NCBI RefSeq assembly: GCF_000019525.1
Contig: NC_010506.1
Coordinates: 5,146,001 to 5,210,000, forward strand
Length of the DNA stretch: 64,000 bases
Direction of reading: 5' to 3'
Origin: Shewanella woodyi ATCC 51908
GTDB lineage: Bacteria > Pseudomonadota > Gammaproteobacteria > Enterobacterales > Shewanellaceae
In this document: one piece after another, positions 1-64,000 of the stretch
How the letters are laid out: each line of letters opens with the position of its first letter
Numbering within the stretch: position 1 is the stretch's first letter
Program-made: the position numbers and the translations under genes
The notes under the pieces: model-generated
Told to the model about the DNA's origin: nothing
What the model saw: only the letters and a program-made list of their open reading frames with translations
Database searches by the model: none

Positions 1-1
1 C

Positions 2-268
2 GGCTTCCTTAATGGACTGCTTTGGTCTGTGCTCGTCTTTGCAGCCATCTGGCTCTGGAAAGGCGATCTCGCATTAGGTGGACTCATTGGAGGGGCCATG
101 TTGATCAATATGACAGTAGCTGGCCTCGCGGGTGCCTGTATCCCATTACTACTGAAGAGAATGAATATTGACCCAGCACTAGCTGGCGGTATGGTACTTA
201 CCACTGTCACAGACGTCATCGGCCTATTTGCCTTTCTCGGGCTCGCGACATTCTTCCTACTGAACTAA
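2..268 (+). CDS. MgtE-type magnesium transporter, C-terminal part
   Basis: The reading frame is open from the left edge, so only about the last 88 residues are present. They form hydrophobic membrane helices with the small-residue and acidic pattern of the MgtE membrane domain (a proline in GACIPLLLKR, then DPALAGG and TTVTDVIG). MgtE is an inner-membrane dimeric Mg2+ channel whose pore is formed by this C-terminal domain and gated by cytoplasmic N and CBS domains, which would lie outside the window. The TAA stop directly abuts a MITE end. The family call is fairly safe; the intactness of the whole gene cannot be judged. Confidence 0.85.
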   Translation, partial: GFLNGLLWSVLVFAAIWLWKGDLALGGLIGGAMLINMTVAGLAGACIPLLLKRMNIDPALAGGMVLTTVTDVIGLFAFLGLATFFLLN

Positions 269-581
269 TACCAGTCAGTATAAGAAGTTGATCTACTCAG
301 AGTGTCTTTTGGCAAACTAATTCAAGGCGAATGGATGATGGAATGGTTGTTCCCTTGTGAGTTCATTCAACGAAGAAGTAGACAGCCAAAAACACTCCTT
401 ACAGGCGAGTTTTAGCGGTGCTGATCCTGCGTTAACGAGCTTAACCGTAGAATAACTATGCTCTTCACTCGTTGCAAGCCACATGGATGTGGTGAATGTC
501 ATTAATGCAGGAACAATTAAGGACCTTGCCTCAGAACCGCTAAACTCTCGCTGAGCGATCAAATCTTTATACTGATTGGTA
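269..581. mobile_element. MITE type 1, copy A (313 bp, carries an extra 49 bp)
   Basis: The ends are inverted repeats, TACCAGTCAGTATAAG on the left and CTTTATACTGATTGGTA on the right. The sequence matches the reverse complement of the copies at 42739-43001 and 43404-43667. TAA flanks both sides (266-268 and 582-584), consistent with a 3-bp target duplication; the left TAA is the mgtE stop codon. It codes for nothing recognisable. Relative to the other two copies it has about 49 extra bases near 473-521, containing the palindrome CCACATGGATGTGG. Confidence 0.85.
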
Positions 582-596
582 TAATACTTCGCAGAG

Positions 597-620
597 AAAA
601 AGGGAGCCATTGGCTCCCTT
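597..620 (-). terminator. Rho-independent terminator of the modA-like gene
   Basis: GGGAGCCA and TGGCTCCC form a hairpin which, read on the minus strand, is followed by a run of Ts. It lies about 30 bp past the modA-like stop. Confidence 0.8.
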
Positions 621-633
621 ATGCTAAGCAGCA

Positions 634-645
634 ATACCAATCAGT
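634..645. repeat. Solo MITE-1 end
   Basis: TACCAATCAGTA, identical to the terminal bases of MITE type 1, lies 2 bp past the stop codon of the modA-like gene and before its terminator. No second end is found nearby. Confidence 0.5.
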
Positions 646-647
646 AA

Positions 648-1436
648 CTAGCGCAGTGGCGCATCGAAGCCATATTTAGCCAAAATATTTTGCCCCGGTT
701 GAGACAGAATAAACATGGCAAATTCAGTGGAGTTCACGTTGGCTCCCTCTAGGATAGTTAAACCATAGTTAGCCCCAACAGATAGCGCTTGTGGGATCTG
801 TACGATCTGCAAGGTAGGTAGCTCCTTTTGTGCCAGCACAGCATTGGTGCAGTAAGTTAAAAAAATATCGGCACGTCTATTTTCCATTACCCAGCCATAG
901 GGGTTTCTCCCCTTAGGCGCTACCGCTGTGTTTGCACCACCAGTTAACTTTATCGCCTTATGCTCCAGCTTCTGTGTCGCCCCAAGTTGTACTTTATCGG
1001 CTCTACCAAATAAGGCCCAAGCATAATCACCAGCGGGATCCGCTTTAGGGGTGGAGATCCCCACCTTGATTGAATCTTGCAACATCTTCTCTAGCAATGA
1101 ATCACTCGCAACATCGACTTCTGGCTGTGCAATGGCACATAGCTTGTTGCGCGCAAACATAACCACAGAACCACTTTTATCCGATGCATGTAACGTTTGA
1201 GGATGCTTCATATTAGCTGAAGCAAATAGATCGACTCTCTCCCCTTCTTCGATACGTTTACGCAAGAGTCCAGATGGGGCAAACTCAGCATTAACAGTCT
1301 CACTCTCCAGCTGTTGATATTCACTCACTATCTCTGCCATTGCCGCCTTTAAACTACCAGCAGCTCTGAGCTCTAACGGCGTTGAATTGGCCATAAATGG
1401 CAGAGTTAATACCGCGACAGCTATCCACTTTTTCAT
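648..1436 (-). CDS. modA: ModA-like periplasmic substrate-binding protein
   Basis: Predicted 262-residue periplasmic binding protein of the molybdate/tungstate (ModA) type, the capture component of an ABC importer. It begins with a signal peptide (MKKWIAVAVLTLPFMANS) and continues with the family pattern: an AAGSLKAAM start to the mature domain, FAPSGLLRKRIEEGE in the first lobe and a late YGLTIL segment. The frame is open 38 codons further upstream, but ATG 1436 gives a proper signal peptide and follows a weak GGAATAATAAG. No modB or modC gene adjoins, so either the permease is elsewhere or the protein works alone. The ligand is inferred from family only. Confidence 0.7.
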   Translation of the reverse strand: MKKWIAVAVLTLPFMANSTPLELRAAGSLKAAMAEIVSEYQQLESETVNAEFAPSGLLRKRIEEGERVDLFASANMKHPQTLHASDKSGSVVMFARNKLCAIAQPEVDVASDSLLEKMLQDSIKVGISTPKADPAGDYAWALFGRADKVQLGATQKLEHKAIKLTGGANTAVAPKGRNPYGWVMENRRADIFLTYCTNAVLAQKELPTLQIVQIPQALSVGANYGLTILEGANVNSTEFAMFILSQPGQNILAKYGFDAPLR

Positions 1437-1593
1437 CTTATTATTCCAGCAAAATAAACCTATAGGGCCTATCAAGCCATAGCTCACACTCAGTCTCAAT
1501 AGGCATAAAATGATGTTTATAACACTTGAGACATGAGTCTTACGTTTCAAGGCTTAGCTGGACAAATTGTCTAAGTTTATTCATATCAAAAAC

Positions 1594-1622
1594 AAAAATG
1601 GCCTCCGAAAGGAAGCCATTTA
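1594..1622 (-). terminator. Terminator of the OmpA-like lipoprotein gene
   Basis: AAATGGCCTCC and GGAAGCCATTT pair around a GAAA loop, and on the minus strand the hairpin runs into a T-rich tract. It lies 36 bp past the lipoprotein stop. Confidence 0.75.
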
Positions 1623-1632
1623 TAGACAAGGA

Positions 1633-1651
1633 TAATACCGACCAATATAAG
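1633..1651. repeat. Degenerate solo MITE-1 end
   Basis: Read on the minus strand, CTTATATTGGTCGGTATTA differs at three positions from the MITE-1 end plus its flank. It sits between the stop codon of the OmpA-like gene and its terminator. Confidence 0.35.
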
Positions 1652-1657
1652 ATGAAA

Positions 1658-2332
1658 TTAAGAGAGTGGGCTCAAAATAATTTCAACACGGCGATTCTCC
1701 GCACGTCCCTCTTTAGTGGCATTTGATGCAATCGGTCTCTCTTCACCCATACCATCAGATTTCACTCTGACATACTCAACTTTCTGAGAAACAAGGTAAT
1801 CAGCAACCTCAACAGCACGTACTTTAGAGAGCCGTAAGTTATAAGATTCAGAGCCTGAGCTATCGGTGAAGCCAAGCACATTCAAACGCGTCTTGTCATA
1901 CTCTTTCGCCACTAATGCCACACTGTTTAGTACTCTCTTAGCACCCGCACTCAAGTGTGTCTCATCAACCCCAAAGGTAACTTCATTAGGCATATTTAAG
2001 ATAATATTGTCGCCACTGCGAGTCACACTCACACCAGTCGATTGTAGCTGCTTTCTTAGCTCTGCTTCCTGAGTATCCATGTAGTAACCGATACCGCCAC
2101 CTAGTGCAGCTCCAGAAGCAGCACCAATTAACGCACCTTTACCTCGATCACTCTTACTCGATGATGCAACACCAATCGCAGCACCCGCAATAGCACCTAT
2201 AATGGCACCATTTGTTGCCTTAGCATTTTGTGATTCATTGGTATAAGGGTTCGTCGTTTGGCAACCAGTTAACGCTACCAATGAACAAGCTAGTACTGCT
2301 TTTACTGCAAAAAACTTCTTCAAACTCTGCAT
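1658..2332 (-). CDS. OmpA-family outer-membrane lipoprotein with glycine zipper (YiaD-like)
   Basis: 224-residue lipoprotein. A signal peptide ends in the lipobox LTGC. A Gly/Ala-rich segment with repeated GAxxGAAxG spacing (a glycine zipper, about residues 40-85) follows, then an OmpA-like peptidoglycan-binding domain with the NVLGFTDSSG and NLRLSKVRA motifs and the terminal RAENRRVEI. Family members anchor the outer membrane to the cell wall. ATG 2332 is chosen because GGAGTAAAG precedes it and the signal peptide starts there; the frame continues 13 codons upstream. It is a single-gene unit with its own terminator. Confidence 0.85.
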   Translation of the reverse strand: MQSLKKFFAVKAVLACSLVALTGCQTTNPYTNESQNAKATNGAIIGAIAGAAIGVASSSKSDRGKGALIGAASGAALGGGIGYYMDTQEAELRKQLQSTGVSVTRSGDNIILNMPNEVTFGVDETHLSAGAKRVLNSVALVAKEYDKTRLNVLGFTDSSGSESYNLRLSKVRAVEVADYLVSQKVEYVRVKSDGMGEERPIASNATKEGRAENRRVEIILSPLS

Positions 2333-2469
2333 CTTTACTCCAAGCCTGTTTATGTAGATTCTCAAAAACATTCATAGACACAGAGACAGCGCTCTATGAC
2401 TAAAAAAATTAAGCGAGCATTGTCTCATATCAAGACACTATTTCCAGTAATAACTCATACATAAGTCAG

Positions 2470-2898
2470 TTAATGGCGAAACACCAAAAGGTTAGATCCC
2501 AGCCAGTTCACAACCAGCCCTGACAATACACCTAACGCCAGATAAACGGGACCGGTGAGTCCACTTGGCTCTCTCAATTCACTCAATAGATAAAACACGC
2601 TGAGATTAACGCAAGCTGCACAGCATGCAAGCAGAGCCGCCATCAAAACTTGTGTGCCGATTGGTCGCCTCTTGCGATGGGAGAAGGTAAATAACCGATT
2701 CCCTATCCAAGTGAGCAGTAGAGCGACACAAAATGCCATCAATCTTGCGTGGGAAATTGGCCAATGAAGCACTTGGGAAAGATAGAGAAACAGTAATATA
2801 TCGACAACAAAACTTCCTCCTCCCACCAATAAAAACTTCAGTTGAGTCAAAGTGAACGCCCCTTTAACTCTGACAACAAGCCCACCTACTTGCCACAT
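2470..2898 (-). CDS. GtrA-family membrane protein
   Basis: 142 residues with four hydrophobic helices and the GtrA pattern FLLVGGGSFVVD near the start and WLGSNLLVFR at the end. GtrA proteins are thought to help flip or position undecaprenyl-linked sugars. The start overlaps the end of the GT39 gene by 13 bp, so the two are probably translationally coupled; a TTG further in, preceded by AGGGG, is an alternative start closer to the conserved domain. It is the last gene of a three-gene operon with GT2 and GT39 enzymes, the usual set for adding a sugar to a periplasmic glycan or lipid A. Confidence 0.8.
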   Translation of the reverse strand: MWQVGGLVVRVKGAFTLTQLKFLLVGGGSFVVDILLFLYLSQVLHWPISHARLMAFCVALLLTWIGNRLFTFSHRKRRPIGTQVLMAALLACCAACVNLSVFYLLSELREPSGLTGPVYLALGVLSGLVVNWLGSNLLVFRH

Positions 2899-4277
2899 AG
2901 TAGTAGACTCTTTTCAGTGGTTTCTGCAGCTGTTATGCACTCAGAAAACAGCGTTAAATCATGCAAGTGCTCACGACTAACTATGACATAGAGAGGAACT
3001 TTCATAACTTGATCCAGCTCCTGTTCCCCTTGTAATAGTTCAGCTTTACCCTGACTGTAAAAACGAGATGAGAAACGGCTATTAAGCCAGTAATAGGTGG
3101 CAATGTCCTGTGCTCTTTGCGCCAGCAACCACTTATCACTCTTCTCTTTTGCTGGGCCTAAATTCAGTATAATGACGGCTAAAAGTAGCAAGCCACTGAC
3201 GCCAAGCGCTATGGCTTGCAGTTTAGGTATTGTCTCACCGCGCCATGCATAAACCAGTAACAGCCCCATACCGGGGATCCCAGGTAACACATAGGCGGGT
3301 AAAATATTGCCAGCAAAGGTAAACAGGATAAGTGGTGATAACATCCAGCAGATAAAGAACTTAGTCGCTTCATCAAAGCCCCTTTCCCTTCGCCAAAGGC
3401 GCCATAGCGCTCTAGGAATAAACAGGGACCATGGCAACGCCGATACAGCAAAAAATAACCAGATAGTCCCTCTCACCTCATCATGAGCAGAGCCATAAAG
3501 GTCTCCCTGCCAACCACTATCAACAAACCTTAACCAATGCTCTCCGACAATGAAGTAGTGCAAAAAGCCTGGAGTTGCTTGCTCAGCCAGTAGAAACCAA
3601 GGCAAGCTGAGCAACAATAGGAGAGAGAAGCCGCTCAATAGTGGCACCTTGGTATAGAGTAATCTCCATGGTTTAATCAGACCATATTGCCAAATCAGCC
3701 AAGGTCCCACAGCTAGCACCATCAAAACCAGCACAACAGGTCCTTTTGCCAGCAGACCTATGGCTAACCCTACAAAGCCCAAATATCCCCACAGGTATTT
3801 TCCATGCCAGCACAGGTAAAAGCCAACCATAGCTAGAGTCATGCCTAAGGTCAGGGCCATATCCGTCATCACTGAGCCAGCGCTGACATAGAACACGATT
3901 GTTGTGGTCAGCAAAATAGCCAGTTGCAAGGCCGATACCTGAACCCTCTTGGCAAGATAACTGACCAAAATCAATACCGCCACAGCGGCCAACCAGTGAG
4001 GGAGGCGCACCGAAAACTCTGAAACACCAAGGAGTTTAATTCCCACCGCACTCATCCAAGTATGCAGCGGTGGCTTGCCCCAAAAGGGCACCCCGTAATC
4101 AAACTGAGGGGTCAGCCAGTTGCCTGTATCCACCATCAATCTGGCCATTTCGCCATACCTTGCCTCAGTCGTATCCATCAGAGGATAGAGAGAGAGTGAT
4201 ATCAAACGCACACACAAAATTATCAACAAGACAACAAAAGAGCAGTGAGTTAATGATAATGAACGCTGACTAATCAT
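2886..4277 (-). CDS. GT39/ArnT-like membrane glycosyltransferase
   Basis: 463 residues with about 11 hydrophobic helices. An acidic motif DTTEARYGE follows the first helix and GKPPLHTW comes after it, the pattern of the ArnT/PMT (GT39) family, which moves a sugar from a polyprenyl phosphate to an acceptor on the periplasmic side. It is shorter than ArnT (about 550 residues), lacking most of the C-terminal periplasmic domain. The start overlaps the upstream GT2 gene by 4 bp. Whether the acceptor is lipid A, a glycan or a protein cannot be read from the sequence. Confidence 0.8.
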   Translation of the reverse strand: MISQRSLSLTHCSFVVLLIILCVRLISLSLYPLMDTTEARYGEMARLMVDTGNWLTPQFDYGVPFWGKPPLHTWMSAVGIKLLGVSEFSVRLPHWLAAVAVLILVSYLAKRVQVSALQLAILLTTTIVFYVSAGSVMTDMALTLGMTLAMVGFYLCWHGKYLWGYLGFVGLAIGLLAKGPVVLVLMVLAVGPWLIWQYGLIKPWRLLYTKVPLLSGFSLLLLLSLPWFLLAEQATPGFLHYFIVGEHWLRFVDSGWQGDLYGSAHDEVRGTIWLFFAVSALPWSLFIPRALWRLWRRERGFDEATKFFICWMLSPLILFTFAGNILPAYVLPGIPGMGLLLVYAWRGETIPKLQAIALGVSGLLLLAVIILNLGPAKEKSDKWLLAQRAQDIATYYWLNSRFSSRFYSQGKAELLQGEQELDQVMKVPLYVIVSREHLHDLTLFSECITAAETTEKSLLLCGK

Positions 4278-5293
4278 CCCATAGACTCCAGATAACGGAC
4301 CTTATCTCCCGCCTCATTTTGGCTTCGGCTACCTTTGTGCTCCACCTCGCTGATAAGATAGATAGGCCTCTGTTTTACTTCCATAAACACCCTGCCTAAG
4401 TACTCACCAATCAATCCCAAAGCCAGTAGCTGAACACCAGCTAGCGCCACCTGAACAATCATCAATGAGGGATAGCCCACCACGGTCTCTCCCCATAACA
4501 TCGTCTTTAAAAGTACCCAGCCACCATAGGTGAATGCCGATAGCGCGGTGAGTATTCCAGCCCAAGTGGCCAAACGCAGAGGCTTAATACTAAAAGAGGT
4601 GATGCCATCCATCGCCAATCCGACGAGTTTACTGTAGTTCCATTTCGTCTCTCCCAAATAACGAGGATCACGATCGAACAATATCTCCGTTTGAGAAAAA
4701 CCTGGCCAACTCAATATCCCTTTCATAAATCGATTTCTTTCTGGCAGGGAGTTAATGCAGTCCACAACCTGACGACTGAGCAATCGAAAGTCCCCTACAT
4801 TTTCAGGAACTGGAGACTCCGCCATCCCATTAATGATCCGATAGAAAGCGGCGGCAGAAAAACGCTTAAACCAAGACTCACCCAAACGCTTTTTCCGTTT
4901 CATATTGACCACATCAAAGCCTGAGCGCCATGCTTCAAGCATCTGTGGGATCAACTCAGGAGGATCTTGAAGATCCGCATCAAGCAAGATCACAGCTAAT
5001 CCTCTGGCTTGCTCTAACCCAGCAGTCATCGCCGCCTCTTTGCCAAAGTTTCGACTTAAACGGATACACTGATGTTCACAGGAGTTAACGGGTAGCTGTT
5101 GCAGTAACTCCCAAGTGTTATCACAACTTCCATCATCGATGAACACAATCTCAGCAGACTCAGGAATACTTGATAACACTCGACTTAAACGAGCAATAAG
5201 AGGGGGAAGTACCTCGGCCTCATTGTAAACAGGGATAATAATGGAAAGACATATCTGACCATCACTTGGATTAATTGATTTTATCTGCGCCAT
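4274..5293 (-). CDS. GT2-family glycosyltransferase (GtrB/ArnC/DPM1-like)
   Basis: 339 residues. The N-terminal GT-A fold begins with SIIIPVYNEAEVLPPL and carries the metal-binding DADLQDPPEL motif; two membrane helices follow at the C-terminus. Such enzymes load a sugar onto undecaprenyl phosphate at the inner membrane. The frame opens at a TTG at 5308, but ATG 5293, preceded by GAAGGTGG, is the better start. It is the first gene of the operon with the GT39 and GtrA genes (4-bp and 13-bp overlaps) and would supply their lipid-linked donor. It diverges from the two-component pair starting at 5418, which may regulate it; that link is inference. Confidence 0.85.
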   Translation of the reverse strand: MAQIKSINPSDGQICLSIIIPVYNEAEVLPPLIARLSRVLSSIPESAEIVFIDDGSCDNTWELLQQLPVNSCEHQCIRLSRNFGKEAAMTAGLEQARGLAVILLDADLQDPPELIPQMLEAWRSGFDVVNMKRKKRLGESWFKRFSAAAFYRIINGMAESPVPENVGDFRLLSRQVVDCINSLPERNRFMKGILSWPGFSQTEILFDRDPRYLGETKWNYSKLVGLAMDGITSFSIKPLRLATWAGILTALSAFTYGGWVLLKTMLWGETVVGYPSLMIVQVALAGVQLLALGLIGEYLGRVFMEVKQRPIYLISEVEHKGSRSQNEAGDKVRYLESMG

Positions 5294-5417
5294 GCTGACC
5301 ACCTTCAAAAATTGAATCAGAGGTGAACATACAGCTGGCGATGTGAATTTCTTATCGTCGACATTTCTTCTACAAAACTATGTAATAATTGGTATCTAAC
5401 GTTAAGCAGAGAAACAG

Positions 5418-6104
5418 ATGGCATTAACACAACTACTTATTGTCGAAGATAACCCCGATGTCGCAGGTATTCTGGCTGACTTTTTTGAGTCTAAAGGAGC
5501 CGTGGTCGATTTTGCTACTAACGGTGAGCTCGGCTATAAACTCGCACTCGAAGGCAGTTTTGATCTGATTATTTTAGACCTGATGTTGCCCAAGATGGAC
5601 GGATTAACTGTGGCTAAGCAACTTAGGCATATGGGGTGCAACACCCCAGTGCTGATGTTAACAGCACTCAATGATAAGCAAGATCTGCTAAAAGGCTTTG
5701 CCAGCGGCGCCGATGACTATCTGGCCAAACCCTTCGATTTGGACGAACTAAATGCTAGGGTAACCGCCTTAATTAACAGGCATCATGGCAAAGTCGCTCG
5801 AGGCGTACTTAAGTTTGGCTCACTAGAGCTCGATATCGCAAAGCATGAGGTTTACCGTAGCGGTAAAAAGCTCGCCCTCACGCCAACTTGCTACCAAATC
5901 TTGCACCATCTCATGCATAAGGCCCCCAATATCGTGAAGCGAGAGGAACTTATCGAGGCTTTATGGAGCGATACACCACCAAGTAATGACATTCTACGTA
6001 GCCATATGTATCAACTGCGCAACCAGTTAGATAAACCCTTTGATAGCCCGATACTAACCACAGTGCCTAAAATAGGGTTTAAACTTGAATTAACGAGCAA
6101 CTGA
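5418..6104 (+). CDS. OmpR-family response regulator
   Basis: 228 residues. The receiver domain has the acidic pocket ED (10-11), phospho-acceptor Asp54 (LDLMLPKMDG), Thr82 and Lys104 (AKPFD). A C-terminal winged helix follows (about 130-226, with LTPTCYQIL and a late VPKIGFKLE). It binds DNA once phosphorylated by its partner kinase. The TGA stop overlaps the ATG of the histidine kinase gene by one base, so the pair is one coupled unit. The divergent neighbour is the glycosyltransferase operon, a natural candidate target. Confidence 0.92.
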   Translation: MALTQLLIVEDNPDVAGILADFFESKGAVVDFATNGELGYKLALEGSFDLIILDLMLPKMDGLTVAKQLRHMGCNTPVLMLTALNDKQDLLKGFASGADDYLAKPFDLDELNARVTALINRHHGKVARGVLKFGSLELDIAKHEVYRSGKKLALTPTCYQILHHLMHKAPNIVKREELIEALWSDTPPSNDILRSHMYQLRNQLDKPFDSPILTTVPKIGFKLELTSN

Positions 6105-7372
6105 TGCCGACAGCACCGAGGAAAAAAAGCTCAGTCAACACCATGACGAGTAAGCTCAGTATCTACTTTGCTTTTATTGCAATAATCATTGGGGCGACTC
6201 TCTTCGTCTTAAGCCAAGCCATATTGTATTGGCTTGAAGATGAGCTAAATCGCAGAACGTTGCAACAAAGTGCCGAAACAGCCATTGTTCAATTTAAGCA
6301 TCAAGCTAGCTCTCCGGTTATCATCACTAACAGCACTAAAGCTTACAACCGAATCGAAGATCTACCTCAAAAATACCACGCCCTAACTCAATACCCACTA
6401 GGGTTTCTCGACGAGATCCATGACGCAGGCTTTGAAGACCTCTTCTTTTACCACACTGAATATACCCATGACGGTAAACGCTATCCGCTACTGCTCATCA
6501 TGGATGCCGAACATGTAGAGCTCTCCTCCACTGAGTGGCGCAATATCAATCTTGTCTCGATCATCGTTATGCTAGTGCTTTTTGTACTCTTTGGTTACGC
6601 AATCACTAAGCTTGCCCGCAGGTTAATAACGCCAGTAACCCAATTGAGTCAGCAGCTCAAATCTACCGATCCTAAAACCCATTTTTCGGTGCCTGATGAT
6701 GCAGCCACAGAGTTTACTGAGCTGGCCTCTAGCCTTAACTATTACCGCTCTGAAAACGAACTCCTTATTCGGCAAGAGCAAGCATTTGCCAAATATGCCA
6801 GTCATGAATTAAGAACCCCATTAACCATCATTCAGGGTGCAACTAAGTTGCTTGAACTCGATGGTGATGCCAAGTTTCATTGCAGGCAAAGAGAGAGAAT
6901 AGCCAAGGCCGCGACCGATATGAATCAGACAATTGAAGCGCTATTAAGTCTGGTAAAACATGAGCAGTCAGAGGATGCAAACTACCGGGTATTTGAGCAA
7001 ACTGAGATAGAACAGATCATCGAATACCTTCAGCCTTTAGCCGATTCGAAATCAATAACGGTCAAACTTGTTGTGAATGCTGAGCCTAAGATCCAGCCCA
7101 GTAGGCCAGTAATGCGCATGTTACTGAGCAACCTTTTGAGTAACGCTATTAATGCCAGCGATCCTAGCTTAATCACTGTAGAGATAGATAACAGTGAGAT
7201 CCGCGTACTAGATCAAGGATCAAAAGTGAGCGAGCAAAACAAACAGGAGGGGCATGGATTGGGACTGCTTATCGTCGACGCACTTTGCCAACGTTACAAC
7301 TGGAGGTTCAGCTTAGTTTCCCGAGTGCCTAGTGGCAGCATCGCAAGCTTAAACTTTAAAAACCATCTATAG
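6104..7372 (+). CDS. Sensor histidine kinase
   Basis: 422 residues. Membrane helix 1 (about 17-43) and helix 2 (about 148-170) enclose a periplasmic sensor of roughly 100 residues with no motif I recognise. A HAMP-like linker leads to the HisKA box with phospho-acceptor His234 (SHELRTP) and an ATPase domain with NLLSNAINAS (N box) and GHGLGL (G box). The N-terminus KSSVNTMTSK lies before helix 1, so a later ATG is possible. It is coupled to the response regulator upstream. The signal sensed is unknown. Confidence 0.9.
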   Translation: MPTAPRKKSSVNTMTSKLSIYFAFIAIIIGATLFVLSQAILYWLEDELNRRTLQQSAETAIVQFKHQASSPVIITNSTKAYNRIEDLPQKYHALTQYPLGFLDEIHDAGFEDLFFYHTEYTHDGKRYPLLLIMDAEHVELSSTEWRNINLVSIIVMLVLFVLFGYAITKLARRLITPVTQLSQQLKSTDPKTHFSVPDDAATEFTELASSLNYYRSENELLIRQEQAFAKYASHELRTPLTIIQGATKLLELDGDAKFHCRQRERIAKAATDMNQTIEALLSLVKHEQSEDANYRVFEQTEIEQIIEYLQPLADSKSITVKLVVNAEPKIQPSRPVMRMLLSNLLSNAINASDPSLITVEIDNSEIRVLDQGSKVSEQNKQEGHGLGLLIVDALCQRYNWRFSLVSRVPSGSIASLNFKNHL

Positions 7373-7382
7373 TAAAAGCAAA

Positions 7383-7416
7383 AAAGGCACTCTATACCCA
7401 TGGGTAAGGTGCCTTT
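7383..7416. terminator. Hairpin between convergent genes
   Basis: AAAGGCAC pairs with GTGCCTTT, with an inner TACCCATGGGTA palindrome. It lies between the kinase stop and the convergent cytochrome gene and could serve both directions. Confidence 0.65.
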
Positions 7417-7472
7417 GGCTTTGCAGGAAAATAGAGACGTATTTAACCAGTTGGCTAAATACGTCAACCTAA

Positions 7473-9662
7473 CTAAAGAGTATGACCGTGGTGCGCCATA
7501 ATCTTCTCAGGGCTATGACAAGTAGCACATGCTTCCTTGGCATCTTTTGCGTTAGCTGCATCATTCACATCAACCATATGGTCCGCATCTTTATTCGCGC
7601 CGAAGTAACCACCATTACTTCTGATATGAGACATTGCGGCATCAGATAGGTACTTCTGGTGACAGCTCATACAAGCAGCAGCATCAGAGGAGGCGTACCA
7701 AGTTTCAACCACTTCACCGACAGCAGGACTCTGAGTACTTGGGACTGCATGAGCTTGTCCACCATTACGGCCTAACTCGAAGCCATACTTCAGACCACCA
7801 TAACCCTCTGTAGCAGAGTGACAAGTTGTACAATCTGTCTTAAGTATAGTGCCGCTTCCACCGTGGCCATTATCATGGCCAGTTGCCTTATGAGCTTTGT
7901 ACATAAAGCTGGTAGATTTAAGCAGATCAACACCATTACTAGCCTGGCCGTTGCCTTTCAAGCTCTTATCATTGGTATGACACGCAATACAGTTCACACC
8001 ATTTGAGTCATGGTAGAACTCATAGCTGTGACAGCCATGACAAGATGCATTATCAACAATCGAGCGACGCTCACCAACAACAGCGGTACTATCACCTAGC
8101 ACAGTACGGTAAGCCGGGGTTTGCACATAGGCTGGATAGGCATTTTCAGCATCACATGCCGTGCGCTTATCACTACCCTCTTCAAAACAGACCTTAAGTA
8201 CTGGCAACACTTCAAGTGAACGTGCGGCAATATCAACTGGGAAGTTAATCGTCACTGCAACACTAACCGTATTATCAGCATTCCAAGTCGCCTTAGTTGG
8301 ATCTTTTATGTCAACACGACGGCTGCTATAAGAGGCTTGATTGTAATCTGGGTAGTCTTTCTCAACATCCCAGCTCACTACCATATATGGCTTGCTGTAA
8401 CCCTGCTTGTAAACCTCAGCTTCAGAAACCAGTGCTCCTTCAGCATCCATAATCTTCATCTCAAATTCGATAAGATTAGCGGCACTGATAGTGACATCAC
8501 TCACTTCTACACTGTAGTCTTTGGCAGCTTGATAAGGTTTCTCTCTGTCTGTATGTACCGCCGCGCTATGGCAATCAGTACAGACAAGTGCAGGGTTCTT
8601 ATCTGACTTATGTTGAGCCGGAGAGTCAGTGTGACAACCAGTACAAGCGTTGGCATTAGCATTCGCTAACCACAGATCTTTATCCGCTAAAGCCTCATCC
8701 TGAACGTGGCACACGGCACAATCCATAAATGGTTTAGTCGGGAAAGCTGGATAATCAAAGGCGTGATCGCCACCATAACCCGCTATGGTGTATGGCATCT
8801 TCACAACATTGCCCTCAGCGTCTTTACCTTCACGCTCTGGCCCCATGTGAATGGCATGCACCATATGCCCTAACTCAACCGATACAGCATTAGGGTCAGT
8901 CACAATACCATTATGGCAAGATTGACAGTTCTCAAGATCCAGACGACGACCACCATGAGCCTCTAAACTATCTGGCTGATGACAGGTGTAGCAGGTTTCC
9001 AGCGTCACTAACTCACGCTTCTCTATCCCTTCAATTGAGTTTGTTGCAGGGATCCAATCATAATGAGCGTTTTCCGCCAACTCATGACCAGAAGCATACT
9101 CAAACTGCATCTCTATCGCGATCCTTTGGGTTAACGCCGGATCAAATACTACCCCAGCCGCATCAGTCGCTGACACGAGATTGGTTTTAAAGTTGTAGGT
9201 ATAAGTACCATCTTTGTTATCGACTAAACATTCACTGCAGTCTTTGATTTTTTCAAAGCCTTGCTCGAACGTCGTGCCAGTATCATTGGTGGTTTCATTT
9301 AACAGAGAGATCCACTGCTTTAGTTCACTGCCTGTATCAGTTTCAAGCTGAGCTAAAGAGAAACGGAAGTCATGGTATTCATTGGTCCCACTTAGGCCAA
9401 ATAATCCCACTCCTTGTTTATTTTCCAGATCAAAATCAACCGTGATTATGCCTTCTGCGTATGTCGCATTAGTGATAGTTGCAATCGCTTCATTGGCCAT
9501 ATCGATATGTAAACCGGACGTTCCCGCATCACCATCATTGCCATTACCGCCATTCTCACCATCACTACCATCTTTTCCATCATCACCCGAACATCCCACT
9601 ACACCCATAGTCATAGCTGCAGCGAGTACTAACCATATTTTTTTCTTATTTGTTTTTATCAT
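7473..9662 (-). CDS. Decaheme outer-membrane c-type cytochrome, OmcA/MtrC family
   Basis: 729 residues. The lipobox MGVVGC is followed by a collagen-like Gly-Asp-rich linker. Ten CxxCH haem sites are arranged as two pentahaem groups: CYTCH, CQSCH, CAVCH, CTGCH, CTDCH, then CHGCH, CIACH, CTTCH, CMSCH, CATCH. Split beta-barrel regions lie before and between them. A CSEC motif without His, and two Cys spaced CX10C in the second barrel region, are possible disulfide sites as in MtrC/OmcA relatives. Such proteins sit on the cell surface and pass electrons to metals, flavins or electrodes. Unusually, no mtrA/mtrB-like genes adjoin, so it must use a conduit encoded elsewhere. Confidence 0.93.
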   Translation of the reverse strand: MIKTNKKKIWLVLAAAMTMGVVGCSGDDGKDGSDGENGGNGNDGDAGTSGLHIDMANEAIATITNATYAEGIITVDFDLENKQGVGLFGLSGTNEYHDFRFSLAQLETDTGSELKQWISLLNETTNDTGTTFEQGFEKIKDCSECLVDNKDGTYTYNFKTNLVSATDAAGVVFDPALTQRIAIEMQFEYASGHELAENAHYDWIPATNSIEGIEKRELVTLETCYTCHQPDSLEAHGGRRLDLENCQSCHNGIVTDPNAVSVELGHMVHAIHMGPEREGKDAEGNVVKMPYTIAGYGGDHAFDYPAFPTKPFMDCAVCHVQDEALADKDLWLANANANACTGCHTDSPAQHKSDKNPALVCTDCHSAAVHTDREKPYQAAKDYSVEVSDVTISAANLIEFEMKIMDAEGALVSEAEVYKQGYSKPYMVVSWDVEKDYPDYNQASYSSRRVDIKDPTKATWNADNTVSVAVTINFPVDIAARSLEVLPVLKVCFEEGSDKRTACDAENAYPAYVQTPAYRTVLGDSTAVVGERRSIVDNASCHGCHSYEFYHDSNGVNCIACHTNDKSLKGNGQASNGVDLLKSTSFMYKAHKATGHDNGHGGSGTILKTDCTTCHSATEGYGGLKYGFELGRNGGQAHAVPSTQSPAVGEVVETWYASSDAAACMSCHQKYLSDAAMSHIRSNGGYFGANKDADHMVDVNDAANAKDAKEACATCHSPEKIMAHHGHTL

Positions 9663-9883
9663 TGCTCATCATCTCCGTGGAGTCGTTCAAATTCAATAAA
9701 GTGAACAGTTCAAAAATACCCCAAAAGAGGTAGGGTTAATTTGAAGCCGGTCAAACTTTTAACAAACAACGCCACAAAAAGAACACCTAATTATTACATT
9801 AGAAACAACTACTTAATTTGTCATTAATTGAAATTGATAGAGATGTGAGAGAAAATTTGATTTATAAATTCAGTTCTAAAAAT
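9663..9883. other. Intergenic region upstream of the cytochrome gene
   Basis: AT-rich and presumably holding the cytochrome promoter. I see no clear operator or repeat; the only structure is the terminator at its left-hand neighbour's 3' end (9884-9910). Confidence 0.4.
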
Positions 9884-9910
9884 AAAACAGCACTATTAAA
9901 GTGCTGTTTT
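9884..9910 (-). terminator. Terminator of the VCBS-repeat gene
   Basis: AAAACAGCAC and GTGCTGTTTT form a 10-bp stem with a TATTAAA loop, T-rich on the minus strand, about 40 bp past the stop at 9951. Confidence 0.8.
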
Positions 9911-9950
9911 ATAAGTTTTTAGATATAAAAATATGAATTAGCTAGTGAAG

Positions 9951-11489
9951 TTACTCAGACAGTACCACCCTAAACTGAGTTAACAATTCGACGTCATCCT
10001 GACGACCATACTTAATCAAAATATCATCTTTACCATCATAATTAAGATCGGCAATCGATAACATATCTCCCTCTTCTGGCAGGGTTACTTCCAACTTTTC
10101 CCCACGCTTACCAACTAACTTGCTACTCGATTCTCCTAGATAGACCCTTAAATTCGAATCACCATCAGAGAGCAGCAGATCTTGACGTTTATCACCATTA
10201 AAATCGGCCAGTTTAATCACAGGTTCACCACTCTGACCTGAGGTAAGACTAAAACTCAGCTCCACCTCCTTGGATGTATTTGGTTTTTTAGCGTAGCGGC
10301 CATTGCTGTCCATCTTAAACAGGTACACATCCTGATCGATACTGCCAGAGATAAGCGCCCCAATGATCTGAGAGAGACCGATATCAAAACCAGACACCAT
10401 CACCTCGAGCTTCTCATCATCATCGATATCAATAAACTCAAAACCAGTTAATGTCCCCTCAGCATGGATCACGCTATTAGGCTCAATTGGAAAGCTTAAT
10501 TTTCCCTCATTGTTTTCACCGAGAAATATCTCGTAATCATTAACCCTATCGAGCACACCTGAGCTTTTGGTATACCTGAGCACCAGATCTGTGATCCCAT
10601 CATGATCGATATCTCGGATCTCCTCCACTTTTCGGTAAACCAATGAGCTTTGATCTGGTTGATCCCCAAAAGCATCTCGCTTAAGCCACCAGTCAACACC
10701 GCTGATCGCCTGTCTCATTGGGTGATAATTCGGGGTCTTTTTAAAGCCTCCCTCATCGGTCTGAAAATAGCTCTCCAGCTCACCTTCACCAATTTTAACG
10801 ATATCCTTTCGGCCATCTAAATTCATATCAGCCAAATATATTTTAGACTCGGTATAGTTCACACTCTTCTTATACACATTGACAAAGGGCTTTATAGGTA
10901 AGGTTTGACGAGTAAAACCGCCCACCTCCTGAGCTAGCAATAGTGTAATGTCGGTAAAGTTAGTGATAATAATATCCGCTCGATTATCGCCATTGAGATC
11001 CCTAACAAAATCGCCACGACTAATGTAATCGGCACGGGATTTTAACGTCATAGAATCGATATCGGAGATCACCTTAAAAGGCGCTGTTTTGTCAGCAGCG
11101 ATAAACTGCACTAAGTGCTCGCTGGATTGAAAATAGAGCTGCTGTTGCCCCTCGCCCTCACTGATATCAAAACTATGAAAAGACACTGGAAGCAGCACTT
11201 TTTGCGCTAGGCTATATTTCATTGAATCAGGGTTTAGGCTAAATACGCCAAGCCACCGCTGTTTACTGTCATCGACCCCCAGCGCCAATAGCTCCTTACC
11301 GGCATCGGGTAGAAGATCGACAGGAAGAAGTGTATGAGTCAATTCAAAAGGCGCTTGAATAGCTTGGTTTTTAAATGATAAATCCAAACTATTGCCTGCC
11401 GATAGCGCGTTAAATGAATAACTAGCCGCGCCTACCGCACTTGTAAGTATCAAGGCTAAGCGAGTGAATTTTCTTGTTATATTGACCAT
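9951..11489 (-). CDS. Secreted VCBS/FG-GAP repeat protein
   Basis: 512 residues with a signal peptide (cleavage probably after NALSA). At least six DxNxDxxxD-type calcium-binding loops are spread through the chain (DLNGDNRAD, DMNLDGRKD, DIDHDGITD, DIDDDEKLE, DFNGDKRQD, DLNYDGKDD), typical of a beta-propeller of FG-GAP/VCBS blades. Family members are exported and often bind ligands or surfaces; no catalytic motif is visible. It is a single-gene unit on the same strand as the cytochrome but separated from it by a terminator. Function unknown. Confidence 0.8.
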   Translation of the reverse strand: MVNITRKFTRLALILTSAVGAASYSFNALSAGNSLDLSFKNQAIQAPFELTHTLLPVDLLPDAGKELLALGVDDSKQRWLGVFSLNPDSMKYSLAQKVLLPVSFHSFDISEGEGQQQLYFQSSEHLVQFIAADKTAPFKVISDIDSMTLKSRADYISRGDFVRDLNGDNRADIIITNFTDITLLLAQEVGGFTRQTLPIKPFVNVYKKSVNYTESKIYLADMNLDGRKDIVKIGEGELESYFQTDEGGFKKTPNYHPMRQAISGVDWWLKRDAFGDQPDQSSLVYRKVEEIRDIDHDGITDLVLRYTKSSGVLDRVNDYEIFLGENNEGKLSFPIEPNSVIHAEGTLTGFEFIDIDDDEKLEVMVSGFDIGLSQIIGALISGSIDQDVYLFKMDSNGRYAKKPNTSKEVELSFSLTSGQSGEPVIKLADFNGDKRQDLLLSDGDSNLRVYLGESSSKLVGKRGEKLEVTLPEEGDMLSIADLNYDGKDDILIKYGRQDDVELLTQFRVVLSE

Positions 11490-11635
11490 CTACACCAAAC
11501 TCCCTTAAGGCGAATACTAATTGTTATAGCTATGTGATTTTTCGTCCCTCTAATCTATCGACTCTAGGATAAAAAGAAAGTTCATAGTTACCCCCTGTTA
11601 CAAACTAAGACGATTAGACACAATAGCGACTCTAT

Positions 11636-11648
11636 ATACTGATTGGTA
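11636..11648. repeat. Solo MITE-1 end at the mnmD stop codon
   Basis: ATACTGATTGGTA, identical to the right end of MITE type 1, directly abuts the mnmD TAA (11649-11651), the same arrangement as copy A at the mgtE stop. No partner end is seen. Confidence 0.5.
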
Positions 11649-12332
11649 TTATTTCCACGCTCGAGTCATCTCACGGCGTCCCAACGCACCAGGATAAGCT
11701 TTAACGGTAAAGCCAGAAGCTTTCAAATTTCGTTTAAACTGACCATTAGCACAATAGGAAACCAACATGGCTTGCTGCTGCATCATAGGAAAAAGTCGGT
11801 CAAAGTTATCTTGTTGCCAAAGCTCAGGCTGCTTACTGGGCGCAAAGGCATCGTAATAAACTAAATTGATGCTGTTTTCAGCAGAAGTAAACGACTGTAA
11901 CTTCCCGTGCACCTTGTGCAGCATAAAACCTGGCACGATCTCCACATCACAGTCCCAAGGGGCCTGATGCAGCTTATCAAATAGCGCGGCAATCTCAGGC
12001 GTAAAACCAGCTTTATAGTTAAGCTGCTCCACCAGTTCCATGGGAATAGGGTAAGCTTCAATACTGGTAAAGCGAATTGGACGTTCAACTCTTCCCGTTT
12101 GGGCTAATGCGCTTCTTAATGTCAAGATGGCATTCATGCCAGTTCCAAAGCCAAGCTCTAATATATTAACCTCTGAAAACGTAGCAGATAACTGCTCAAA
12201 CCCTGCTTGTATATACACATATTCTGACTCACTCATGGCCCCATTATGGGCATGGTAACTATCATCAAAAAGCGAGCTCATCAGAGTATGTGAACCATCT
12301 TTAGTCATCTTTACTTCAATCTTATTTATCAC
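11649..12332 (-). CDS. mnmD: tRNA 5-methylaminomethyl-2-thiouridine(34) methyltransferase, single-domain
   Basis: 227 residues matching only the methyltransferase half of MnmC: the SAM-binding LELGFGTGMNA near residue 58, the acceptor motif YYDAFAPSKQPELW and a final LGRREMTRA. It would methylate nm5s2U34 to mnm5s2U34 in tRNA wobble positions. The C-terminal FAD-oxidase half of E. coli MnmC is absent, as in stand-alone MnmD proteins. The start is GTG 12332, preceded by GAGG at 7-bp spacing; an ATG eight codons in is an alternative. Confidence 0.85.
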   Translation of the reverse strand: MINKIEVKMTKDGSHTLMSSLFDDSYHAHNGAMSESEYVYIQAGFEQLSATFSEVNILELGFGTGMNAILTLRSALAQTGRVERPIRFTSIEAYPIPMELVEQLNYKAGFTPEIAALFDKLHQAPWDCDVEIVPGFMLHKVHGKLQSFTSAENSINLVYYDAFAPSKQPELWQQDNFDRLFPMMQQQAMLVSYCANGQFKRNLKASGFTVKAYPGALGRREMTRAWK

Positions 12333-12499
12333 TTCACAACCTCAAACAGTCACAGCTTTATATACGGCATCGCAAATTATACTGAAAATGCCACCTAAGG
12401 ATAAAGCGATACACAATATTGTATTAAGCGATGCCATGAGCCCCCAAAGCAGGGTATAGTTCACAAAAACATTAAAAACGTGACGTAAAAGGATGTTCC

Positions 12500-14410
12500 A
12501 TGTTTAGCAAAAAACTTATCGGCCTCAGTGTGCTAATGACACTAGTTGGCTGTAGCAATGAAGAATCAACACCGACAAATGAGCTAACAGCTCCCAAAGT
12601 AAAGGTCGCCTCTACTCAAACCGACGCGTCAAAGCGGGCCAACATAGATGTTAAAGTCACCCAATTGACCCAAGACTACATCCGTTCGCAGCCCGCTTTA
12701 GCTACCTCTTTAAATCTTAGCCCTGAGATTGCAGGGGATTTTCAGCGCAAGCTTCCCGACTTCTCCTCTGCAGGTATGAAACAGTTGCAGTTAAAGATGA
12801 GACAAGCCGCAGCGCAACTTGCAACCATTGATAGAGAAGGGCTTTCTGAAGCAGATAAACGCCACGTAGACGTCAATGAGGTCATCGCCAATTATTACGC
12901 TGGTGATAATCAATTTGATGCGGGTTATATCGATGTCTGGGCTGGACACCTGCCCTATATCGTCAATCAGATTAACGGACCACTGATCGACACTCCCACC
13001 ACATTGATTGATCAACAAGCCATTTTAAACCTAAATGATGCCGAGGATTACCTAGAGCGATTAACGGCATTGGCAACGATGACACTTCAAGTAAAAGCAA
13101 AAGTTGAAGCCGATGCCGCTAAAGGGGTGATCCTGCCAAAACCACTCTTTGCTAACACGCTGAAGTTTTTCGCCAACTTCACACAAAAGCCAGCCAGTGA
13201 TCACCCATTGGTTAGCAGCTTCGAAGAGAAGCTTAACTCAATTGACACTTTAGATGAGAAGCAGCGACAGAAGTTGACTGCTCAGGCTGCAAAGGCCATT
13301 GAAGAACAGGTTTATCCAGCTTATCGAGAGGTAAGTGAGCTAATGACCCGTTTAGAGCCCAAGGCTCCAACAGATGTGGGAATATGGGCGCAACCTAACG
13401 GTGAGCGCTTCTATCAACATGGCATCACCTATCTGGCAGACTCTAACTTGAGCGCCGATGAGATCCATCAACTAGGTGTAGCAGAAGTAACCCGCATTAC
13501 CCAAGAGATGGACAGCATCTTAAAAGCCAACGGCTATAGCGAGGGAAGTGTTGGGATGCGTATGGTAAAACTGAGCAGCGAGCCCCGCTTTCTCTATGAA
13601 AACTCAGATGAGGGCCGTAAACAGCTACTTAGCGATCTCAGCCGTGATATCGACACCGTAATGGAGAAAGCCCCACAACTCTTCTCTACCTTGCCCCCAC
13701 AAAAGGTTGTGGTTAAGCGCGTTCCTGTTGAGGTCGAAGCTGGTGCTGCTGGAGGCGCTTACGTACCTCCAGCTCTTGATGGAAGTCGTGATGGTGTTTA
13801 CCTAATTAACCTAAAGGATATGACCTCAATCGCTAAGTTCGACCTAAAAACCTTAACCTATCACGAAGCGGTTCCTGGCCATCACTTCCAGATAGCCCTT
13901 AACATGCTGCAAACCGATATCGGCTTAATGCGTCAAAACGCTTCCTTCAATGGCTACATTGAGGGCTGGGCACTCTACTCTGAACTACTCGCCTATGAGA
14001 TGGGGATGTATGAGGGAGATCCATGGGGAGATCTAGGTCGACTAAAAGCTGAGGCCTACCGCGCAGCTAGATTAGTTGTCGATACTGGCCTGCACCATAA
14101 AAAATGGACGCGCCAACAAGCCATTGAATACTTTGCCGAAGCAACTGGCTCAACTCAAGCTAATGTCACAAGCGCAATCGACCGTTATATCGCTTGGCCA
14201 GCGCAAGCCCTAGGTTATAAGTTGGGAATGATTAAGCTGGTTGAACTCAGAGCGAAAGCTCAACAGGCGATGGGTGAGCAGTTCGATATCCGTCAATTTC
14301 ATGATCTGATACTGCTCCCAGGTGCTCGCTCTATCAGCATGGTTGAAGCCGATATCAACCGCTGGATTGAGCAGCACACACAAACTACCAGCCTCAACAA
14401 TATTCAATAA
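12500..14410 (+). CDS. DUF885 lipoprotein, probable zinc metallopeptidase
   Basis: 636 residues. A signal peptide ends in the lipobox LVGC, so the protein is a membrane-anchored periplasmic lipoprotein. The core DUF885 motif HEAVPGHHFQ starts at His455, with GYIEGWALYSE about 25 residues on; these match the zinc-binding HExxx(G)HH and downstream Glu of the family. Substrate is unknown, probably peptides. The start ATG follows AAGGATGTTCC. It is monocistronic, ending at a strong hairpin. Confidence 0.85.
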   Translation: MFSKKLIGLSVLMTLVGCSNEESTPTNELTAPKVKVASTQTDASKRANIDVKVTQLTQDYIRSQPALATSLNLSPEIAGDFQRKLPDFSSAGMKQLQLKMRQAAAQLATIDREGLSEADKRHVDVNEVIANYYAGDNQFDAGYIDVWAGHLPYIVNQINGPLIDTPTTLIDQQAILNLNDAEDYLERLTALATMTLQVKAKVEADAAKGVILPKPLFANTLKFFANFTQKPASDHPLVSSFEEKLNSIDTLDEKQRQKLTAQAAKAIEEQVYPAYREVSELMTRLEPKAPTDVGIWAQPNGERFYQHGITYLADSNLSADEIHQLGVAEVTRITQEMDSILKANGYSEGSVGMRMVKLSSEPRFLYENSDEGRKQLLSDLSRDIDTVMEKAPQLFSTLPPQKVVVKRVPVEVEAGAAGGAYVPPALDGSRDGVYLINLKDMTSIAKFDLKTLTYHEAVPGHHFQIALNMLQTDIGLMRQNASFNGYIEGWALYSELLAYEMGMYEGDPWGDLGRLKAEAYRAARLVVDTGLHHKKWTRQQAIEYFAEATGSTQANVTSAIDRYIAWPAQALGYKLGMIKLVELRAKAQQAMGEQFDIRQFHDLILLPGARSISMVEADINRWIEQHTQTTSLNNIQ

Positions 14411-14431
14411 AAGAAGACGCAGTATCAATCA

Positions 14432-14462
14432 CTCCCTGAGCCATCCCCATAGGCTCAGGGAG
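14432..14462 (+). terminator. Hairpin after the DUF885 gene
   Basis: CTCCCTGAGCC and GGCTCAGGGAG form a perfect 11-bp stem 21 bp past the stop. The downstream T tract is short, so it is a good hairpin but only a moderate intrinsic terminator. Confidence 0.65.
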
Positions 14463-14513
14463 AGCCCTCTATTTTGCACACTAAGCGGTTAAAAATAATT
14501 CACTTCATTGGGT

Positions 14514-14780
14514 TATACCCAAACAACTTCAAGGTGCAGGATTCAGCATGTCGAGAAGTGACAGAGTTCAAGGCATGAAATAGTAGGACTAGTTATTCTA
14601 ATTCAATATTTCATAACACAGAAAAATGTTGCTTCTCGCCATGCCCTACGGGAGTTCCCGTAGAATCCCTGTACTGCGTTAGTGATATCAACAAGGGAAT
14701 AACCATTATCCTCAATCACTGCCTTGTTCAGCAATCCTACGGGAGCTCTGAAACGAGCATCTTGAGGTCGATTGGGTATA
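14514..14780. mobile_element. MITE type 2 (267 bp)
   Basis: The ends are imperfect inverted repeats: TATACCCAAACAACTTCAAG on the left, and CTTGAGGTCGATTGGGTATA on the right. There is no coding capacity. Inside are a CTACGGG-AGTT-CCCGTAG hairpin and the motif CAAGGGAATAACCATT, which is also present in MITE type 1. No clear target duplication is visible. It fills the gap between the DUF885 gene and rarD. Confidence 0.7.
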
Positions 14781-14783
14781 CAT

Positions 14784-14799
14784 AGTGATCAATATCACA
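14784..14799. promoter_or_regulatory. CRP-like palindrome upstream of rarD
   Basis: AGTGATCAATATCACA fits the CRP consensus TGTGA-N6-TCACA at all but one position. It lies 26 bp before the first rarD start and 3 bp outside the MITE. By sequence only. Confidence 0.4.
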
Positions 14800-14824
14800 T
14801 TCTTATCTCAATTTCAGTGAGAGA

Positions 14825-15808
14825 ATGCGCGCCTCTAAACAGTCCAATCTACTCAAGTTACCTTCTATGCATTCAACGACAGAAAAACAGGCAAGCTCCT
14901 CATTTAAGGGCAACGCACTGGCAGCATTTTCATTTTTGCTATGGGGCTTGATGCCACTCTATTATCAATATCTACCAAATGCAGATATTAACGAGCTGCT
15001 GGCGTTTAGAATTCTATTCTCCGTCCCCTTTATGGCATTGGTATTTCTGCTTTTAGGGCGAACTATGCCCTCAATGTCAGCACTGAAAGCGGACAAAAGA
15101 TCGGTCGCTTTATGCGGCTTGGCATCACTTATCATGTGTGTCTCTTGGTATAGCTTCACGTGGGCTATCACCCATGGACAAGTTTTGGCTGCAAGCTTAG
15201 GCTTTTTTATCAACCCTCTGTTTGCGATTGGCTTAGGTGTTCTATTTCTTGGGGATAAACTCACCTCAGCACAAAAGCTCGCTGTAGTATTAGGCACCTG
15301 CGGTATCAGCTACATGGTCTATAGCTATGGTGAGCTCCCTTGGCTTGCACTAAGCATGGGCAGTTTTTTTGCGCTCTACGGACTATGCAAAAAGTTTATC
15401 CGTTTCGACTCTCTCACTTCGGTAACACTTGAAGCTATCTGGCTAATGCCTTTTGCAGCTATCTACCTCATCTGGCTCTGGAGCTCAGATCAAAGTGTCG
15501 CCATCTCTTCAGCGCTTTCAGGAGAGGTTTCAGTTCTGCTGCTCTACATGGGCACCGCGCCGTTAACTTTGCTACCTCTGGTCTTCTTTGCATTGGCAGT
15601 CAGAGCCACCAGCCTATCTATGATAGGTTTGATGCAGTATATCGAGCCGAGCCTGCACTTCCTGCTGGCTGTTATTCTATTTAATGAACATTTTGATCAA
15701 GTAAAAGCGGTCAGTTTTGCGCTGATCTGGACCGGACTTCTACTCTGCTCATTAGAAGCCCTCCCGACCTTAAGGCATAAACTGTTAGCTAACAGACACT
15801 CAAGTTAA
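14825..15808 (+). CDS. rarD: EamA-family transporter RarD
   Basis: 327 residues with ten hydrophobic helices, two EamA repeats and the RarD-type motifs AFSFLLWGLMPLYY, ELLAFRILFSVPF and LGFFINPLF. These are inner-membrane drug/metabolite transporters (E. coli RarD was named for chloramphenicol sensitivity); the substrate is not predictable. RarD proteins are usually near 300 residues, so the start may be ATG 14867 rather than 14825; neither has a strong ribosome site. The stop overlaps the convergent hydrolase gene by 4 bp. Confidence 0.85.
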   Translation: MRASKQSNLLKLPSMHSTTEKQASSSFKGNALAAFSFLLWGLMPLYYQYLPNADINELLAFRILFSVPFMALVFLLLGRTMPSMSALKADKRSVALCGLASLIMCVSWYSFTWAITHGQVLAASLGFFINPLFAIGLGVLFLGDKLTSAQKLAVVLGTCGISYMVYSYGELPWLALSMGSFFALYGLCKKFIRFDSLTSVTLEAIWLMPFAAIYLIWLWSSDQSVAISSALSGEVSVLLLYMGTAPLTLLPLVFFALAVRATSLSMIGLMQYIEPSLHFLLAVILFNEHFDQVKAVSFALIWTGLLLCSLEALPTLRHKLLANRHSS

Positions 15809-16389
15809 GCTACTGCGCCTCTTAGCTCTGCAATAATCTCATCGGTGATCTTACGACTAAAGATCACCGACAGATGTAAGAAAATAAAGAAGCGTTTATT
15901 TTTAGCCCAAGGCCAAAGTGAGCTCGAACTCGGTACTATGGTGTAATCGATAGCCGTCCAGTAAGAGAACAAGTTCACCCCCTCCAGAGTCTCCTCATTC
16001 TCTTGTAAAAAACGCAATAGCTTACTGTTTGGTCTTAGCTGTTTAAATGTTTTTGAGGGATAGGGAAGATAAGCGGTATAAGTCCCATGATGGGGAGACG
16101 ACAACGTAAAGAGATTCGCCACCCGTTTGGCTCCCCCTAACGCTTGTAGATAATATCTGGCAACTATCCCACCCATGCTAAAACCCACAAGCGTGATCAT
16201 CTCATGCTCACCAAACCTTAGCTCTATCTGCTGCTTTAAACTGGTACTCGCATGTTCGATACCTAAGCTGCCATCAAACGGCGCTAATGTCGGAGCAAAA
16301 CACTCATAGCCTTCGGCCTCAAAGCTCTTCTGCATCCGGCTCATCACTCTCCCCGTATTAAAGATCCCATGAACTAACACTATTTTCAT
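15805..16389 (-). CDS. Lipase-like alpha/beta hydrolase
   Basis: 194 residues with no signal peptide. The oxyanion-side motif VHGIF is at the N-terminus, nucleophile Ser71 in GFSMGG follows, and LSSPHHGT comes after, as in PGAP1/triacylglycerol-lipase-like esterases. The third catalytic residue (a late His) is not obvious: the C-terminal third is short and hydrophobic (FFIFLHLSVIF). Cytoplasmic or membrane-associated esterase of unknown substrate. Confidence 0.75.
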   Translation of the reverse strand: MKIVLVHGIFNTGRVMSRMQKSFEAEGYECFAPTLAPFDGSLGIEHASTSLKQQIELRFGEHEMITLVGFSMGGIVARYYLQALGGAKRVANLFTLSSPHHGTYTAYLPYPSKTFKQLRPNSKLLRFLQENEETLEGVNLFSYWTAIDYTIVPSSSSLWPWAKNKRFFIFLHLSVIFSRKITDEIIAELRGAVA

Positions 16390-16489
16390 CCACTAGCCCC
16401 TAAAATAATGCGAATCTAAACTTCCTATAGAAGATATCTGCTATCATGCGCCCCTATCAATACATGGCACTAAAAACGAGCCAAAAACT

Positions 16490-17497
16490 ATGTCGATTTC
16501 ATCTTTATTAACCAGCGCATTAGCGAAACGTCATGATTTATTAGCGGACGCTAAGTTGAACAATACCGACTGCTATCGTGTATTTCACGGCACAGTAGAG
16601 GGCCATAACGGTTTAAATATCGATAGGTACGGCGATGCTTGGCTAATTCAAACGTTTCATCAGACATTAACCCAAGATGAGCTCAATGAGATCAAGCTTA
16701 TACTGGAAAATATAAACCCTCTGACTGTCATCTACAATGACCGCTCAGACAAGAACTCTCGGGTAATGAACGCCCTCGACACAACCGACGAGGCCTTTGC
16801 TCAATCTGCGCAAGTTATGCAGGAAAATGGCATTAAATTTACCTCCAAACTTCGCCATGAAGGACAAGACCCTCTGCTATTTTTAGATATGCGAGTCGGT
16901 CGTGAATATGTTCACGCTAACAGCAAAAATAAAACCGTGCTCAATCTATTCTCATACACCTGTGGTATTGGCACAGCCGCCGCAGTGGGCGGCGCAAAAC
17001 GCGTGATCAATATCGATTTTTCATCTTTTGCATTGGAAGCTGGGCGTAAGAATGCCGAGCTAAATGGCGTATCAGAGGCGTGCCAGTTCATTCAAAGTGA
17101 TGCCTTCCCTGCACTGCGTCAACTTGCTGGATTGAAAGTCGGTGGCCGCCGTAACCAAAAGCTGCCCGCCTATCCTAAGATGACCGCCACCCAATTCGAT
17201 CTTGTGTTCCTCGACCCACCACGTTTCGCTAAAAGTGCCTTTGGCACGGTCGATCTGATCAATGATTATCAGGGACTATTTAAACCAGCCATGTTAGCCA
17301 CTAAAAAAGGCGGCACCATCGTCTGTTGTAATAATGTCGCCAAAGTAGAGCGTGAAGCCTGGTTTAACGCCCTCAATCGCTGTGTGGAAAAACAGGGACG
17401 TAGTGTTGCCAGTCACCAATGGCTAGATTGCCATGAAGACTTCCCTTCGTTTGATGGGAATCATCCATTGAAAATAGTCGCTTTAACCTTAAGTTAA
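16490..17497 (+). CDS. RlmI/RlmK-type SAM-dependent methyltransferase lacking the PUA domain
   Basis: 335 residues. A short N-terminal strand domain (DCYRVFHGTVEGHNGLNIDRYG) is followed by the Rossmann methyltransferase core with VLNLFSYTCG (SAM binding) and the catalytic-side motif DPPRFAKSAFG. This matches the COG1092 family that makes m5C or m7G in 23S rRNA. The N-terminal PUA domain of RlmI (about 396 residues) is missing or reduced, so the exact target is uncertain. Convergent with no neighbour; repeats follow it. Confidence 0.8.
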   Translation: MSISSLLTSALAKRHDLLADAKLNNTDCYRVFHGTVEGHNGLNIDRYGDAWLIQTFHQTLTQDELNEIKLILENINPLTVIYNDRSDKNSRVMNALDTTDEAFAQSAQVMQENGIKFTSKLRHEGQDPLLFLDMRVGREYVHANSKNKTVLNLFSYTCGIGTAAAVGGAKRVINIDFSSFALEAGRKNAELNGVSEACQFIQSDAFPALRQLAGLKVGGRRNQKLPAYPKMTATQFDLVFLDPPRFAKSAFGTVDLINDYQGLFKPAMLATKKGGTIVCCNNVAKVEREAWFNALNRCVEKQGRSVASHQWLDCHEDFPSFDGNHPLKIVALTLS

Positions 17498-17522
17498 AGC
17501 TGTTCATTTTGGGTGGTTGATG

Positions 17523-17565
17523 ACTTGTCGGATAACAAGTTTGTTCTACTTGTCGAATAACAAGT
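17523..17565. repeat. Two tandem 18-bp palindromes
   Basis: ACTTGTCGGATAACAAGT (17523-17540) and ACTTGTCGAATAACAAGT (17548-17565) are each palindromic at the ends (ACTTGT/ACAAGT) and lie 25 bp apart, 26 bp past the methyltransferase stop. They could be a paired operator or a terminator-like structure. Confidence 0.5.
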
Positions 17566-17584
17566 TTTAAATATTTTGAGGGTT

Positions 17585-17780
17585 GGGTTCATTGGGTGGT
17601 TTTGGTGTTTGGTTTGTTTGTGGCAAACCATAACCTTAAGTGTATTTATTGCTTCCAACAGACGAATTCAGACCTATCGGATAATTACTCTTTCTGAGAC
17701 TGGGTTCATTGGGCGAGATTGGTACTTAGTGAGCTAGTTGTGAATCATCACTTCAATATTGTTTATTGCTTGCAGCATGC
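17585..17780. repeat. Degenerate tandem repeat, period about 117 bp
   Basis: GGGTTCATTGGG recurs at 17585 and 17702, and TTTATTGCTT at 17645 and 17762, both 117 bp apart, with weaker similarity between. The region is rich in G and T on the plus strand and codes for nothing I recognise. Confidence 0.5.
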
Positions 17781-17797
17781 CTTATGTGTAAATACTT

Positions 17798-17950
17798 CTA
17801 TGACACGGCGCCCTCTCTATTAACGGAAAAGGTCCCTATAGCCTCTACGACAGCGTCCTTGTTGTCGAAGGTCATAGCCGCATTCACACCTGATTGTTTA
17901 TATCTTTGGGCTCTCTTGGCTCCGATACCTTTGCTATACCTATAAATCAA
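17798..17950 (-). CDS. Possible 50-residue ORF or gene remnant
   Basis: Downstream of the S9 peptidase gene, a frame starting at TTG 17950 encodes about 50 residues with a natural-looking composition (GIGAKRAQRY, FDNKDAVVEA) and ends at TAG 17798. I do not recognise it. There is no good ribosome site, so it may be a remnant of a larger gene. Confidence 0.2.
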   Translation of the reverse strand: MIYRYSKGIGAKRAQRYKQSGVNAAMTFDNKDAVVEAIGTFSVNREGAVS

Positions 17951-17958
17951 GATATATA

Positions 17959-19917
17959 TTAAATTTCTTCTAAATTTAAAGACTTCCTAAAAAATAAATC
18001 CAGTTTAGTGTAAAATAGAACAATACTCTTTAGATATTTAAACCCATGGGCTTCACCTTCTAGTAGGACACTGTCATATTTTACTCCATAGATATCCATT
18101 ATTATTTTCATTCTATAATAATGTTCAATATCAACAATAGTATCTTTATCTCCTTGCGCCAAGAATATTGGAACTGTAATTTTCTTTGCTTCATATACAG
18201 GAGAGTATTTCATCAATATATCTAATTCAGTTTCTGGATCCCCTACGATTTTACTTAATAAATTATTCGACCTTTCAGATTCACTTAAATTAACATTATT
18301 GAACAATAATGTTAGATCAGTAACTCCTGCATACGAAGCAGCACATTTAAATATGTCAGGTCGATTAATGGCTGAGATCAAAGCAGAATAACCACCATAA
18401 CTAATACCATAAATACAAACTTTGCTTGGGTCTACAAGCCCTTGATTAATGACTTCATTGATTCCTGATTGAATGTCATTCTCAATTAAACGTCCCCACT
18501 GTTGCATCCCTTCATTTTTAAATTCTTTTCCATAACCCGAAGATCCTCGATAGTTTGGTTGGAGAACTGCATAACCCAATGATGCTAAAAATTGTACATG
18601 TGTATTAAAATGTCTTGTGTCCCTCACCGAGATAGGCCCACCATGAGGCAGCACTATCAATGGCGGATTTGTAGTCTTTGATGCTGGCAAAGTTAAATAA
18701 GACTCTATACTTTGACCATCAGTCGATTTGGAAATAATAACTTGACTACTTCCTAAATCATACTGCTTCAACCAAGGAGCTTTTGATGAGAACTTAATTA
18801 ACTCCAATGAATCAATTCTAAATAAATGATAAGTTCCAGGATCTATGGAGCTTGATGTTTCAACTATAGCAATTGTTTTTTTTAAGTTGAAATCAATAAC
18901 ATAAGGTTTAGACTCATCAATAGCTAGCTTTAGTGCTCCATCGAGTACTTTATCTATTTCAGAGAAATAGATATGCTTTAGAAAGCCGTCCTCAATAAAA
19001 GATACACCTAGAATATTCTCTCTATCAATACTAACAATTGCAGAATGGATATCAAAACCTACATTATCATAAACTTTTTCTTTATATGTTTTATCAACAA
19101 TATCATACTCATACAAGCTTATAAAATCATCTTGTTCGTTCGAAAGAATATAGAGCGTTTTATTATCCTTAGAAACAAGGACCGGCTGAAATGTAAATTT
19201 TTCTTCTCCCTCCCAAATCAAGTCCCACTTTCTAGATTTTAAATCTTTAACCCAAACTCTTTTTTTAGATTTATTTTCATCAACCCCATAACCAACTGTA
19301 ACAATTCCATTGGAGTTTGTTAACCAGTGTGTGGCTTCTGGACCTCTTTTATTCAATTTGAATTTACTACGAAGTTGTCCTTTAAGACCCTCACGAGATA
19401 TATCCAACCTATATAAGGATGTTTTACCTTCATCCCACTTACCAACTATAAATTTATTTTTAACGTCAGGTAACGGATTAGAAAGAAAAACATCATCTAA
19501 TAAATATTTATTTTCCACACCTTTTAATTCAAGTTTATCAATAATTAACTTGCTTAATAACAAACCTCTTCCTTTACCTTCAATATATGCTTCCAAGACA
19601 ATTGAAGAATTATCAATCCAGTAAAAATCTTCAATACTAATTTGATCATCAAACTTGTCTTCTATTATTAAACTTTTCTTGAAAGTCTCTGTATTTAATA
19701 GAACCAGTTGAGATAAAGTACCAGTATCTTGCATTAATAAAATAAAATTTCCGTCAGGAGACAACTTTACACTATTAACTTGATAAGCCTTAAAGAATGA
19801 ATTTGCAATTTTCTCAGTCTTTTTAATATGACTTTCTTCTGAAATAGTAACTAACTCATTAGAGAATGTGTAAAAACTAATAAAGACTAGTACTAAAGTC
19901 GTTAAATACTTTTTCAT
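17959..19917 (-). CDS. Secreted S9-family peptidase (prolyl oligopeptidase type)
   Basis: 652 residues with a signal peptide (MKKYLTTLVLVFISFYTFS). An N-terminal beta-propeller region (about 30-390) is followed by the alpha/beta-hydrolase domain with PHGGP, nucleophile Ser in GISYGGYSA, Asp in QGDKDTIVD and His in EAHGF, so all three catalytic residues are present. It would cleave short peptides or acyl-peptides in the periplasm. The start is 1 bp past the upstream gene's stop, with GGAGGGAGTGAT as ribosome site, so the two are one operon. Base composition is clearly more AT-rich than the surrounding genes, suggesting acquisition. Confidence 0.88.
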   Translation of the reverse strand: MKKYLTTLVLVFISFYTFSNELVTISEESHIKKTEKIANSFFKAYQVNSVKLSPDGNFILLMQDTGTLSQLVLLNTETFKKSLIIEDKFDDQISIEDFYWIDNSSIVLEAYIEGKGRGLLLSKLIIDKLELKGVENKYLLDDVFLSNPLPDVKNKFIVGKWDEGKTSLYRLDISREGLKGQLRSKFKLNKRGPEATHWLTNSNGIVTVGYGVDENKSKKRVWVKDLKSRKWDLIWEGEEKFTFQPVLVSKDNKTLYILSNEQDDFISLYEYDIVDKTYKEKVYDNVGFDIHSAIVSIDRENILGVSFIEDGFLKHIYFSEIDKVLDGALKLAIDESKPYVIDFNLKKTIAIVETSSSIDPGTYHLFRIDSLELIKFSSKAPWLKQYDLGSSQVIISKSTDGQSIESYLTLPASKTTNPPLIVLPHGGPISVRDTRHFNTHVQFLASLGYAVLQPNYRGSSGYGKEFKNEGMQQWGRLIENDIQSGINEVINQGLVDPSKVCIYGISYGGYSALISAINRPDIFKCAASYAGVTDLTLLFNNVNLSESERSNNLLSKIVGDPETELDILMKYSPVYEAKKITVPIFLAQGDKDTIVDIEHYYRMKIIMDIYGVKYDSVLLEGEAHGFKYLKSIVLFYTKLDLFFRKSLNLEEI

Positions 19918-19918
19918 A

Positions 19919-20446
19919 TCACTCCCTCCCTCCCACTTTGGTACTCTTCAAGAAGTCAATAAATGGATCTTCAGAATTCGCAGTAAAATATAAGGAGTAT
20001 TTAGACATTAAGTTATCACAACAACTTTCTAGCTCTTTTATAACCTGACTACTACGATTAACATAATTATATCTAGCAGTTCCAAACTGGGCGTTAAAAT
20101 CAATAATCAAGTGGCCACCATAATTTACCACCCCTTTATTTACTTTGATATCATATCCATATTCTTCAAGATTAAAATAATAACTTTTATTAATTTGTAT
20201 CTTAGTCCACTTGTAATCGCCAGCTGGTAAAGTTATTAATTCAAAGTTTTCACCTATTTTTATATCTTTAACCTTGTAACTATTACCAAAGACGCTAGCT
20301 TCTTCTAAAGTTATTGATTTAGGTAACATCCCTGAAATTACTAAAGGCAAAATAACATAACCTTCATTTTCATCTAATGATTCTAAATTATCTCCAGCAA
20401 AACAGTTAAAGCTAAAAAGTATAATACAACAATTAATAAACCTCAT
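19919..20446 (-). CDS. Secreted protein of unknown function, operon partner of the S9 peptidase
   Basis: 175 residues with a signal peptide ending near NCFA. The rest looks beta-rich (FELITLPAGDYKWTKIQI, then VNYGGHLIIDF), resembling carboxypeptidase-regulatory or DUF2846-type beta-sandwich folds, but I cannot assign a family. A late CC pair is present. It shares the low GC content of the downstream peptidase and its stop is 1 bp before that gene's ATG. A role linked to the peptidase is likely from position only. Confidence 0.65.
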   Translation of the reverse strand: MRFINCCIILFSFNCFAGDNLESLDENEGYVILPLVISGMLPKSITLEEASVFGNSYKVKDIKIGENFELITLPAGDYKWTKIQINKSYYFNLEEYGYDIKVNKGVVNYGGHLIIDFNAQFGTARYNYVNRSSQVIKELESCCDNLMSKYSLYFTANSEDPFIDFLKSTKVGGRE

Positions 20447-20654
20447 TTCAATCCCTTGTTAGTATAATAATACGATGAAGTTTTATGCATAATGCTACAA
20501 GAGTAAAATAATACTTATATAGCAAATACTTACCTATATTTAGTAAATTTAATATACATATGCAGCAAACCTGTTATTGAAGCTCAATCTCAATAAGCAC
20601 TCTATCAAACTTCAATAAACAGTCCAATATTAATTCAGCCTGAATCAAAACAAG

Positions 20655-20678
20655 AAAATGTAATCAGTCTTCATTCGA
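20655..20678. repeat. Dispersed 24-bp word, copy 1
   Basis: AAAATGTAATCAG-T-CTTCATTCGA covers the last codons and TGA stop of the DUF1287 gene. The same word with one difference is at 24183-24206, just past the alkylsulfatase stop. Confidence 0.4.
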
Positions 20679-21281
20679 AGACAAGGTAACTTTGTTAGCC
20701 TCAACATCATATCGATAGTGCCCTGTGATTTGGTAATCAAACAGCATATCTTCAAGTACTGGGCCGGAGCCGATATTGTGCACTACGTAGGGCTTTTCAT
20801 TGTCACCAACGCCTTGGCTAACAATGATGCCGATATGCGGGAGGTTACCGGGTAGCATCCAAGTCACAATATCACCAGAACGGTAAGATTGAGCACTCTG
20901 ACTAATTGGCAGTACTTCGCCATGGCGGGTAAAGAACGTCTGTAAATTTGGTACTCTACGATGGTCAATATTGCTGTCTGGACGTGTTAACCCCCATATT
21001 CTTTTTGAGGGATATTCTGAGAAGTTTGCCAGCATATCTTCGTGAACTAATGCTTGAAGATCGACGTTCAGCTGGCGGTAGCTTCGAATAATGACATCGG
21101 TGCACACGCCAATATTGGCCGGCACATCTCCATTTGGGTAACTAATGCTGTGGTAAGCACCATCATAGCGCACACTATGCTCCGTTCTTTCTAAAGCCGC
21201 ATCAACCAAGCTTGAAGCTGATGCAGCACCACAAACAGCGGATGAACAGAGCAGGAACAGTGCTAAAGTTAATCGTTCCAT
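20664..21281 (-). CDS. DUF1287 secreted protein
   Basis: 205 residues with a signal peptide ending near ASA. The DUF1287 pattern is visible: VCTDVIIRSYR early, RRVPNLQTFF in the middle and GDIVTW...PHIGIIV and VVHNIG at the end. The Cys-Asp and two His residues recall the NlpC/P60-like papain fold, so an amidase role is possible, but the family has no settled function. ATG 21281 follows TAGGAGTTGTC. Monocistronic. Confidence 0.75.
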   Translation of the reverse strand: MERLTLALFLLCSSAVCGAASASSLVDAALERTEHSVRYDGAYHSISYPNGDVPANIGVCTDVIIRSYRQLNVDLQALVHEDMLANFSEYPSKRIWGLTRPDSNIDHRRVPNLQTFFTRHGEVLPISQSAQSYRSGDIVTWMLPGNLPHIGIIVSQGVGDNEKPYVVHNIGSGPVLEDMLFDYQITGHYRYDVEANKVTLSSNED

Positions 21282-21467
21282 GACAACTCCTAGGATCTTA
21301 GGTTTTATTCATATAGACCCATGTTGCGCTATATTCCACCCAAATAGCAAACCACCAACAAAACACTAGCTCCTACTTTTAGCAACAAGAGCATTTCAGG
21401 ATGACAAATGAGATCAGCATCTAAAACTTCGGCAAAAAATCTGCCCACTCCTGATTCGAAAAACCTA

Positions 21468-22844
21468 TCACACACCACCTAAGGTGAGTTTGGCAGGATC
21501 TAATAACCGCTCAAGTTCATCACGTGAAATATTGGTCTCCTCCTCGGCAACATCGAGTACCGCTCTGCCCTCTTTATAGGCTTTTTTAGCAATTTCTGCC
21601 GCCTTGGCGTAGCCGATAATGGGGTTCAACGCTGTCACTAGAATAGGATTACGAGCCAGAGCTTTCTGTAGCTGGGCCTCATTGACCTTAAAGCTGGCTA
21701 TCGCTTTATCTGCCAGTAAGTAACTGACGTTAGCCAGCAAGGTAATGCTTGATAGCAGATTATCGGCAATCATGGGCAACATGACATTAAGCTCGAAGTT
21801 TCCCGCTTGACCGCCTACTGTAATGGCGCTGTCGTTACCTATCACTTGCGCCGCAACCATGGCGGCCGCTTCTGGGATCACTGGATTAACTTTTCCAGGC
21901 ATAATCGATGAGCCAGGTTGTAACGCCTCCAACTCAATCTCCCCTAAGCCTGCTAACGGCCCAGAGTTCATCCAGCGGAGATCGTTGGCTATCTTCATCA
22001 TAGACACGGCGGTCGTCTTCAATTGCCCAGAGAGTGAAACGGCAATATCTTGAGTGCCTATATGGCTAAAGAAGTTATCTGCGGGTGTAAATGCAAGTCC
22101 AGTGACATTACTAAGCTGACGGCTAAACTCTGCAGCGAACTCCTTATGGGCATTAATGCCTGTACCTACTGCGGTTCCACCTTGCGCCAAGCTTTGCAGC
22201 TTTGGTCTTATTCCCTCTATCAGTTCGATATTTTGCTCAATTTGACTCGCCCAACTCAGCAAGCTCTGACTCATACGCACTGGCATTGCGTCCATCAGGT
22301 GAGTGCGGCCCGTTTTCACAAAACGATCCACTTCATTCGCTTTGCTCTTAATCACTTGCAGCAAGTGCCTAAGCCCAGGTAGTAGCTGTTTATCCAGTTC
22401 AATAGCGGCGCTGATATGGATACAGGAGGGGATAATGTCATTGCTACTTTGGCCAAAGTTAACATGGTCGTTAGCGCCTACGGCTTGCTCTGTTAGCTCG
22501 GATGCAAGTGTGGCTAATACTTCATTGGCATTCATGTTCGAGCTTGTGCCTGAGCCCGTTTGAAATACATCCACAGGGAAGTGCTGCATCATATTCTGTT
22601 CATTGAGTAACTGGTTAACCGCACCAGAGATCCCATCGGCCATCTCTAGGGGTAAAAGTCCAAGTTTTCCATTAGCTTGAGCAGCGGCAGATTTAGCCAA
22701 TAATAAAGCGCGAATAAACGGCTCTGGCATCGTCTTTCCACTGATAGGGAAATTATTTACAGCCCGTTGAGTTTGAGCACCATAAAGCGCTGAAGCTGGC
22801 ACCTCTAGCTCGCCCATACTGTCTTTTTCAATACGTGTTGTCAT
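21468..22844 (-). CDS. fumC: Class II fumarate hydratase
   Basis: 458 residues with the superfamily signature GSSIMPGKVNP and the active-site regions SSNMNANEV and GRTHLMDA. It interconverts fumarate and malate in the TCA cycle without an iron-sulfur cluster, so it is the form favoured when iron is short. The frame opens 8 codons earlier, but ATG 22844 with AGGATAATC before it is the clear start. It lies 49 bp downstream of a small fagA-like gene preceded by a Fur-box-like sequence, suggesting iron control. Confidence 0.93.
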   Translation of the reverse strand: MTTRIEKDSMGELEVPASALYGAQTQRAVNNFPISGKTMPEPFIRALLLAKSAAAQANGKLGLLPLEMADGISGAVNQLLNEQNMMQHFPVDVFQTGSGTSSNMNANEVLATLASELTEQAVGANDHVNFGQSSNDIIPSCIHISAAIELDKQLLPGLRHLLQVIKSKANEVDRFVKTGRTHLMDAMPVRMSQSLLSWASQIEQNIELIEGIRPKLQSLAQGGTAVGTGINAHKEFAAEFSRQLSNVTGLAFTPADNFFSHIGTQDIAVSLSGQLKTTAVSMMKIANDLRWMNSGPLAGLGEIELEALQPGSSIMPGKVNPVIPEAAAMVAAQVIGNDSAITVGGQAGNFELNVMLPMIADNLLSSITLLANVSYLLADKAIASFKVNEAQLQKALARNPILVTALNPIIGYAKAAEIAKKAYKEGRAVLDVAEEETNISRDELERLLDPAKLTLGGV

Positions 22845-22893
22845 GATTATCCTATCGCTGTTGGTCATGTCTTAACTGTGTTAACTATTTACT

Positions 22894-23268
22894 CTAGTGA
22901 GCTAAACCCGGTTTAAAAAACTGACTGGTTACCCTTAACTCATAAAATAATTTCTCCAACTCCTGCTTTTGCTCATCGGAACCTACGAGTCTAGATAGCG
23001 CGCTCAAGGGTTTATAGATGTTATCTAAGCACCAAAGGCGCCAATGCCCCGCCAACATGTCATCAGATAGAGTATCAAGCAATAATCTATACTCTGCTAC
23101 ATACAAAGACCAAGCCGCCTGCTTACAAGTGCTAGCCATGGCCTCCTCCATGGAGAACCAGATTAAAACTAAACTTGGATTATCTACCTCTTCGCCGTGC
23201 CGTATCTTATGGCGCAGCACATTAATCGCAGGATCTTGATGTTCAAACTGAGGGAAACATTGGCACAT
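22894..23268 (-). CDS. Small conserved protein upstream of fumC (FagA-like?)
   Basis: 124 residues, soluble, mostly helical, rich in Trp, Cys and Leu (LWCLDNIYKPLSAL). No catalytic motif. Its position directly before fumC and behind a Fur-type site resembles the fagA-fumC arrangement known from Pseudomonas aeruginosa; the FagA label is inferred from context and not from a recognised sequence signature. ATG 23268 is preferred over a GTG three codons earlier. Confidence 0.5.
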   Translation of the reverse strand: MCQCFPQFEHQDPAINVLRHKIRHGEEVDNPSLVLIWFSMEEAMASTCKQAAWSLYVAEYRLLLDTLSDDMLAGHWRLWCLDNIYKPLSALSRLVGSDEQKQELEKLFYELRVTSQFFKPGLAH

Positions 23269-23281
23269 AAAAACCACTTAA

Positions 23282-23302
23282 TGAGAATAACAATTAATAT
23301 CA
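23282..23302. promoter_or_regulatory. Fur-box-like operator
   Basis: On the minus strand TGATATTAATTGTTATTCTCA matches overlapping 7-1-7 Fur motifs (TGATAATnATTATCA) with three or four mismatches each. It sits 14 bp before the start of the small gene ahead of fumC. Prediction by eye. Confidence 0.45.
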
Positions 23303-23393
23303 TTAAGTGGTTTTAGGCTGAATATGTCAACGATATTTACGCAACTAACTTAAGGAGACTAAGTTAAGGGAGTTAGGCTAAGGGACAGCCTGT

Positions 23394-23909
23394 TTATTTT
23401 ACATTCTGACGAGCAAACTCGTTTAGTTCAGACACTGTTCGGATCACAATCACCTCTTTGGTATTCGACCTCTCTTGTAGCTTAGAGACAAAGTCGTCAT
23501 TCCAAAACTTTGGACATAACCTCAGTACCTTATAACTCTCCAAAGTCCCTTTCAGTACCGAGCTACCATCAGGCCAGCCCTCAGGTTTGACAACAAGCCC
23601 CTTTAAAAAACGCTTAGTCACAAACCAATAACTCATTAGATAAGGCAGATCGATGTAAACCAAGGTATCGGCAGCATCTAAGCGCTGATGAAAGGAATCT
23701 ATAGGTCCAAAACCATCGATGATCCAAGTTTCACCTGAGAGGATTTTTTCATGTGTTTTATCAAACATCTCCCTAGGAACTAGTTTGCCACTAGGTTCAT
23801 ACACTATCGAATCGAGTTGATATAAGGGTATCCCTGTCGCTAAAGCAAGCGCTTTACTCATGGTGGATTTTCCGCTGCCAGGCTTACCAAAAACGGCGAT
23901 TTTCTTCAT
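23394..23909 (-). CDS. P-loop NTPase/kinase (FlaR or adenylate-kinase-like)
   Basis: 171 residues. Walker A GKPGSGKST is at residues 8-16, followed by the lid-like LDSIVYEP, WIIDGFGP and DTLVYIDLP strands of small nucleotide-kinase-like proteins, often called DNA topology modulation protein FlaR-related. It probably phosphorylates a small molecule; the substrate is unknown. ATG 23909 has AAGGAACTC upstream. Single gene. Confidence 0.75.
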   Translation of the reverse strand: MKKIAVFGKPGSGKSTMSKALALATGIPLYQLDSIVYEPSGKLVPREMFDKTHEKILSGETWIIDGFGPIDSFHQRLDAADTLVYIDLPYLMSYWFVTKRFLKGLVVKPEGWPDGSSVLKGTLESYKVLRLCPKFWNDDFVSKLQERSNTKEVIVIRTVSELNEFARQNVK

Positions 23910-23952
23910 ATGAGTTCCTTAAAGTGAGAATTCCCATAAGGCAGAAACAGAA

Positions 23953-23975
23953 AACCCACCTCTATGGGGTGGGTT
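23953..23975. terminator. Hairpin in the kinase-alkylsulfatase gap
   Basis: AACCCACC and GGTGGGTT pair across a 7-base loop in the 308-bp gap (23910-24217). It may end transcription from the alkylsulfatase side. Confidence 0.4.
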
Positions 23976-24114
23976 CAACTGATAAAAAGCATATCAAAAT
24001 CCCACCATTCCTATGGAATGATGATAATGATTTTACACAGCTTAAGATCTATTTTCATACCATCATCCTCATGGATAAGAAACTGATTGTCAACGGATGT
24101 TTATTTAATGCTAG

Positions 24115-24135
24115 ATCCTGAAACAAGTTCAGGAT
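24115..24135. repeat. Short palindrome ATCCTGAA/TTCAGGAT
   Basis: An 8-bp inverted repeat with a 5-base loop. The same gap otherwise holds only the hairpin at 23953 and the 24-bp word at 24183. Confidence 0.4.
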
Positions 24136-24182
24136 GACGACTTTACAGTGACAGAATTTACAGTGTCAGCCAGATGCTAAAT

Positions 24183-24206
24183 AAAATGTAATCAGCCTTC
24201 ATTCGA
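24183..24206. repeat. Dispersed 24-bp word, copy 2
   Basis: AAAATGTAATCAG-C-CTTCATTCGA matches 20655-20678 at 23 of 24 positions and lies 12 bp past the alkylsulfatase stop. Confidence 0.4.
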
Positions 24207-24217
24207 TGGCCTCACTC

Positions 24218-26260
24218 TTATGGTGTAACAATATTAAACACACCTTTTGGCTTATCCAGTAACCCAAAAAAGCTCACCAGATCTAACTTACTTCCCTCGA
24301 TATCCAGCTCATCAGAGAAAAGTAGATCCGACGCGCCAGCGCTGCCGATGATGATATCGATAAAGAGTTCATGACTGATATTCAATGTCACGCTGGCATC
24401 AGCACTTTTGGGGGATTTTTTATGGTTTAACACCGCATTTTTTAGGGTTAACACATAGTTTGTATCAAGATCGGTAAAGTGAATATTTAACACCATCTCC
24501 TCACCAAACGCCTCAGGGCCTATCACACGTGATGCCATGGATTGCAGGAAGTTCTCCACCGGCGATCGCAGCAAGACCTGCTTCATCGACACCAGATCTA
24601 TCCCCTTCTCAGGAGCACCGTGTCTAAGTTCATAGGCAGCAGAAAGGTACACATCACGCCAAGGAGCTGATTCAGCCTGATAACCCAATTGATCATAGGT
24701 GCTAGCCAGTAGCGCTTTCCCAGCGCTGTTATCTGGCTCGGCAAAGACCAGATGATTGAGCAACTCAGCAGCCCAGCGGTAATCTCCTGCAGAGTAAGCC
24801 TGCTGGCCATGTTGCAATACCGCATCGGCGCCTCCCATCAACTTGACATACTTCACTGCAGCACGTGTTTGTGGCAGAGGGTCAAGATTAACAGGATTAG
24901 CGTCATACCAGCCAAGGTAAGCTTGATACACAGCTTTGGCATTGTGCTTAGCCGTGCCGTAATAACCTCGATTTGAGAATGTGTTAGATAGTGAAGGTGG
25001 CATCTGGATCTGTTCGGCAATTTCGTTCGGGGTTAAACCTGCATTGAGCATGCGCACCGACTGGTCATGAATGTATTTATAGGTATCTCTCTGCTTCTCT
25101 AAAAAGTCACCTATCGCCTCCTCTCCCCATATAGGCCAGTGATGGCTACCAAAATAGACCTTCGCTTGCTTTTGACCCGTTATCGCCTCATCGATTGAGC
25201 GACTCCACTGCAGTGCATCTCTCACTTTTGCACCTCTTAAGGTGTACAGGTTGTGCATGGTCTTAGAGACTAATTCAGCTCCACAATAAGCTTGTTGCTC
25301 AGGCAGATAGAAGGTGAATTCTGCAGGAGCTTCCGAGCCAGACACAATTTGAAAATCAAACTTAACACCATCGATTACATGGGACTCATCAGTCTCAACT
25401 GAAAGCGTGGGAGCAAGGATGCCGAAGGTACCAAACGCAGGCTCTTTACCTAAGCCTGAGTCAATATGCCCCCGCTCACTCCTTGGCAAACGTTTACCAT
25501 ACATGTACATGGCACGGCGGGTCATAGCTGTACCAGCCATCACATTTTCACTGGTTGCCTCATGCATAAATCCAGCAGGAGCAACAATATCAACACCCGC
25601 CAACTCAGCGTTAATATCGCCTTTGAAAAGTCCCAGAGCACCGCCAAAATGGTCCATATGGCTGTGGGTGAAGACAATGGCAGAGACAGGTTTTTCACCT
25701 AGCTGCTTATTCACAAAGTCGATAGCAACAGCGGCGGTTTCTGCCGTGGTGAGAGGATCGACAACGATCCAGCCGCTTTTACCTTGGATCAACGTCATAT
25801 TGGCCAGATCGAAACCGCGGATCTGGTACACCCCCTTAGTCACCTCAAACAAACCTTGGATATTATTTAGGCTAGCCTGACGCCACAAACTGGGATTAAC
25901 ACTCGCTGGGGCTTCCCCCTCTATAAACTGATATCCAGGATTGTTCCAGATCGTCTCTCCTTTGGATCCACTCACTTTAAGATCTGGCAAACTAGCGATA
26001 AATCCCCTATTAGCATCGGTAAAATCTTGAGTGTCATCAAAGGGAAGTTTTTCAAGCTGTTGGCGGTTAGCCTCTATGGTGTAGCTTGATGCAGGTGTAA
26101 AACCAGTTGCATCAATTTCCCCTGGCTCACCGCCTGCTATATTTGCTTTGTTATCCGGCGAACACGCCACCAGTAGTACACTCACACCGCAGGGAAGCAT
26201 CAATCGACGCAGGGCTTTAAGGCGGCTCACGCCAAGTCGATAAGTAGTAGATTCTCGCAT
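24218..26260 (-). CDS. Metallo-beta-lactamase-fold alkylsulfatase lipoprotein (SdsA/BDS1-like)
   Basis: About 680 residues. The dinuclear-zinc motif THSHMDHFGG identifies the fold. A helical dimerisation domain follows, then a C-terminal SCP2-like domain (TDLDTNYVLTLKNAVLNH), the three-part layout of SdsA1-type sec/prim-alkylsulfatases, which hydrolyse sulfate esters such as dodecyl sulfate. The signal peptide ends in VLLVAC, implying a lipid-anchored periplasmic or outer-membrane enzyme. The start is uncertain: ATG 26260, ATG 26308 and a TTG at 26332 are all possible and none has a strong ribosome site. An AraC regulator is encoded just upstream. Confidence 0.85.
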   Translation of the reverse strand: MRESTTYRLGVSRLKALRRLMLPCGVSVLLVACSPDNKANIAGGEPGEIDATGFTPASSYTIEANRQQLEKLPFDDTQDFTDANRGFIASLPDLKVSGSKGETIWNNPGYQFIEGEAPASVNPSLWRQASLNNIQGLFEVTKGVYQIRGFDLANMTLIQGKSGWIVVDPLTTAETAAVAIDFVNKQLGEKPVSAIVFTHSHMDHFGGALGLFKGDINAELAGVDIVAPAGFMHEATSENVMAGTAMTRRAMYMYGKRLPRSERGHIDSGLGKEPAFGTFGILAPTLSVETDESHVIDGVKFDFQIVSGSEAPAEFTFYLPEQQAYCGAELVSKTMHNLYTLRGAKVRDALQWSRSIDEAITGQKQAKVYFGSHHWPIWGEEAIGDFLEKQRDTYKYIHDQSVRMLNAGLTPNEIAEQIQMPPSLSNTFSNRGYYGTAKHNAKAVYQAYLGWYDANPVNLDPLPQTRAAVKYVKLMGGADAVLQHGQQAYSAGDYRWAAELLNHLVFAEPDNSAGKALLASTYDQLGYQAESAPWRDVYLSAAYELRHGAPEKGIDLVSMKQVLLRSPVENFLQSMASRVIGPEAFGEEMVLNIHFTDLDTNYVLTLKNAVLNHKKSPKSADASVTLNISHELFIDIIIGSAGASDLLFSDELDIEGSKLDLVSFFGLLDKPKGVFNIVTP

Positions 26261-26419
26261 CGAAAATGAAGTTTGACCTATCGTTGTGGGGGTTCCAAGA
26301 TTAAACATATGGCTAAGCTCTATTGATAACAAGTCAGCCTAACCTATTACATCTTTACAACACTCAGGTTATCATTTTTCGCCAATGACAGATCTCGAAC
26401 ACAGCTCAGTCCATCGAAA

Positions 26420-27523
26420 CTAACCTGTATCCTTGCCGTTATCGGCTGTAGATGATGACAGGCGTTGTGCCCGATATTCACTAGGGCTGATGCCATACCA
26501 AAGGTGGAATGCACGGGTAAAGTTGCTCAAACAGGTATAACCTAATTTATCGGCCAACTGGGTCACGCTCAACTCGCTTTGCCCTAAATAGTAATGCGCC
26601 AACTCCTTACGTTTATCCTGTAGTAGACTCCTAAAGCTAGTTTCCTCTTTCTTCAAATAACGGCTAAGGGAGCGCTCGCTGATATTGTAGAGCTGTGCCA
26701 CTTTAGCAGCAGTTGGCTCCCCGGTGACTAACATGGCATGTATCGCTTGATAGCTTTTCTCCCTCCAGCTCAACGCCTGCATCTGATCTAAGTATTGGCG
26801 TACCTGATGCTCATTTTCAGCCGCTAATTCAGGATTTGCCATCAACGTGGAGCGCTCCAACATGCCCCTATCCATCCACATGCAGTTCTCCTGCCTATCA
26901 AATGCAACTGGAGCTTTAAAGCAGTCTCTCCAAGCAGAGGAGTCCTTTGGCTCTGTGCGCATCAAGTCGACACTATGAATAAACCTGGAGTCACCAATCA
27001 TCAAGTCGCCGTGATGCATCAAGGTTGAAAAAAAAGCATCGATAGCCATGTGGCTTATCTCAACCCCATCGAGTGGTGTGATCGTAAAACCAATCAGTTG
27101 TGGCGTTCGCTGTAGCTTGATTGCTGCAGAATTGCTGATGAGAGCATAGTAACTGGGGAGGCGCTCAAATGCCTGAGCGAGTGTATCTGAGGTCATCATC
27201 AAACGGCCTAATGCCCTAAAGTGCATTGGATATGCGTACTGACCGACCTTCAGTCCAAAGGAGGGCAGTTGAGTCACCGCTTCAATATCACGCCAAAAAG
27301 GGGTCATAAGATCGATAGCGACCCGAGAATCCGGTGCAGATTCTAGCTGAGACAGGGACAAACCCGCCGCTTCAAATACTGGATTAGGCTCAATGCCTGA
27401 AGCGCTTAAGGTTCGAGCAACGGCTAATGACCAAGCAGCAATCGTAGTGTACTTAGCTGATGAAGTCGCTAGCTCCCCTTGAGAGGAGTGACCATTAACC
27501 CTATCTGAAATTAACGACTTCAT
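26420..27523 (-). CDS. AraC-family transcriptional regulator
   Basis: 367 residues. The N-terminal half is the 'arabinose-binding-like' domain found in OruR/ArgR-type AraC proteins; the C-terminal 100 residues carry two helix-turn-helix motifs (AAKVAQLYNISERSLSRYLKKE, split here as VAQLYNISERSLSR, and LADKLGYTCLSNFTRAF). It lies between a GNAT gene (3-bp gap) and the alkylsulfatase gene, all on one strand, so control of the alkylsulfatase is likely by position. Confidence 0.85.
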   Translation of the reverse strand: MKSLISDRVNGHSSQGELATSSAKYTTIAAWSLAVARTLSASGIEPNPVFEAAGLSLSQLESAPDSRVAIDLMTPFWRDIEAVTQLPSFGLKVGQYAYPMHFRALGRLMMTSDTLAQAFERLPSYYALISNSAAIKLQRTPQLIGFTITPLDGVEISHMAIDAFFSTLMHHGDLMIGDSRFIHSVDLMRTEPKDSSAWRDCFKAPVAFDRQENCMWMDRGMLERSTLMANPELAAENEHQVRQYLDQMQALSWREKSYQAIHAMLVTGEPTAAKVAQLYNISERSLSRYLKKEETSFRSLLQDKRKELAHYYLGQSELSVTQLADKLGYTCLSNFTRAFHLWYGISPSEYRAQRLSSSTADNGKDTG

Positions 27524-27526
27524 AGG

Positions 27527-27964
27527 CTAACTTGGAAGCTGACGTAACATATGAAACTCATCTTGATCCTCACCTACGATGGTAAAACCTAATCTCAGAT
27601 AGAGCTCTCTAGCAGGATTGGCTTTTAATACCGTTAAAAAGATGGGCTTACCCCGGTTTACTGACCAAGCAATTACCTGATTAAGCACCATTTTACCTAA
27701 ACCATATCCTTGGTGAGCTGGCGATATTTGGATCTGCATAATCTCAAATTTGTCACTCATCTCACGATACTTCAACGCGCCTACCCGCTCATTCTGGTGA
27801 ATAACCAAATGGTAGCAATCAAAGTCATCATTTAGACGAGTCAAGTGCTCATCTTGAGTCAAAAATATCCCAGCTTGCTCTAAATGCTCCACCATGGTCG
27901 AAAGCCTAAGCTGCAACAAAAAGTCATGATCGACTTGCTCGGCCCTCACTATTTCAAAATCCAT
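27527..27964 (-). CDS. GNAT-family acetyltransferase
   Basis: 145 residues with the GNAT core: QIQISPAHQGYGLGKMVLN is the acetyl-CoA pyrophosphate loop (Q-x-x-G-x-G/L type) and LYLRLGF is the final strand. It transfers acetyl to an unknown amine. ATG 27964 follows GAGGTGA. First gene of the unit with the AraC regulator. Confidence 0.8.
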   Translation of the reverse strand: MDFEIVRAEQVDHDFLLQLRLSTMVEHLEQAGIFLTQDEHLTRLNDDFDCYHLVIHQNERVGALKYREMSDKFEIMQIQISPAHQGYGLGKMVLNQVIAWSVNRGKPIFLTVLKANPARELYLRLGFTIVGEDQDEFHMLRQLPS

Positions 27965-28437
27965 TCACCTCATCCCTATTCTTTATCCATGGCTTTTAGG
28001 CTATCAGCTTTGAGTTCACATTTCCTCTTTGGTTTACTTCAAGTGTAAACCCTAACAAAACAGTCGATAACAACCACTACACCATAAATTTCCAATCAAA
28101 CCAGACATACAACAACAAAACCTACAATATAAAGTCAATATGCAGTCAACTTTAGTTAACGCTAAAAACCTGAATTAATTTAAAAGAGATAATTAAAACC
28201 TTGTAAGAAAAACACTAAAAACAGCAAAAAACAAAACCATAAAACCACAATAAAACAAAGCAAAAACATGAGTTAACCGTAACATTTACAAAAATTAATC
28301 TTACAAGGCAATTTATCTTCTTTACTTCAGAATCAAATGGGAATACATTCGCCAAAAAATAACCAACAGTGGGTTATTTAAGACTCAAACACCATAGACA
28401 ACCAAAGCTAAATTAAAACAAGCTAAAGGAGATGATT
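27965..28437. other. 473-bp A-rich, G-poor intergenic leader
   Basis: From about 28060 to 28300 the plus strand has long runs of A and C with very few Gs (many AAAAC and ACAAAA words). It lies upstream of the MFS gene and presumably holds its promoter and a long unstructured leader. I found no repeat or operator in it. Confidence 0.4.
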
Positions 28438-29610
28438 GTGATAGATAACATCATAGAAACACACAAAAATAGCACTTTCGTCCCGGTGGCAGGGCTATCG
28501 TTTTTTGCAATAGCATCCGGATTTTTAATGAGCCTAATTCCGCTCTCATTATCTTCATTCGGTATTGATAGCTCTATGGTGCCTTGGCTTGCCAGTATCT
28601 TTTATTTAGGTCTATTAATTGGTGCTACTTGCATCGAAAGTATTGTTGCTAAAATCGGGCACAGAGTTGCATTCATTGTATTTCTCTCTGTATTGATCTC
28701 GACAATTCTTGTCATGTTAGCGATTCCCAATGCAGTCACATGGCTAATATCACGCTTTGTCGCAGGTTTCGCTGTTGCGGGTATCTTTGTTGTGGTCGAG
28801 TCTTGGTTGTTGATGGCCGACAGCGCAAAACAGAGAGCGAAACGCTTAGGGCTCTATATGACCTCGCTTTATGGCGGCAGCGCCTTAGGTCAACTTGGTA
28901 TAGGACCCGTTGGAGTGAATGGATTTTTTCCATACCTTTGTGTGCTTGGCTTGCTAATGCTAGCCATTCTGCCTCCACTTCTAGTGAAAAGTGGGCAGCC
29001 AAAAAATGAGCATAACCAAAAGCTAAAATTGAGTGAGATTAAAAAGCTAAGCCGTCCAGCGATACTAGGCTGTCTAGTTTCGGGCCTATTACTCGGCCCG
29101 ATATACGGTTTACTGCCTGTGTACATCACAAGCCAAGTTGATAACCCAGAGCAAACTGGAGTACTAATGGCCACCATCATTTTAGGTGGTATGTTGGTAC
29201 AACCTCTTGTGAGCTTCTTATCACCTAAGGTGAGTAAGAGCTTGTTGATGGCACTATTTTGCTTATTTGGTGCACTGGCTGTATTTGGTATTTTAGAGTC
29301 GCGCTCATTTATGGTGATGGCGGTAAGTTACATGCTGTTAGGCGCCTGTAGCTTCGCTCTCTATCCTATCGCTATCACACTCGCCTGTGATGCAATATCG
29401 ATGGAAAAGATAGTTTCAGCAACAGAGGTGATGTTATTAAGCTACAGCGTGGGATCGGTTCTAGGACCACTATGCGCTACCAGCTTTTCAGATTCACCTG
29501 ACTCTGTGATCTTTTATCTAGGCGGCTGCTTAACAACGACCTGCCTCTATATGTTCATCAAGAGCATCGAAAAGATCCACACAGGTCAAACGCCAATTCC
29601 AGGCGCTTAA
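28438..29610 (+). CDS. MFS transporter (YcaD-like)
   Basis: About 390 residues with 12 hydrophobic helices. The inter-helix basic loop motif KIGHRV after helix 2 and the pattern RFVAGFAVAGIFVVVESWLL at helix 4 (a YcaD/MFS-1 hallmark) are present. Probable inner-membrane exporter, substrate unknown. The frame also has ATG 28432, but AAAGGAG directly touches it; GTG 28438 has the same site at 6-bp spacing and is the better start. A strong terminator follows. Confidence 0.82.
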   Translation: MIDNIIETHKNSTFVPVAGLSFFAIASGFLMSLIPLSLSSFGIDSSMVPWLASIFYLGLLIGATCIESIVAKIGHRVAFIVFLSVLISTILVMLAIPNAVTWLISRFVAGFAVAGIFVVVESWLLMADSAKQRAKRLGLYMTSLYGGSALGQLGIGPVGVNGFFPYLCVLGLLMLAILPPLLVKSGQPKNEHNQKLKLSEIKKLSRPAILGCLVSGLLLGPIYGLLPVYITSQVDNPEQTGVLMATIILGGMLVQPLVSFLSPKVSKSLLMALFCLFGALAVFGILESRSFMVMAVSYMLLGACSFALYPIAITLACDAISMEKIVSATEVMLLSYSVGSVLGPLCATSFSDSPDSVIFYLGGCLTTTCLYMFIKSIEKIHTGQTPIPGA

Positions 29611-29624
29611 CTCTCAAAAATAGG

Positions 29625-29653
29625 AAAGGGGGACTCTTTAGTCCCCCTTTTTT
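29625..29653 (+). terminator. Terminator of the MFS gene
   Basis: AAAGGGGGAC and GTCCCCCTTT with a TCTTTA loop followed by further Ts: a classical intrinsic terminator. Confidence 0.92.
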
Positions 29654-29923
29654 ATAGCACTCCCCTGTCTTTAGCTGTTAAGCAAAACAACTGCTCTACA
29701 TCGCCCAGATCAGTTGAAAATGTAGTAACTGCGCAAATCTTAGTCTCACAATTGCAACACGCAACTAAATCTAAATTTATAAATACCTGATAAATATACC
29801 AATGATTTTTGGTTCAAAACTTGCCTTATCTAAACCAAGGAAACTGCAAATTACGCTAGAAAAAAGTTTCGAATGTAATTATAAAAATGCGTATGTAAAC
29901 CGTAAACAATGAGGTAGATAGAT

Positions 29924-30298
29924 ATGAGTCAGCAAGATTTTCCAGATTTTGACACATTAATGGAGATGGCAAAAAACCAGCCAGAGAAACTTGAAAATAT
30001 ATTCAGAGATGAGGTGAATAGTGTGATAGAGAGTGCTTCAGAGGAGCATCACCATCGCCTTAGAGGATTACAATTTCAAGTGGATGCTCAACGTATATTA
30101 GCCAAAAACCCCATGGATGCCTGTATTCGAATCTCAAAAATGATGCACAGATCTTTAGGTGATCTACATACCACACTCAATGATTTCTCCCTACAACATG
30201 ATCATAGCAATCAGGTATTGAATGACCTATCAGATAAGCAGCAGGATGTGAGTGATATTCTCTACTTTGAAGGCCGTAAGCAACCAGAAGCAACATAA
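29924..30298 (+). CDS. DUF3135 protein
   Basis: 124 residues, cytoplasmic, helical, with the DUF3135 start FDTLMEMAKNQPEKLE, then HHHRLRGLQFQVDAQR and NPMDACIRISKMM. The family occurs in Shewanella and Vibrio relatives and has no known function. A GAGGTAGATAGAT site precedes the ATG. Monocistronic with a terminator at 30365. Confidence 0.75.
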   Translation: MSQQDFPDFDTLMEMAKNQPEKLENIFRDEVNSVIESASEEHHHRLRGLQFQVDAQRILAKNPMDACIRISKMMHRSLGDLHTTLNDFSLQHDHSNQVLNDLSDKQQDVSDILYFEGRKQPEAT

Positions 30299-30364
30299 CT
30301 GATAGTAAGGATAACACCTTAATAAAAATCATCTAAAGCTATCTGTATTCACACCAATAGATAG

Positions 30365-30394
30365 GTTTGGTTTCATCCTCCAATGAAACCAAAC
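30365..30394 (+). terminator. Terminator of the DUF3135 gene
   Basis: GTTTGGTTTCAT and ATGAAACCAAAC form a perfect 12-bp stem with a 6-base loop. There is no strong T run after it. Confidence 0.6.
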
Positions 30395-30545
30395 TCATCT
30401 GATTCAAGCCCTCTTTGCCCCAGCCAAATACCATTTGTAACAATTTGTTTATTTATTCCTACTTATAAGATAGTTTGGTATTGGACTAAGTACTTTCCTA
30501 GGTGATTAAAAGAATAGGAGAGTCAAATAATTAAATGGAATTATT

Positions 30546-31439
30546 ATGAAAATCAAGATGATTTTAGCTATATGCTGTCTTTTACTCCCATGGTTATCAT
30601 TTGCAGAAACCTCCCCTGAACTCACAGAGCAGGAGCAATATGAGCTGTGGGCTAACACCCTTTGGAACTCACTCGACCGACAAACCGGCGAAATCGCACT
30701 CAAAGGTAATGTCGCAAAACTGCAAGTACCCGACGACTTTTACTACCTGAACCCAGCAGATACTGAAAAAGTATTAGTAGAGATCTGGGGAAATCCTCCC
30801 GGTAATCCCTCACTCGGCATGCTTTTTCCTGCGGATACAACCCCTTTCGACGCTGAATCTTGGGGAGTAACCATAGATTATGAGCAGGAGGGTTATGTAT
30901 CGGATAAAGACGCTAACGACATTGATTACAATGAACTACTGACTCAAATGAAGTCTGATACCCGAGATAACAGTAATGCCCGAGTAGAGCAAGGTTACGA
31001 GCCTATTGAGCTTGTTGGTTGGGCAGCCGCCCCCTTCTACAATGCAGAAACTCACAAACTTTATTGGGCTAAAGAGATCAAGTTTGGCAACGCTGATACC
31101 AATACTCTCAACTACAATATCCGTGTCTTAGGCCGCAAAGGAGTTTTGGTGCTCAACTTTATTGCTAGCATGGATCAAAAAGCCATTATCGACTCCAAAC
31201 TAGATAATGTACTTAATATTGCAGATTTTAATGAAGGCTCACAATATGCTGATTTTGATCCCGAAATTGATGAAGTGGCAGCCTACGGCTTAGGCGCCTT
31301 AGTCGCTGGAAAAGTGGTAGCAAAAACAGGTCTCATAGCTGGGCTAATTATCTTTCTGAAGAAGTTTGGCATCTTCATAGTTTTAGGAATTGGTGCGCTG
31401 TTTAAAAAGCTTTTTAGCCGTAAAAAAAGTGAAGTTTAA
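30546..31439 (+). CDS. DUF2167 membrane-anchored protein
   Basis: 297 residues. A signal peptide (cleavage near SFA) is followed by a periplasmic domain with GEIALKGNVAKLQVPDDFYYL and WGNPPG, the DUF2167 hallmarks, and a C-terminal pair of hydrophobic segments ending in a basic tail (KKLFSRKKSEV). The family is widespread in proteobacteria without a known function. A 14-bp inverted repeat follows. Confidence 0.82.
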   Translation: MKIKMILAICCLLLPWLSFAETSPELTEQEQYELWANTLWNSLDRQTGEIALKGNVAKLQVPDDFYYLNPADTEKVLVEIWGNPPGNPSLGMLFPADTTPFDAESWGVTIDYEQEGYVSDKDANDIDYNELLTQMKSDTRDNSNARVEQGYEPIELVGWAAAPFYNAETHKLYWAKEIKFGNADTNTLNYNIRVLGRKGVLVLNFIASMDQKAIIDSKLDNVLNIADFNEGSQYADFDPEIDEVAAYGLGALVAGKVVAKTGLIAGLIIFLKKFGIFIVLGIGALFKKLFSRKKSEV

Positions 31440-31488
31440 TACAATAACCTCCGCTCTCTATTAGTCCAGAATCACCTTAACTCCACCA

Positions 31489-31526
31489 TGCTCATCGAAT
31501 ACATAACCCTAGGTATTCGATGAGCA
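31489..31526 (+). terminator. Inverted repeat after the DUF2167 gene
   Basis: TGCTCATCGAATAC pairs perfectly with GTATTCGATGAGCA over a 10-base loop. There is no T tract, so it may be a stabilising 3' hairpin instead of a terminator. Confidence 0.5.
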
Positions 31527-31745
31527 GATCTATATACCAGTTAACGCACCCTTATTAAAAATCGACACCTCAGTACAAAACTACTTACATAAAATAAGTA
31601 GCCTTCATAATATTGGCTATAATTTGGACAGGGATTAAGACTAAATCGTTAAAAAAACAGAAATTCAAGCACTTTTGATTGGCTAAACCAACAAGGAGGT
31701 GCACAACTATTCTTTTAGAGATAAAAAACTAAGAGGCAGATACTG

Positions 31746-33245
31746 ATGACCAAATTTTTAAAGAATTTATTTTCTTCATCGAAAAAGCAGACAACCGATA
31801 ATAGCTCAAGCGAAAAGCTTAAAGAACAGAAGATGCAGGAAGCTCTCTCGGCAGCTGGCAACAAAGCCGTTGAAAATGTATTAGGTCAATCAGTAGATGC
31901 TGTGATCATGATAGATGGAAACAACAATGTGACCTTTGTCAATGATGCCGCCATCAAGATGTGGGGATACCGTAAAGAGGAGGTCATAGGTAAAAATGTC
32001 AAGATGTTGGTCCCTCAAGAGCTTCAATCTCAACATGATGGATTTGTAAATAAAAACAGGCGTACAAAAGAAGACATCATAGTAGGTACTAGCCGCGACG
32101 TGGAACTTGTTCGCAAAGATGGCTCTAAAACATGGATTAACCTAGCTCTATCCAGATTAGAAAACGAAGGAGAGATAGGCTACGTCGGCTTTGCCAGAGA
32201 TATCAGCGCCCAACGCCAAGCCAATGATACCATTCAGCAGGTTCTCGAGCAGGCACTCGATGGGGTTGTCACCATAGATAGCCAGAACATCGTTACTTTT
32301 ATGAACTCAGCAGCAGAAAACTTATGGGGGATCACCAGAGAGGAGGTCATAGGAAAAAACGTTAAAATGTTGGTGCCCAGTGAGATAAGAAGCAATCATG
32401 ATGCACTAGTCAATGCCAACCGCAATACAGGTATCAATAAGATAGTTGGAACCAGCCGAGATCTCGACCTCATCAGGGTTGACGGTAGTACGATTCAAGC
32501 AAACCTCTCACTTTGTAAAATAGAGGTAGGTGGCAATATAGGTTACACCGCCTTTGTCCGAGATATTACTGAGGCTAAACTTGCTCAAGACGCCATAGAT
32601 CAAACTTTAGAGCAAGCATTAGATAGTGTTATCTCCATCGACGAAAATAATATTGTGACTTTATTCAACAAGGCCGCAGAAGAACTCTGGGGTTATAAAA
32701 GAGAGGAAGTCATAGGCCAAAATGTAAAAATGTTAGTTCCAGTAGAACTGCAAGCAGGCCATGATGGACTGGTCAATGCCAACCGAAATACCGGCGTTAA
32801 CAAGATTGTCGGTACCGTTCGAGAGGTGCCTGTTTTCTGTAAAGATGGCAGTAAAAAATGGGGCTCACTCTCCCTCTCAAAAGTCGAAGTCAGTGGACGA
32901 ATCCTCTACACAGCCTTCGTCAGAGACGTCACCGAAGAGGTAGAGATGCGTGATGGCATGAATGAGATCATGGCCAACGTAGCCAAATCCAGCAATGAAA
33001 TCGCAGATATCGCCAAAGTTATCGATGGGATCTCAAACCAAACCAATCTACTTGCCCTTAATGCCGCTATTGAAGCGGCGCGTGCAGGCGAACATGGCCG
33101 AGGCTTTGCAGTCGTAGCCGATGAAGTACGCCAGTTAGCTTCTCGCTCTTCAGAGTCGGTGACTGAGATCAATAAGTTGTCAGAGGAGACTCAGCGTTTC
33201 CTAAAAGATCTCGCGATAAACCTCAAACTAGATAATTCTAATTAG
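31746..33245 (+). CDS. Soluble chemoreceptor-like protein with three PAS repeats and a very short MCP tip
   Basis: 499 residues with no membrane segment. Three PAS domains of 121-residue period (starting near 40, 161 and 282) each contain a near-identical EEVIGxNVKMLVP. They are followed by only about 100 residues of methyl-accepting signalling domain with the conserved tip [32 protein letters not shown] (split as [15 protein letters not shown] and [12 protein letters not shown]). Full MCP hairpins are two to three times longer, so this is a minimal cytoplasmic receptor, presumably sensing redox or a small ligand for CheA/CheW. Tryptophans in each PAS (MWGY, LWGI, LWGY) resemble flavin or haem PAS types, but the cofactor is unknown. 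Confidence 0.85.
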
Positions 33246-33253
33246 ATACTCAA

Positions 33254-33290
33254 AGGCACACTTTTCCCTCCCTTAGGGAAAAGTGTGCCT
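33254..33290. terminator. Strong terminator between convergent genes
   Basis: AGGCACACTTTTCCCT and AGGGAAAAGTGTGCCT form a 16-bp perfect stem between the chemoreceptor gene and the convergent methyltransferase gene. Confidence 0.85.
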
Positions 33291-33313
33291 ATAGGCCAAA
33301 CATTAGCTCAAAC

Positions 33314-34105
33314 TTAGGTCTTCACAAACTTATAGATAAATCTGTCAGTCTTACCTCGTGTCTCTTTTTCAAACACATTCATAGAGAGATCATCATCAGG
33401 ATTTCTCAGATAAAAGGCTTCCTCTACAAGCTTAAAGCCAGCCTCCTTCATCTGATACTTCACAATATTTGAATCGATTCTATGTTCAGAATTAGGGGCA
33501 TCATAGCCAGATCCCTTAATCGCTTCATGATCGATAATGATAAACACACCATCATCTTTGAGTGAGTCGCGCACCTTAGCCAATGCAGCTCTATGATCCA
33601 CCGCCTGTTTACGGAACTGAGTTCTCTTTCCGGTTTTCTCATCTACGTTATGAGTAAAGAAAAGGTCATGATAATTCAATGCAGTAAAGGCAATATCGAG
33701 ACTCTTTGCTGGAATATCCATATCGACAATATCAACTTTATCGAAACGCGTCAGATTCGCCAATCGATCTCCCTTTGTGCGCTCATTAATACGCTTTTCG
33801 GCAAAACGCCAAATCACATTGTCGTTTTGAGCATACACTTTACCTTTAGGCCCCACAGCTTTGGAGAAGAGCTCGGAATACCAACCACCACCAGCAAACA
33901 AGTCTAAGACGTTATCGCCAGCCTCGACGCCAGAAAAATACATCACTTGCGCCGGTTTACGCGCAGCATCCCGCTCACTATCTTTTACTGGACGATCACT
34001 GCTTACTAAAATCCCGTTAAGTTCGCTTAACGACAGCGGAGCCGCATCAACAGACACTAAACTAATGCCTGCAATCAAGCCTGCCAAAATAGGTAATCTC
34101 ATCAT
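33314..34105 (-). CDS. Exported SAM-dependent methyltransferase-like protein
   Basis: 263 residues. The first 21 look like a signal peptide (LPILAGLIAGISLVSVDAA), yet the rest is a class I methyltransferase fold with VLDLFAGGGWYSEL (SAM loop) and DGVFIIIDHEA. This combination is typical of the COG4798 'predicted methyltransferase' group. How an exported enzyme would obtain SAM is unclear. Starts with two ATGs after AAGGGATA; the upstream neighbour diverges. Confidence 0.75.
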   Translation of the reverse strand: MMRLPILAGLIAGISLVSVDAAPLSLSELNGILVSSDRPVKDSERDAARKPAQVMYFSGVEAGDNVLDLFAGGGWYSELFSKAVGPKGKVYAQNDNVIWRFAEKRINERTKGDRLANLTRFDKVDIVDMDIPAKSLDIAFTALNYHDLFFTHNVDEKTGKRTQFRKQAVDHRAALAKVRDSLKDDGVFIIIDHEAIKGSGYDAPNSEHRIDSNIVKYQMKEAGFKLVEEAFYLRNPDDDLSMNVFEKETRGKTDRFIYKFVKT

Positions 34106-34339
34106 TATCCCTTACTTAGTTAGGTTGCAGTTCGGATATAAACTTTTAGCAAGTTACCAGTAAAGCCATAAAGCTGGCGATAAGGATAAACTCGCTAATT
34201 GTTACAGAGCGTTTCAACCCAAGGCCTACACCTCACGAAACAGCCAAGCTCAAATTAATTTGTAACACTCAAAATTCTGGTTTTACGCAGTTATGACTTA
34301 AATTATCTATTACCTTCACAGTCAAGGTTGCCAAGGGTT

Positions 34340-35242
34340 ATGAAGTCACTACTTAGTCTTACTATTGCCGCTACTTTAAGTTGGATGACAAACCTATCTA
34401 GCATAAACAGCTTGCAAGCAGCGGAACTTACTATTAATTATTCCGGGCTTTCCCAAGAGCAGATCGCAACAGTTGAAACCTGGATCCATTCAGGTATCGG
34501 CTCAGTAGAGCTCACACTGTCAACCATTCCTCAAAACACCCTTACCATAGAGGTGATGGAAAAAAGTGGTGCCAGAGAGCCTGTCCCTTGGGCTCGGGTC
34601 GTTCGAAGTCGCCCCATAAGGGTCGAACTTCATATCGACACTAATGCCAAACTCGATGAGTTTATTCAAGACTGGACCTTGTATCATGAATTGTCCCATC
34701 TATATCTTCCTCTGCTTAATGTGAACTCATTTTGGCTCAATGAGGGGTTTGCGACCTATATGCAGTATCTCGTAATGCTTCGCGCGCAGATCATCACGCA
34801 AACTCAATATCTTGCACGTATGGAGAATGGCTTAAGAAGAGGGAAAAGCACGACACTTAGCCATCCGGGGAAACTCAATGAAGTCGCAGCCGATATGTGG
34901 CGACGTGGCGCCTTTAAACGTGTCTACTGGTCTGGCGCAGCTTACTTTGCTCAAATCGATCAAGCCTTAATAGCCCAAGGCTCAGATCTCACTCAGGTCA
35001 TAGAACAGTATTCTCGTTGCTGTTTAAGAAAGTACAGCTCCGGCTGGCAACTCGTGAAACAACTAGACAGAATAAGTGACAGCGAGCTCTTCACCAGCCA
35101 CTATCTTCAATATTCACAACGCAGAGATTTTCCATCAATCTCAAAACAAACATTACAGCAGATAAGTTTGCACTATGGCACACGAACACAACTCCAAGCA
35201 CTAACTAAACGTCCTAGGCATAGTGAGAGCGATTTAAAATAG
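34340..35242 (+). CDS. Secreted zinc-peptidase-like protein (gluzincin motif)
   Basis: 300 residues with a signal peptide (cleavage near QAA). HELSHLYLP supplies the HExxH zinc ligands, and NEGFATYMQY about 20 residues later supplies the third Glu, the spacing seen in M1-type 'peptidase MA' domains. The M1 exopeptidase GAMEN motif is absent. The start is ATG 34340; the frame also contains a TTG four codons earlier. Its last 9 bp overlap the convergent MAPEG gene. Confidence 0.75.
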   Translation: MKSLLSLTIAATLSWMTNLSSINSLQAAELTINYSGLSQEQIATVETWIHSGIGSVELTLSTIPQNTLTIEVMEKSGAREPVPWARVVRSRPIRVELHIDTNAKLDEFIQDWTLYHELSHLYLPLLNVNSFWLNEGFATYMQYLVMLRAQIITQTQYLARMENGLRRGKSTTLSHPGKLNEVAADMWRRGAFKRVYWSGAAYFAQIDQALIAQGSDLTQVIEQYSRCCLRKYSSGWQLVKQLDRISDSELFTSHYLQYSQRRDFPSISKQTLQQISLHYGTRTQLQALTKRPRHSESDLK

Positions 35243-35677
35243 TAGTGTTACAAATAGGGCACACCACATCCCCCAAAGAGTAAAACTCGCGATAATAAAC
35301 GCGCAGGTTCGTCTCAATAAGTGATTCCCTCTTATATGTTCAAATGCATGCCAGTAGCGGGCTGTAACAAAAAGAGCTGAAGAGAAATACCATGCAACTC
35401 CCTGTAATTGAAAGTGCATAATAAACAACATTAAGAGTATAAAAAGCAGTGGTTGTTGATACTGATTGTCATGACTACGACTCAGTAAAGCGACTCTTTT
35501 AGGCATGGCATCGAGATTGACAAACATCACATCCGAGTACTTCACACTTCCTTCAGCCACTAACTTGATTCTCAATAATAGAGTCAATAGCCATAAACTA
35601 GCCACCAAAATAATTAGCAGACTCACAGGAAAAAGTGGCCATAGGAGTTCTATATTTTTGTCTATCTGAGGAAGCAT
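35234..35677 (-). CDS. MAPEG-family membrane protein
   Basis: 147 residues with four hydrophobic helices and the MAPEG-type ARYWHAFEHIRGNHLLRR region. MAPEG proteins include glutathione transferases and leukotriene synthases; the bacterial members are mostly uncharacterised. Convergent overlap with the peptidase-like gene. Confidence 0.7.
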   Translation of the reverse strand: MLPQIDKNIELLWPLFPVSLLIILVASLWLLTLLLRIKLVAEGSVKYSDVMFVNLDAMPKRVALLSRSHDNQYQQPLLFILLMLFIMHFQLQGVAWYFSSALFVTARYWHAFEHIRGNHLLRRTCAFIIASFTLWGMWCALFVTLLF

Positions 35678-35798
35678 ATTTTTGTACCTAGTTCACAAGA
35701 TACAAACCAGTATATCTGAGGGGAAATTGACAAGAAGTGTCATTAGTGACACTTAAGAGGCCATTAACGACATTTAAAAGCGTCAATAATTGAAAGTG

Positions 35799-36176
35799 CT
35801 AGTCCAAAAAAGTCCAACTATCTGCACCATCGAAATGCCTAACTTGAATCTCAGCCATTTCAGCCCTAGGGGCCATACGAAAGTTAATCCCATATTTTGG
35901 CTCAGGCACCTTATCTGTGGTCAAATAATGAGTTAAACAGCCACACTTTTGACAATGGAAAAACTCAATGCATTCATCACCAAAACGATAAGGCTTAGCA
36001 GATGGCATACTTGTTCCCAGTGAATCAGCGCTAAAGGTCAACTGAACTTCATCGGGTTTATAATAACCCCAAAGGGCACCATAACGATGACAGATGGAGC
36101 AGTTACAGGAGGTCAATGTAGTGGGAGGTTTCGCCACCTTGATCTTCACATTACCGCAATGACACATTAATTCCAT
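35799..36176 (-). CDS. GFA-family (Mss4-like) zinc protein
   Basis: 125 residues with the cysteine pattern of the glutathione-dependent formaldehyde-activating family: CHCGN at the start, CNCSICH at 23-30 and CQKCGC later. These bind zinc; the activity of most members is unproven. Single gene. Confidence 0.82.
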   Translation of the reverse strand: MELMCHCGNVKIKVAKPPTTLTSCNCSICHRYGALWGYYKPDEVQLTFSADSLGTSMPSAKPYRFGDECIEFFHCQKCGCLTHYLTTDKVPEPKYGINFRMAPRAEMAEIQVRHFDGADSWTFLD

Positions 36177-36262
36177 CTACTCTCCCCTCTTTGGAATTTG
36201 AACACTGGCCGCCTATACCATTATTTTCTCAAAAATATTCAATGAAGGTACACTTGATAACA

Positions 36263-36865
36263 TTAACCTAGTGCAATAATAACAAGACTAAATACTATTA
36301 ACCCCCAATATGCAGTACCAAGAATAATCCAAAGCCAATTAAATAATGTTAACTTATCATTACTTGAATAACTAACTGTTTCCAAAGCAAAATTAATTGC
36401 TTTCTGTGCCTTATACAGAGGTAACACTACCATCATAGGTATGACAAAGGTCAAGGACCAAAGCAGTATATTAGTACTATCCTCATCGATAAGATTAGAA
36501 AAAAGGGAACCTACCACAACTAAGAAGACATAAAGGGTCGCATAACCAGTTTGATGCCAACTGTATTCCCTTTCTGTTTCCTTTATATATTCAGTTATAT
36601 AAACAAAAAGAGAGTGAGTAAAAAAGATAGAAAAAAAACTACGGGCCACAGGCCAAGCATCTAATTGATAGAAGTTTCTTAACGCTTGCCACTGTTTAAA
36701 TGCCCAATAAAGTTGATAAAGGCCAAATGTCATGACAAACATAATACAGAACTTACTTAAGGAGACATGAAATAGTGGAGCATCCACTATTTTGCTATAT
36801 TCCTCAATAATTGATTGGCCCTCGATCTCGGCTCTTACTTTCTCTGAATCAACAATATCTTCCAT
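36263..36865 (-). CDS. Membrane protein, DUF4234-like
   Basis: 200 residues with about five hydrophobic helices. The segment TFGLYQLYWAFKQWQALR after a short N-terminal region resembles the DUF4234 start. Function unknown. ATG 36865 is selected over an upstream in-frame ATG because AAGGAG lies 7 bp before it. Confidence 0.6.
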   Translation of the reverse strand: MEDIVDSEKVRAEIEGQSIIEEYSKIVDAPLFHVSLSKFCIMFVMTFGLYQLYWAFKQWQALRNFYQLDAWPVARSFFSIFFTHSLFVYITEYIKETEREYSWHQTGYATLYVFLVVVGSLFSNLIDEDSTNILLWSLTFVIPMMVVLPLYKAQKAINFALETVSYSSNDKLTLFNWLWIILGTAYWGLIVFSLVIIALG

Positions 36866-37064
36866 TAAAAGACTCCTTTTTATAACTAAACCATCCACTT
36901 AAATAAAGGTGTGTTAACCAATATGCCACATCAAATCCCTCTCCAAAAGTTAATACTTTAGTGCTCTCTTAATAAGGGGGTACGACAACTGTGTTATTCA
37001 TCACGATTTTAACTCTTTATAACTTATAACATCACCGATGAATGTATATTAAAAACGCTCAACA

Positions 37065-37091
37065 TAAGCTTGATAGCATTAAGCTTTTTTT
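37065..37091 (+). terminator. Terminator-like hairpin in the leader of the aminotransferase gene
   Basis: TAAGCTT and AAGCTTT pair around GATAGCATT and run into seven Ts, on the coding strand 50 bp before the ATG. It could attenuate transcription. Confidence 0.35.
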
Positions 37092-37140
37092 ACCCTAAAG
37101 AAACAATTTTATTCAGTCATCATTTAATTTGAGAAGTAGT

Positions 37141-38529
37141 ATGAATAACGATAATAAAGATGTCGCATCAGGTTTAAACCGCCGTAGTTTTTTAAAAACA
37201 TCTACAGGCTTAGTACTGGCAGGGGCTGGTACTATGATGTTTCCATCGGTCGCAGCAGCTAAAGCAGATGAGCTAGGACCTACCCAGTTTAGAGGTCATA
37301 ATTCAGACCATAAACTGTGGAAAAAAGTGCGTAAAGAGTTTGTGCTAAACAAGCGCACAACTTACATGAACGTAGGTACATCAGGCTCTATGCCAAAGAG
37401 CATTTTAAAATCTTATGCTAAAACTAATGAGATGATCTCTGCCAATCCTTGGCAGAGCAACATTCCAACCATTGAGCTAGCTAGGCAGGTCGCGCCTGGT
37501 TTCGGGGCCGATGAGCATGAACTAGTTTTGAGCCGCAACACGACTGATGGCATGAACTCAATCATCAATGGCCTCCAGTTTGAAGAGGGGGATGTCGTTT
37601 TAACCACTCACCACGAGCATCCAGGTGCAACCATTCCACTTAAACATGTAAGTGAGCGCTACAATGTTGAAGTGGTTGAGGTTGAGATCCCTGTATATAC
37701 AGGCGAAAACCAAGTATCTGAAGATGACTTTGTTAATGCATTTGCCGATGCAGTCGCAGAGTACGGTAGCCGCGTTCGTCTGATCGTTTTCTCTCATGTA
37801 ACTTATACAACAGGAACCAGTTTACCTGCTAAGCGCATCTGTAAAGAAGTGGCGATCCCTAATCGTATTCCTACTTTAATCGACGGTGCCCACACCCCTG
37901 GCATGCTAAACCTGAACTTCCATGATATCGACTGTGACTTTTACTCAGGTGCGGGTCACAAATGGCAGTGTGGCCCAGGTGCAACTGGCATCTTATATAT
38001 TCGCGATAACGCGCAACGCTTAGCTGAGTTTTGGAACGATCGTCCAACACCGCTTTGGTGCATCAACTCATCTTCGTCCTCTACCGCTATACAGGCTAGA
38101 TTCCAGTCTATCGGCCAAGATAACTACCCAGCAAAGCAAGCCTTAGCTGACGCTTGTGCTATGTGGGAGGAGATTGGCAGAGATGTAATTGAGGAGCGAG
38201 TGCTGGATCTAAGTGAGCTTTGTAAACAGGAGTTGTTTGATACCTTCCCCTATGCAAACTTCTATGCGCCGAACATCCGTGAGCTATCAAGTGGCCTAAC
38301 AACGTTTAACCCATTCTACGATCAACATGATGGCGAACTGTTAACCCAATTCCGCGATCGTCTGCATGAGGAGTATGGTTACATAGTCCGTACCACCTCT
38401 TTCTATAACAAGAAAGATGATATGCAAAAAATCCAAACCATCCGCATCTCGACTCACCTTTTCCACGATGAAGATGATGTAATTGGGTTAGTTAAAGCGA
38501 TGAAACGTCTTTATCGCAACATGGCTTAA
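37141..38529 (+). CDS. Tat-exported class V aminotransferase / cysteine desulfurase-like enzyme
   Basis: 462 residues. The twin-arginine signal NRRSFLKTS is followed by a hydrophobic stretch and AAA cleavage region. The PLP fold has TGTSLPAKRI, DGAHTPGM and the Schiff-base Lys in GAGHKWQCGPG. It resembles isopenicillin-N-epimerase-like members of class V. Export by Tat implies folding with PLP in the cytoplasm before transport to the periplasm. The substrate is not predictable. The start is ATG 37141 (the frame opens at a TTG 4 codons earlier). Confidence 0.85.
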   Translation: MNNDNKDVASGLNRRSFLKTSTGLVLAGAGTMMFPSVAAAKADELGPTQFRGHNSDHKLWKKVRKEFVLNKRTTYMNVGTSGSMPKSILKSYAKTNEMISANPWQSNIPTIELARQVAPGFGADEHELVLSRNTTDGMNSIINGLQFEEGDVVLTTHHEHPGATIPLKHVSERYNVEVVEVEIPVYTGENQVSEDDFVNAFADAVAEYGSRVRLIVFSHVTYTTGTSLPAKRICKEVAIPNRIPTLIDGAHTPGMLNLNFHDIDCDFYSGAGHKWQCGPGATGILYIRDNAQRLAEFWNDRPTPLWCINSSSSSTAIQARFQSIGQDNYPAKQALADACAMWEEIGRDVIEERVLDLSELCKQELFDTFPYANFYAPNIRELSSGLTTFNPFYDQHDGELLTQFRDRLHEEYGYIVRTTSFYNKKDDMQKIQTIRISTHLFHDEDDVIGLVKAMKRLYRNMA

Positions 38530-38554
38530 TAAGGCATAACTTACATTAGATAGA

Positions 38555-38585
38555 AAAATGGCCTTGAGAGCTTCAAGGCCATTTT
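38555..38585. terminator. Terminator between convergent genes
   Basis: AAAATGGCCTTGA and TCAAGGCCATTTT form a 13-bp stem, with T-rich flanks on both strands. Confidence 0.85.
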
Positions 38586-38608
38586 ATTAGAAGTGATATC
38601 AATAAAAA

Positions 38609-40999
38609 TTAAGCGGTCGCGACGCCTAAGCTCTCCTGCTCCATCAAGAGCTGAGTAAATGCCTCCGCAGTGACTGGACGACTAAACAGATAGCCCTGAC
38701 CAAACTCACAGCCGTGGCTTTGCAGGAATTGCGCCTGCTGCTCATCCTCAATCCCCTCCGCTACCACTTTCATCTCTAGCGATTTAGCCATAGCAAGAAT
38801 TGCGGTAACTAGCGCTTTATCGGACTTACTGCTTGCCATCTTATTGATAAAAGCCCGATCAATTTTCAACTTCGAAAACGAGAACTTCTGCAGATAACTT
38901 AACGCTGAATAACCAGTACCAAAATCATCAATCGACATCTCAATTCCCAGCTGTTTCAAGTAAGCCAGCATGGTCATCAATCCGCTTTCTTGATCGATTA
39001 ACAGGCTCTCTGTCACCTCCATATCGAGTTTGTCAGCGGGAAGGCCTGTTTGTGCTAATACTTCAACGATCCTTGCCTGCAACTGCTCACTATAGCGAAA
39101 CTGAACACTGGAGAAGTTAATCGCCATTTTTAGTGGAGTGATAGATTGCCAACTCGCTGCCTGTGAGCACGCCCGCTGCAGAACAATATCTCCCAATTTA
39201 TGGATCAAGCCGTTCTTTTCAGCGAGTGGAATAAACTCATCCGGTGATACAACCCCAAGTTCACTGTCGGTCCAACGCATCAATGCCTCAGCACCAATAA
39301 TCTTACGACTCGCCAAGTCTAAAATGGGCTGATAGTAGATCTCAATATCATCCAAACTTATCGCTTGGTGCAGACGGACATTTAAGGTCAACTTACGCTG
39401 AATATCTTGGTTCATACTGTCGTTATAAAAACTAAAACCGTTACGCCCTGCATCCTTGGCTCGATAGAGAGAGGTATCCGCCTTCTTAAGCAGTGTCGCA
39501 GCCGTGTCACCATCTTGTGGATAGATAGACATACCAATACTGGTTGAGACAAAAAACTCCTGCCCTTCAATCTTAAATGCCTGTTCAAATAGCGTCAGTA
39601 TTGAACTCGCCAACATCTTTGCCATATTTTGATGGGGCAGCTCAGGAATAATGATAAGAAACTCATCTCCACCAAACCTCGCCACAGTATCGGTATTACG
39701 TACTGAGTTTAATAGGCGCTTACTGGTGAGTTTTAACAGCTCATCTCCCGCATGATGCCCTACGGTATCATTGACCTGTTTAAAATTATCCAGATCGAGG
39801 AACATCACTAACACCTTAGTGTTATTAACCTGAGCAGACTCAATGGACTGAGCAAGCCGACTCATACTGTGCGTTCGATTAGCAAGACCTGTCAGTTCAT
39901 CATGGGTCGCTTGATAGGCAAGCTTGTTCTCTGAGGCTTTACGCTTATCAACCTCCTCAAGTAACAGGACATTCTGATTGGTTAATTTCTGCTGCTGCTC
40001 AGAGACAGAAGCAACCTGAGTCTGAAGTACCAGGTTAGTATTATTCACCCTCATCAGATACAACAAACCTAACATCACAGGTAGGGCAAGCAGAGAGATC
40101 CCCGCAATAAACCAAGCAGATGTGAAGATATCCTGCTCATTAACAGGCTCAAACCAACTGGTCAGTTTAAAGGGCGTGCCTGAAACCTCTTTCTCAAAAT
40201 AGATATTATGGGATGAAATATTATCGTGACTTTGTGCCTTTCCAGGATTAAACGCTGTACTGGCCCTAAATGGCTCGGTAGGCGTAAATTTCAAGATAGG
40301 ATTCAGCCCAGTCAAAGGTTTAAGTGAATCCCAGACCAAGATCTCCCCAAGTGGCGTAACTAACTTCAAACAGCTGCCATTACTTTTATGTTCTTGAGTT
40401 GAAAGCTGATGAATAACGACATTATTATCTATCTCGGCAATCAGTATTCCTGCAGGTTTATCTTGATGATATATCGTGTGCAGCAAAGTAATAACCGGCC
40501 CCTCTGGGGTCGATAACATCAATATCTTAGTGCCCACCTTCTCCATCGCAGCCATGGGGATCTGACTCATATCAAAGGGAGAATCTAGCTCGGTATCGGC
40601 AATCACCGTTTTACCGAACCCCACAACGAGAAGCCTTCGATAGATTTGATGGTTATCAATCTTGCTTGTTTGAGCAAAGCTATTGATGGTTTGTCTAAGA
40701 TTAAACAGGCTGGAACCTAGTCCGTACTGCATCGACATACCAGCCGCAAGATTGGAAAAATAGGCACTTATTGCCCTATTATTGGCAAGATTACCAATAC
40801 TCTCCTGACTCACATCGAAGAAGAAACTTAAATTATCAGTGTAATTACTGATCTTTAAATCTAATGCGTTATTCTGTGACTCTTTTAGCCTGCTTTGACC
40901 TAGGTTTGTCACGGTCAAAATTAAAAATAGATAAGCGGTTAGAAGGATGCCAGCAACGATAATGGCAGTTTTACTGTTAAACCATTTCTTTATGTTCAT
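38609..40999 (-). CDS. Membrane GGDEF/EAL cyclic-di-GMP protein
   Basis: 796 residues: membrane helix (about 13-32), a periplasmic Cache-like sensor (about 35-295), a second helix (about 297-318), a short coiled coil, GGDEF with intact ARFGGDEF and the RNTD inhibitory site four to five residues before it, then EAL with GAEALMRW, DDFGTGYS and late AEGIE. Both synthase and phosphodiesterase motifs look intact, so net activity cannot be called. It is 4 bp downstream of a periplasmic solute-binding protein gene, a likely sensory partner. Confidence 0.9.
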   Translation of the reverse strand: MNIKKWFNSKTAIIVAGILLTAYLFLILTVTNLGQSRLKESQNNALDLKISNYTDNLSFFFDVSQESIGNLANNRAISAYFSNLAAGMSMQYGLGSSLFNLRQTINSFAQTSKIDNHQIYRRLLVVGFGKTVIADTELDSPFDMSQIPMAAMEKVGTKILMLSTPEGPVITLLHTIYHQDKPAGILIAEIDNNVVIHQLSTQEHKSNGSCLKLVTPLGEILVWDSLKPLTGLNPILKFTPTEPFRASTAFNPGKAQSHDNISSHNIYFEKEVSGTPFKLTSWFEPVNEQDIFTSAWFIAGISLLALPVMLGLLYLMRVNNTNLVLQTQVASVSEQQQKLTNQNVLLLEEVDKRKASENKLAYQATHDELTGLANRTHSMSRLAQSIESAQVNNTKVLVMFLDLDNFKQVNDTVGHHAGDELLKLTSKRLLNSVRNTDTVARFGGDEFLIIIPELPHQNMAKMLASSILTLFEQAFKIEGQEFFVSTSIGMSIYPQDGDTAATLLKKADTSLYRAKDAGRNGFSFYNDSMNQDIQRKLTLNVRLHQAISLDDIEIYYQPILDLASRKIIGAEALMRWTDSELGVVSPDEFIPLAEKNGLIHKLGDIVLQRACSQAASWQSITPLKMAINFSSVQFRYSEQLQARIVEVLAQTGLPADKLDMEVTESLLIDQESGLMTMLAYLKQLGIEMSIDDFGTGYSALSYLQKFSFSKLKIDRAFINKMASSKSDKALVTAILAMAKSLEMKVVAEGIEDEQQAQFLQSHGCEFGQGYLFSRPVTAEAFTQLLMEQESLGVATA

Positions 41000-41003
41000 A
41001 GAT

Positions 41004-41936
41004 CTACTGCGATGTTATCGCCTGAGAAAAGTAATTGTTGTAATAGTGGAAAGCACTTGGATAGTATTTTTTCACCAGTTCGTTAAAGCTACCATCAGCC
41101 CTGATCTGCTTTAAATATTGATTAAACGCCTTCCTTAACTTGGGAGAATCTTTACGAAACCCCATAGCCATTCTCTGCTCTTCAGAGATGGGTCCTATCA
41201 CTTTAATTTCACTTGGCCACTTCTCCAGTGCAATCAAGGAGTCAGCAACATCTAATAGCGTGGTTTCAGCTTCATCATTCAACATAGCTGGCACCATCTC
41301 ATTAAGTTGCAACTGCTTGGTCGGCAATATCACATTAGCTTGAGTGAGATAAAGATCATATAGATCTGGATCTAAGCATGACTGCTTCATTGCCAATACA
41401 TCACGCCCTTTAATCAAAGACTTAACCGCGATAATATCCTCAGTGAGTGAACCACTGGGTTTGATCGGTATTAAATCTGAACTGGTTCTGGCAATTAACC
41501 ATACTGCAGAGGGAAAGTAATCATCGGAAAAATCAATGATCTCTTTGCGCCAATCTAAAATCGTCACACCATGAGCCATCACATCACCTTCAATGAGCTG
41601 AGGTGAAGAGTACACGACTTTGTTGTCGACAAACTGGCCATTTACTCCTGTTAACTTGCCGAAAACCGTTGTCCAAGTAGCAGGAATGAATTGGTAATCT
41701 ACCCCTAGATATTTTGCAAAATTTTGCATCAACTCAATGTCTAGACCACTATGAGTAACCTTGTTTCCTTCGGTGTACTTAGCCACAAAGTTGGCATACG
41801 GCACACCAATGTGTCGAAGTACTCCTTCAGCTTTAATCTCATCAAGATCACGCGCTAAAAGTTGACCCGAACTGCCAATCAAGAAGATCATCAACAGGTA
41901 CTTTGTGATTAACTTAGATTGAGCAAAAAATCGCAT
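41004..41936 (-). CDS. Periplasmic solute-binding protein family 3
   Basis: 310 residues with a signal peptide (cleavage near LLA). The family-3 fold shows GLDIELMQNFAKYLG and a C-terminal FNQYLKQIRADGSFNELVKKYY. Such proteins usually deliver amino acids to ABC permeases, but no permease gene is nearby. Instead it is cotranscribed (4-bp gap) with a GGDEF/EAL gene whose product has a periplasmic sensor, suggesting it senses a ligand for c-di-GMP control. Confidence 0.85.
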   Translation of the reverse strand: MRFFAQSKLITKYLLMIFLIGSSGQLLARDLDEIKAEGVLRHIGVPYANFVAKYTEGNKVTHSGLDIELMQNFAKYLGVDYQFIPATWTTVFGKLTGVNGQFVDNKVVYSSPQLIEGDVMAHGVTILDWRKEIIDFSDDYFPSAVWLIARTSSDLIPIKPSGSLTEDIIAVKSLIKGRDVLAMKQSCLDPDLYDLYLTQANVILPTKQLQLNEMVPAMLNDEAETTLLDVADSLIALEKWPSEIKVIGPISEEQRMAMGFRKDSPKLRKAFNQYLKQIRADGSFNELVKKYYPSAFHYYNNYFSQAITSQ

Positions 41937-42300
41937 TATAAATATCTCTTTGTTTATTTAAACCACCGAACAGATTTCGCACGCAGTATACATTTCAAGC
42001 TCGTATTTACAACGATATCTCTTCTCGTTTTCGACATTTAAAGTAGAAAAATCAGGAACAAAAACTCAGCAAAGGTGATGACCTCTAAAGCAACAAATTC
42101 AGCTTCACAATCTGAAATAAAAATGCAACAACCTCGTTCATTGTCACACTTTTAATTAACCTATTACCCGATCTGTTATACAGATAATTTATGAGTTCAA
42201 AATTAATGTAAAAACAGTCGGTATTAAAAATAGATAAAAGGGGAGTGTAGTTACTCTGGACTTTGGCATAGCAGAGCGGAATGGTATAAAGAAAACAAGA
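41937..42300. other. Intergenic region, no gene seen
   Basis: AT-rich, with several short stop-laden frames. It must hold the promoter of the solute-binding protein gene and the end of the cyclophilin pseudogene. No repeat or hairpin stood out. Confidence 0.4.
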
Positions 42301-43068
42301 TTAAGAGGTCTGCTTGATAACAGTCACTTTCTCAATAATAAGCGTTTCTTGGGGTACATCATCATGACCAGCTTTCGAGCAGGTCTTTACCTTCGCCATC
42401 CTGTTAACCACATCCATCCCTGAGGTCACTCTACCAAAAACAGCATAGCCCCACCCCTGATTAGTCGTCGCAGTGTGATCTAGGAAGGCGTTATCAGCCA
42501 AATTGATGAAAAACTCTCCAGTGGCCGAGTGAGGCGCATCGGTTCGTGCCATCGCCAGCGTACCAATCGTATTTTTTAAACCTCGATTGGCCTCATTAAC
42601 AATTGCAGCCCGAGTCGGCTTCTCATGCATCTGGGCAGTATAACCGCCACCTTGCACCATAAACCCTTTGATCACCCGATGGAAAATGGTGCCTTCATAA
42701 AAGCCATCTTCGCAGTACCTCAAAAAGTTCTTAGATTATACCAATCAATATAAAGATGTGATCGCTCAGCGAGAATTTAGCGCTTCTGAGGCAAGACAAC
42801 GAGTGAAGAGCATAGTTGTTCTACGTTTAAGCTCGTTAACGCAGAATCAGAACCGCTAAAACTCGCCTGTAAGGAGTGTTTTTGGCTGCCTACTTCTGCG
42901 TTGAATAAACTCACAAGGGAATAACCATTCCATCATCCATTCGCCTTGAACTAGTTTGCCAAAAAAACTCTGAGTAGCTCACTTATCTATACTGATTGGT
43001 ATAACTGGCGCACGCTCAAAATCGAGTGTTATCTCAATCTTGCCTAAGTTAGTCGTAAAAATGATCAT
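42301..43068 (-). pseudogene. Peptidyl-prolyl isomerase (cyclophilin) split by a MITE
   Basis: The C-terminal 140 codons (42301-42723) encode a cyclophilin: GTIFHRVIKGFMVQGGG, TLAMARTDAPHSATGEFFIN and WGYAVFGRV are all intact. The missing start is on the far side of the MITE: ATG 43068 opens MIIFTTNLGKIEITLDFE followed by RAPV, ending exactly at the element boundary near 43002. Joined, the product would be about 165 residues, the size of a PpiB-type enzyme that isomerises proline bonds during folding. Apart from the insertion the frame is undamaged. Confidence 0.85.
42739..43001. mobile_element. MITE type 1, copy B (263 bp), inside the cyclophilin gene
   Basis: Ends TACCAATCAATATAAAG and TATACTGATTGGTA. 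By eye roughly 94% identical to copy C and in the same orientation. TTA lies on the left flank and TAA on the right, so the target duplication is not clean here; at least one base seems to have changed after insertion. Confidence 0.9.
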
Positions 43069-43187
43069 AAAAACTCGTTTATCTTATCTCGACCGCTAAA
43101 GATCTATGTGGAAAATAGGGACTAAGTATACCTGATAAAAGCGTATGATAGTCACCATAGACATTACTGACATCAGCGACTCAAAGC

Positions 43188-44111
43188 ATGGGAAAAATAG
43201 CCATAGTACTAGGTGCAACAGGCGTTGTGGGGCGAGCATTAGTTAACCACTTAGCCCTTAACAACCAAATAGAGGAGGTCATCGCCTTAACTCGCAGACC
43301 TGTTGACTACAACCTAGACAAGGTAACAAATAAAGTGGTTGATTTCGAACAGCTCGAGGAGTTTGCCAACGCTTTTAAAGGCGATATTTTTTTCTCCGGC
43401 TTATACCAATCAATATAAAGATTTGATCGCTCAGCGAGAATTTAGCGGTTCTGAGGCAAGGCAACGAGTGAAGAGCATAGTTATTCTACGGTTAAGCTCG
43501 TTAACGCAGAATCAGCACCGCTAAAACTCGCCTGTAAGGAGTGTTTTTGGCTGCCTACTTCTTCGTTGAATGAACTCACAAGGGAACAACCATTCTATCA
43601 TCCATTCGCCTTGAATTAGTTTGCCAAAAGACGCTCTGAGTAGATCAACTTCTTATACTGATTGGTATTAAATACCACCTTAAAACTTGCAGGCTCAATC
43701 AAGCAGCAACGGCAAGTGGACGTCGAATATCAGTATCGAGCAGCAAAGCTGGCCTTGTCTGGTGGCGTAAACCAGTATCTATTGGTTTCATCCAGCGGCG
43801 CAAATCCTGACAGTAATGGCAGCTATTTGAAGATGAAAGGTGAACTTGAGGCCAAAGTCATAGCGCTTAACTTCCCTCAAACCAGCATCATTCAGCCCTC
43901 ACTGCTCTTAGGTGAACGCGCAGATTTTCGCTTAGGTGAGAAGCTCGCAAGCACCCTACTGCCTGTTATATGTAAACTGCCAGCACTCAGTAAATATCGC
44001 CCAATTACAGGCGAACAGGTCGCCTCAAAAATGTGCCATATCGCACTACACCAAACTGCTCATAACAAGCTGCAATATTACCGACTCGATGAGCTATTTA
44101 ATCTAAATTGA
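43188..44111 (+). pseudogene. NAD(P)-binding epimerase-like gene split by a MITE
   Basis: The first fragment (43188-43403) encodes a Rossmann start IVLGATGVVGRALV and ends DIFFSGL; the second (43671-44111) resumes NTTLKLAGSIKQQRQVD and continues through LLVSSSGANPDS to IITGEQVA-like regions. Deleting the MITE plus one TTA copy joins them in frame to about 218 residues, matching the HTATIP2/YtfG-like atypical short-chain dehydrogenases, whose usual motif here is CLGTTxKxAGS. The insertion adds 267 bp, a multiple of three, but brings a stop after 77 codons. Confidence 0.88.
43404..43667. mobile_element. MITE type 1, copy C (264 bp), inside the epimerase-like gene
   Basis: Begins TACCAATCAATATAAAG and ends CTTATACTGATTGGTA; flanked by TTA on both sides (43401-43403 and 43668-43670), a 3-bp target duplication confirmed by frame restoration. 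It encodes no protein, so it would need a transposase in trans. Confidence 0.92.
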
Positions 44112-44114
44112 AAG

Positions 44115-44438
44115 TTAACTCTCACGATTAGTGGTGATATTCACTTTTTGGTGCTCCGCGACTAAGCTCGCAAGTTCATCCTGCTTCGCCGTGATTTGGG
44201 AACTGTCTAGAGCGAGTTGCTTTCCCAGTTCACGGGGCAGTTTCATCGGATACTGGCAGCTACCACACACCAATAAGTAATCTGGGGTAAAACGCCAAAT
44301 GGTAATAAAAAATAGCGAAGCGAGTTCGGTTTCTTTATACAAAACCCACTCTCGATTCACACCACAAAATGAGCAGTGACAACTTATTGGTGGTTCTATT
44401 GGCTCATATTTCTTATCCATGCCAGCAAGAAAAAACAT
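44115..44438 (-). CDS. Small zinc-ribbon-like protein
   Basis: 107 residues. CHCSFC near residue 20 and CGSC near 58 give four or five cysteines spaced for a zinc ribbon; between them is a hydrophobic stretch (LASLFFITIWRF). The C-terminal third is helical and charged. I do not recognise the family. ATG 44438 follows a good GGAGGGAAGGG site. It converges on the split epimerase-like gene with a 3-bp gap. Confidence 0.6.
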   Translation of the reverse strand: MFFLAGMDKKYEPIEPPISCHCSFCGVNREWVLYKETELASLFFITIWRFTPDYLLVCGSCQYPMKLPRELGKQLALDSSQITAKQDELASLVAEHQKVNITTNRES

Positions 44439-44778
44439 CCCTTCCCTCCATCTAATCTCTCTAATAGGACAGCTTATTGTGTATAGAGAGATATGAAAAG
44501 ACTTTAAATATCTAACTTACCAAGGAGCCTGGCAATCGATAAACCATCATAAAGATACAGTCTACCTCCTTAATTCGCCCTCTCATCATATTGCCCCTTT
44601 GGATTTTAGCTCTAGATAAAATGAGAAAAACTACGATTAATTTACCAATATTTATATTCCAATTGATAAATAAGCACTATTAACAAGCCAAATGTAAATA
44701 ACTTTAGATATTATAGGTAACATGCTTTAATGTGTTCTGTTACAAAAAAATATTAACATACCAAAATAGGGATAGTCC

Positions 44779-45666
44779 TTGTCATTACCTGAATTCAAAA
44801 TGACCCAACTACGCCACTTTATTTGGGTTGCAGAGTTAAAAGGCTTTCATGCTGCAGCAAAGAAAGCATGCCGAACTCAGCCTGCAATTTCATTATCAAT
44901 TCGAGAACTGGAAAACAAGTTAGACACAGCCCTTTTTGAAAAGGAGAATACCAAGAGTACAATATTAACTCCTTTCGGAAAATATTTTTTACCTAAAGCA
45001 AAAGAGCTTATTTTTCATCATGATAATCTAGCTCTTGATATGGAGTTAATGTGTGAGCATAAAACCGGGCATTTGCGCCTTGCTTCTGTTCCCTCTATTT
45101 CCAGTCGAATGTTACCCGACTTACTATCAAAATTTATTAATGATGTTCCAGAACTTCAGATAAGTTTGTACGATGATAATTCGGAGGCCGTGTTGAAAAA
45201 AATTGAAAAACAGCAAGTCGATATTGGTATATCTAGCTTACCCTATAAAAATGAGCATACTGATATTAGATTTACGCCAATATGGAAAGATCAACTCGGA
45301 GTTGTATGCCATAAAAACAATCCCCTTGTAAAAAAAACTGAGCTGCACTGGAGAGAACTGCGTAAGCTACAGTTGATTAGAAATGGAACTTCACGCCTAC
45401 TAGAAGACACGGAAGCAAAACCTTTACTAAATGACTCACAGTTATTCATCTCTACTATGATCTCATTAATTGCAATGCTAGAAGCTGGACTTGGGATCAC
45501 CACATTGCCTTGGTTCGCCTTCCCTGAGAATAACAAAAAACTACGATTTATCCCGCTTAAAACTCCTACTGTGATGCGTCAAACTGGGATCGTTCAGCTC
45601 AAAAATAAATCCTTATCTCCTGCAGCATCGGCTCTAAAAAACTTCATTATAAAAAACATAAATTAA
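44779..45666 (+). CDS. LysR-family transcriptional regulator
   Basis: 295 residues. The N-terminal helix-turn-helix (LRHFIWVAELKGFHAAAKKA then TQPAISLSIRELE) is followed by the periplasmic-binding-like effector domain (LRLASVPSISSRMLPDLL). The start is probably TTG 44779 with AGGGATAG upstream; ATG 44800 lacks a ribosome site. It precedes the large secreted-protein gene in the same orientation with a 412-bp gap, so control of that gene is possible. Confidence 0.85.
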   Translation: MSLPEFKMTQLRHFIWVAELKGFHAAAKKACRTQPAISLSIRELENKLDTALFEKENTKSTILTPFGKYFLPKAKELIFHHDNLALDMELMCEHKTGHLRLASVPSISSRMLPDLLSKFINDVPELQISLYDDNSEAVLKKIEKQQVDIGISSLPYKNEHTDIRFTPIWKDQLGVVCHKNNPLVKKTELHWRELRKLQLIRNGTSRLLEDTEAKPLLNDSQLFISTMISLIAMLEAGLGITTLPWFAFPENNKKLRFIPLKTPTVMRQTGIVQLKNKSLSPAASALKNFIIKNIN

Positions 45667-46078
45667 TAATCTTCCTTGCATAAAATTAATACCTTAAAAA
45701 TACTAACTTATAATAAAGTATAATATATATTTGATAGTATAATTACGTTCTTACGCCAGTTAAAAACCACATTTATTAAATTCAAACCTCATATTACCCA
45801 CACTGTTTGATGAGTAAAACTTATTCAACAATAAGTTTATCTTCAACCAGTCACTATTTACCATTAATAACAACCACCTATAACAAAAGTATCTTTATTT
45901 AAAAATATAACCACTCTATATCAATAAATAAAATAAGAGAGTAGTGTAATTAACAGCAAGCTTGCATCTTCATCATTATATTTATTTAAAACACTGTTTT
46001 CCGGTGGGGTTAATTGTCACATATACCCGTTACCACTCGGTAAAATATCCAGTTTACATTTAGAATAAGGGTTTATAG
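45667..46078. other. 412-bp AT-rich intergenic region
   Basis: Very AT-rich with many ATA/TTA runs, upstream of the secreted-protein gene. No clear promoter hexamers, repeat or gene found. The start codon at its end is preceded by AAGG. Confidence 0.4.
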
Positions 46079-48286
46079 ATGTTTATACTTTCAAAAAAAA
46101 TGAAACTATCTCTGGTAGCCATATCGATATTAAATATTCAGAGTGCTTGGGCAAATTCCTATATGCCTCTTGATAGTAACCTTCAAGAAAGTGACTTGAA
46201 AAATATAATTAAAACACTAAACACAAAAGAAGCAGACTCAAACTACAAACTGCTATCCCTTACACAAGATATAGAGTTTAACTTTGGAGAGATCACCGAA
46301 GAGGGATATCAGAATGCTAAGGCTATATATCACGATGGAAAAATCACGATAAATCCTAATAGAATTAATGATAAAACAGATCTACGCTCAGTAATCATTC
46401 ATGAAAGTGTACATGCTTTACATCCTGAGCTAACAGAAAACGAAGTTGATATTTTTGCGACAAACTACGCGTTACAAAATAATACCATTTATCACCATCA
46501 ATACTCGGTAGATCCCATCACTGGCGATGCATTTCGACCGAGTATTCCAAATCCATTTCAAAATAACTTAATTAGGGGGCTCTGTCGTGCTGGTGCAGGT
46601 ACAGCATTAAGCGCCGCAGGATCATTTGGCCTCATCGGCTTGGGGCAGGATGTTTATAACCATGTCATTGGAGGTTCATCATTAAGTCAGGAGCTATTTA
46701 ATGCCGCTCAGGGAACTGCTGTACCATTAGCTTGGGCCTTTTTCGATTACACTTTACAAAGAGCCCAGTGGACTCATGGATTCCCAGGTAGCCATGCTGG
46801 TGATGGTCAAAGAATCAACGATGCTCTTCGAGCGATGCCCAGAGTCGGCAACATACTTGCAGATACACTGAACTTAGGCCACTTAACCCAAAGAACCTTA
46901 AGAGAAGAGCTAGGCCTATTGATGTTTGTCGGTGCCATTGGCACCAATGCCATGATTCAAAAAGTAGCAGATGCAAATAACGCCTCAGCAGCGGCTTGGC
47001 CATTGAAAGTCGCTGATACCGCTATATGGGGTGGACTAAATGGCATGGTCGGTGAATTTGCTCGCTATGCTGACGGCGGCACTTACATCTCACTGCCGAC
47101 TTCGCATCCAGGCTCTCTTATGCCCTACTTAGGTGGACAAAAATGGGCGTTACTATCTAGCTCTATTAACTGTGGTTTGGGGGCATATTTAGGCAACCAA
47201 GCTTATGGTTCCTATGCTAAATGGCATCCAGTACCTGCAAATGCCACGACTTCCGAATACGCGAGCAGTTCATATGGTGCAGCAGCCGCGTATATGGGGA
47301 CTTGGATAGCAACAGATGGTTTATTCAAATACTTCCAATATGCCACAGCCGCAGGTGTTGCAGGCTTCAAAGATGTCGATTGGAATCAAGTTAGGTTGGA
47401 CGGTATTGAAAGAATTACCACAGCCTTCAGCAGCCAATACGCAGCAGAAAATATTCCAGAAGATCTCGAGTTAGGTTCAATACCAGAAGTATCAACACAT
47501 ATGCGTCGCCGTAGAGACGCGACTCTCAATGCACGTACCGCAAGAACAAGAAGAATGTTCGATGAACTAAAGATCACCAAAAGCGAAGCTATTGCCGCAT
47601 GGGAACGGGTGATTCAACCACCACTGACGCTAAACAACTTCCAGAAAGTCGATATGGTAAGGCTTAAGCAAGATACGGCGTTCAAAAAAGATCTAAATGG
47701 TTTCAACCCTTCCGTTATCCTAGGGAGCAACCCTACACTCAACACGCTTAAAAATAAGGAGTTGGCTCATATAACAAAAGAAGTTGCAACGATTTCAAAT
47801 GTGATCACACGTAATGACTACACCGATTGGAGACAGTGGTGGAACTACAGCTCTTGGGCACATGGTTGCATAAAAGATGGTGTCATTGAATACGGCCAGT
47901 GGTTATCGGATGGCGGTAATATTGATGCCCGTGATTGTGGCTTCGCTACCTATGGAAACGGTATCAACCAAGCGATACGCTTCAATGATGGTTCTGTAGC
48001 AATAGGGATCAATGGTAGAACGATTAACTCACTCGAAAACTGGACCATTGGGGCTGTTGGCGGCACAGATTGGAGTGGATATAACGGTTATGCCTTCTTC
48101 GATCCTCAAGGACGACCTGCAGCAATGGCCATTAGTAATACAAATTGGGCCGCTTACGGTGCTGGTTTCAGTTTCATCTACAAAAATGGCAAGTGGGAAT
48201 CTAGAGCTCAGGACAATTGGATCGGAGAGTTTTCAAATAGTAACTCACTTGATTCAAATGCATTTCGTTTTAGGTTCCCTCAATAA
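46079..48286 (+). CDS. Large secreted protein of unknown family with an HExxH motif
   Basis: 735 residues with a signal peptide (cleavage near SAWA). Near residue 118, IIHESVHALHPELTENEVD offers HExxH plus Glu/Asp 9-12 residues on, as in zinc peptidases. Residues about 165-400 are Gly/Ala-rich with hydrophobic stretches (AGAGTALSAAGSFGLIGLG, FVGAIGTNAMIQ). A basic stretch (MRRRRDAT, RTARTRR) follows near 475-495 and could be a processing site. The C-terminal 200 residues are Gly-, Trp- and Asn-rich with short beta repeats, and three of the four cysteines lie outside the HExxH domain. I do not recognise the whole protein; a secreted protease-toxin is a guess. A terminator follows. Confidence 0.7.
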   Translation: MFILSKKMKLSLVAISILNIQSAWANSYMPLDSNLQESDLKNIIKTLNTKEADSNYKLLSLTQDIEFNFGEITEEGYQNAKAIYHDGKITINPNRINDKTDLRSVIIHESVHALHPELTENEVDIFATNYALQNNTIYHHQYSVDPITGDAFRPSIPNPFQNNLIRGLCRAGAGTALSAAGSFGLIGLGQDVYNHVIGGSSLSQELFNAAQGTAVPLAWAFFDYTLQRAQWTHGFPGSHAGDGQRINDALRAMPRVGNILADTLNLGHLTQRTLREELGLLMFVGAIGTNAMIQKVADANNASAAAWPLKVADTAIWGGLNGMVGEFARYADGGTYISLPTSHPGSLMPYLGGQKWALLSSSINCGLGAYLGNQAYGSYAKWHPVPANATTSEYASSSYGAAAAYMGTWIATDGLFKYFQYATAAGVAGFKDVDWNQVRLDGIERITTAFSSQYAAENIPEDLELGSIPEVSTHMRRRRDATLNARTARTRRMFDELKITKSEAIAAWERVIQPPLTLNNFQKVDMVRLKQDTAFKKDLNGFNPSVILGSNPTLNTLKNKELAHITKEVATISNVITRNDYTDWRQWWNYSSWAHGCIKDGVIEYGQWLSDGGNIDARDCGFATYGNGINQAIRFNDGSVAIGINGRTINSLENWTIGAVGGTDWSGYNGYAFFDPQGRPAAMAISNTNWAAYGAGFSFIYKNGKWESRAQDNWIGEFSNSNSLDSNAFRFRFPQ

Positions 48287-48317
48287 CCTTAAGCTGAATA
48301 CTTAGTAAAACAATTTA

Positions 48318-48342
48318 TAGAGAGGCTCTACGAGCCTCTCTA
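48318..48342 (+). terminator. Hairpin after the secreted-protein gene
   Basis: TAGAGAGGCTC and GAGCCTCTCTA form a perfect 11-bp stem 32 bp past the stop; the T tract is short. Confidence 0.65.
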
Positions 48343-48431
48343 CTTATCTCTCAATGACCTATCATCTCCAAGCTAGAGAGCACAAAAATTCGATTGAACG
48401 CGTTGATAACTCCCACCTGCTAACTTACTAG

Positions 48432-48836
48432 TTACTGTACCCAGTGGATAATCTCGTTAGCACCTTTTACTGCAAACTGCCTTTTAATTAAACTTCCTGA
48501 TGAATCGAAAAGTAGCAGCTCGGCGGGGCCCGCTCGATGAGTAGCGATCAACTGCTCTCCTTCTGGAGTGCCCACTCGGGCGAGAAGAAGGTGAACATTT
48601 TCACCAAGATGCACTCGAGCTTCATTCATCTGCTCTGTCTGAGTATGGCTCACAGCCAGATTAGGATCATAGACAAACACCAAGGCTGGCTTGCCAGTAC
48701 CTATCTCTTCGTGGGTGGCTTTAAACCCCTTTGGCATCATCATTAGCAGCCCTAAAAAAAGCACCACTATGGATAGGACGACACCAAAAGCGATCCAAGG
48801 CTTTTTACGACTCGAGTTTGAACTAAGGTTATCCAT
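48432..48836 (-). CDS. Membrane-anchored thioredoxin-like protein without Cys pair
   Basis: 134 residues. One N-terminal membrane helix (about 13-34) precedes a small domain with the order of a thioredoxin fold (PALVFVYDPN, VHLLLARVGTPEG, PAELLLFDSSG) but with no CxxC motif, so it is unlikely to be a redox enzyme. Unknown function. Single gene. Confidence 0.55.
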   Translation of the reverse strand: MDNLSSNSSRKKPWIAFGVVLSIVVLFLGLLMMMPKGFKATHEEIGTGKPALVFVYDPNLAVSHTQTEQMNEARVHLGENVHLLLARVGTPEGEQLIATHRAGPAELLLFDSSGSLIKRQFAVKGANEIIHWVQ

Positions 48837-49181
48837 GACGACACAGCCCTTTTTACTGTTAAATGACGTAATCTAGCCAGTAATTATAATCAAGATACCT
48901 GAGGCTAATATTAAATCCTTCAACATAAAGCAGCCGATACCAATATTAACGAAGAACAAAAGTGTACATTATGCTTTTTTCTCTTTTGTCATAGCTCTTT
49001 AGGCTCTGCTTCGCTACTTCTAAAGTCTAAAAATCTGCTAGATGAAGAAAAAGATAATATTCAGCGCAATAAGCAACGCCTATAACGCGAGCTTGGCAAA
49101 ACAACTAGATTTGCAACATTGATCACACCAGTAGAAGCGCTATACAATGCAGCAAAATTTATGTGTTGCTAATGATTTAAG
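48837..49181. other. 345-bp intergenic region, no gene seen
   Basis: Separates the thioredoxin-like gene and the SulP gene, which diverge. It must hold both promoters; I see no convincing operator. Confidence 0.35.
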
Positions 49182-50858
49182 GTGGTACTCGCTTTGCTTA
49201 ACCAACGCTTTCAAGATGTCAGTCTTAAAGGGGATATATTTGGTGGTGTCACTACCGCCATTATTTCATTACCACTGGCGCTCGCCTTTGGTGTGGCATC
49301 TGGAGCGGGTGCAGAAGCGGGGTTATGGGGCGCCATTTTAGTTGGTTTTTTCGCCTCATTATTTGGCGGTTCTTCGACACTCATTTCAGAACCGACTGGC
49401 CCTATGACTGTGATCATGACGGCCATTTTGACCACCATGGTGGCCAAATATCCAGAATCTGGTGTCGCCATCTCATTCACTATTGTGATGATGGCAGGGG
49501 CATTCCAATTTTTACTGGGCATGCTCAAATTAGGTAAATACGTCACACTGATGCCCTATAGTGTGGTATCTGGTTTTATGTCAGGCATTGGCATCATTTT
49601 AATCATCTTACAGTTGTCACCGCTTTTAGGTCATGCTGCGCCTGCAGGTGGGGTGATGGGCACACTTAGCGCACTACCAGAAACCTTACTCAACCTTGAC
49701 TTTAAAGAGCTTTTCTTAGGAATATTAACCTTAGTCACCCTGTTTTTATTTCCGCAAAAATACCGCAAATACGTGCCAGCGCAGCTGGTAGCATTAATAA
49801 GTGTGACGTTATTGTCAGTCATCATTTTTGAGAGTGACAGCATCCGCCGAATTGGCGAAATTCCAGCAGGCCTCCCCTCTTTAGTTATCCCACATATTAA
49901 TAGTGAAATTTTCACAACCATGATTATCGACGCCATAGTGCTCGGCACATTGGGTTGTATTGATACCTTGCTTACTGCCGTGATTGGTGACTCATTAACA
50001 CGTAAAGAGCACGACTCAGATACCGAGCTACGCGGTCAAGGCTTAGCAAACATGTTAGCAGGTTTGTTTGGCGCGCTACCTGGTGCAGGTGCCACCATGG
50101 GAACAGTCACTAACATCCAAGTGGGGGCGCGATCGCCAGTCTCAGGCATCACTCGCGCACTCGTACTGGCCTTAGTGGTATTAGTGGCCGGTGGATTAAC
50201 CGAACCCATTCCAATGGCAGTTCTGGCTGGTATTGCTATGTATGTAGGCTTTAATATTTTGGATTGGAGTTTTATTCAACGCGCTCATAAAGTCAGTGTT
50301 GCTGGCATGGCAATCATGTATGGCGTCATGCTGCTTACGGTATTTGTCGACCTGATTGTCGCAGTGGGTTTAGGGGTGTTTATTTCAAACATCATTATTA
50401 TTGAACGTCTTAGCCGCGAACAAGCTCGTCAAGTCAAAGCCATCAGCGATGCAGACCAAGACACAGTACCACTGACCCAAAGTGAGAGCGATCTACTGGA
50501 TCAAGCTAAAGGCAAAGTGCTGTTCTTTTACTTGTCTGGCCCCATGATTTTCAGTGTTTCAAAAGCGATATCTCGTCAGCATAATAGCATCAGTGAATAT
50601 GAGGCGATGATTTTAGATTTAACAGACGTGCCTATGATAGATGTCACGGTGGGCTTAGCATTAGAAAATGCCATCAAAGATGCACAAGACACAAATTGTG
50701 AAGTATTTTTATTGTGTCCAAACCAACAAACGCAAAAGCAGTTAAATAAATTCCATGTGATTGACTCGCTACCACAGCAGAACATCTTCTTATTCCGCTA
50801 TGAAGCATTACAAGCTGCACTTAACCACGTGGGGCCGAGTCAACAACCTCAGTCCTAA
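49182..50858 (+). CDS. SulP/SLC26-family anion transporter with STAS domain
   Basis: 558 residues. Ten or more membrane helices start with the family pattern DIFGGVTTAIISLPLALAFG and include SEPTGPMTV; the C-terminal 120 residues form a STAS domain (MILDLTDVPMIDVT). SulP proteins carry sulfate, bicarbonate or dicarboxylates; the substrate is not clear here. The start is uncertain: GTG 49182 overlaps the AAGG site, and TTG 49194 is a reasonable alternative. Confidence 0.88.
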   Translation: MVLALLNQRFQDVSLKGDIFGGVTTAIISLPLALAFGVASGAGAEAGLWGAILVGFFASLFGGSSTLISEPTGPMTVIMTAILTTMVAKYPESGVAISFTIVMMAGAFQFLLGMLKLGKYVTLMPYSVVSGFMSGIGIILIILQLSPLLGHAAPAGGVMGTLSALPETLLNLDFKELFLGILTLVTLFLFPQKYRKYVPAQLVALISVTLLSVIIFESDSIRRIGEIPAGLPSLVIPHINSEIFTTMIIDAIVLGTLGCIDTLLTAVIGDSLTRKEHDSDTELRGQGLANMLAGLFGALPGAGATMGTVTNIQVGARSPVSGITRALVLALVVLVAGGLTEPIPMAVLAGIAMYVGFNILDWSFIQRAHKVSVAGMAIMYGVMLLTVFVDLIVAVGLGVFISNIIIIERLSREQARQVKAISDADQDTVPLTQSESDLLDQAKGKVLFFYLSGPMIFSVSKAISRQHNSISEYEAMILDLTDVPMIDVTVGLALENAIKDAQDTNCEVFLLCPNQQTQKQLNKFHVIDSLPQQNIFLFRYEALQAALNHVGPSQQPQS

Positions 50859-50886
50859 GAAAATAATACAGACCAATTTCGCGATT

Positions 50887-50921
50887 AAAAAAGCCCCGAC
50901 ACCTTGAGATATCGGGGCTTT
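50887..50921. terminator. Bidirectional terminator
   Basis: AAAAAAGCCCCGA and TCGGGGCTTT flank a 12-base loop between the convergent SulP and LodB-like genes, with T runs in both directions. Confidence 0.88.
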
Positions 50922-50922
50922 A

Positions 50923-50939
50923 TACCAATCACTATAAAG
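50923..50939. repeat. Solo MITE-1 end at the LodB-like stop
   Basis: TACCAATCACTATAAAG differs from the MITE-1 end at one or two positions. The TAG stop of the LodB-like gene (50932-50934) lies inside it and the terminator follows directly. Confidence 0.45.
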
Positions 50940-52050
50940 GTAAATGCTGACGGTTAAGCCAAAAGTGCGCATTACTCCAGCGATTTTCAAGGTGATAAAC
51001 ATGGCTGCGATTACGTTGATAATCGCCATACTGGCTCTTTACCTGCTGTGAAAACCTTAACTGGCTATTTTCCCTATTTTCAAACCAGCTCAACACCTTT
51101 TCACCTGCCTGCAGCCCGTGACTAAGCCCCTTATATATCCCCTGAGCCGCAATCGGATCAAAACTCGCAACCGCATCACCAATCGCCATCCAATTACAGC
51201 CCTCTGCTGCTGGTAGAACACCAGAGCGAATACAATAAGTGTGATAAGTGGATTGCTCTAGATCCAGCTTGGCAAGGCTAGGCCCTATGAGCGTGGTGCT
51301 TTGCAGTAGATCATTAAATCCCTGAAACTCAGCTTCTCTAAGAGTGGCGAGATGCTTTTTCTCGGTCACGACCATGCTCACCACTTTTTCCGCTGGCAGG
51401 AGTGCGTGATAGCACCAGCCGTGCTCAAAGGCCTCTAACTGGATCTGTTTCGAGCCTCTACCATGGGCTAAAGTAGAAAAACGTACGGTGGCAAAAAGCT
51501 CATCATCGACAGATTTATTAATATCCAACTTCCCAGCAAAACTGGCAGTTGACCCAGTGGCATCGATAACAAACCTCGCCTGAACATTACACTCTTTATC
51601 TTCCGACTTTTTAACTAAACGTAGAATGAATCCTTCCGACTCATCACTATGTTTTTGCGCATCGATAAAGCGCGTAGACCAAGATATTTGAGCACCACAT
51701 AACTCAGCCCTATCGGCTAACATTTTATCAAAAGCTTGACGATTGAGGCGCCAAGCCGGTCCCTGAGGATTGACAATAAAATCATTATAGCCAGGTGTAT
51801 CACGCCCCCAAACCGAGGCGTACCCAGGACAAGTCTGATGGCCACCACGATAAAACTCCTTAGCAACCCCTAGCTGTTTTAATAGCAGCACAGTCTCAGG
51901 AGGACAGTTTTCACCGACTCTAACTTCCCCTTTATTCTGCCTATCTACCAGCAGGACCGATGCATTAGTCTTAGTTCGAATAGCGATGGCCGCCGCCAAA
52001 CCAGCGGGGCCACCTCCCAAGATAACCACATCATATTTTGTATTTATCAT
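50932..52050 (-). CDS. LodB-like FAD-dependent oxidoreductase (tryptophan-halogenase fold)
   Basis: 372 residues. The FAD-binding ILGGGPAGLAAAIAI starts at residue 10, CPPETVLLLKQLG follows as in LodB/halogenase relatives, and the second FAD motif GDAVASFDPIAAQGIYKGL lies near 285. In Marinomonas mediterranea the LodB flavoprotein is required to form the tryptophylquinone cofactor in LodA; the same role is likely here because the LodA-like gene is 13 bp upstream. The frame is open 41 codons further, but ATG 52050 starts right before the Rossmann fold and after the LodA-like stop. Confidence 0.85.
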   Translation of the reverse strand: MINTKYDVVILGGGPAGLAAAIAIRTKTNASVLLVDRQNKGEVRVGENCPPETVLLLKQLGVAKEFYRGGHQTCPGYASVWGRDTPGYNDFIVNPQGPAWRLNRQAFDKMLADRAELCGAQISWSTRFIDAQKHSDESEGFILRLVKKSEDKECNVQARFVIDATGSTASFAGKLDINKSVDDELFATVRFSTLAHGRGSKQIQLEAFEHGWCYHALLPAEKVVSMVVTEKKHLATLREAEFQGFNDLLQSTTLIGPSLAKLDLEQSTYHTYCIRSGVLPAAEGCNWMAIGDAVASFDPIAAQGIYKGLSHGLQAGEKVLSWFENRENSQLRFSQQVKSQYGDYQRNRSHVYHLENRWSNAHFWLNRQHLPL

Positions 52051-52063
52051 GAGGCTACCAGCT

Positions 52064-54166
52064 CTATTTATGTGAACACTTTCGCTTTGCTTTTGGTTGA
52101 TTAGCATTAAATGGCCATGCTGGTACCGGATCCGTTGCATCACCAGATCTGCTAAGTTGGCTCTGCACTTCAAGGTAGAGCTCAGAAGAGAACTTTTGTG
52201 TACCTATCTCCACGTTAGAGCCCTGAATAATGAAGCCTATCTTATGCCAGTCATTAACTGACTGTAATGGATCTTGAAAGGTGGCTGCCGCGGCAGGGTT
52301 TATCGCGTAGGTTCCCGGTCCTCGAATAGACCACTGCTGTTTCGGCAGTACATTATTAAACACCTCCTCTGCAACATAGACCGCATCAGGACGCTGTGCA
52401 GGCCATGACCAGTACAAGGTCGATTCTGCGCCGTTGCTTTTATTCACCCCATCGGTATTAATTGCTGTGGCGTGAATAGAGCAAGAGTTGTAATCCGTCT
52501 GCCAAGGGGTTGCCATGAACTTAGAGATATCACCTGGTTGCAGCCCATCTCTCATGTCGTGCAGAGGGATCCAGCCACTAGTGAGATAGGGGATATCTTT
52601 CTGTAGATTGTTATACCCTAATACTGCAGCATCATGTTTGATTCGAAATGGTCCAGAACCTGACTCTTTCCAATCCTGAATATAGATCTCCCTATCCATA
52701 ATGGTATAGCTCACCTCAATACCCGGCACGTAGCGACCACCAAGACAGTTTGCCATTGACGCCATATCAATTCGCTCACCGGCAGAGAGCTTACTCTCGT
52801 CCCCTTTAGTGAACTGGCCTTTACTCCACTGCTCCAACATAAAGTACTGAGTTTTAGTGACCGTCATAAAGGACGTCCCTGCGGCACCTAAAGATAGAGG
52901 CATCAATGGGGCACCTATATTTGTTTCATCCTTATTGGGGTTCCTCACAAAATTGAGCGCCGCCATAATGGTTTCATTTGGGTCGTTCTGCTCTGTAATA
53001 TTCATGACAGCACTGTGAGCATGCAATGCCATAGGTGGCAAGTTAGCAGTCCAACGCTGCAGATCGCAGGCGATAAAAATAGGTTTAATATCTTCGGCAA
53101 AGTTTGGCTTGTAACTCTCTTTATAACTGCCTTCTGACTCACCACTTTTTTTGCAGTAGAGGTTATCTTGTAAGCTTAAATCTCTCACAAACATGTCATA
53201 AACATCATCCCACACTGAGACAACATTACGTATCTGCGGCGCATAAGCGGGATCCCCACAGACTACCCAGGCACCGAACGCCTCTTCGGTGCTACCATCA
53301 TCAAAGACAAGCGTGACATTAACGGGACCGTCGGCGGCAGAATCAAACCAGCCAACATTATTAAGATCGCCAGTCATCTGTATCGGCACACCATACTCAT
53401 CATATTGGCCCACTGCATTACCTGTACTAGGCAAAACCAGCAAACGCCCCTGATCATCGGTGAGCATCTCACCTAAGGTATTTAATGGACCATTAGGCTC
53501 ATAAAGCTCATCATTATAATCTTCAGGAAAGCGGATCGGATAATTAGGTAGCGGCTCTATCTGGGCACAGCCTTTGACACACGAAGCTTTTGTGCAGCGA
53601 CTAAAACTGGCCGTTTCATTGCTTGAGGCACGAATAGCCCTTGGTCCGGCATCAATCATCAAGACATTAAGTCGTGAAGGGTCATCTATCTCCCCATGCA
53701 CTTCAGGGTTACGCAACTGCGGAACTTTGCCATCGGCATAAGCCTTAATTCCCTTGTTATTAACCACGTTATAGACCGCAGCCTTTTTATTGGCTAGGTG
53801 ACTTGACCAGACTAGGTCTGTCACTGTGCGGCCATCAGGTAACTTGGTACCGATAGTTACCTCAATATCAGCCCCTTTACTGTCTTTAAGGCCGTTGTTA
53901 TCGGGGTAAGTGGCCTCACTCTGTTTTTCGTAGGCATAGATACGAAAACGGGCAGCTTGCTTCTTTAAGTTACCGTCTTCATCACGCAGATCTTTACTGG
54001 TGATAGGCGTGTTATCAGTTCCCTCTTTAATAGGAAGACCACCGGTTACATTGCTCTCCTTTTGAGGCAGTCCAGCACTGGTTTCGGGCGAAAGAATATA
54101 CTCCTCACTGGTACCAAAGCGAGCAAAATTAACGGTTGGGTGTACCCTAAATACGATATTGTTCAT
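52064..54166 (-). CDS. LodA/GoxA-like cysteine-tryptophylquinone oxidase
   Basis: 700 residues with the LodA family landmarks: RVHPTVNFARFG at the N-terminus, DAGPRAI, TKTQYFMLEQWSKGQF, then Cys474 in MANCLGGRYVPGIEVSY and Trp555 in ATPWQTDYNSC, the two residues expected to crosslink into the CTQ cofactor. Known members oxidise the amino group of lysine or glycine, releasing hydrogen peroxide; the substrate here is unknown. There is no signal peptide, as in LodA itself. GGGAGG precedes the ATG. Flanked in one operon by a ferritin-like gene (11-bp gap) and the LodB-like gene. Confidence 0.9.
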   Translation of the reverse strand: MNNIVFRVHPTVNFARFGTSEEYILSPETSAGLPQKESNVTGGLPIKEGTDNTPITSKDLRDEDGNLKKQAARFRIYAYEKQSEATYPDNNGLKDSKGADIEVTIGTKLPDGRTVTDLVWSSHLANKKAAVYNVVNNKGIKAYADGKVPQLRNPEVHGEIDDPSRLNVLMIDAGPRAIRASSNETASFSRCTKASCVKGCAQIEPLPNYPIRFPEDYNDELYEPNGPLNTLGEMLTDDQGRLLVLPSTGNAVGQYDEYGVPIQMTGDLNNVGWFDSAADGPVNVTLVFDDGSTEEAFGAWVVCGDPAYAPQIRNVVSVWDDVYDMFVRDLSLQDNLYCKKSGESEGSYKESYKPNFAEDIKPIFIACDLQRWTANLPPMALHAHSAVMNITEQNDPNETIMAALNFVRNPNKDETNIGAPLMPLSLGAAGTSFMTVTKTQYFMLEQWSKGQFTKGDESKLSAGERIDMASMANCLGGRYVPGIEVSYTIMDREIYIQDWKESGSGPFRIKHDAAVLGYNNLQKDIPYLTSGWIPLHDMRDGLQPGDISKFMATPWQTDYNSCSIHATAINTDGVNKSNGAESTLYWSWPAQRPDAVYVAEEVFNNVLPKQQWSIRGPGTYAINPAAAATFQDPLQSVNDWHKIGFIIQGSNVEIGTQKFSSELYLEVQSQLSRSGDATDPVPAWPFNANQPKAKRKCSHK

Positions 54167-54177
54167 TGCAGCCTCCC

Positions 54178-55152
54178 TTAAAGTTGATTAGTTTTGCTGT
54201 ACTTAGGTGTGACCCCATGTTTCCAGCAGTTAGTAATAGCAGCACCTACGCCAGCCATTACAGGGAAGAAGTTTTGCGGATTATCACCATTAAACAGAGC
54301 TTGAAGTAGTTTGGTTAATTCACCAAATTGCTGAATAAGGATCTGCTCTAATTTTTTATCCTCCTCTGTATAGTCACAGGGATCTTTAACAGAATAGGTT
54401 TCAGGGAGTTTGCCGCTCTCTTTGATCTGCCTAAACTTTTCAAAGTGATCAATCTCAGGCTCTATGTCGTCGGCTGTATTTTGAAATACTACCGGTACCT
54501 CTATGCCATCTTTACACTGTCCCTCCCCTTGGTCGGTAATAAGCTCAATTAACAGATCCACTTGATTAATACCTAACTCTCCAGACTCAGTGATCGTCAT
54601 ATTAGGCATGTTGCGATAAAATGCAGAGAAGGCATCCACCTGCCTTACTCCGCCTTTTATGTCACTCTTTAACGCCTTAGCTCCAAAACTCAGCGCTCGA
54701 TAAAATGCGCCAATACTGCTGTATTGATCAATTATCGTCTCTAGAATCAGCTCCTCATCTGTTACCCCATAATCTGGCAACTCCACTAGGCACATCCCAT
54801 TAACGCGCTCAACATCAAGTGGCCCAATATCAAAACTATGGTTCATATATGGCTCAGTAATTGATGAAGGGTTAAAGCTCATGTTGAGGTGTGGAATTTT
54901 GTTCTTTTCATAAGTTGGAGGTGTAATTTTTGGTGACAACCCATATGCGTTAGCAATATTAGCTGCACTCTGCAGGTGCAACATCTCTTGATTAATAACA
55001 GTTCTAATAAGCTGATATGCGTCCGAGCTACGATCTTTAATCGAGTACATGGCTGACATGTAATAGGGGATAGTCCAAAGCTCTAAATCTACAGCACCTT
55101 GTAAGTGAGTATTAAAGTGTGCTGTAGCCCAATCTAAGTGTTCTTGTTTCAT
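54178..55152 (-). CDS. Ferritin-like protein (iminophenylpyruvate dimer synthase/VioB-related type)
   Basis: 324 residues. The first 90 form a ferritin-like helix bundle with DLELWTIPYYMSAMYSI and INQEMLHLQSAANIANA, giving Glu and Glu-x-x-His iron-ligand candidates; YGLSPKITPPTY follows. This matches the Pfam ferritin-like domain shared with VioB-type proteins. It is the first gene of the CTQ-oxidase operon, so it could help maturation or act on the product. The GGAGTCTC before ATG 55152 supports the start. Confidence 0.8.
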   Translation of the reverse strand: MKQEHLDWATAHFNTHLQGAVDLELWTIPYYMSAMYSIKDRSSDAYQLIRTVINQEMLHLQSAANIANAYGLSPKITPPTYEKNKIPHLNMSFNPSSITEPYMNHSFDIGPLDVERVNGMCLVELPDYGVTDEELILETIIDQYSSIGAFYRALSFGAKALKSDIKGGVRQVDAFSAFYRNMPNMTITESGELGINQVDLLIELITDQGEGQCKDGIEVPVVFQNTADDIEPEIDHFEKFRQIKESGKLPETYSVKDPCDYTEEDKKLEQILIQQFGELTKLLQALFNGDNPQNFFPVMAGVGAAITNCWKHGVTPKYSKTNQL

Positions 55153-55549
55153 GAGACTCCATCTCTATATTTAAGGACACTAAAAAAGCACGACTTATCA
55201 TTTATAATCCAATACCATTTACAACAAGCTTTAATACTTAAATGAGATCTAAGTTCAAACTCTCTCAGCGCCACTGATAGCGGTGTAAAAATACTAGAGC
55301 CCCTAGGATCAAAAAAGTATTACATCGCATTACACCCAAGATCTGTTTATGAACAAAACCACACACTTGTTACTCCTAACACTTACCTGTACGACTTGAA
55401 TTCAGGTTATCCTCCACTAAAAAACCGACACAGACACAGCCGCATCAGAGTTAAAAACTTGTTAACGGCGAGCCTAAAGGTATAATTCGCTACAAAACAG
55501 AACTAATTTAGAATTCATTAAAAAATACAACGATAGAAATGAGGTAGCT
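55153..55549. other. 397-bp intergenic region between divergent units
   Basis: Contains the promoters of the CTQ-oxidase operon and of the membrane-protein gene at 55550. No repeat or recognisable operator found. Confidence 0.35.
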
Positions 55550-56143
55550 TTGAAAACAGAAACTAAAAAAAACATCACTCATTTCTCACTGATATTTATG
55601 GCATTTATGTTGTTACAACCGATAATGTCATTGCTGTTTCAACTACCTCAATCTCTTTATGTCTTCAAGGCTATTGGTGAAACATTCGAAATTAACAGCT
55701 TAGATAGTTACGGCAGAGAGATCGCAATTATTACCAACCTCAGCGCCATAATCCTTATCTATCCCCTTAAAACTCGAAAGCTAGGTCTCAAGTTAGCAGC
55801 CATACTCTTTAGTGTCGCTATCATTGGTCATGGCATAATAGGAGTACAACTGCCGACTTATGGGGAAGCGGTCACCAGTTCAATGGGGATGATTCAGACA
55901 GGGGATCATTGGAATGCAATAGGTGAAGCAAGAAGGAACGGTTTTTCAAGATTTGAAGTGTTACTAGAACCATCAGGTTACACCCTATTCGTCCCAAAAG
56001 GGTACGACAAGGGCTTATCATTTATCCTCTATCTGCTTGCATTGGGACTAACCGCACTACAGCTAAAGTGGCACTCTAAAGTCACTACCCCAAAACGTGA
56101 AAAACCTAGTCCCTTTACTGATTCAAAATCGCAGCCAGATTAA
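55550..56143 (+). CDS. Membrane protein of unknown function
   Basis: 197 residues, hydrophobic segments near 13-33, 60-75, 83-103 and 155-172, with a soluble loop that includes GDHWNAIGEARRNGFSRFEV. I do not recognise the family. The start is TTG 55550 with GAGG 5 bp upstream. REP hairpins follow. Confidence 0.6.
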   Translation: MKTETKKNITHFSLIFMAFMLLQPIMSLLFQLPQSLYVFKAIGETFEINSLDSYGREIAIITNLSAIILIYPLKTRKLGLKLAAILFSVAIIGHGIIGVQLPTYGEAVTSSMGMIQTGDHWNAIGEARRNGFSRFEVLLEPSGYTLFVPKGYDKGLSFILYLLALGLTALQLKWHSKVTTPKREKPSPFTDSKSQPD

Positions 56144-56156
56144 GAAAGTAAAAGCA

Positions 56157-56218
56157 GCCACCCACAATAAATCAATTGTGGGTGGCCTTATTTATTATTG
56201 TGGGTGGCCCTATTTATT
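56157..56218. repeat. REP-type hairpin pair
   Basis: CCACCCACAA and TTGTGGGTGG form a 10-bp stem (56158-56185), and a second ATTGTGGGTGGCCCTATTTATT follows directly. The same unit occurs at 59041-59064 and 62427-62451 next to a REP-associated transposase gene. Confidence 0.75.
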
Positions 56219-56242
56219 TCTATTGGAGCCTCCCTTCTACAA

Positions 56243-56962
56243 TCAATCGAGAATTAGACTGGTTGAGGATATGTCGTAAAAGACAGATGAATCAGGAGCA
56301 ACACCAGAAAGTTCAGATATGAAATCATTCAAGTCATCATTAGTTTTGAAGCACAATTTGATTTTATTCATTTTTATATGAAAGCTAATATCGTACCTAC
56401 AACGGTCTAAGAATGACTCATAGCCAATATCATTTCCTACGACTAAATATACAATTCGTTTAGCTTTCAGAACATACAACTCTTGTCTTTCACCAAAAAC
56501 CAAACCAAAATCTGACTTCCAATAATTACAAAGCAATATCTCTCTATACAGCATGCAGCAAAAAAACAGACATATAATCAAACTACGAATATCGTCATAA
56601 TAAACCGTGAATACAGAAACAATTAATAGCAAAACGAATGAAAACCATAACAAATAGCGCAGAGACAATCTTCTATAATCCGCCTCTTCGCATCTAACTC
56701 GATCTTCGTATAGATAATAACTACGTTTCACTGATCCCAGTGCTGTATACCTAAGAGAAACTACTAAAATAACAAACGAAAAAATAATTGGAGGCAATTC
56801 GTATACGGAAGGTGTGTCAAACATCATTAAAGAGAAAAGAATGACAAACAAAAAAGGCCCTATAGCTGACTTCCCCCATAACAAGAGCAGCGATTCGCCA
56901 TTTCTACCACCTAAGTACTCCCAAGTTTTTACTGGTTTAAATTCTAAATTTTTTTTATACAT
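56243..56962 (-). CDS. Membrane protein of unknown function
   Basis: 239 residues with about five hydrophobic segments in the first 140 residues, and a C-terminal soluble part with alternating charged and aromatic residues (FHIKMNKIKLCFKTNDDLNDF). AT-rich. No family recognised; its position beside another membrane protein with a similar layout suggests related accessory genes. ATG 56962 is preferred to a GTG three codons earlier. Confidence 0.55.
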   Translation of the reverse strand: MYKKNLEFKPVKTWEYLGGRNGESLLLLWGKSAIGPFLFVILFSLMMFDTPSVYELPPIIFSFVILVVSLRYTALGSVKRSYYLYEDRVRCEEADYRRLSLRYLLWFSFVLLLIVSVFTVYYDDIRSLIICLFFCCMLYREILLCNYWKSDFGLVFGERQELYVLKAKRIVYLVVGNDIGYESFLDRCRYDISFHIKMNKIKLCFKTNDDLNDFISELSGVAPDSSVFYDISSTSLILD

Positions 56963-57097
56963 AAAAACCACTATTTAAAGCTCATCAAAAAAATAAGACA
57001 TCCACTATCCCCTGAAGTTTCGCTCAATAAGACTCTTTAAAATCACGCCGAACATCAGCAATTACATTAAGTTCAAGAGCCCATGCCACTCTCCACA

Positions 57098-58033
57098 TTA
57101 GCTTTGACTACGGTCAGACGGCAAAAAAGGAGTTACGGCACAGGCAAGATAAAAGTCAGTGAACAGATAAGGAATTCGCCACCATCCAATTAGGTGCGAG
57201 AAATAAAACAGTGTCATCGACAGGTAAGACACTGACATGTCGCGCACGCTGAAAGTAAACAGGCGCTTATTCTTATTGGCCCGAAAATCACGCCACAGCT
57301 TATCCCGCTTTTCCTGAAAGTATGCACTGGTGGCAACTGGTTCATAATTGTTTGCGAAGTTATTGTCATCCCCGTTCATATATCTGAGCATCAGCCTCCA
57401 CTCATCCGCCACAAACATGCTCAACTTGAACTCTGAGGTATAGAAGGTGTGCAGTGTTTGAGATTCACTGTCGTACCATGCAAGGCAAAAAGACATTCCC
57501 GGCATATCAATGCGACTGCTCCCTATCACCCCGCGTATTCTTCGAGGTCGTAAGTAAGGTACTACGTCACCCCAATCAATTTCAACAGGCTCGGCTCGGG
57601 AAGAAGCCTTAAACACCAGCTTTTGACGTTTGCGATAAAAAGAGACAGTGGTCCGTCGCCGACGCCTGAAAATGTAATAGCACAAACCACCACAGAGCAA
57701 TAAAAAAGAGGCACTGCTAAATAAGGTCACCGCCTGCCAAATAAACTCCGGCTCATATGGGTCATACGGATCATAGCTCAGCGCAATCATGCTGATCCAT
57801 GCCAGCGTCATGAAACATACAATACGAACCCACAAACCGATACTATGGTCGATTTCCGAGGAGCCTATATCCATATATTCGACATTCTGACTGAGCACAC
57901 ACTTAAATGGGAAGTTGCGCTCTTCAGGTGTTAAACCCGCCTCGCCCCGGCGAACAAACCCGATCTCAGTCTTGCCCAATATCGCTTTTTCTCCCTCCCT
58001 GGGCGCCTCCGCCAACTTATCAGAGGTCAGCAT
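57098..58033 (-). CDS. Membrane protein of unknown function (possibly DUF6708-like)
   Basis: 311 residues. A cytoplasmic N-terminus with LTPEERNFPFKC leads to two helices near 68-88 and 98-122, a basic RRRRRTTVSFYRKRQKLVF stretch, and a soluble domain with FVADEWRLMLRYMNG. The layout resembles proteins labelled DUF6708, sometimes found near type VI secretion genes, but I am not certain. No such genes adjoin. Confidence 0.5.
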   Translation of the reverse strand: MLTSDKLAEAPREGEKAILGKTEIGFVRRGEAGLTPEERNFPFKCVLSQNVEYMDIGSSEIDHSIGLWVRIVCFMTLAWISMIALSYDPYDPYEPEFIWQAVTLFSSASFLLLCGGLCYYIFRRRRRTTVSFYRKRQKLVFKASSRAEPVEIDWGDVVPYLRPRRIRGVIGSSRIDMPGMSFCLAWYDSESQTLHTFYTSEFKLSMFVADEWRLMLRYMNGDDNNFANNYEPVATSAYFQEKRDKLWRDFRANKNKRLFTFSVRDMSVSYLSMTLFYFSHLIGWWRIPYLFTDFYLACAVTPFLPSDRSQS

Positions 58034-58331
58034 CCAACACCCCGAGCCTTATATTCCACATACCTATAACCTTTACAATTCCTATGTCAAATACAGTCAC
58101 ACAAACTAGCCTATTCCAGTCCTTGAAGCTATTACTCCCTCGGCTAAAAAACCGACTTCATTGTACAATATTCAGGCTCTATAGCCTTCAGCAATTGAAG
58201 TAAAAGAATAAATACACCAGCCATAATTTATCACAGCACAGTTAACCGAAAAATATCGAGTAAAATCAAAGTATCGAGTCATAGATTGAGATAGCATAAA
58301 CGTCATATAAAAACGAAAAAGGGTATCAGCC

Positions 58332-58952
58332 ATGGAAAGGGGCACACTAGTTCGATGGAACGACGAGAAAGGCTTTGGCTTTATTAAGCCTGAAACAGGT
58401 AATGGTAAAGATGTATTTATCCATATCTCAGCTCTAAAGCACATGGCAAGAAAGCCCGTGATCGGGGATGGGATCCTGTTTTTAACTGAACAGCAAACTG
58501 ATGGAAAAATAAAAGCTATCAAGGCCAACATCGAAGGCGTTGCAGTTATCGCCTCAACGTCCAGACACCAAGCCCGCACTACTCATAACAGTAGAAGTCA
58601 CAACAGTAAGAGTCACAATAGACACAGCCGCCAATCCAAATCATCCAGTGTCATTCTAATACCACTACTTGCCATACTCGCACTCGGTATCTACGGCTAT
58701 AAAAGATTTGAAGCGCTAACAGCTCAATCAAATACACAAACACATTCCACCAATGAACCTTCACAACAACCTGCAGCGAAAATAGAATGGATTCAGCCTA
58801 AAGAGACCTTCCACTGTGAAGCAGGAAAGCTACACTGCAGCCAAATGCGCTCATGCACCGAAGCAAAGTTCTACAACCGAAACTGCCCTGGCACAAAAAT
58901 GGACGGTGATGGTGACGGCATCCCCTGCGAAATACAACATTGCGGGTATTAG
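58332..58952 (+). CDS. Cold-shock domain / excalibur-domain fusion membrane protein
   Basis: 206 residues. An N-terminal cold-shock domain has the RNA-binding KGFGFIKPE and DVFIHISAL motifs (residues 1-68), then a Ser/His/Arg linker, one membrane helix (about 105-123) and a C-terminal excalibur calcium-binding domain with DGDGDGIPCE. The nucleic-acid domain would be cytoplasmic and the Ca domain periplasmic. Domain fusions of this type are known in gammaproteobacteria without a defined role. Confidence 0.85.
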   Translation: MERGTLVRWNDEKGFGFIKPETGNGKDVFIHISALKHMARKPVIGDGILFLTEQQTDGKIKAIKANIEGVAVIASTSRHQARTTHNSRSHNSKSHNRHSRQSKSSSVILIPLLAILALGIYGYKRFEALTAQSNTQTHSTNEPSQQPAAKIEWIQPKETFHCEAGKLHCSQMRSCTEAKFYNRNCPGTKMDGDGDGIPCEIQHCGY

Positions 58953-58999
58953 CGATAAACGAGGTCAGGGGAAAACTTCTCTGACCCTGATGAATCCTG

Positions 59000-59064
59000 C
59001 CAATAACCAAAGCTTAGTAGGAGGATGAAAAACGCACAATTTATTGTGCGTGGCCCTATTTATT
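59000..59064. repeat. REP element, 65-bp unit
   Basis: Contains CGCACAATTTATTGTGCG (a perfect 7-bp stem) after AGCTTAGTAGGAGGATG. Differs from the copy at 62387-62451 at only about three positions. Confidence 0.75.
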
Positions 59065-59150
59065 TTCTATTTATTTTTTTAAGCCTCCCTGCGGCTAAGG
59101 GTTATGGATTACGCTCCCAGTAGCTATATGAAACTGGATCGCTTAAATGG

Positions 59151-59654
59151 TTAATTCTCTCTGTAAAACGCATTATCCGAGGTACCGAGTTTCAGGCTTT
59201 GACCTGAGTCGTCTACCTCGTAACTAAGATGACTAATATCCATTGATTTATCCTGTTTAAACACTATTTCTTTTGTACTTTCATTTTGAACTATCACCTG
59301 GCCGACCCAATTGTCGAGATACATGACAGAGTCAGTCTCATTGACCGAAGAAATGACCATAAAAGGTTCGTGGTAAATACGATAGTAACCCGATTCAGCC
59401 AGGGTTATATCCATATCCCTTTCTACGAAACCCTTATCGGCAATTTGATAATAAATTAACTGACATCCAGACGTGAATTCATAGAAAATCTTTTGGCCTC
59501 CACGATTAAATTCTCGGGCCCAGGTACCAACCAGATGTTTTGGGATCTGCGTACCATCAGAACAGGCGTTGACTGATGAATCTGAACTCCCCCCGCCACA
59601 GCCAACCAAAATAAGCAAAGACACTAAGATAATTTGGGAAAGAGCGAGCTTCAT
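59151..59654 (-). CDS. Small lipoprotein of unknown function
   Basis: 167 residues. A signal peptide with lipobox LVGC and a GGGSSDSS linker are followed by a beta-rich domain (GTWAREFN, YYRIYHEPFMVISS) resembling lipocalin-like or META-type folds, without certainty. AAGGAGATGTAA precedes the ATG, and that ribosome site overlaps the end of the short upstream ORF. Confidence 0.7.
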   Translation of the reverse strand: MKLALSQIILVSLLILVGCGGGSSDSSVNACSDGTQIPKHLVGTWAREFNRGGQKIFYEFTSGCQLIYYQIADKGFVERDMDITLAESGYYRIYHEPFMVISSVNETDSVMYLDNWVGQVIVQNESTKEIVFKQDKSMDISHLSYEVDDSGQSLKLGTSDNAFYREN

Positions 59655-59655
59655 T

Positions 59656-59886
59656 TTACATCTCCTTATGACTTAACTGACCAGCAACTACCGCAATCAC
59701 AAAAGCCTGACTAAAAAATGCTCTACATAGAGCTTCCGCATCATCCAATACGAAATATTCAACCTCATACGCGGAAGCATTCGATAGCTCCTTTGACACT
59801 TGGCATTTGAATAGTTTGAGATCACAAGGTAACCCTGGCGTGTAAGCCTGGTCTACCTTGCAGGAATGAAGGGCTGTCACAGCCAA
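59656..59886 (-). CDS. Short ORF, doubtful
   Basis: 76 codons from TTG 59886, ending 1 bp before the lipoprotein ATG. The last 40 residues look protein-like, but the first half lies inside a hairpin-rich sequence that may be an old attC site, and no ribosome site is visible. Not recognised. Confidence 0.22.
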   Translation of the reverse strand: MAVTALHSCKVDQAYTPGLPCDLKLFKCQVSKELSNASAYEVEYFVLDDAEALCRAFFSQAFVIAVVAGQLSHKEM

Positions 59887-59892
59887 TTGTTA
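59794..59892. other. Candidate degenerate attC-like site
   Basis: On the minus strand TAACAATTGGC and GCCAAGTGTCA pair at 9 of 11 positions, with an inner stem CAAGGTA/TACCTTG. It starts 8 bp past the Bax-inhibitor gene stop, as cassette sites do, but the right-hand core lacks the usual GTTA. Confidence 0.35.
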
Positions 59893-59900
59893 TGTGGACA

Positions 59901-60560
59901 CTATTTGCGCCCCATGATTCGGAGTATTCTCAAAAACAGGTTAATGATATCCATGTAAAGCGCTGCCGCGCTATCCACTGCGTTGTCCAGTGTCTTGGGT
60001 ATCTGATTTGCTCGCCCCCAATCATAGCCAATGTAACCACAGAATATGATAACCACCGCCCAGTCTATCCATCCCTGATGAATACCGAGTACGAAGATTT
60101 GAAAGAGCTCAACCACTATTACAGCTATCAATGCAATGGTTAATACACCGACGATTTTTTGAAAGAAAGCCGGGAACAGTGTTCCGAGGAACATCATGAT
60201 GCCTGTAACCAGACCCGTAACCATAATCGCATCCAGAACTAACGATGGGTCATAGTTGGAGACAACGATATTGATAATCAAGCCAAAAGGAACAACAACA
60301 AAGTTGTAACCGATAAAACTTACCAATGGGTTTGATGATTTGCTGAATAAGTAAATCCCAAAGAAACAACTCGCAAAATAGCCAATAAAAAACACCCAGG
60401 GGTTGATAGATTGAATTGACTCAACGGAAATATACCCAACCATCAGCCAGTTAACCAAAAAGCCCCAACACAGCACTGCACCTATCGTAAAATTGTACAA
60501 GCTTGGGCTGATTTCCTGCTCTCCGTTGCTGGTACGTTCAAAGACATTCGATTCCATCAT
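59901..60560 (-). CDS. Bax inhibitor-1-like membrane protein
   Basis: 219 residues with seven hydrophobic helices and the terminal pattern GYDWGRANQIPKTLDN and ALYMDIINLFLRILRIMG, typical of the Bax1-I/YccA-like family. Bacterial members are inner-membrane proteins possibly linked to calcium leak or protease control. Two ATGs follow GGAG at the start. It may be an integron cassette gene given the attC-like hairpin downstream. Confidence 0.8.
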   Translation of the reverse strand: MMESNVFERTSNGEQEISPSLYNFTIGAVLCWGFLVNWLMVGYISVESIQSINPWVFFIGYFASCFFGIYLFSKSSNPLVSFIGYNFVVVPFGLIINIVVSNYDPSLVLDAIMVTGLVTGIMMFLGTLFPAFFQKIVGVLTIALIAVIVVELFQIFVLGIHQGWIDWAVVIIFCGYIGYDWGRANQIPKTLDNAVDSAAALYMDIINLFLRILRIMGRK

Positions 60561-60639
60561 TTTTAATCTCTCCTTTCCCTATTCTTACAAAGCTGACCAC
60601 AGGTGCATGAGGTCCGCTATAAACCTATGTTAGCTGCGT

Positions 60640-61023
60640 TCACTGGTACCACTCTAATATGTCAGTGGCACGCTGTTTAATTTTGGCGACATCTTCGATT
60701 TGAGATTCTATGCCCAGTCTTTCAATAGACTCAATTCGCTCTAAGGTGTATTGAGCGACGTCAATCATGACTTCTTCAGCCGAGCCCTGATTTGACACCT
60801 TACGGTCAATACTATTGAGCAGCTCGTCTAAAACGCTTAATTCTGCCCTTCCCACTGTGACTGATTGTTCTACGGAGAACTCAGCCAAAGTCAAAAGCGC
60901 CTCCCTATATTCCTCGCTAGCCTGGGCTATCTGAGCTTGCATATAGATGACTGAAGACAAAAAGCCGGTGAAAATACCCAAAGCGAGAATACTGAAAGTC
61001 TTTAAAATTTTCATTTGATGCAT
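60640..61023 (-). CDS. Single-pass membrane protein with helical domain
   Basis: 127 residues: one N-terminal helix (about 8-28), then a charged coiled-coil-like domain (ASEEYREALLTLAEF, ERIESIERLGIESQIED). No family recognised. ATG 61014, three codons in, is an alternative start. Same strand as the neighbouring Bax-inhibitor-like gene, 79 bp away. Confidence 0.6.
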   Translation of the reverse strand: MHQMKILKTFSILALGIFTGFLSSVIYMQAQIAQASEEYREALLTLAEFSVEQSVTVGRAELSVLDELLNSIDRKVSNQGSAEEVMIDVAQYTLERIESIERLGIESQIEDVAKIKQRATDILEWYQ

Positions 61024-61150
61024 CCATGTAAAAAGAGCCAGTGATCATCTTGTTGGAGTTACCAGTAGGATTGAAACACTCGAACGCCTCTCCCCGTATC
61101 AGCCATGTTTGTGGTCTCGCGGCAGAAAGGGCGTAACGGCGAGAACTTTA

Positions 61151-61170
61151 AAGCCACCCATAATAAATCA
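61151..61170. repeat. REP half-element
   Basis: AAGCCACCCATAATAAATCA matches the left half of the hairpin at 56157 with one change. The right arm is missing. Confidence 0.45.
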
Positions 61171-61199
61171 ATAACATAGCGCTAACTGAACAAGCTTTC

Positions 61200-61318
61200 A
61201 ACTTAGCCTGCCATTAAAGTTGTCAACTCGTCGATCTCACTGCCACTTAATCTGCTTTCGGCCAGTTAATGTGGTTATTTATCGGAAAAATAATGAATTT
61301 CAGGCAGGGCTAGTTAGC
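61200..61318. other. Candidate attC-like inverted repeat downstream of the transposase gene
   Basis: AACTTAGCCTGCC (61200-61212) and GGCAGGGCTAGTTA (61303-61316) pair almost fully. On the minus strand the site begins GAGCTAAC, as a cassette site would, but the other end lacks a clear GTTRRRY core. Confidence 0.3.
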
Positions 61319-61390
61319 TCAACCTATTGAAGAAAATTGAATTAAATGAGGAGTGATGTATGTGGGGGGAAGTTAAGTTACACCTGACGA

Positions 61391-62368
61391 TTAACCATCT
61401 TCAAGATACTTGCAACACTTTGCAAAGTGTCGTCGACGCTTTTGAAGGTGCTCACAAAAAGATGTTAATTCTTGCGTGTTCCCAACAGGGCCGTGAAACA
61501 GTTCACCAAACTCTGAGGTGAGCTTTATCCAGTTGTCCGATGAAATATTCAACTGCGTCAGTATCTTTGTGCTGTTAGCAGAGATAGAGCCTCGCTTATC
61601 ATTACGGATTATTCTACCCGTTTCATCTACCAACTCTAAGTAGTCTTTTAGGGCAAAATTGATGCCTTTAGGTTGATTAAGCCGCTCATCCCCAATAAAG
61701 GGCAGTAATTGAGTGGATTGCTCACCCTTCAACGCAGCATTTACTCTAAGTTGTATACTCGTGTGGTCTGAACTCTCAAGCGTATCAGCCATTTGAGCTC
61801 GAATAGGGTTGAGCTCAACATAAGCCATACAGGCCAGCACCGCCGCTTCATCAAGCAGAGCCTGACTCTTAAACCTTCCCTCCCAGAATCGGCCTGTACA
61901 CTTGTCCTCCTTATTTGCCATACGAGCAATTGGCTCATTAAGACACCTCATAAACCAAGATATATCACATAAGCGTGAGCGGTAAATGGCAACAAGGTGT
62001 TTTAACTTAGCCACTTGATACTCTTCTATCACTTCACCCTTAGCAAACCTTTGAGTCAACTCGGTACCGTTAAACAGTTGATGCCACTGTTCTACTACTT
62101 CTCTATCCGTCCAACGATTCGCTAACTCTATATCTATCTGTAATACCAAATGAAGATGATTAGACATCACCGCATAAGCCGCTACATCAATAGCAAAAAT
62201 ATCACCTAATTTGAGTAGCAGAGACTCAACCCAAGCACGTCTATAATCATAATTCTTTCCCGTAAGCTCATCATTTCCAAATAGAAAGGCACGGCGTGCC
62301 ACTCTTGAGCAACAATGGTACCAAGACGTGTCTTCAATGCTCATTTGTGTTCTTCTGGGGCGGGGCAT
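61391..62368 (-). CDS. REP-associated tyrosine transposase (RAYT, Y1/HUH family)
   Basis: 325 residues. The HUH-type metal motif is SNHLHLVL, preceded by SWYHCCSRVARRAFLFG; the catalytic Tyr probably lies in ACMAYVELNPIRA, after GRFWEGRFKSQ. These match the RAYT branch of IS200/IS605-like enzymes, which nick and mobilise REP hairpins as single strands. AGGAGG precedes the ATG. A REP element lies 19 bp upstream and two more at 59.0 and 56.2 kb, presumably its substrates. The start is 1 bp past the stop of the lipoprotein ORF. Confidence 0.88.
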   Translation of the reverse strand: MPRPRRTQMSIEDTSWYHCCSRVARRAFLFGNDELTGKNYDYRRAWVESLLLKLGDIFAIDVAAYAVMSNHLHLVLQIDIELANRWTDREVVEQWHQLFNGTELTQRFAKGEVIEEYQVAKLKHLVAIYRSRLCDISWFMRCLNEPIARMANKEDKCTGRFWEGRFKSQALLDEAAVLACMAYVELNPIRAQMADTLESSDHTSIQLRVNAALKGEQSTQLLPFIGDERLNQPKGINFALKDYLELVDETGRIIRNDKRGSISANSTKILTQLNISSDNWIKLTSEFGELFHGPVGNTQELTSFCEHLQKRRRHFAKCCKYLEDG

Positions 62369-62369
62369 A

Positions 62370-62651
62370 TTAACCTCCTACTGCTACCAATAACCAAAGC
62401 TTAGTAGGCGGATGAAAAACGCACAATTTATTGTGGGTGGCCCTGTTTATTCTTATATTTTTATTAGCGCTCATCTTTTTCATAGTACATTCTTCTACAA
62501 GAAATCCTGCTAAATCCTCAAGTTCTTTTTTGTATTTATGAGTATACGCTTCAACCTTGGCCGTATTATTTTCTATATATTCAGATTCAACAGTTGAGGC
62601 GCAACCAGTTAGAAGGCTAGTAATAATGAGTATTTTTAGTAAGTTTTGCAT
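62370..62651 (-). CDS. Cassette lipoprotein with a REP-derived tail
   Basis: 93 codons. A signal peptide with lipobox LLTGC and a helical domain (VEAYTHKYKKELEDLAGFLVEE) look genuine, but from about residue 67 the frame reads through the REP element and the ribosome site of the transposase gene, ending TAA 1 bp before its ATG. The native C-terminus was therefore probably lost or replaced. GGGAAC precedes ATG 62651, 17 bp after an attC core. Confidence 0.65.
   Translation of the reverse strand: MQNLLKILIITSLLTGCASTVESEYIENNTAKVEAYTHKYKKELEDLAGFLVEECTMKKMSANKNIRINRATHNKLCVFHPPTKLWLLVAVGG
62387..62451. repeat. REP element next to the transposase gene
   Basis: 65-bp unit matching 59000-59064 except at about three positions. 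Its hairpin is GCACAATTTATTGTGG/C type with GTAG tetranucleotide nearby (CTTAGTAGG). Confidence 0.8.
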
Positions 62652-62667
62652 AAGTTCCCTTTAAAAT

Positions 62668-62722
62668 ATAACGCCGCAATAAAAGGCAGCGGTACGCTGT
62701 CCTATTTGATTGCCTTGTTAGC
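62668..62722. other. attC-like integron recombination site 1
   Basis: Minus strand: GCTAACAAGGCAA ... TTGCGGCGTTA, pairing at the outer GTTA and TTGC blocks with the mismatched spacer usual in attC; inner hairpin CAGCG-TAC-CGCTG. About 55 bp, like a short 59-base element. It follows the kinase gene by a few bases and precedes the lipoprotein gene. Confidence 0.75.
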
Positions 62723-62728
62723 ATTTTT

Positions 62729-63238
62729 TTATGTTTCAATAACTATTGCCTCGGATAGTTCTTTACCTACTGGCGGCTCATAATAGGATTCTGTATGTTC
62801 GTACATTGCCAGAGTTACCTCAAGCGAATAAGTTTCACCTTGTACTATGTTTCGATCAAATACTCTTTTTCTTCGTATATCTTCCGGTGCTGTAATGTAA
62901 TGCAATTGGAAGTTGACGTTATTGTCAGATGCTTTCTTTCGTATCGCATCTCTTTGCGTTTCATTAGCAGCAGCCCCGTCTAATACTATGCTAATGCCGT
63001 TATCAAGTAGTTGCTGGCATACAAGCCAAATTTGGCCACGACATCGTTGATACTTCTCGGTTGCCCATTCACCTACGATTTGCATTGGTTGATTAAGCAA
63101 ACCCTCTGGTGCGTCGGGGACGAATAATTTACTGAGCCAATCATCTTCAGAGAATAGAATGGAACTCTCTTTTATTGAAAGGTCTTTTGCGTATGTTGTT
63201 TTACCGGCACCGATTGGACCGGAAACTAAATGGATCAT
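62729..63238 (-). CDS. P-loop kinase-like cassette protein
   Basis: 169 residues. Walker A GPIGAGKTT is at residues 7-15, with SILFSEDDWL and VLDGAAANETQRDAI following, as in AAA_33/zeta-toxin or chloramphenicol-phosphotransferase-like kinases. The substrate is unknown. ATG 63238 has a perfect AGGAGG and lies only 12 bp after the core of an attC site, the standard cassette arrangement. Confidence 0.8.
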   Translation of the reverse strand: MIHLVSGPIGAGKTTYAKDLSIKESSILFSEDDWLSKLFVPDAPEGLLNQPMQIVGEWATEKYQRCRGQIWLVCQQLLDNGISIVLDGAAANETQRDAIRKKASDNNVNFQLHYITAPEDIRRKRVFDRNIVQGETYSLEVTLAMYEHTESYYEPPVGKELSEAIVIET

Positions 63239-63251
63239 CTATCCTCCTAGA

Positions 63252-63353
63252 TGCTAACGCCCTGTTAACAGGCAATAAAATAGTTGGTTAAAATAGGCGA
63301 CGAAGGAGCAAAAATCAACTGTTTTTTGTCCTTGTTTAACAGCTTGTTATGCA
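63252..63353. other. attC-like integron recombination site 2
   Basis: Minus strand: GCATAACAAGCTGTTAA pairs with TTAACAGGGCGTTAGCA except for a 3-base spacer; inner arms AATCAACTGTTTT and AAAATAGTTGGTT also pair. About 100 bp, VCR-like. The stop codon TAA of the membrane-protein gene is part of the left core. Confidence 0.82.
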
Positions 63354-63781
63354 TTTTTTCTTAAATAGAGCCTAGATGCTATATATGACGCAACTAAAGT
63401 CTCAACCAAGGCCATAGGTAAAACTATTACCAGATACGACCAACTCGAAAGATTCATATTTGCCATGCCAACCCAAAATAATACAAAGAAAAAGCACCAC
63501 GACATGACGCCACTAATAACGATTGATTTAGTATTGTTGCCAAATACCTGAGCGCACAGCCAAAATAAAAATACATATAAAGCCGTAAGTAATGTGTCCC
63601 ACAAGCCCCAAATAGTAAAAATGCCCCAATTCATATCAGCAACATTTGGAACAACAGATAAATAGCTATGCATTTCCGGTCTTACAAACAGGAAGTATCT
63701 AAACACTTCAGAAGCGTTAACCCACAGACTTACAATAACTGTAATTATTATGAAATCTTTTACTAGAAGTTCTTTATTCAT
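63347..63781 (-). CDS. Four-helix membrane protein (integron cassette gene)
   Basis: 144 residues with hydrophobic segments near 10-30, 52-75, 85-105 and 115-135 and no recognised motif; the AxxF-WGIFTIWGLWDT region is Trp-rich. It sits between two attC-like sites and its TAA stop lies inside one of them, as is common in cassettes. Function unknown. Confidence 0.7.
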   Translation of the reverse strand: MNKELLVKDFIIITVIVSLWVNASEVFRYFLFVRPEMHSYLSVVPNVADMNWGIFTIWGLWDTLLTALYVFLFWLCAQVFGNNTKSIVISGVMSWCFFFVLFWVGMANMNLSSWSYLVIVLPMALVETLVASYIASRLYLRKNA

Positions 63782-63802
63782 TTTTCTTGATTACCTAATA
63801 GA

Positions 63803-63931
63803 TGCATAACGCCTGCATAACACGTTTGCTACTATGCAGATCAAGCTCAAATTTACCACTTAACACGGTAAACTCAAAGAAACCTAGAATGCCGAATGTA
63901 GCAAATCGTGTTGATGCATTTGTTATATGCG
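63803..63931. other. attC-like integron recombination site 3
   Basis: Minus strand starts TATAACAAATGCATCAACACG and ends CGTGTTATGCAGGCGTTATGC; the arms pair apart from a 3-base spacer, and GATTTGCTAC/GTAGCAAAC extends the stem. About 128 bp, the length and layout of Vibrio VCR sites. Confidence 0.82.
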
Positions 63932-64000
63932 TTCTTAAAGTCAGCTAAGTTACTTATATCAAAGCTGACCTGAAAAGCATCATTTACCCAACTATTTAGA
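63874..64000 (-). CDS. Cassette gene, 3' end only
   Basis: A minus-strand frame is open from the right edge to a TGA at 63874 and reads WVNDAFQVSFDISNLADF, a natural-looking protein end running into the attC-like site. Too short to identify. Confidence 0.4.
   Translation of the reverse strand, partial: LNSWVNDAFQVSFDISNLADFKNAYNKCINTICYIRHSRFL

Follow-up and report, generated by a model that had tools for sequence, protein, structure and literature searches.

The window analysed here is a 64,000-nucleotide stretch of the Shewanella woodyi chromosome. The earlier note had placed the distal part of an integron cassette array at its right end, and this placement is supported by attC structure and by an intI gene to the right. 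The array extends past the window in locus L009, whose coordinates equal the window position + 1 (window 63347 is L009 3348). The features are given below from intI outward, that is, from right to left.

L009 6070-7029, plus strand: intI (TIGR02249, 384.2 bits, cut-off 265)
about L009 5730: attI core, conserved, ending in GTTA and followed by the first cassette
L009 5432-5722, minus strand: first cassette gene
L009 5330-5431: attC
L009 4835-5281, minus strand: second cassette gene
L009 4732-4837: attC
L009 4405-4710, minus strand: third cassette gene
L009 4336-4441: attC
L009 3993-4307, minus strand: fourth cassette gene, a VOC-like ORF that extends past the window end
63803..63931, minus strand: attC of the fourth cassette (R1 71.8 bits, R2 47.8 bits; arm pairing)
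63347..63781 (L009 3348-3782), minus strand: fifth cassette gene, 144 aa, with its stop codon within its own attC
63251..63355, minus strand: attC of the fifth cassette (R1 102 bits, R2 93.2 bits)
62729..63238 (L009 2730-3239), minus strand: sixth cassette gene, 169-aa P-loop kinase (AAA_33 59.6 bits and Zeta_toxin 34.8 bits, both over the cut-off)
62665..62726, minus strand: attC of the sixth cassette, short form (R1 54 bits, R2 47.4 bits)
62444..62651, minus strand: remnant of the seventh cassette gene, lipoprotein-like; its ORF, 62370-62651 (L009 2371-2652, truncated), continues into the next element
61150..62443, approximate, minus strand: RAYT-like transposable element, with limits taken from the alignment with a copy at 4421 kb
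61391..62368, minus strand: Y1-type transposase gene, 325 aa, with an HLH motif
58997..59072, minus strand: solitary copy of the left end of the RAYT-like element, 92% identical to 62384-62460

An attC lies behind each of the first six cassette genes, and the one at 62665..62726 is the most distal attC found in the array. The fifth cassette gene has no Pfam or NCBIfam match. The kinase of the sixth cassette has 122 homologues, and the ORFs beside it are other cassettes.

The intI gene starts 2.1 kb beyond the window end, on the plus strand and opposite to the minus-strand cassettes, which is the canonical divergent layout. Its protein aligns over its full length with the integron integrase chain 2a3v (261 bits), and the alignment takes in the IntI-type insert region. 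A CTGT-N8-ACAG box is located ahead of intI at L009 6024. The same box was found just upstream of intI in seven of eight related integrase loci; at the eighth (L053), it lies about 1.3 kb from the integrase match, which begins only at residue 67. No such box was detected in the stretches scanned of a second integrase locus (L019) or of L109, one of the satellite loci described below. The genes that follow intI are presumably groEL and groES.

Three features of a complete integron were found at this locus, namely an IntI-subfamily integrase, bulged-arm attC behind the genes and a predicted attI beside intI. The attI core of the array is also present at the intI loci of other genomes. Judged from sequence, the locus is a small sedentary chromosomal integron of a Shewanella, with its distal half in the window, consisting of intI, an SOS (LexA) box, attI, six cassettes and a seventh that is cut. 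The S. atlantica integrase is 84% identical to the intI product of the array, and it adjoins what appear to be nitrate reductase genes (L017) instead of groEL; therefore, the integron locus is not conserved. A second integron integrase gene of S. woodyi (G000:C1:3241308-3242246; L019, L114) has several attC of its own and, in the stretches scanned, no copy of the attI core. Since two intI genes were already reported in S. woodyi in the available part of a 2008 survey (PMC2426708), the array locus itself is of a known kind and ordinary.

attC sites of the array

Several features of the window sites were confirmed in the sequence as the earlier note had described them. The 3-nt spacers are AAG/AAA and GGC, the gene 63347-63781 terminates inside the attC core at 63251-63355, and AGGAGG precedes the kinase ATG at 63238. 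All three sites lie on the minus strand, together with the minus-strand genes.

The sites at 62665-62726, 63251-63355 and 63803-63931 were recovered as attC by a rule scan, by arm pairing and by a covariance model. The rule scan covered both strands of the 64-kb window with the pattern YAAC, 3-nt spacer, arm with one bulge, 3-nt spacer and GTTR. It gave 27 loose matches (10 plus, 17 minus); the GGC 3' spacer occurred in just three, each of them minus-strand, and these coincide with the sites named in the earlier note. The covariance-model search that had been proposed gave R1 scores of 102 bits (63251-63355), 71.8 bits (63803-63931) and 54 bits (62665-62726). R1 was built from the six attC of the array; because these were its training sequences, independent evidence comes from the rule scan and the pairing counts.

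Aligned with one another, the six array attC share invariant TAACAA and GGCGTTA; their arms covary, and the 5' arm has a one-base bulge. Pairing holds in 66 of 66 base-pair cells (shuffle mean 79.7%), and 15 cells are altered on both sides, against a shuffle mean of 4.8 and a value reached in 0 of 500 shuffles. Covariation was 0.582 versus 0.116, and pairing fell to 29-43% when partners were slid by 1-3 columns. An Rfam search of the 64-kb window gave 0 matches.

The sites could also be REP-type or other inverted repeats, as a RAYT-like gene adjoins the array. This reading is contradicted by the arm pairing and the integrase match: six sites between six different genes have covarying arms, a fixed bulge and a GGC-GTTA end, and an integron integrase in canonical orientation lies 2.1 kb past the window end. 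Its probability is regarded as negligible. The expected continuation of the array to the right was borne out, with three more attC, then attI (core at about L009 5730) and then intI past the window end.

The distal edge and the RAYT-like element

The array is cut on its left side by the RAYT-like element. Homologues of 134 and 133 aa align with the seventh cassette remnant over residues 1-69 only, and the cassette is interrupted after codon 69, which makes the element the distal edge of the array. The element has imperfect inverted ends, GCCACCCACAATAAAT / ATTTATTATGGGTGGC. Its transposase scored below the cut-offs of both Y1_Tnp (20 vs 23) and REP_Tyr_transpos (38.7 vs 80 bits), and the name RAYT-like was chosen for this reason. 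The element resembles RAYT / REPtron and TIRtron systems, as presented in the accessible text of PMC3733652, in its Y1-type transposase with an HLH motif, GTAG-containing ends and inverted end repeats. It differs from them in lying below the curated cut-offs, in being multi-copy and in occurring near attC or attI more often than two other transposase families.

Two other readings of this edge were rejected. A continuation of the array to the left of the element was rejected with no GGC-spacer attC in the rule scan and no R1 or R2 match left of 62665 in the window. A simple splitting of the last cassette by the element was rejected as well; the missing half of the seventh cassette gene was not found by tblastn (E<=1) in the window and the other loci then compared.

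To the left of the element are three minus-strand ORFs without a detected attC, then the solitary end copy, and then the gene 58332-58952. The direct repeat formed by 58997-59072 and 62384-62460 brackets 3.4 kb between the RAYT-like element and this gene. A relative of 58332-58952 is also present near groEL in 3 of 10 relatives examined; therefore, the integron and its left neighbours fill a variable interval beside groEL.

In the S. woodyi genome, 9 of 12 RAYT-like copies of at least 250 residues have an attC or attI no more than 2 kb away; none was found that close to the copies at 1732, 236 and 1148 kb. The idea of an association came from this genome, and the association is treated as a side observation. 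A RAYT-centred sample of 60 loci was drawn from 19 other genomes, using the matches with the highest scores in single-contig or main contigs. In 17 of the 60 loci, an attC was found at E<=0.01, versus 2 of 30 control loci, which were 20 arbitrary stretches and 10 groEL loci (Fisher p=0.026). The RAYT-like element and the nearby attC were on the same strand in 14 of 17 cases. The distances ranged from 182 bp to 2.9 kb; therefore, no site-specific targeting was seen. RAYT-like elements and attC may merely share repeat-rich intergenic DNA. In a separate comparison, an attC within 1.5 kb was counted at 13 of 60 RAYT-centred loci and at 2 of 57 control flanks, taken from loci of two other transposase families (57 of 60 such loci used; p=0.0045).

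attI copies without an integrase

A blastn query of 350 bp, reaching from the first cassette to intI, revealed copies of attI at several attC loci. A search of the genome then gave 17 blastn matches at 15 places, one with intI and 14 without; the latter are called satellites here. None of the 14 satellite loci had an intI match within 1.5 kb. An attC was located on the expected side and strand at 13 of 14 satellites, 10 solid and 3 weaker. The attI places and their attC are as follows.

intI locus: attI of the array
5598, 484, 5699, 1384, 324, 3623 and 1629 kb: attI; solid attC in the R2 genome search, also among the earlier sites of R1, whose training set was the array only
4720 and 4382 kb: attI; solid attC in the R2 genome search (38.9-95.1 bits for these two and the preceding seven)
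3756 kb: attI; attC with R2 32.7 bits and the rule scan
5729 kb: attI; attC from the rule scan only, 10/11 arm pairs
4271 kb: attI; weak attC, R2 25.7 bits
5558 kb: attI; weak attC, R2 22.2 bits
1931 kb: attI; no convincing attC in 6.3 kb

The earlier note was right about the array; the same attI at 14 other chromosomal places and the RAYT-cut edge were not visible to it.

All 15 copies finish in the same core, AAACGCGCAAGNCGTNTATACAAATGTTA, with the 3623-kb copy deviating at three more bases. The next 29 bases past the crossover differ at each copy (mean pairwise identity 29%, maximum 59%). Upstream of the core, the intI locus enters its own promoter region, and 12 of 14 satellites instead have a common leader, which is well conserved from about 400 bp ahead of the crossover in the 12 aligned satellites. 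The 13th satellite (4271 kb) has part of the leader, and the 14th (5729 kb) is cut by a RAYT-like element. The latter element (L109 3667-5150, G000 ~5729 kb) lies on the leader side of the satellite attI, about 160 bp from the crossover, and takes the place of sequence that is present there in other attI copies.

The attI-proximal block occurs in two classes, with 10 type-A and 5 type-B copies; the satellite at 5598 kb is of type A and that at 1629 kb of type B. Between the classes, the 29-bp core is 92% identical (83-97%), whereas ungapped 29-mers of the flanks share 36, 31, 21 and 17% upstream and 28% downstream. A short site that stays alike between unlike flanks is the pattern that selection for an integrase site would leave.

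One alternative treats the scattered cassettes as the result of ordinary insertion at secondary sites of the genome (attG), and the attI-like sequences as products of chance or convergence. Scattered cassettes are indeed known in Shewanella, according to the available text of PMC9229058, and attG insertion has been published, as a title in the reference list of PMC11023631 indicates. The 29-bp core, on the other hand, reaches scores of 40-53, with 6.1 as the highest null score (20 shuffles of 64 kb), and the leader is common over hundreds of bases; therefore, chance is excluded and the attG reading is contradicted for the 14 copies, where it is considered highly improbable. For five of the attC loci scanned (L084, L086, L088, L111 and L113), in which no attI core was found, the attG reading may yet apply.

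Many attC of the S. woodyi genome are isolated. Among the best 150 of 878 candidates scored, R1 identified at least 26 attC in the genome; R2, which was trained on 33 attC, including several satellite attC after R1 had found these, identified at least 40 among the best 150 of 1824 candidates. For all six array attC, the nearest relative lies outside the array, a comparison that favours the outside with 27 candidates there and 5 inside. These relatives fit one shared pool, although the outside set is larger; the five coreless attC loci named above and the lack of a cassette gene common to the loci compared go against such a pool.

At the satellites of 484, 5699 and 1384 kb, a transposase gene is located between attI and attC. 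At four attC loci, a transposase gene directly adjoins an attC in which the first core has been lost and replaced; an identical 359-aa gene is present at L080 and L083, and an identical 318-aa gene at L081 and L085. This arrangement resembles the IS1111-attC insertion sequences covered by the accessible part of PMC11187229.

The DNA before the leaders (L262-L276) is internally repeated and recurs between loci. This repeated DNA may be the carrier of the module. A consensus promoter scan of one module (L262 1200-1900) gave one site, on the other strand, versus 1.4 in shuffles, and so lent no support to a promoter there. An Rfam search of three module loci gave 0 matches.

The S. woodyi system shares intI, the SOS box, attI, the divergent array and folded attC with sedentary chromosomal integrons of the Shewanella/Vibrio type, whose IntI is related to PDB 2a3v. 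The difference is the presence of 14 more attI copies without intI on the same chromosome. The satellite loci have attC without a neighbouring intI, which is the feature of CALIN and SALIN (attC clusters or a single attC without an integrase; PMC9229058), and they share with these the cassettes and the missing intI. However, the satellites bear the integron's own attI core, 12 of 14 with the common leader, and attI is absent from the CALIN / SALIN definition in the text available to us. In that text, 59 Shewanella genomes have CALINs and 41 have a total of 115 single cassettes, a 'peculiar amount' of scattered Shewanella cassettes is remarked upon, and attI is mentioned five times, for the general structure, for empty integrons, in a reference title and in a figure legend. 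One attI per integron, beside intI, is stated outright in the consulted part of a Treponema paper. In the literature searched, chiefly outside subscription journals, no description was found of multiple or orphan attI, or of attI at CALIN / SALIN. The dispersed attI copies are the unexpected part, and the array itself is ordinary.

Leader-attI modules in Shewanella and their meaning

Matches to a 482-bp leader-attI query occurred in 29 of 129 Shewanella genomes, S. woodyi among them; some were short or covered just the repeated DNA ahead of the leader. A continuous match over leader and attI (query 79 or less to 482) was present in at least 8 of 129 genomes, with at least 5 copies in G099 and at least 2 in G111; the counts per genome are lower bounds, as the best five or fewer candidates were scored in each. 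The intI loci match the query in the attI part alone. Neither the plasmid (72,556) nor the phage (50,697) records gave a match to the module.

At the expected crossover, 13 of the 14 loci compared have the core or a near variant of it, and L283 is out of register. Five matches stop at query 335: the type-B core is complete in two of them, a diverged core is present in two, and one (L289) lacks the crossover end. An integrase of the same type lies within 1.5 kb of 3 of 29 loci from other genomes (L298, L299 and a fragment at L295). When R2 was applied to 44 module loci (15 own, 29 other), 32 attC were found in 26 loci. Of these attC, 31 were downstream and on the same strand, with L302 and the second site of L307 so placed by their coordinates; the exception, L304, had been matched through the 48-bp upstream repeat only.

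Taken together, the satellites are probably attI platforms of one dispersed integron, in which cassettes would be integrated at any of the 15 attI in trans. In the proposed mechanism, the one matching integrase, made under SOS, would put cassettes into any of these sites, and many cassettes would thereby be able to occupy a first position. A promoter would be present at each platform, and the leader-attI module itself would have spread. Nothing known to us about the reaction would restrict the integrase to an attI in cis. The available text of PMC11023631 describes attI as recognised in double-stranded DNA and attC as a folded strand.

The alternative is that the 14 copies are relics, that is, modules or whole integrons that were copied or acquired repeatedly and whose satellites no longer recombine. 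In line with this, RAYT-like elements and other transposase genes interrupt several satellites, and the module L289 of another genome is without the crossover end of the core. Furthermore, no cassette gene was common to the loci compared (ORFs of at least 70 aa, parts of 16 loci), and transposase genes alone were shared. Modules are also carried by G062, G082, G086 and G124, in which no integrase match was found at E<=1e-60; therefore, a close relative of this integrase cannot be what serves the modules there, and relics or a different helper are indicated for these four genomes.

Several features of S. woodyi point the other way. The common leader of twelve satellites is not the intI side, so these are not simply integrons without intI, and the core is conserved across two classes with dissimilar flanks. 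Past the crossover, each site has a different sequence; therefore, recombination after copying, or many separate acquisitions, would be needed. The relic reading is thus considered unlikely for the S. woodyi copies as a whole, and platforms of a dispersed integron are preferred.

In the usual picture, expression decreases along an integron array. If the satellites work, one genome would have many first positions and many integration targets. Working satellites could also explain the scattered Shewanella cassettes noted in the available text of PMC9229058. Scans for attC only overlook leader-attI platforms, and in IntegronFinder 2.0, as far as its accessible description goes, attI detection is confined to class 1. 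The service of a remote attI in trans by the integron integrase becomes directly testable.

For the genus, the balance tips slightly towards a dispersed system in part of Shewanella, in which one SOS-controlled integrase would serve up to 15 or more leader-attI platforms, each offering a different cassette its first position. Cassettes would then be captured and expressed at more places than the head of one array.
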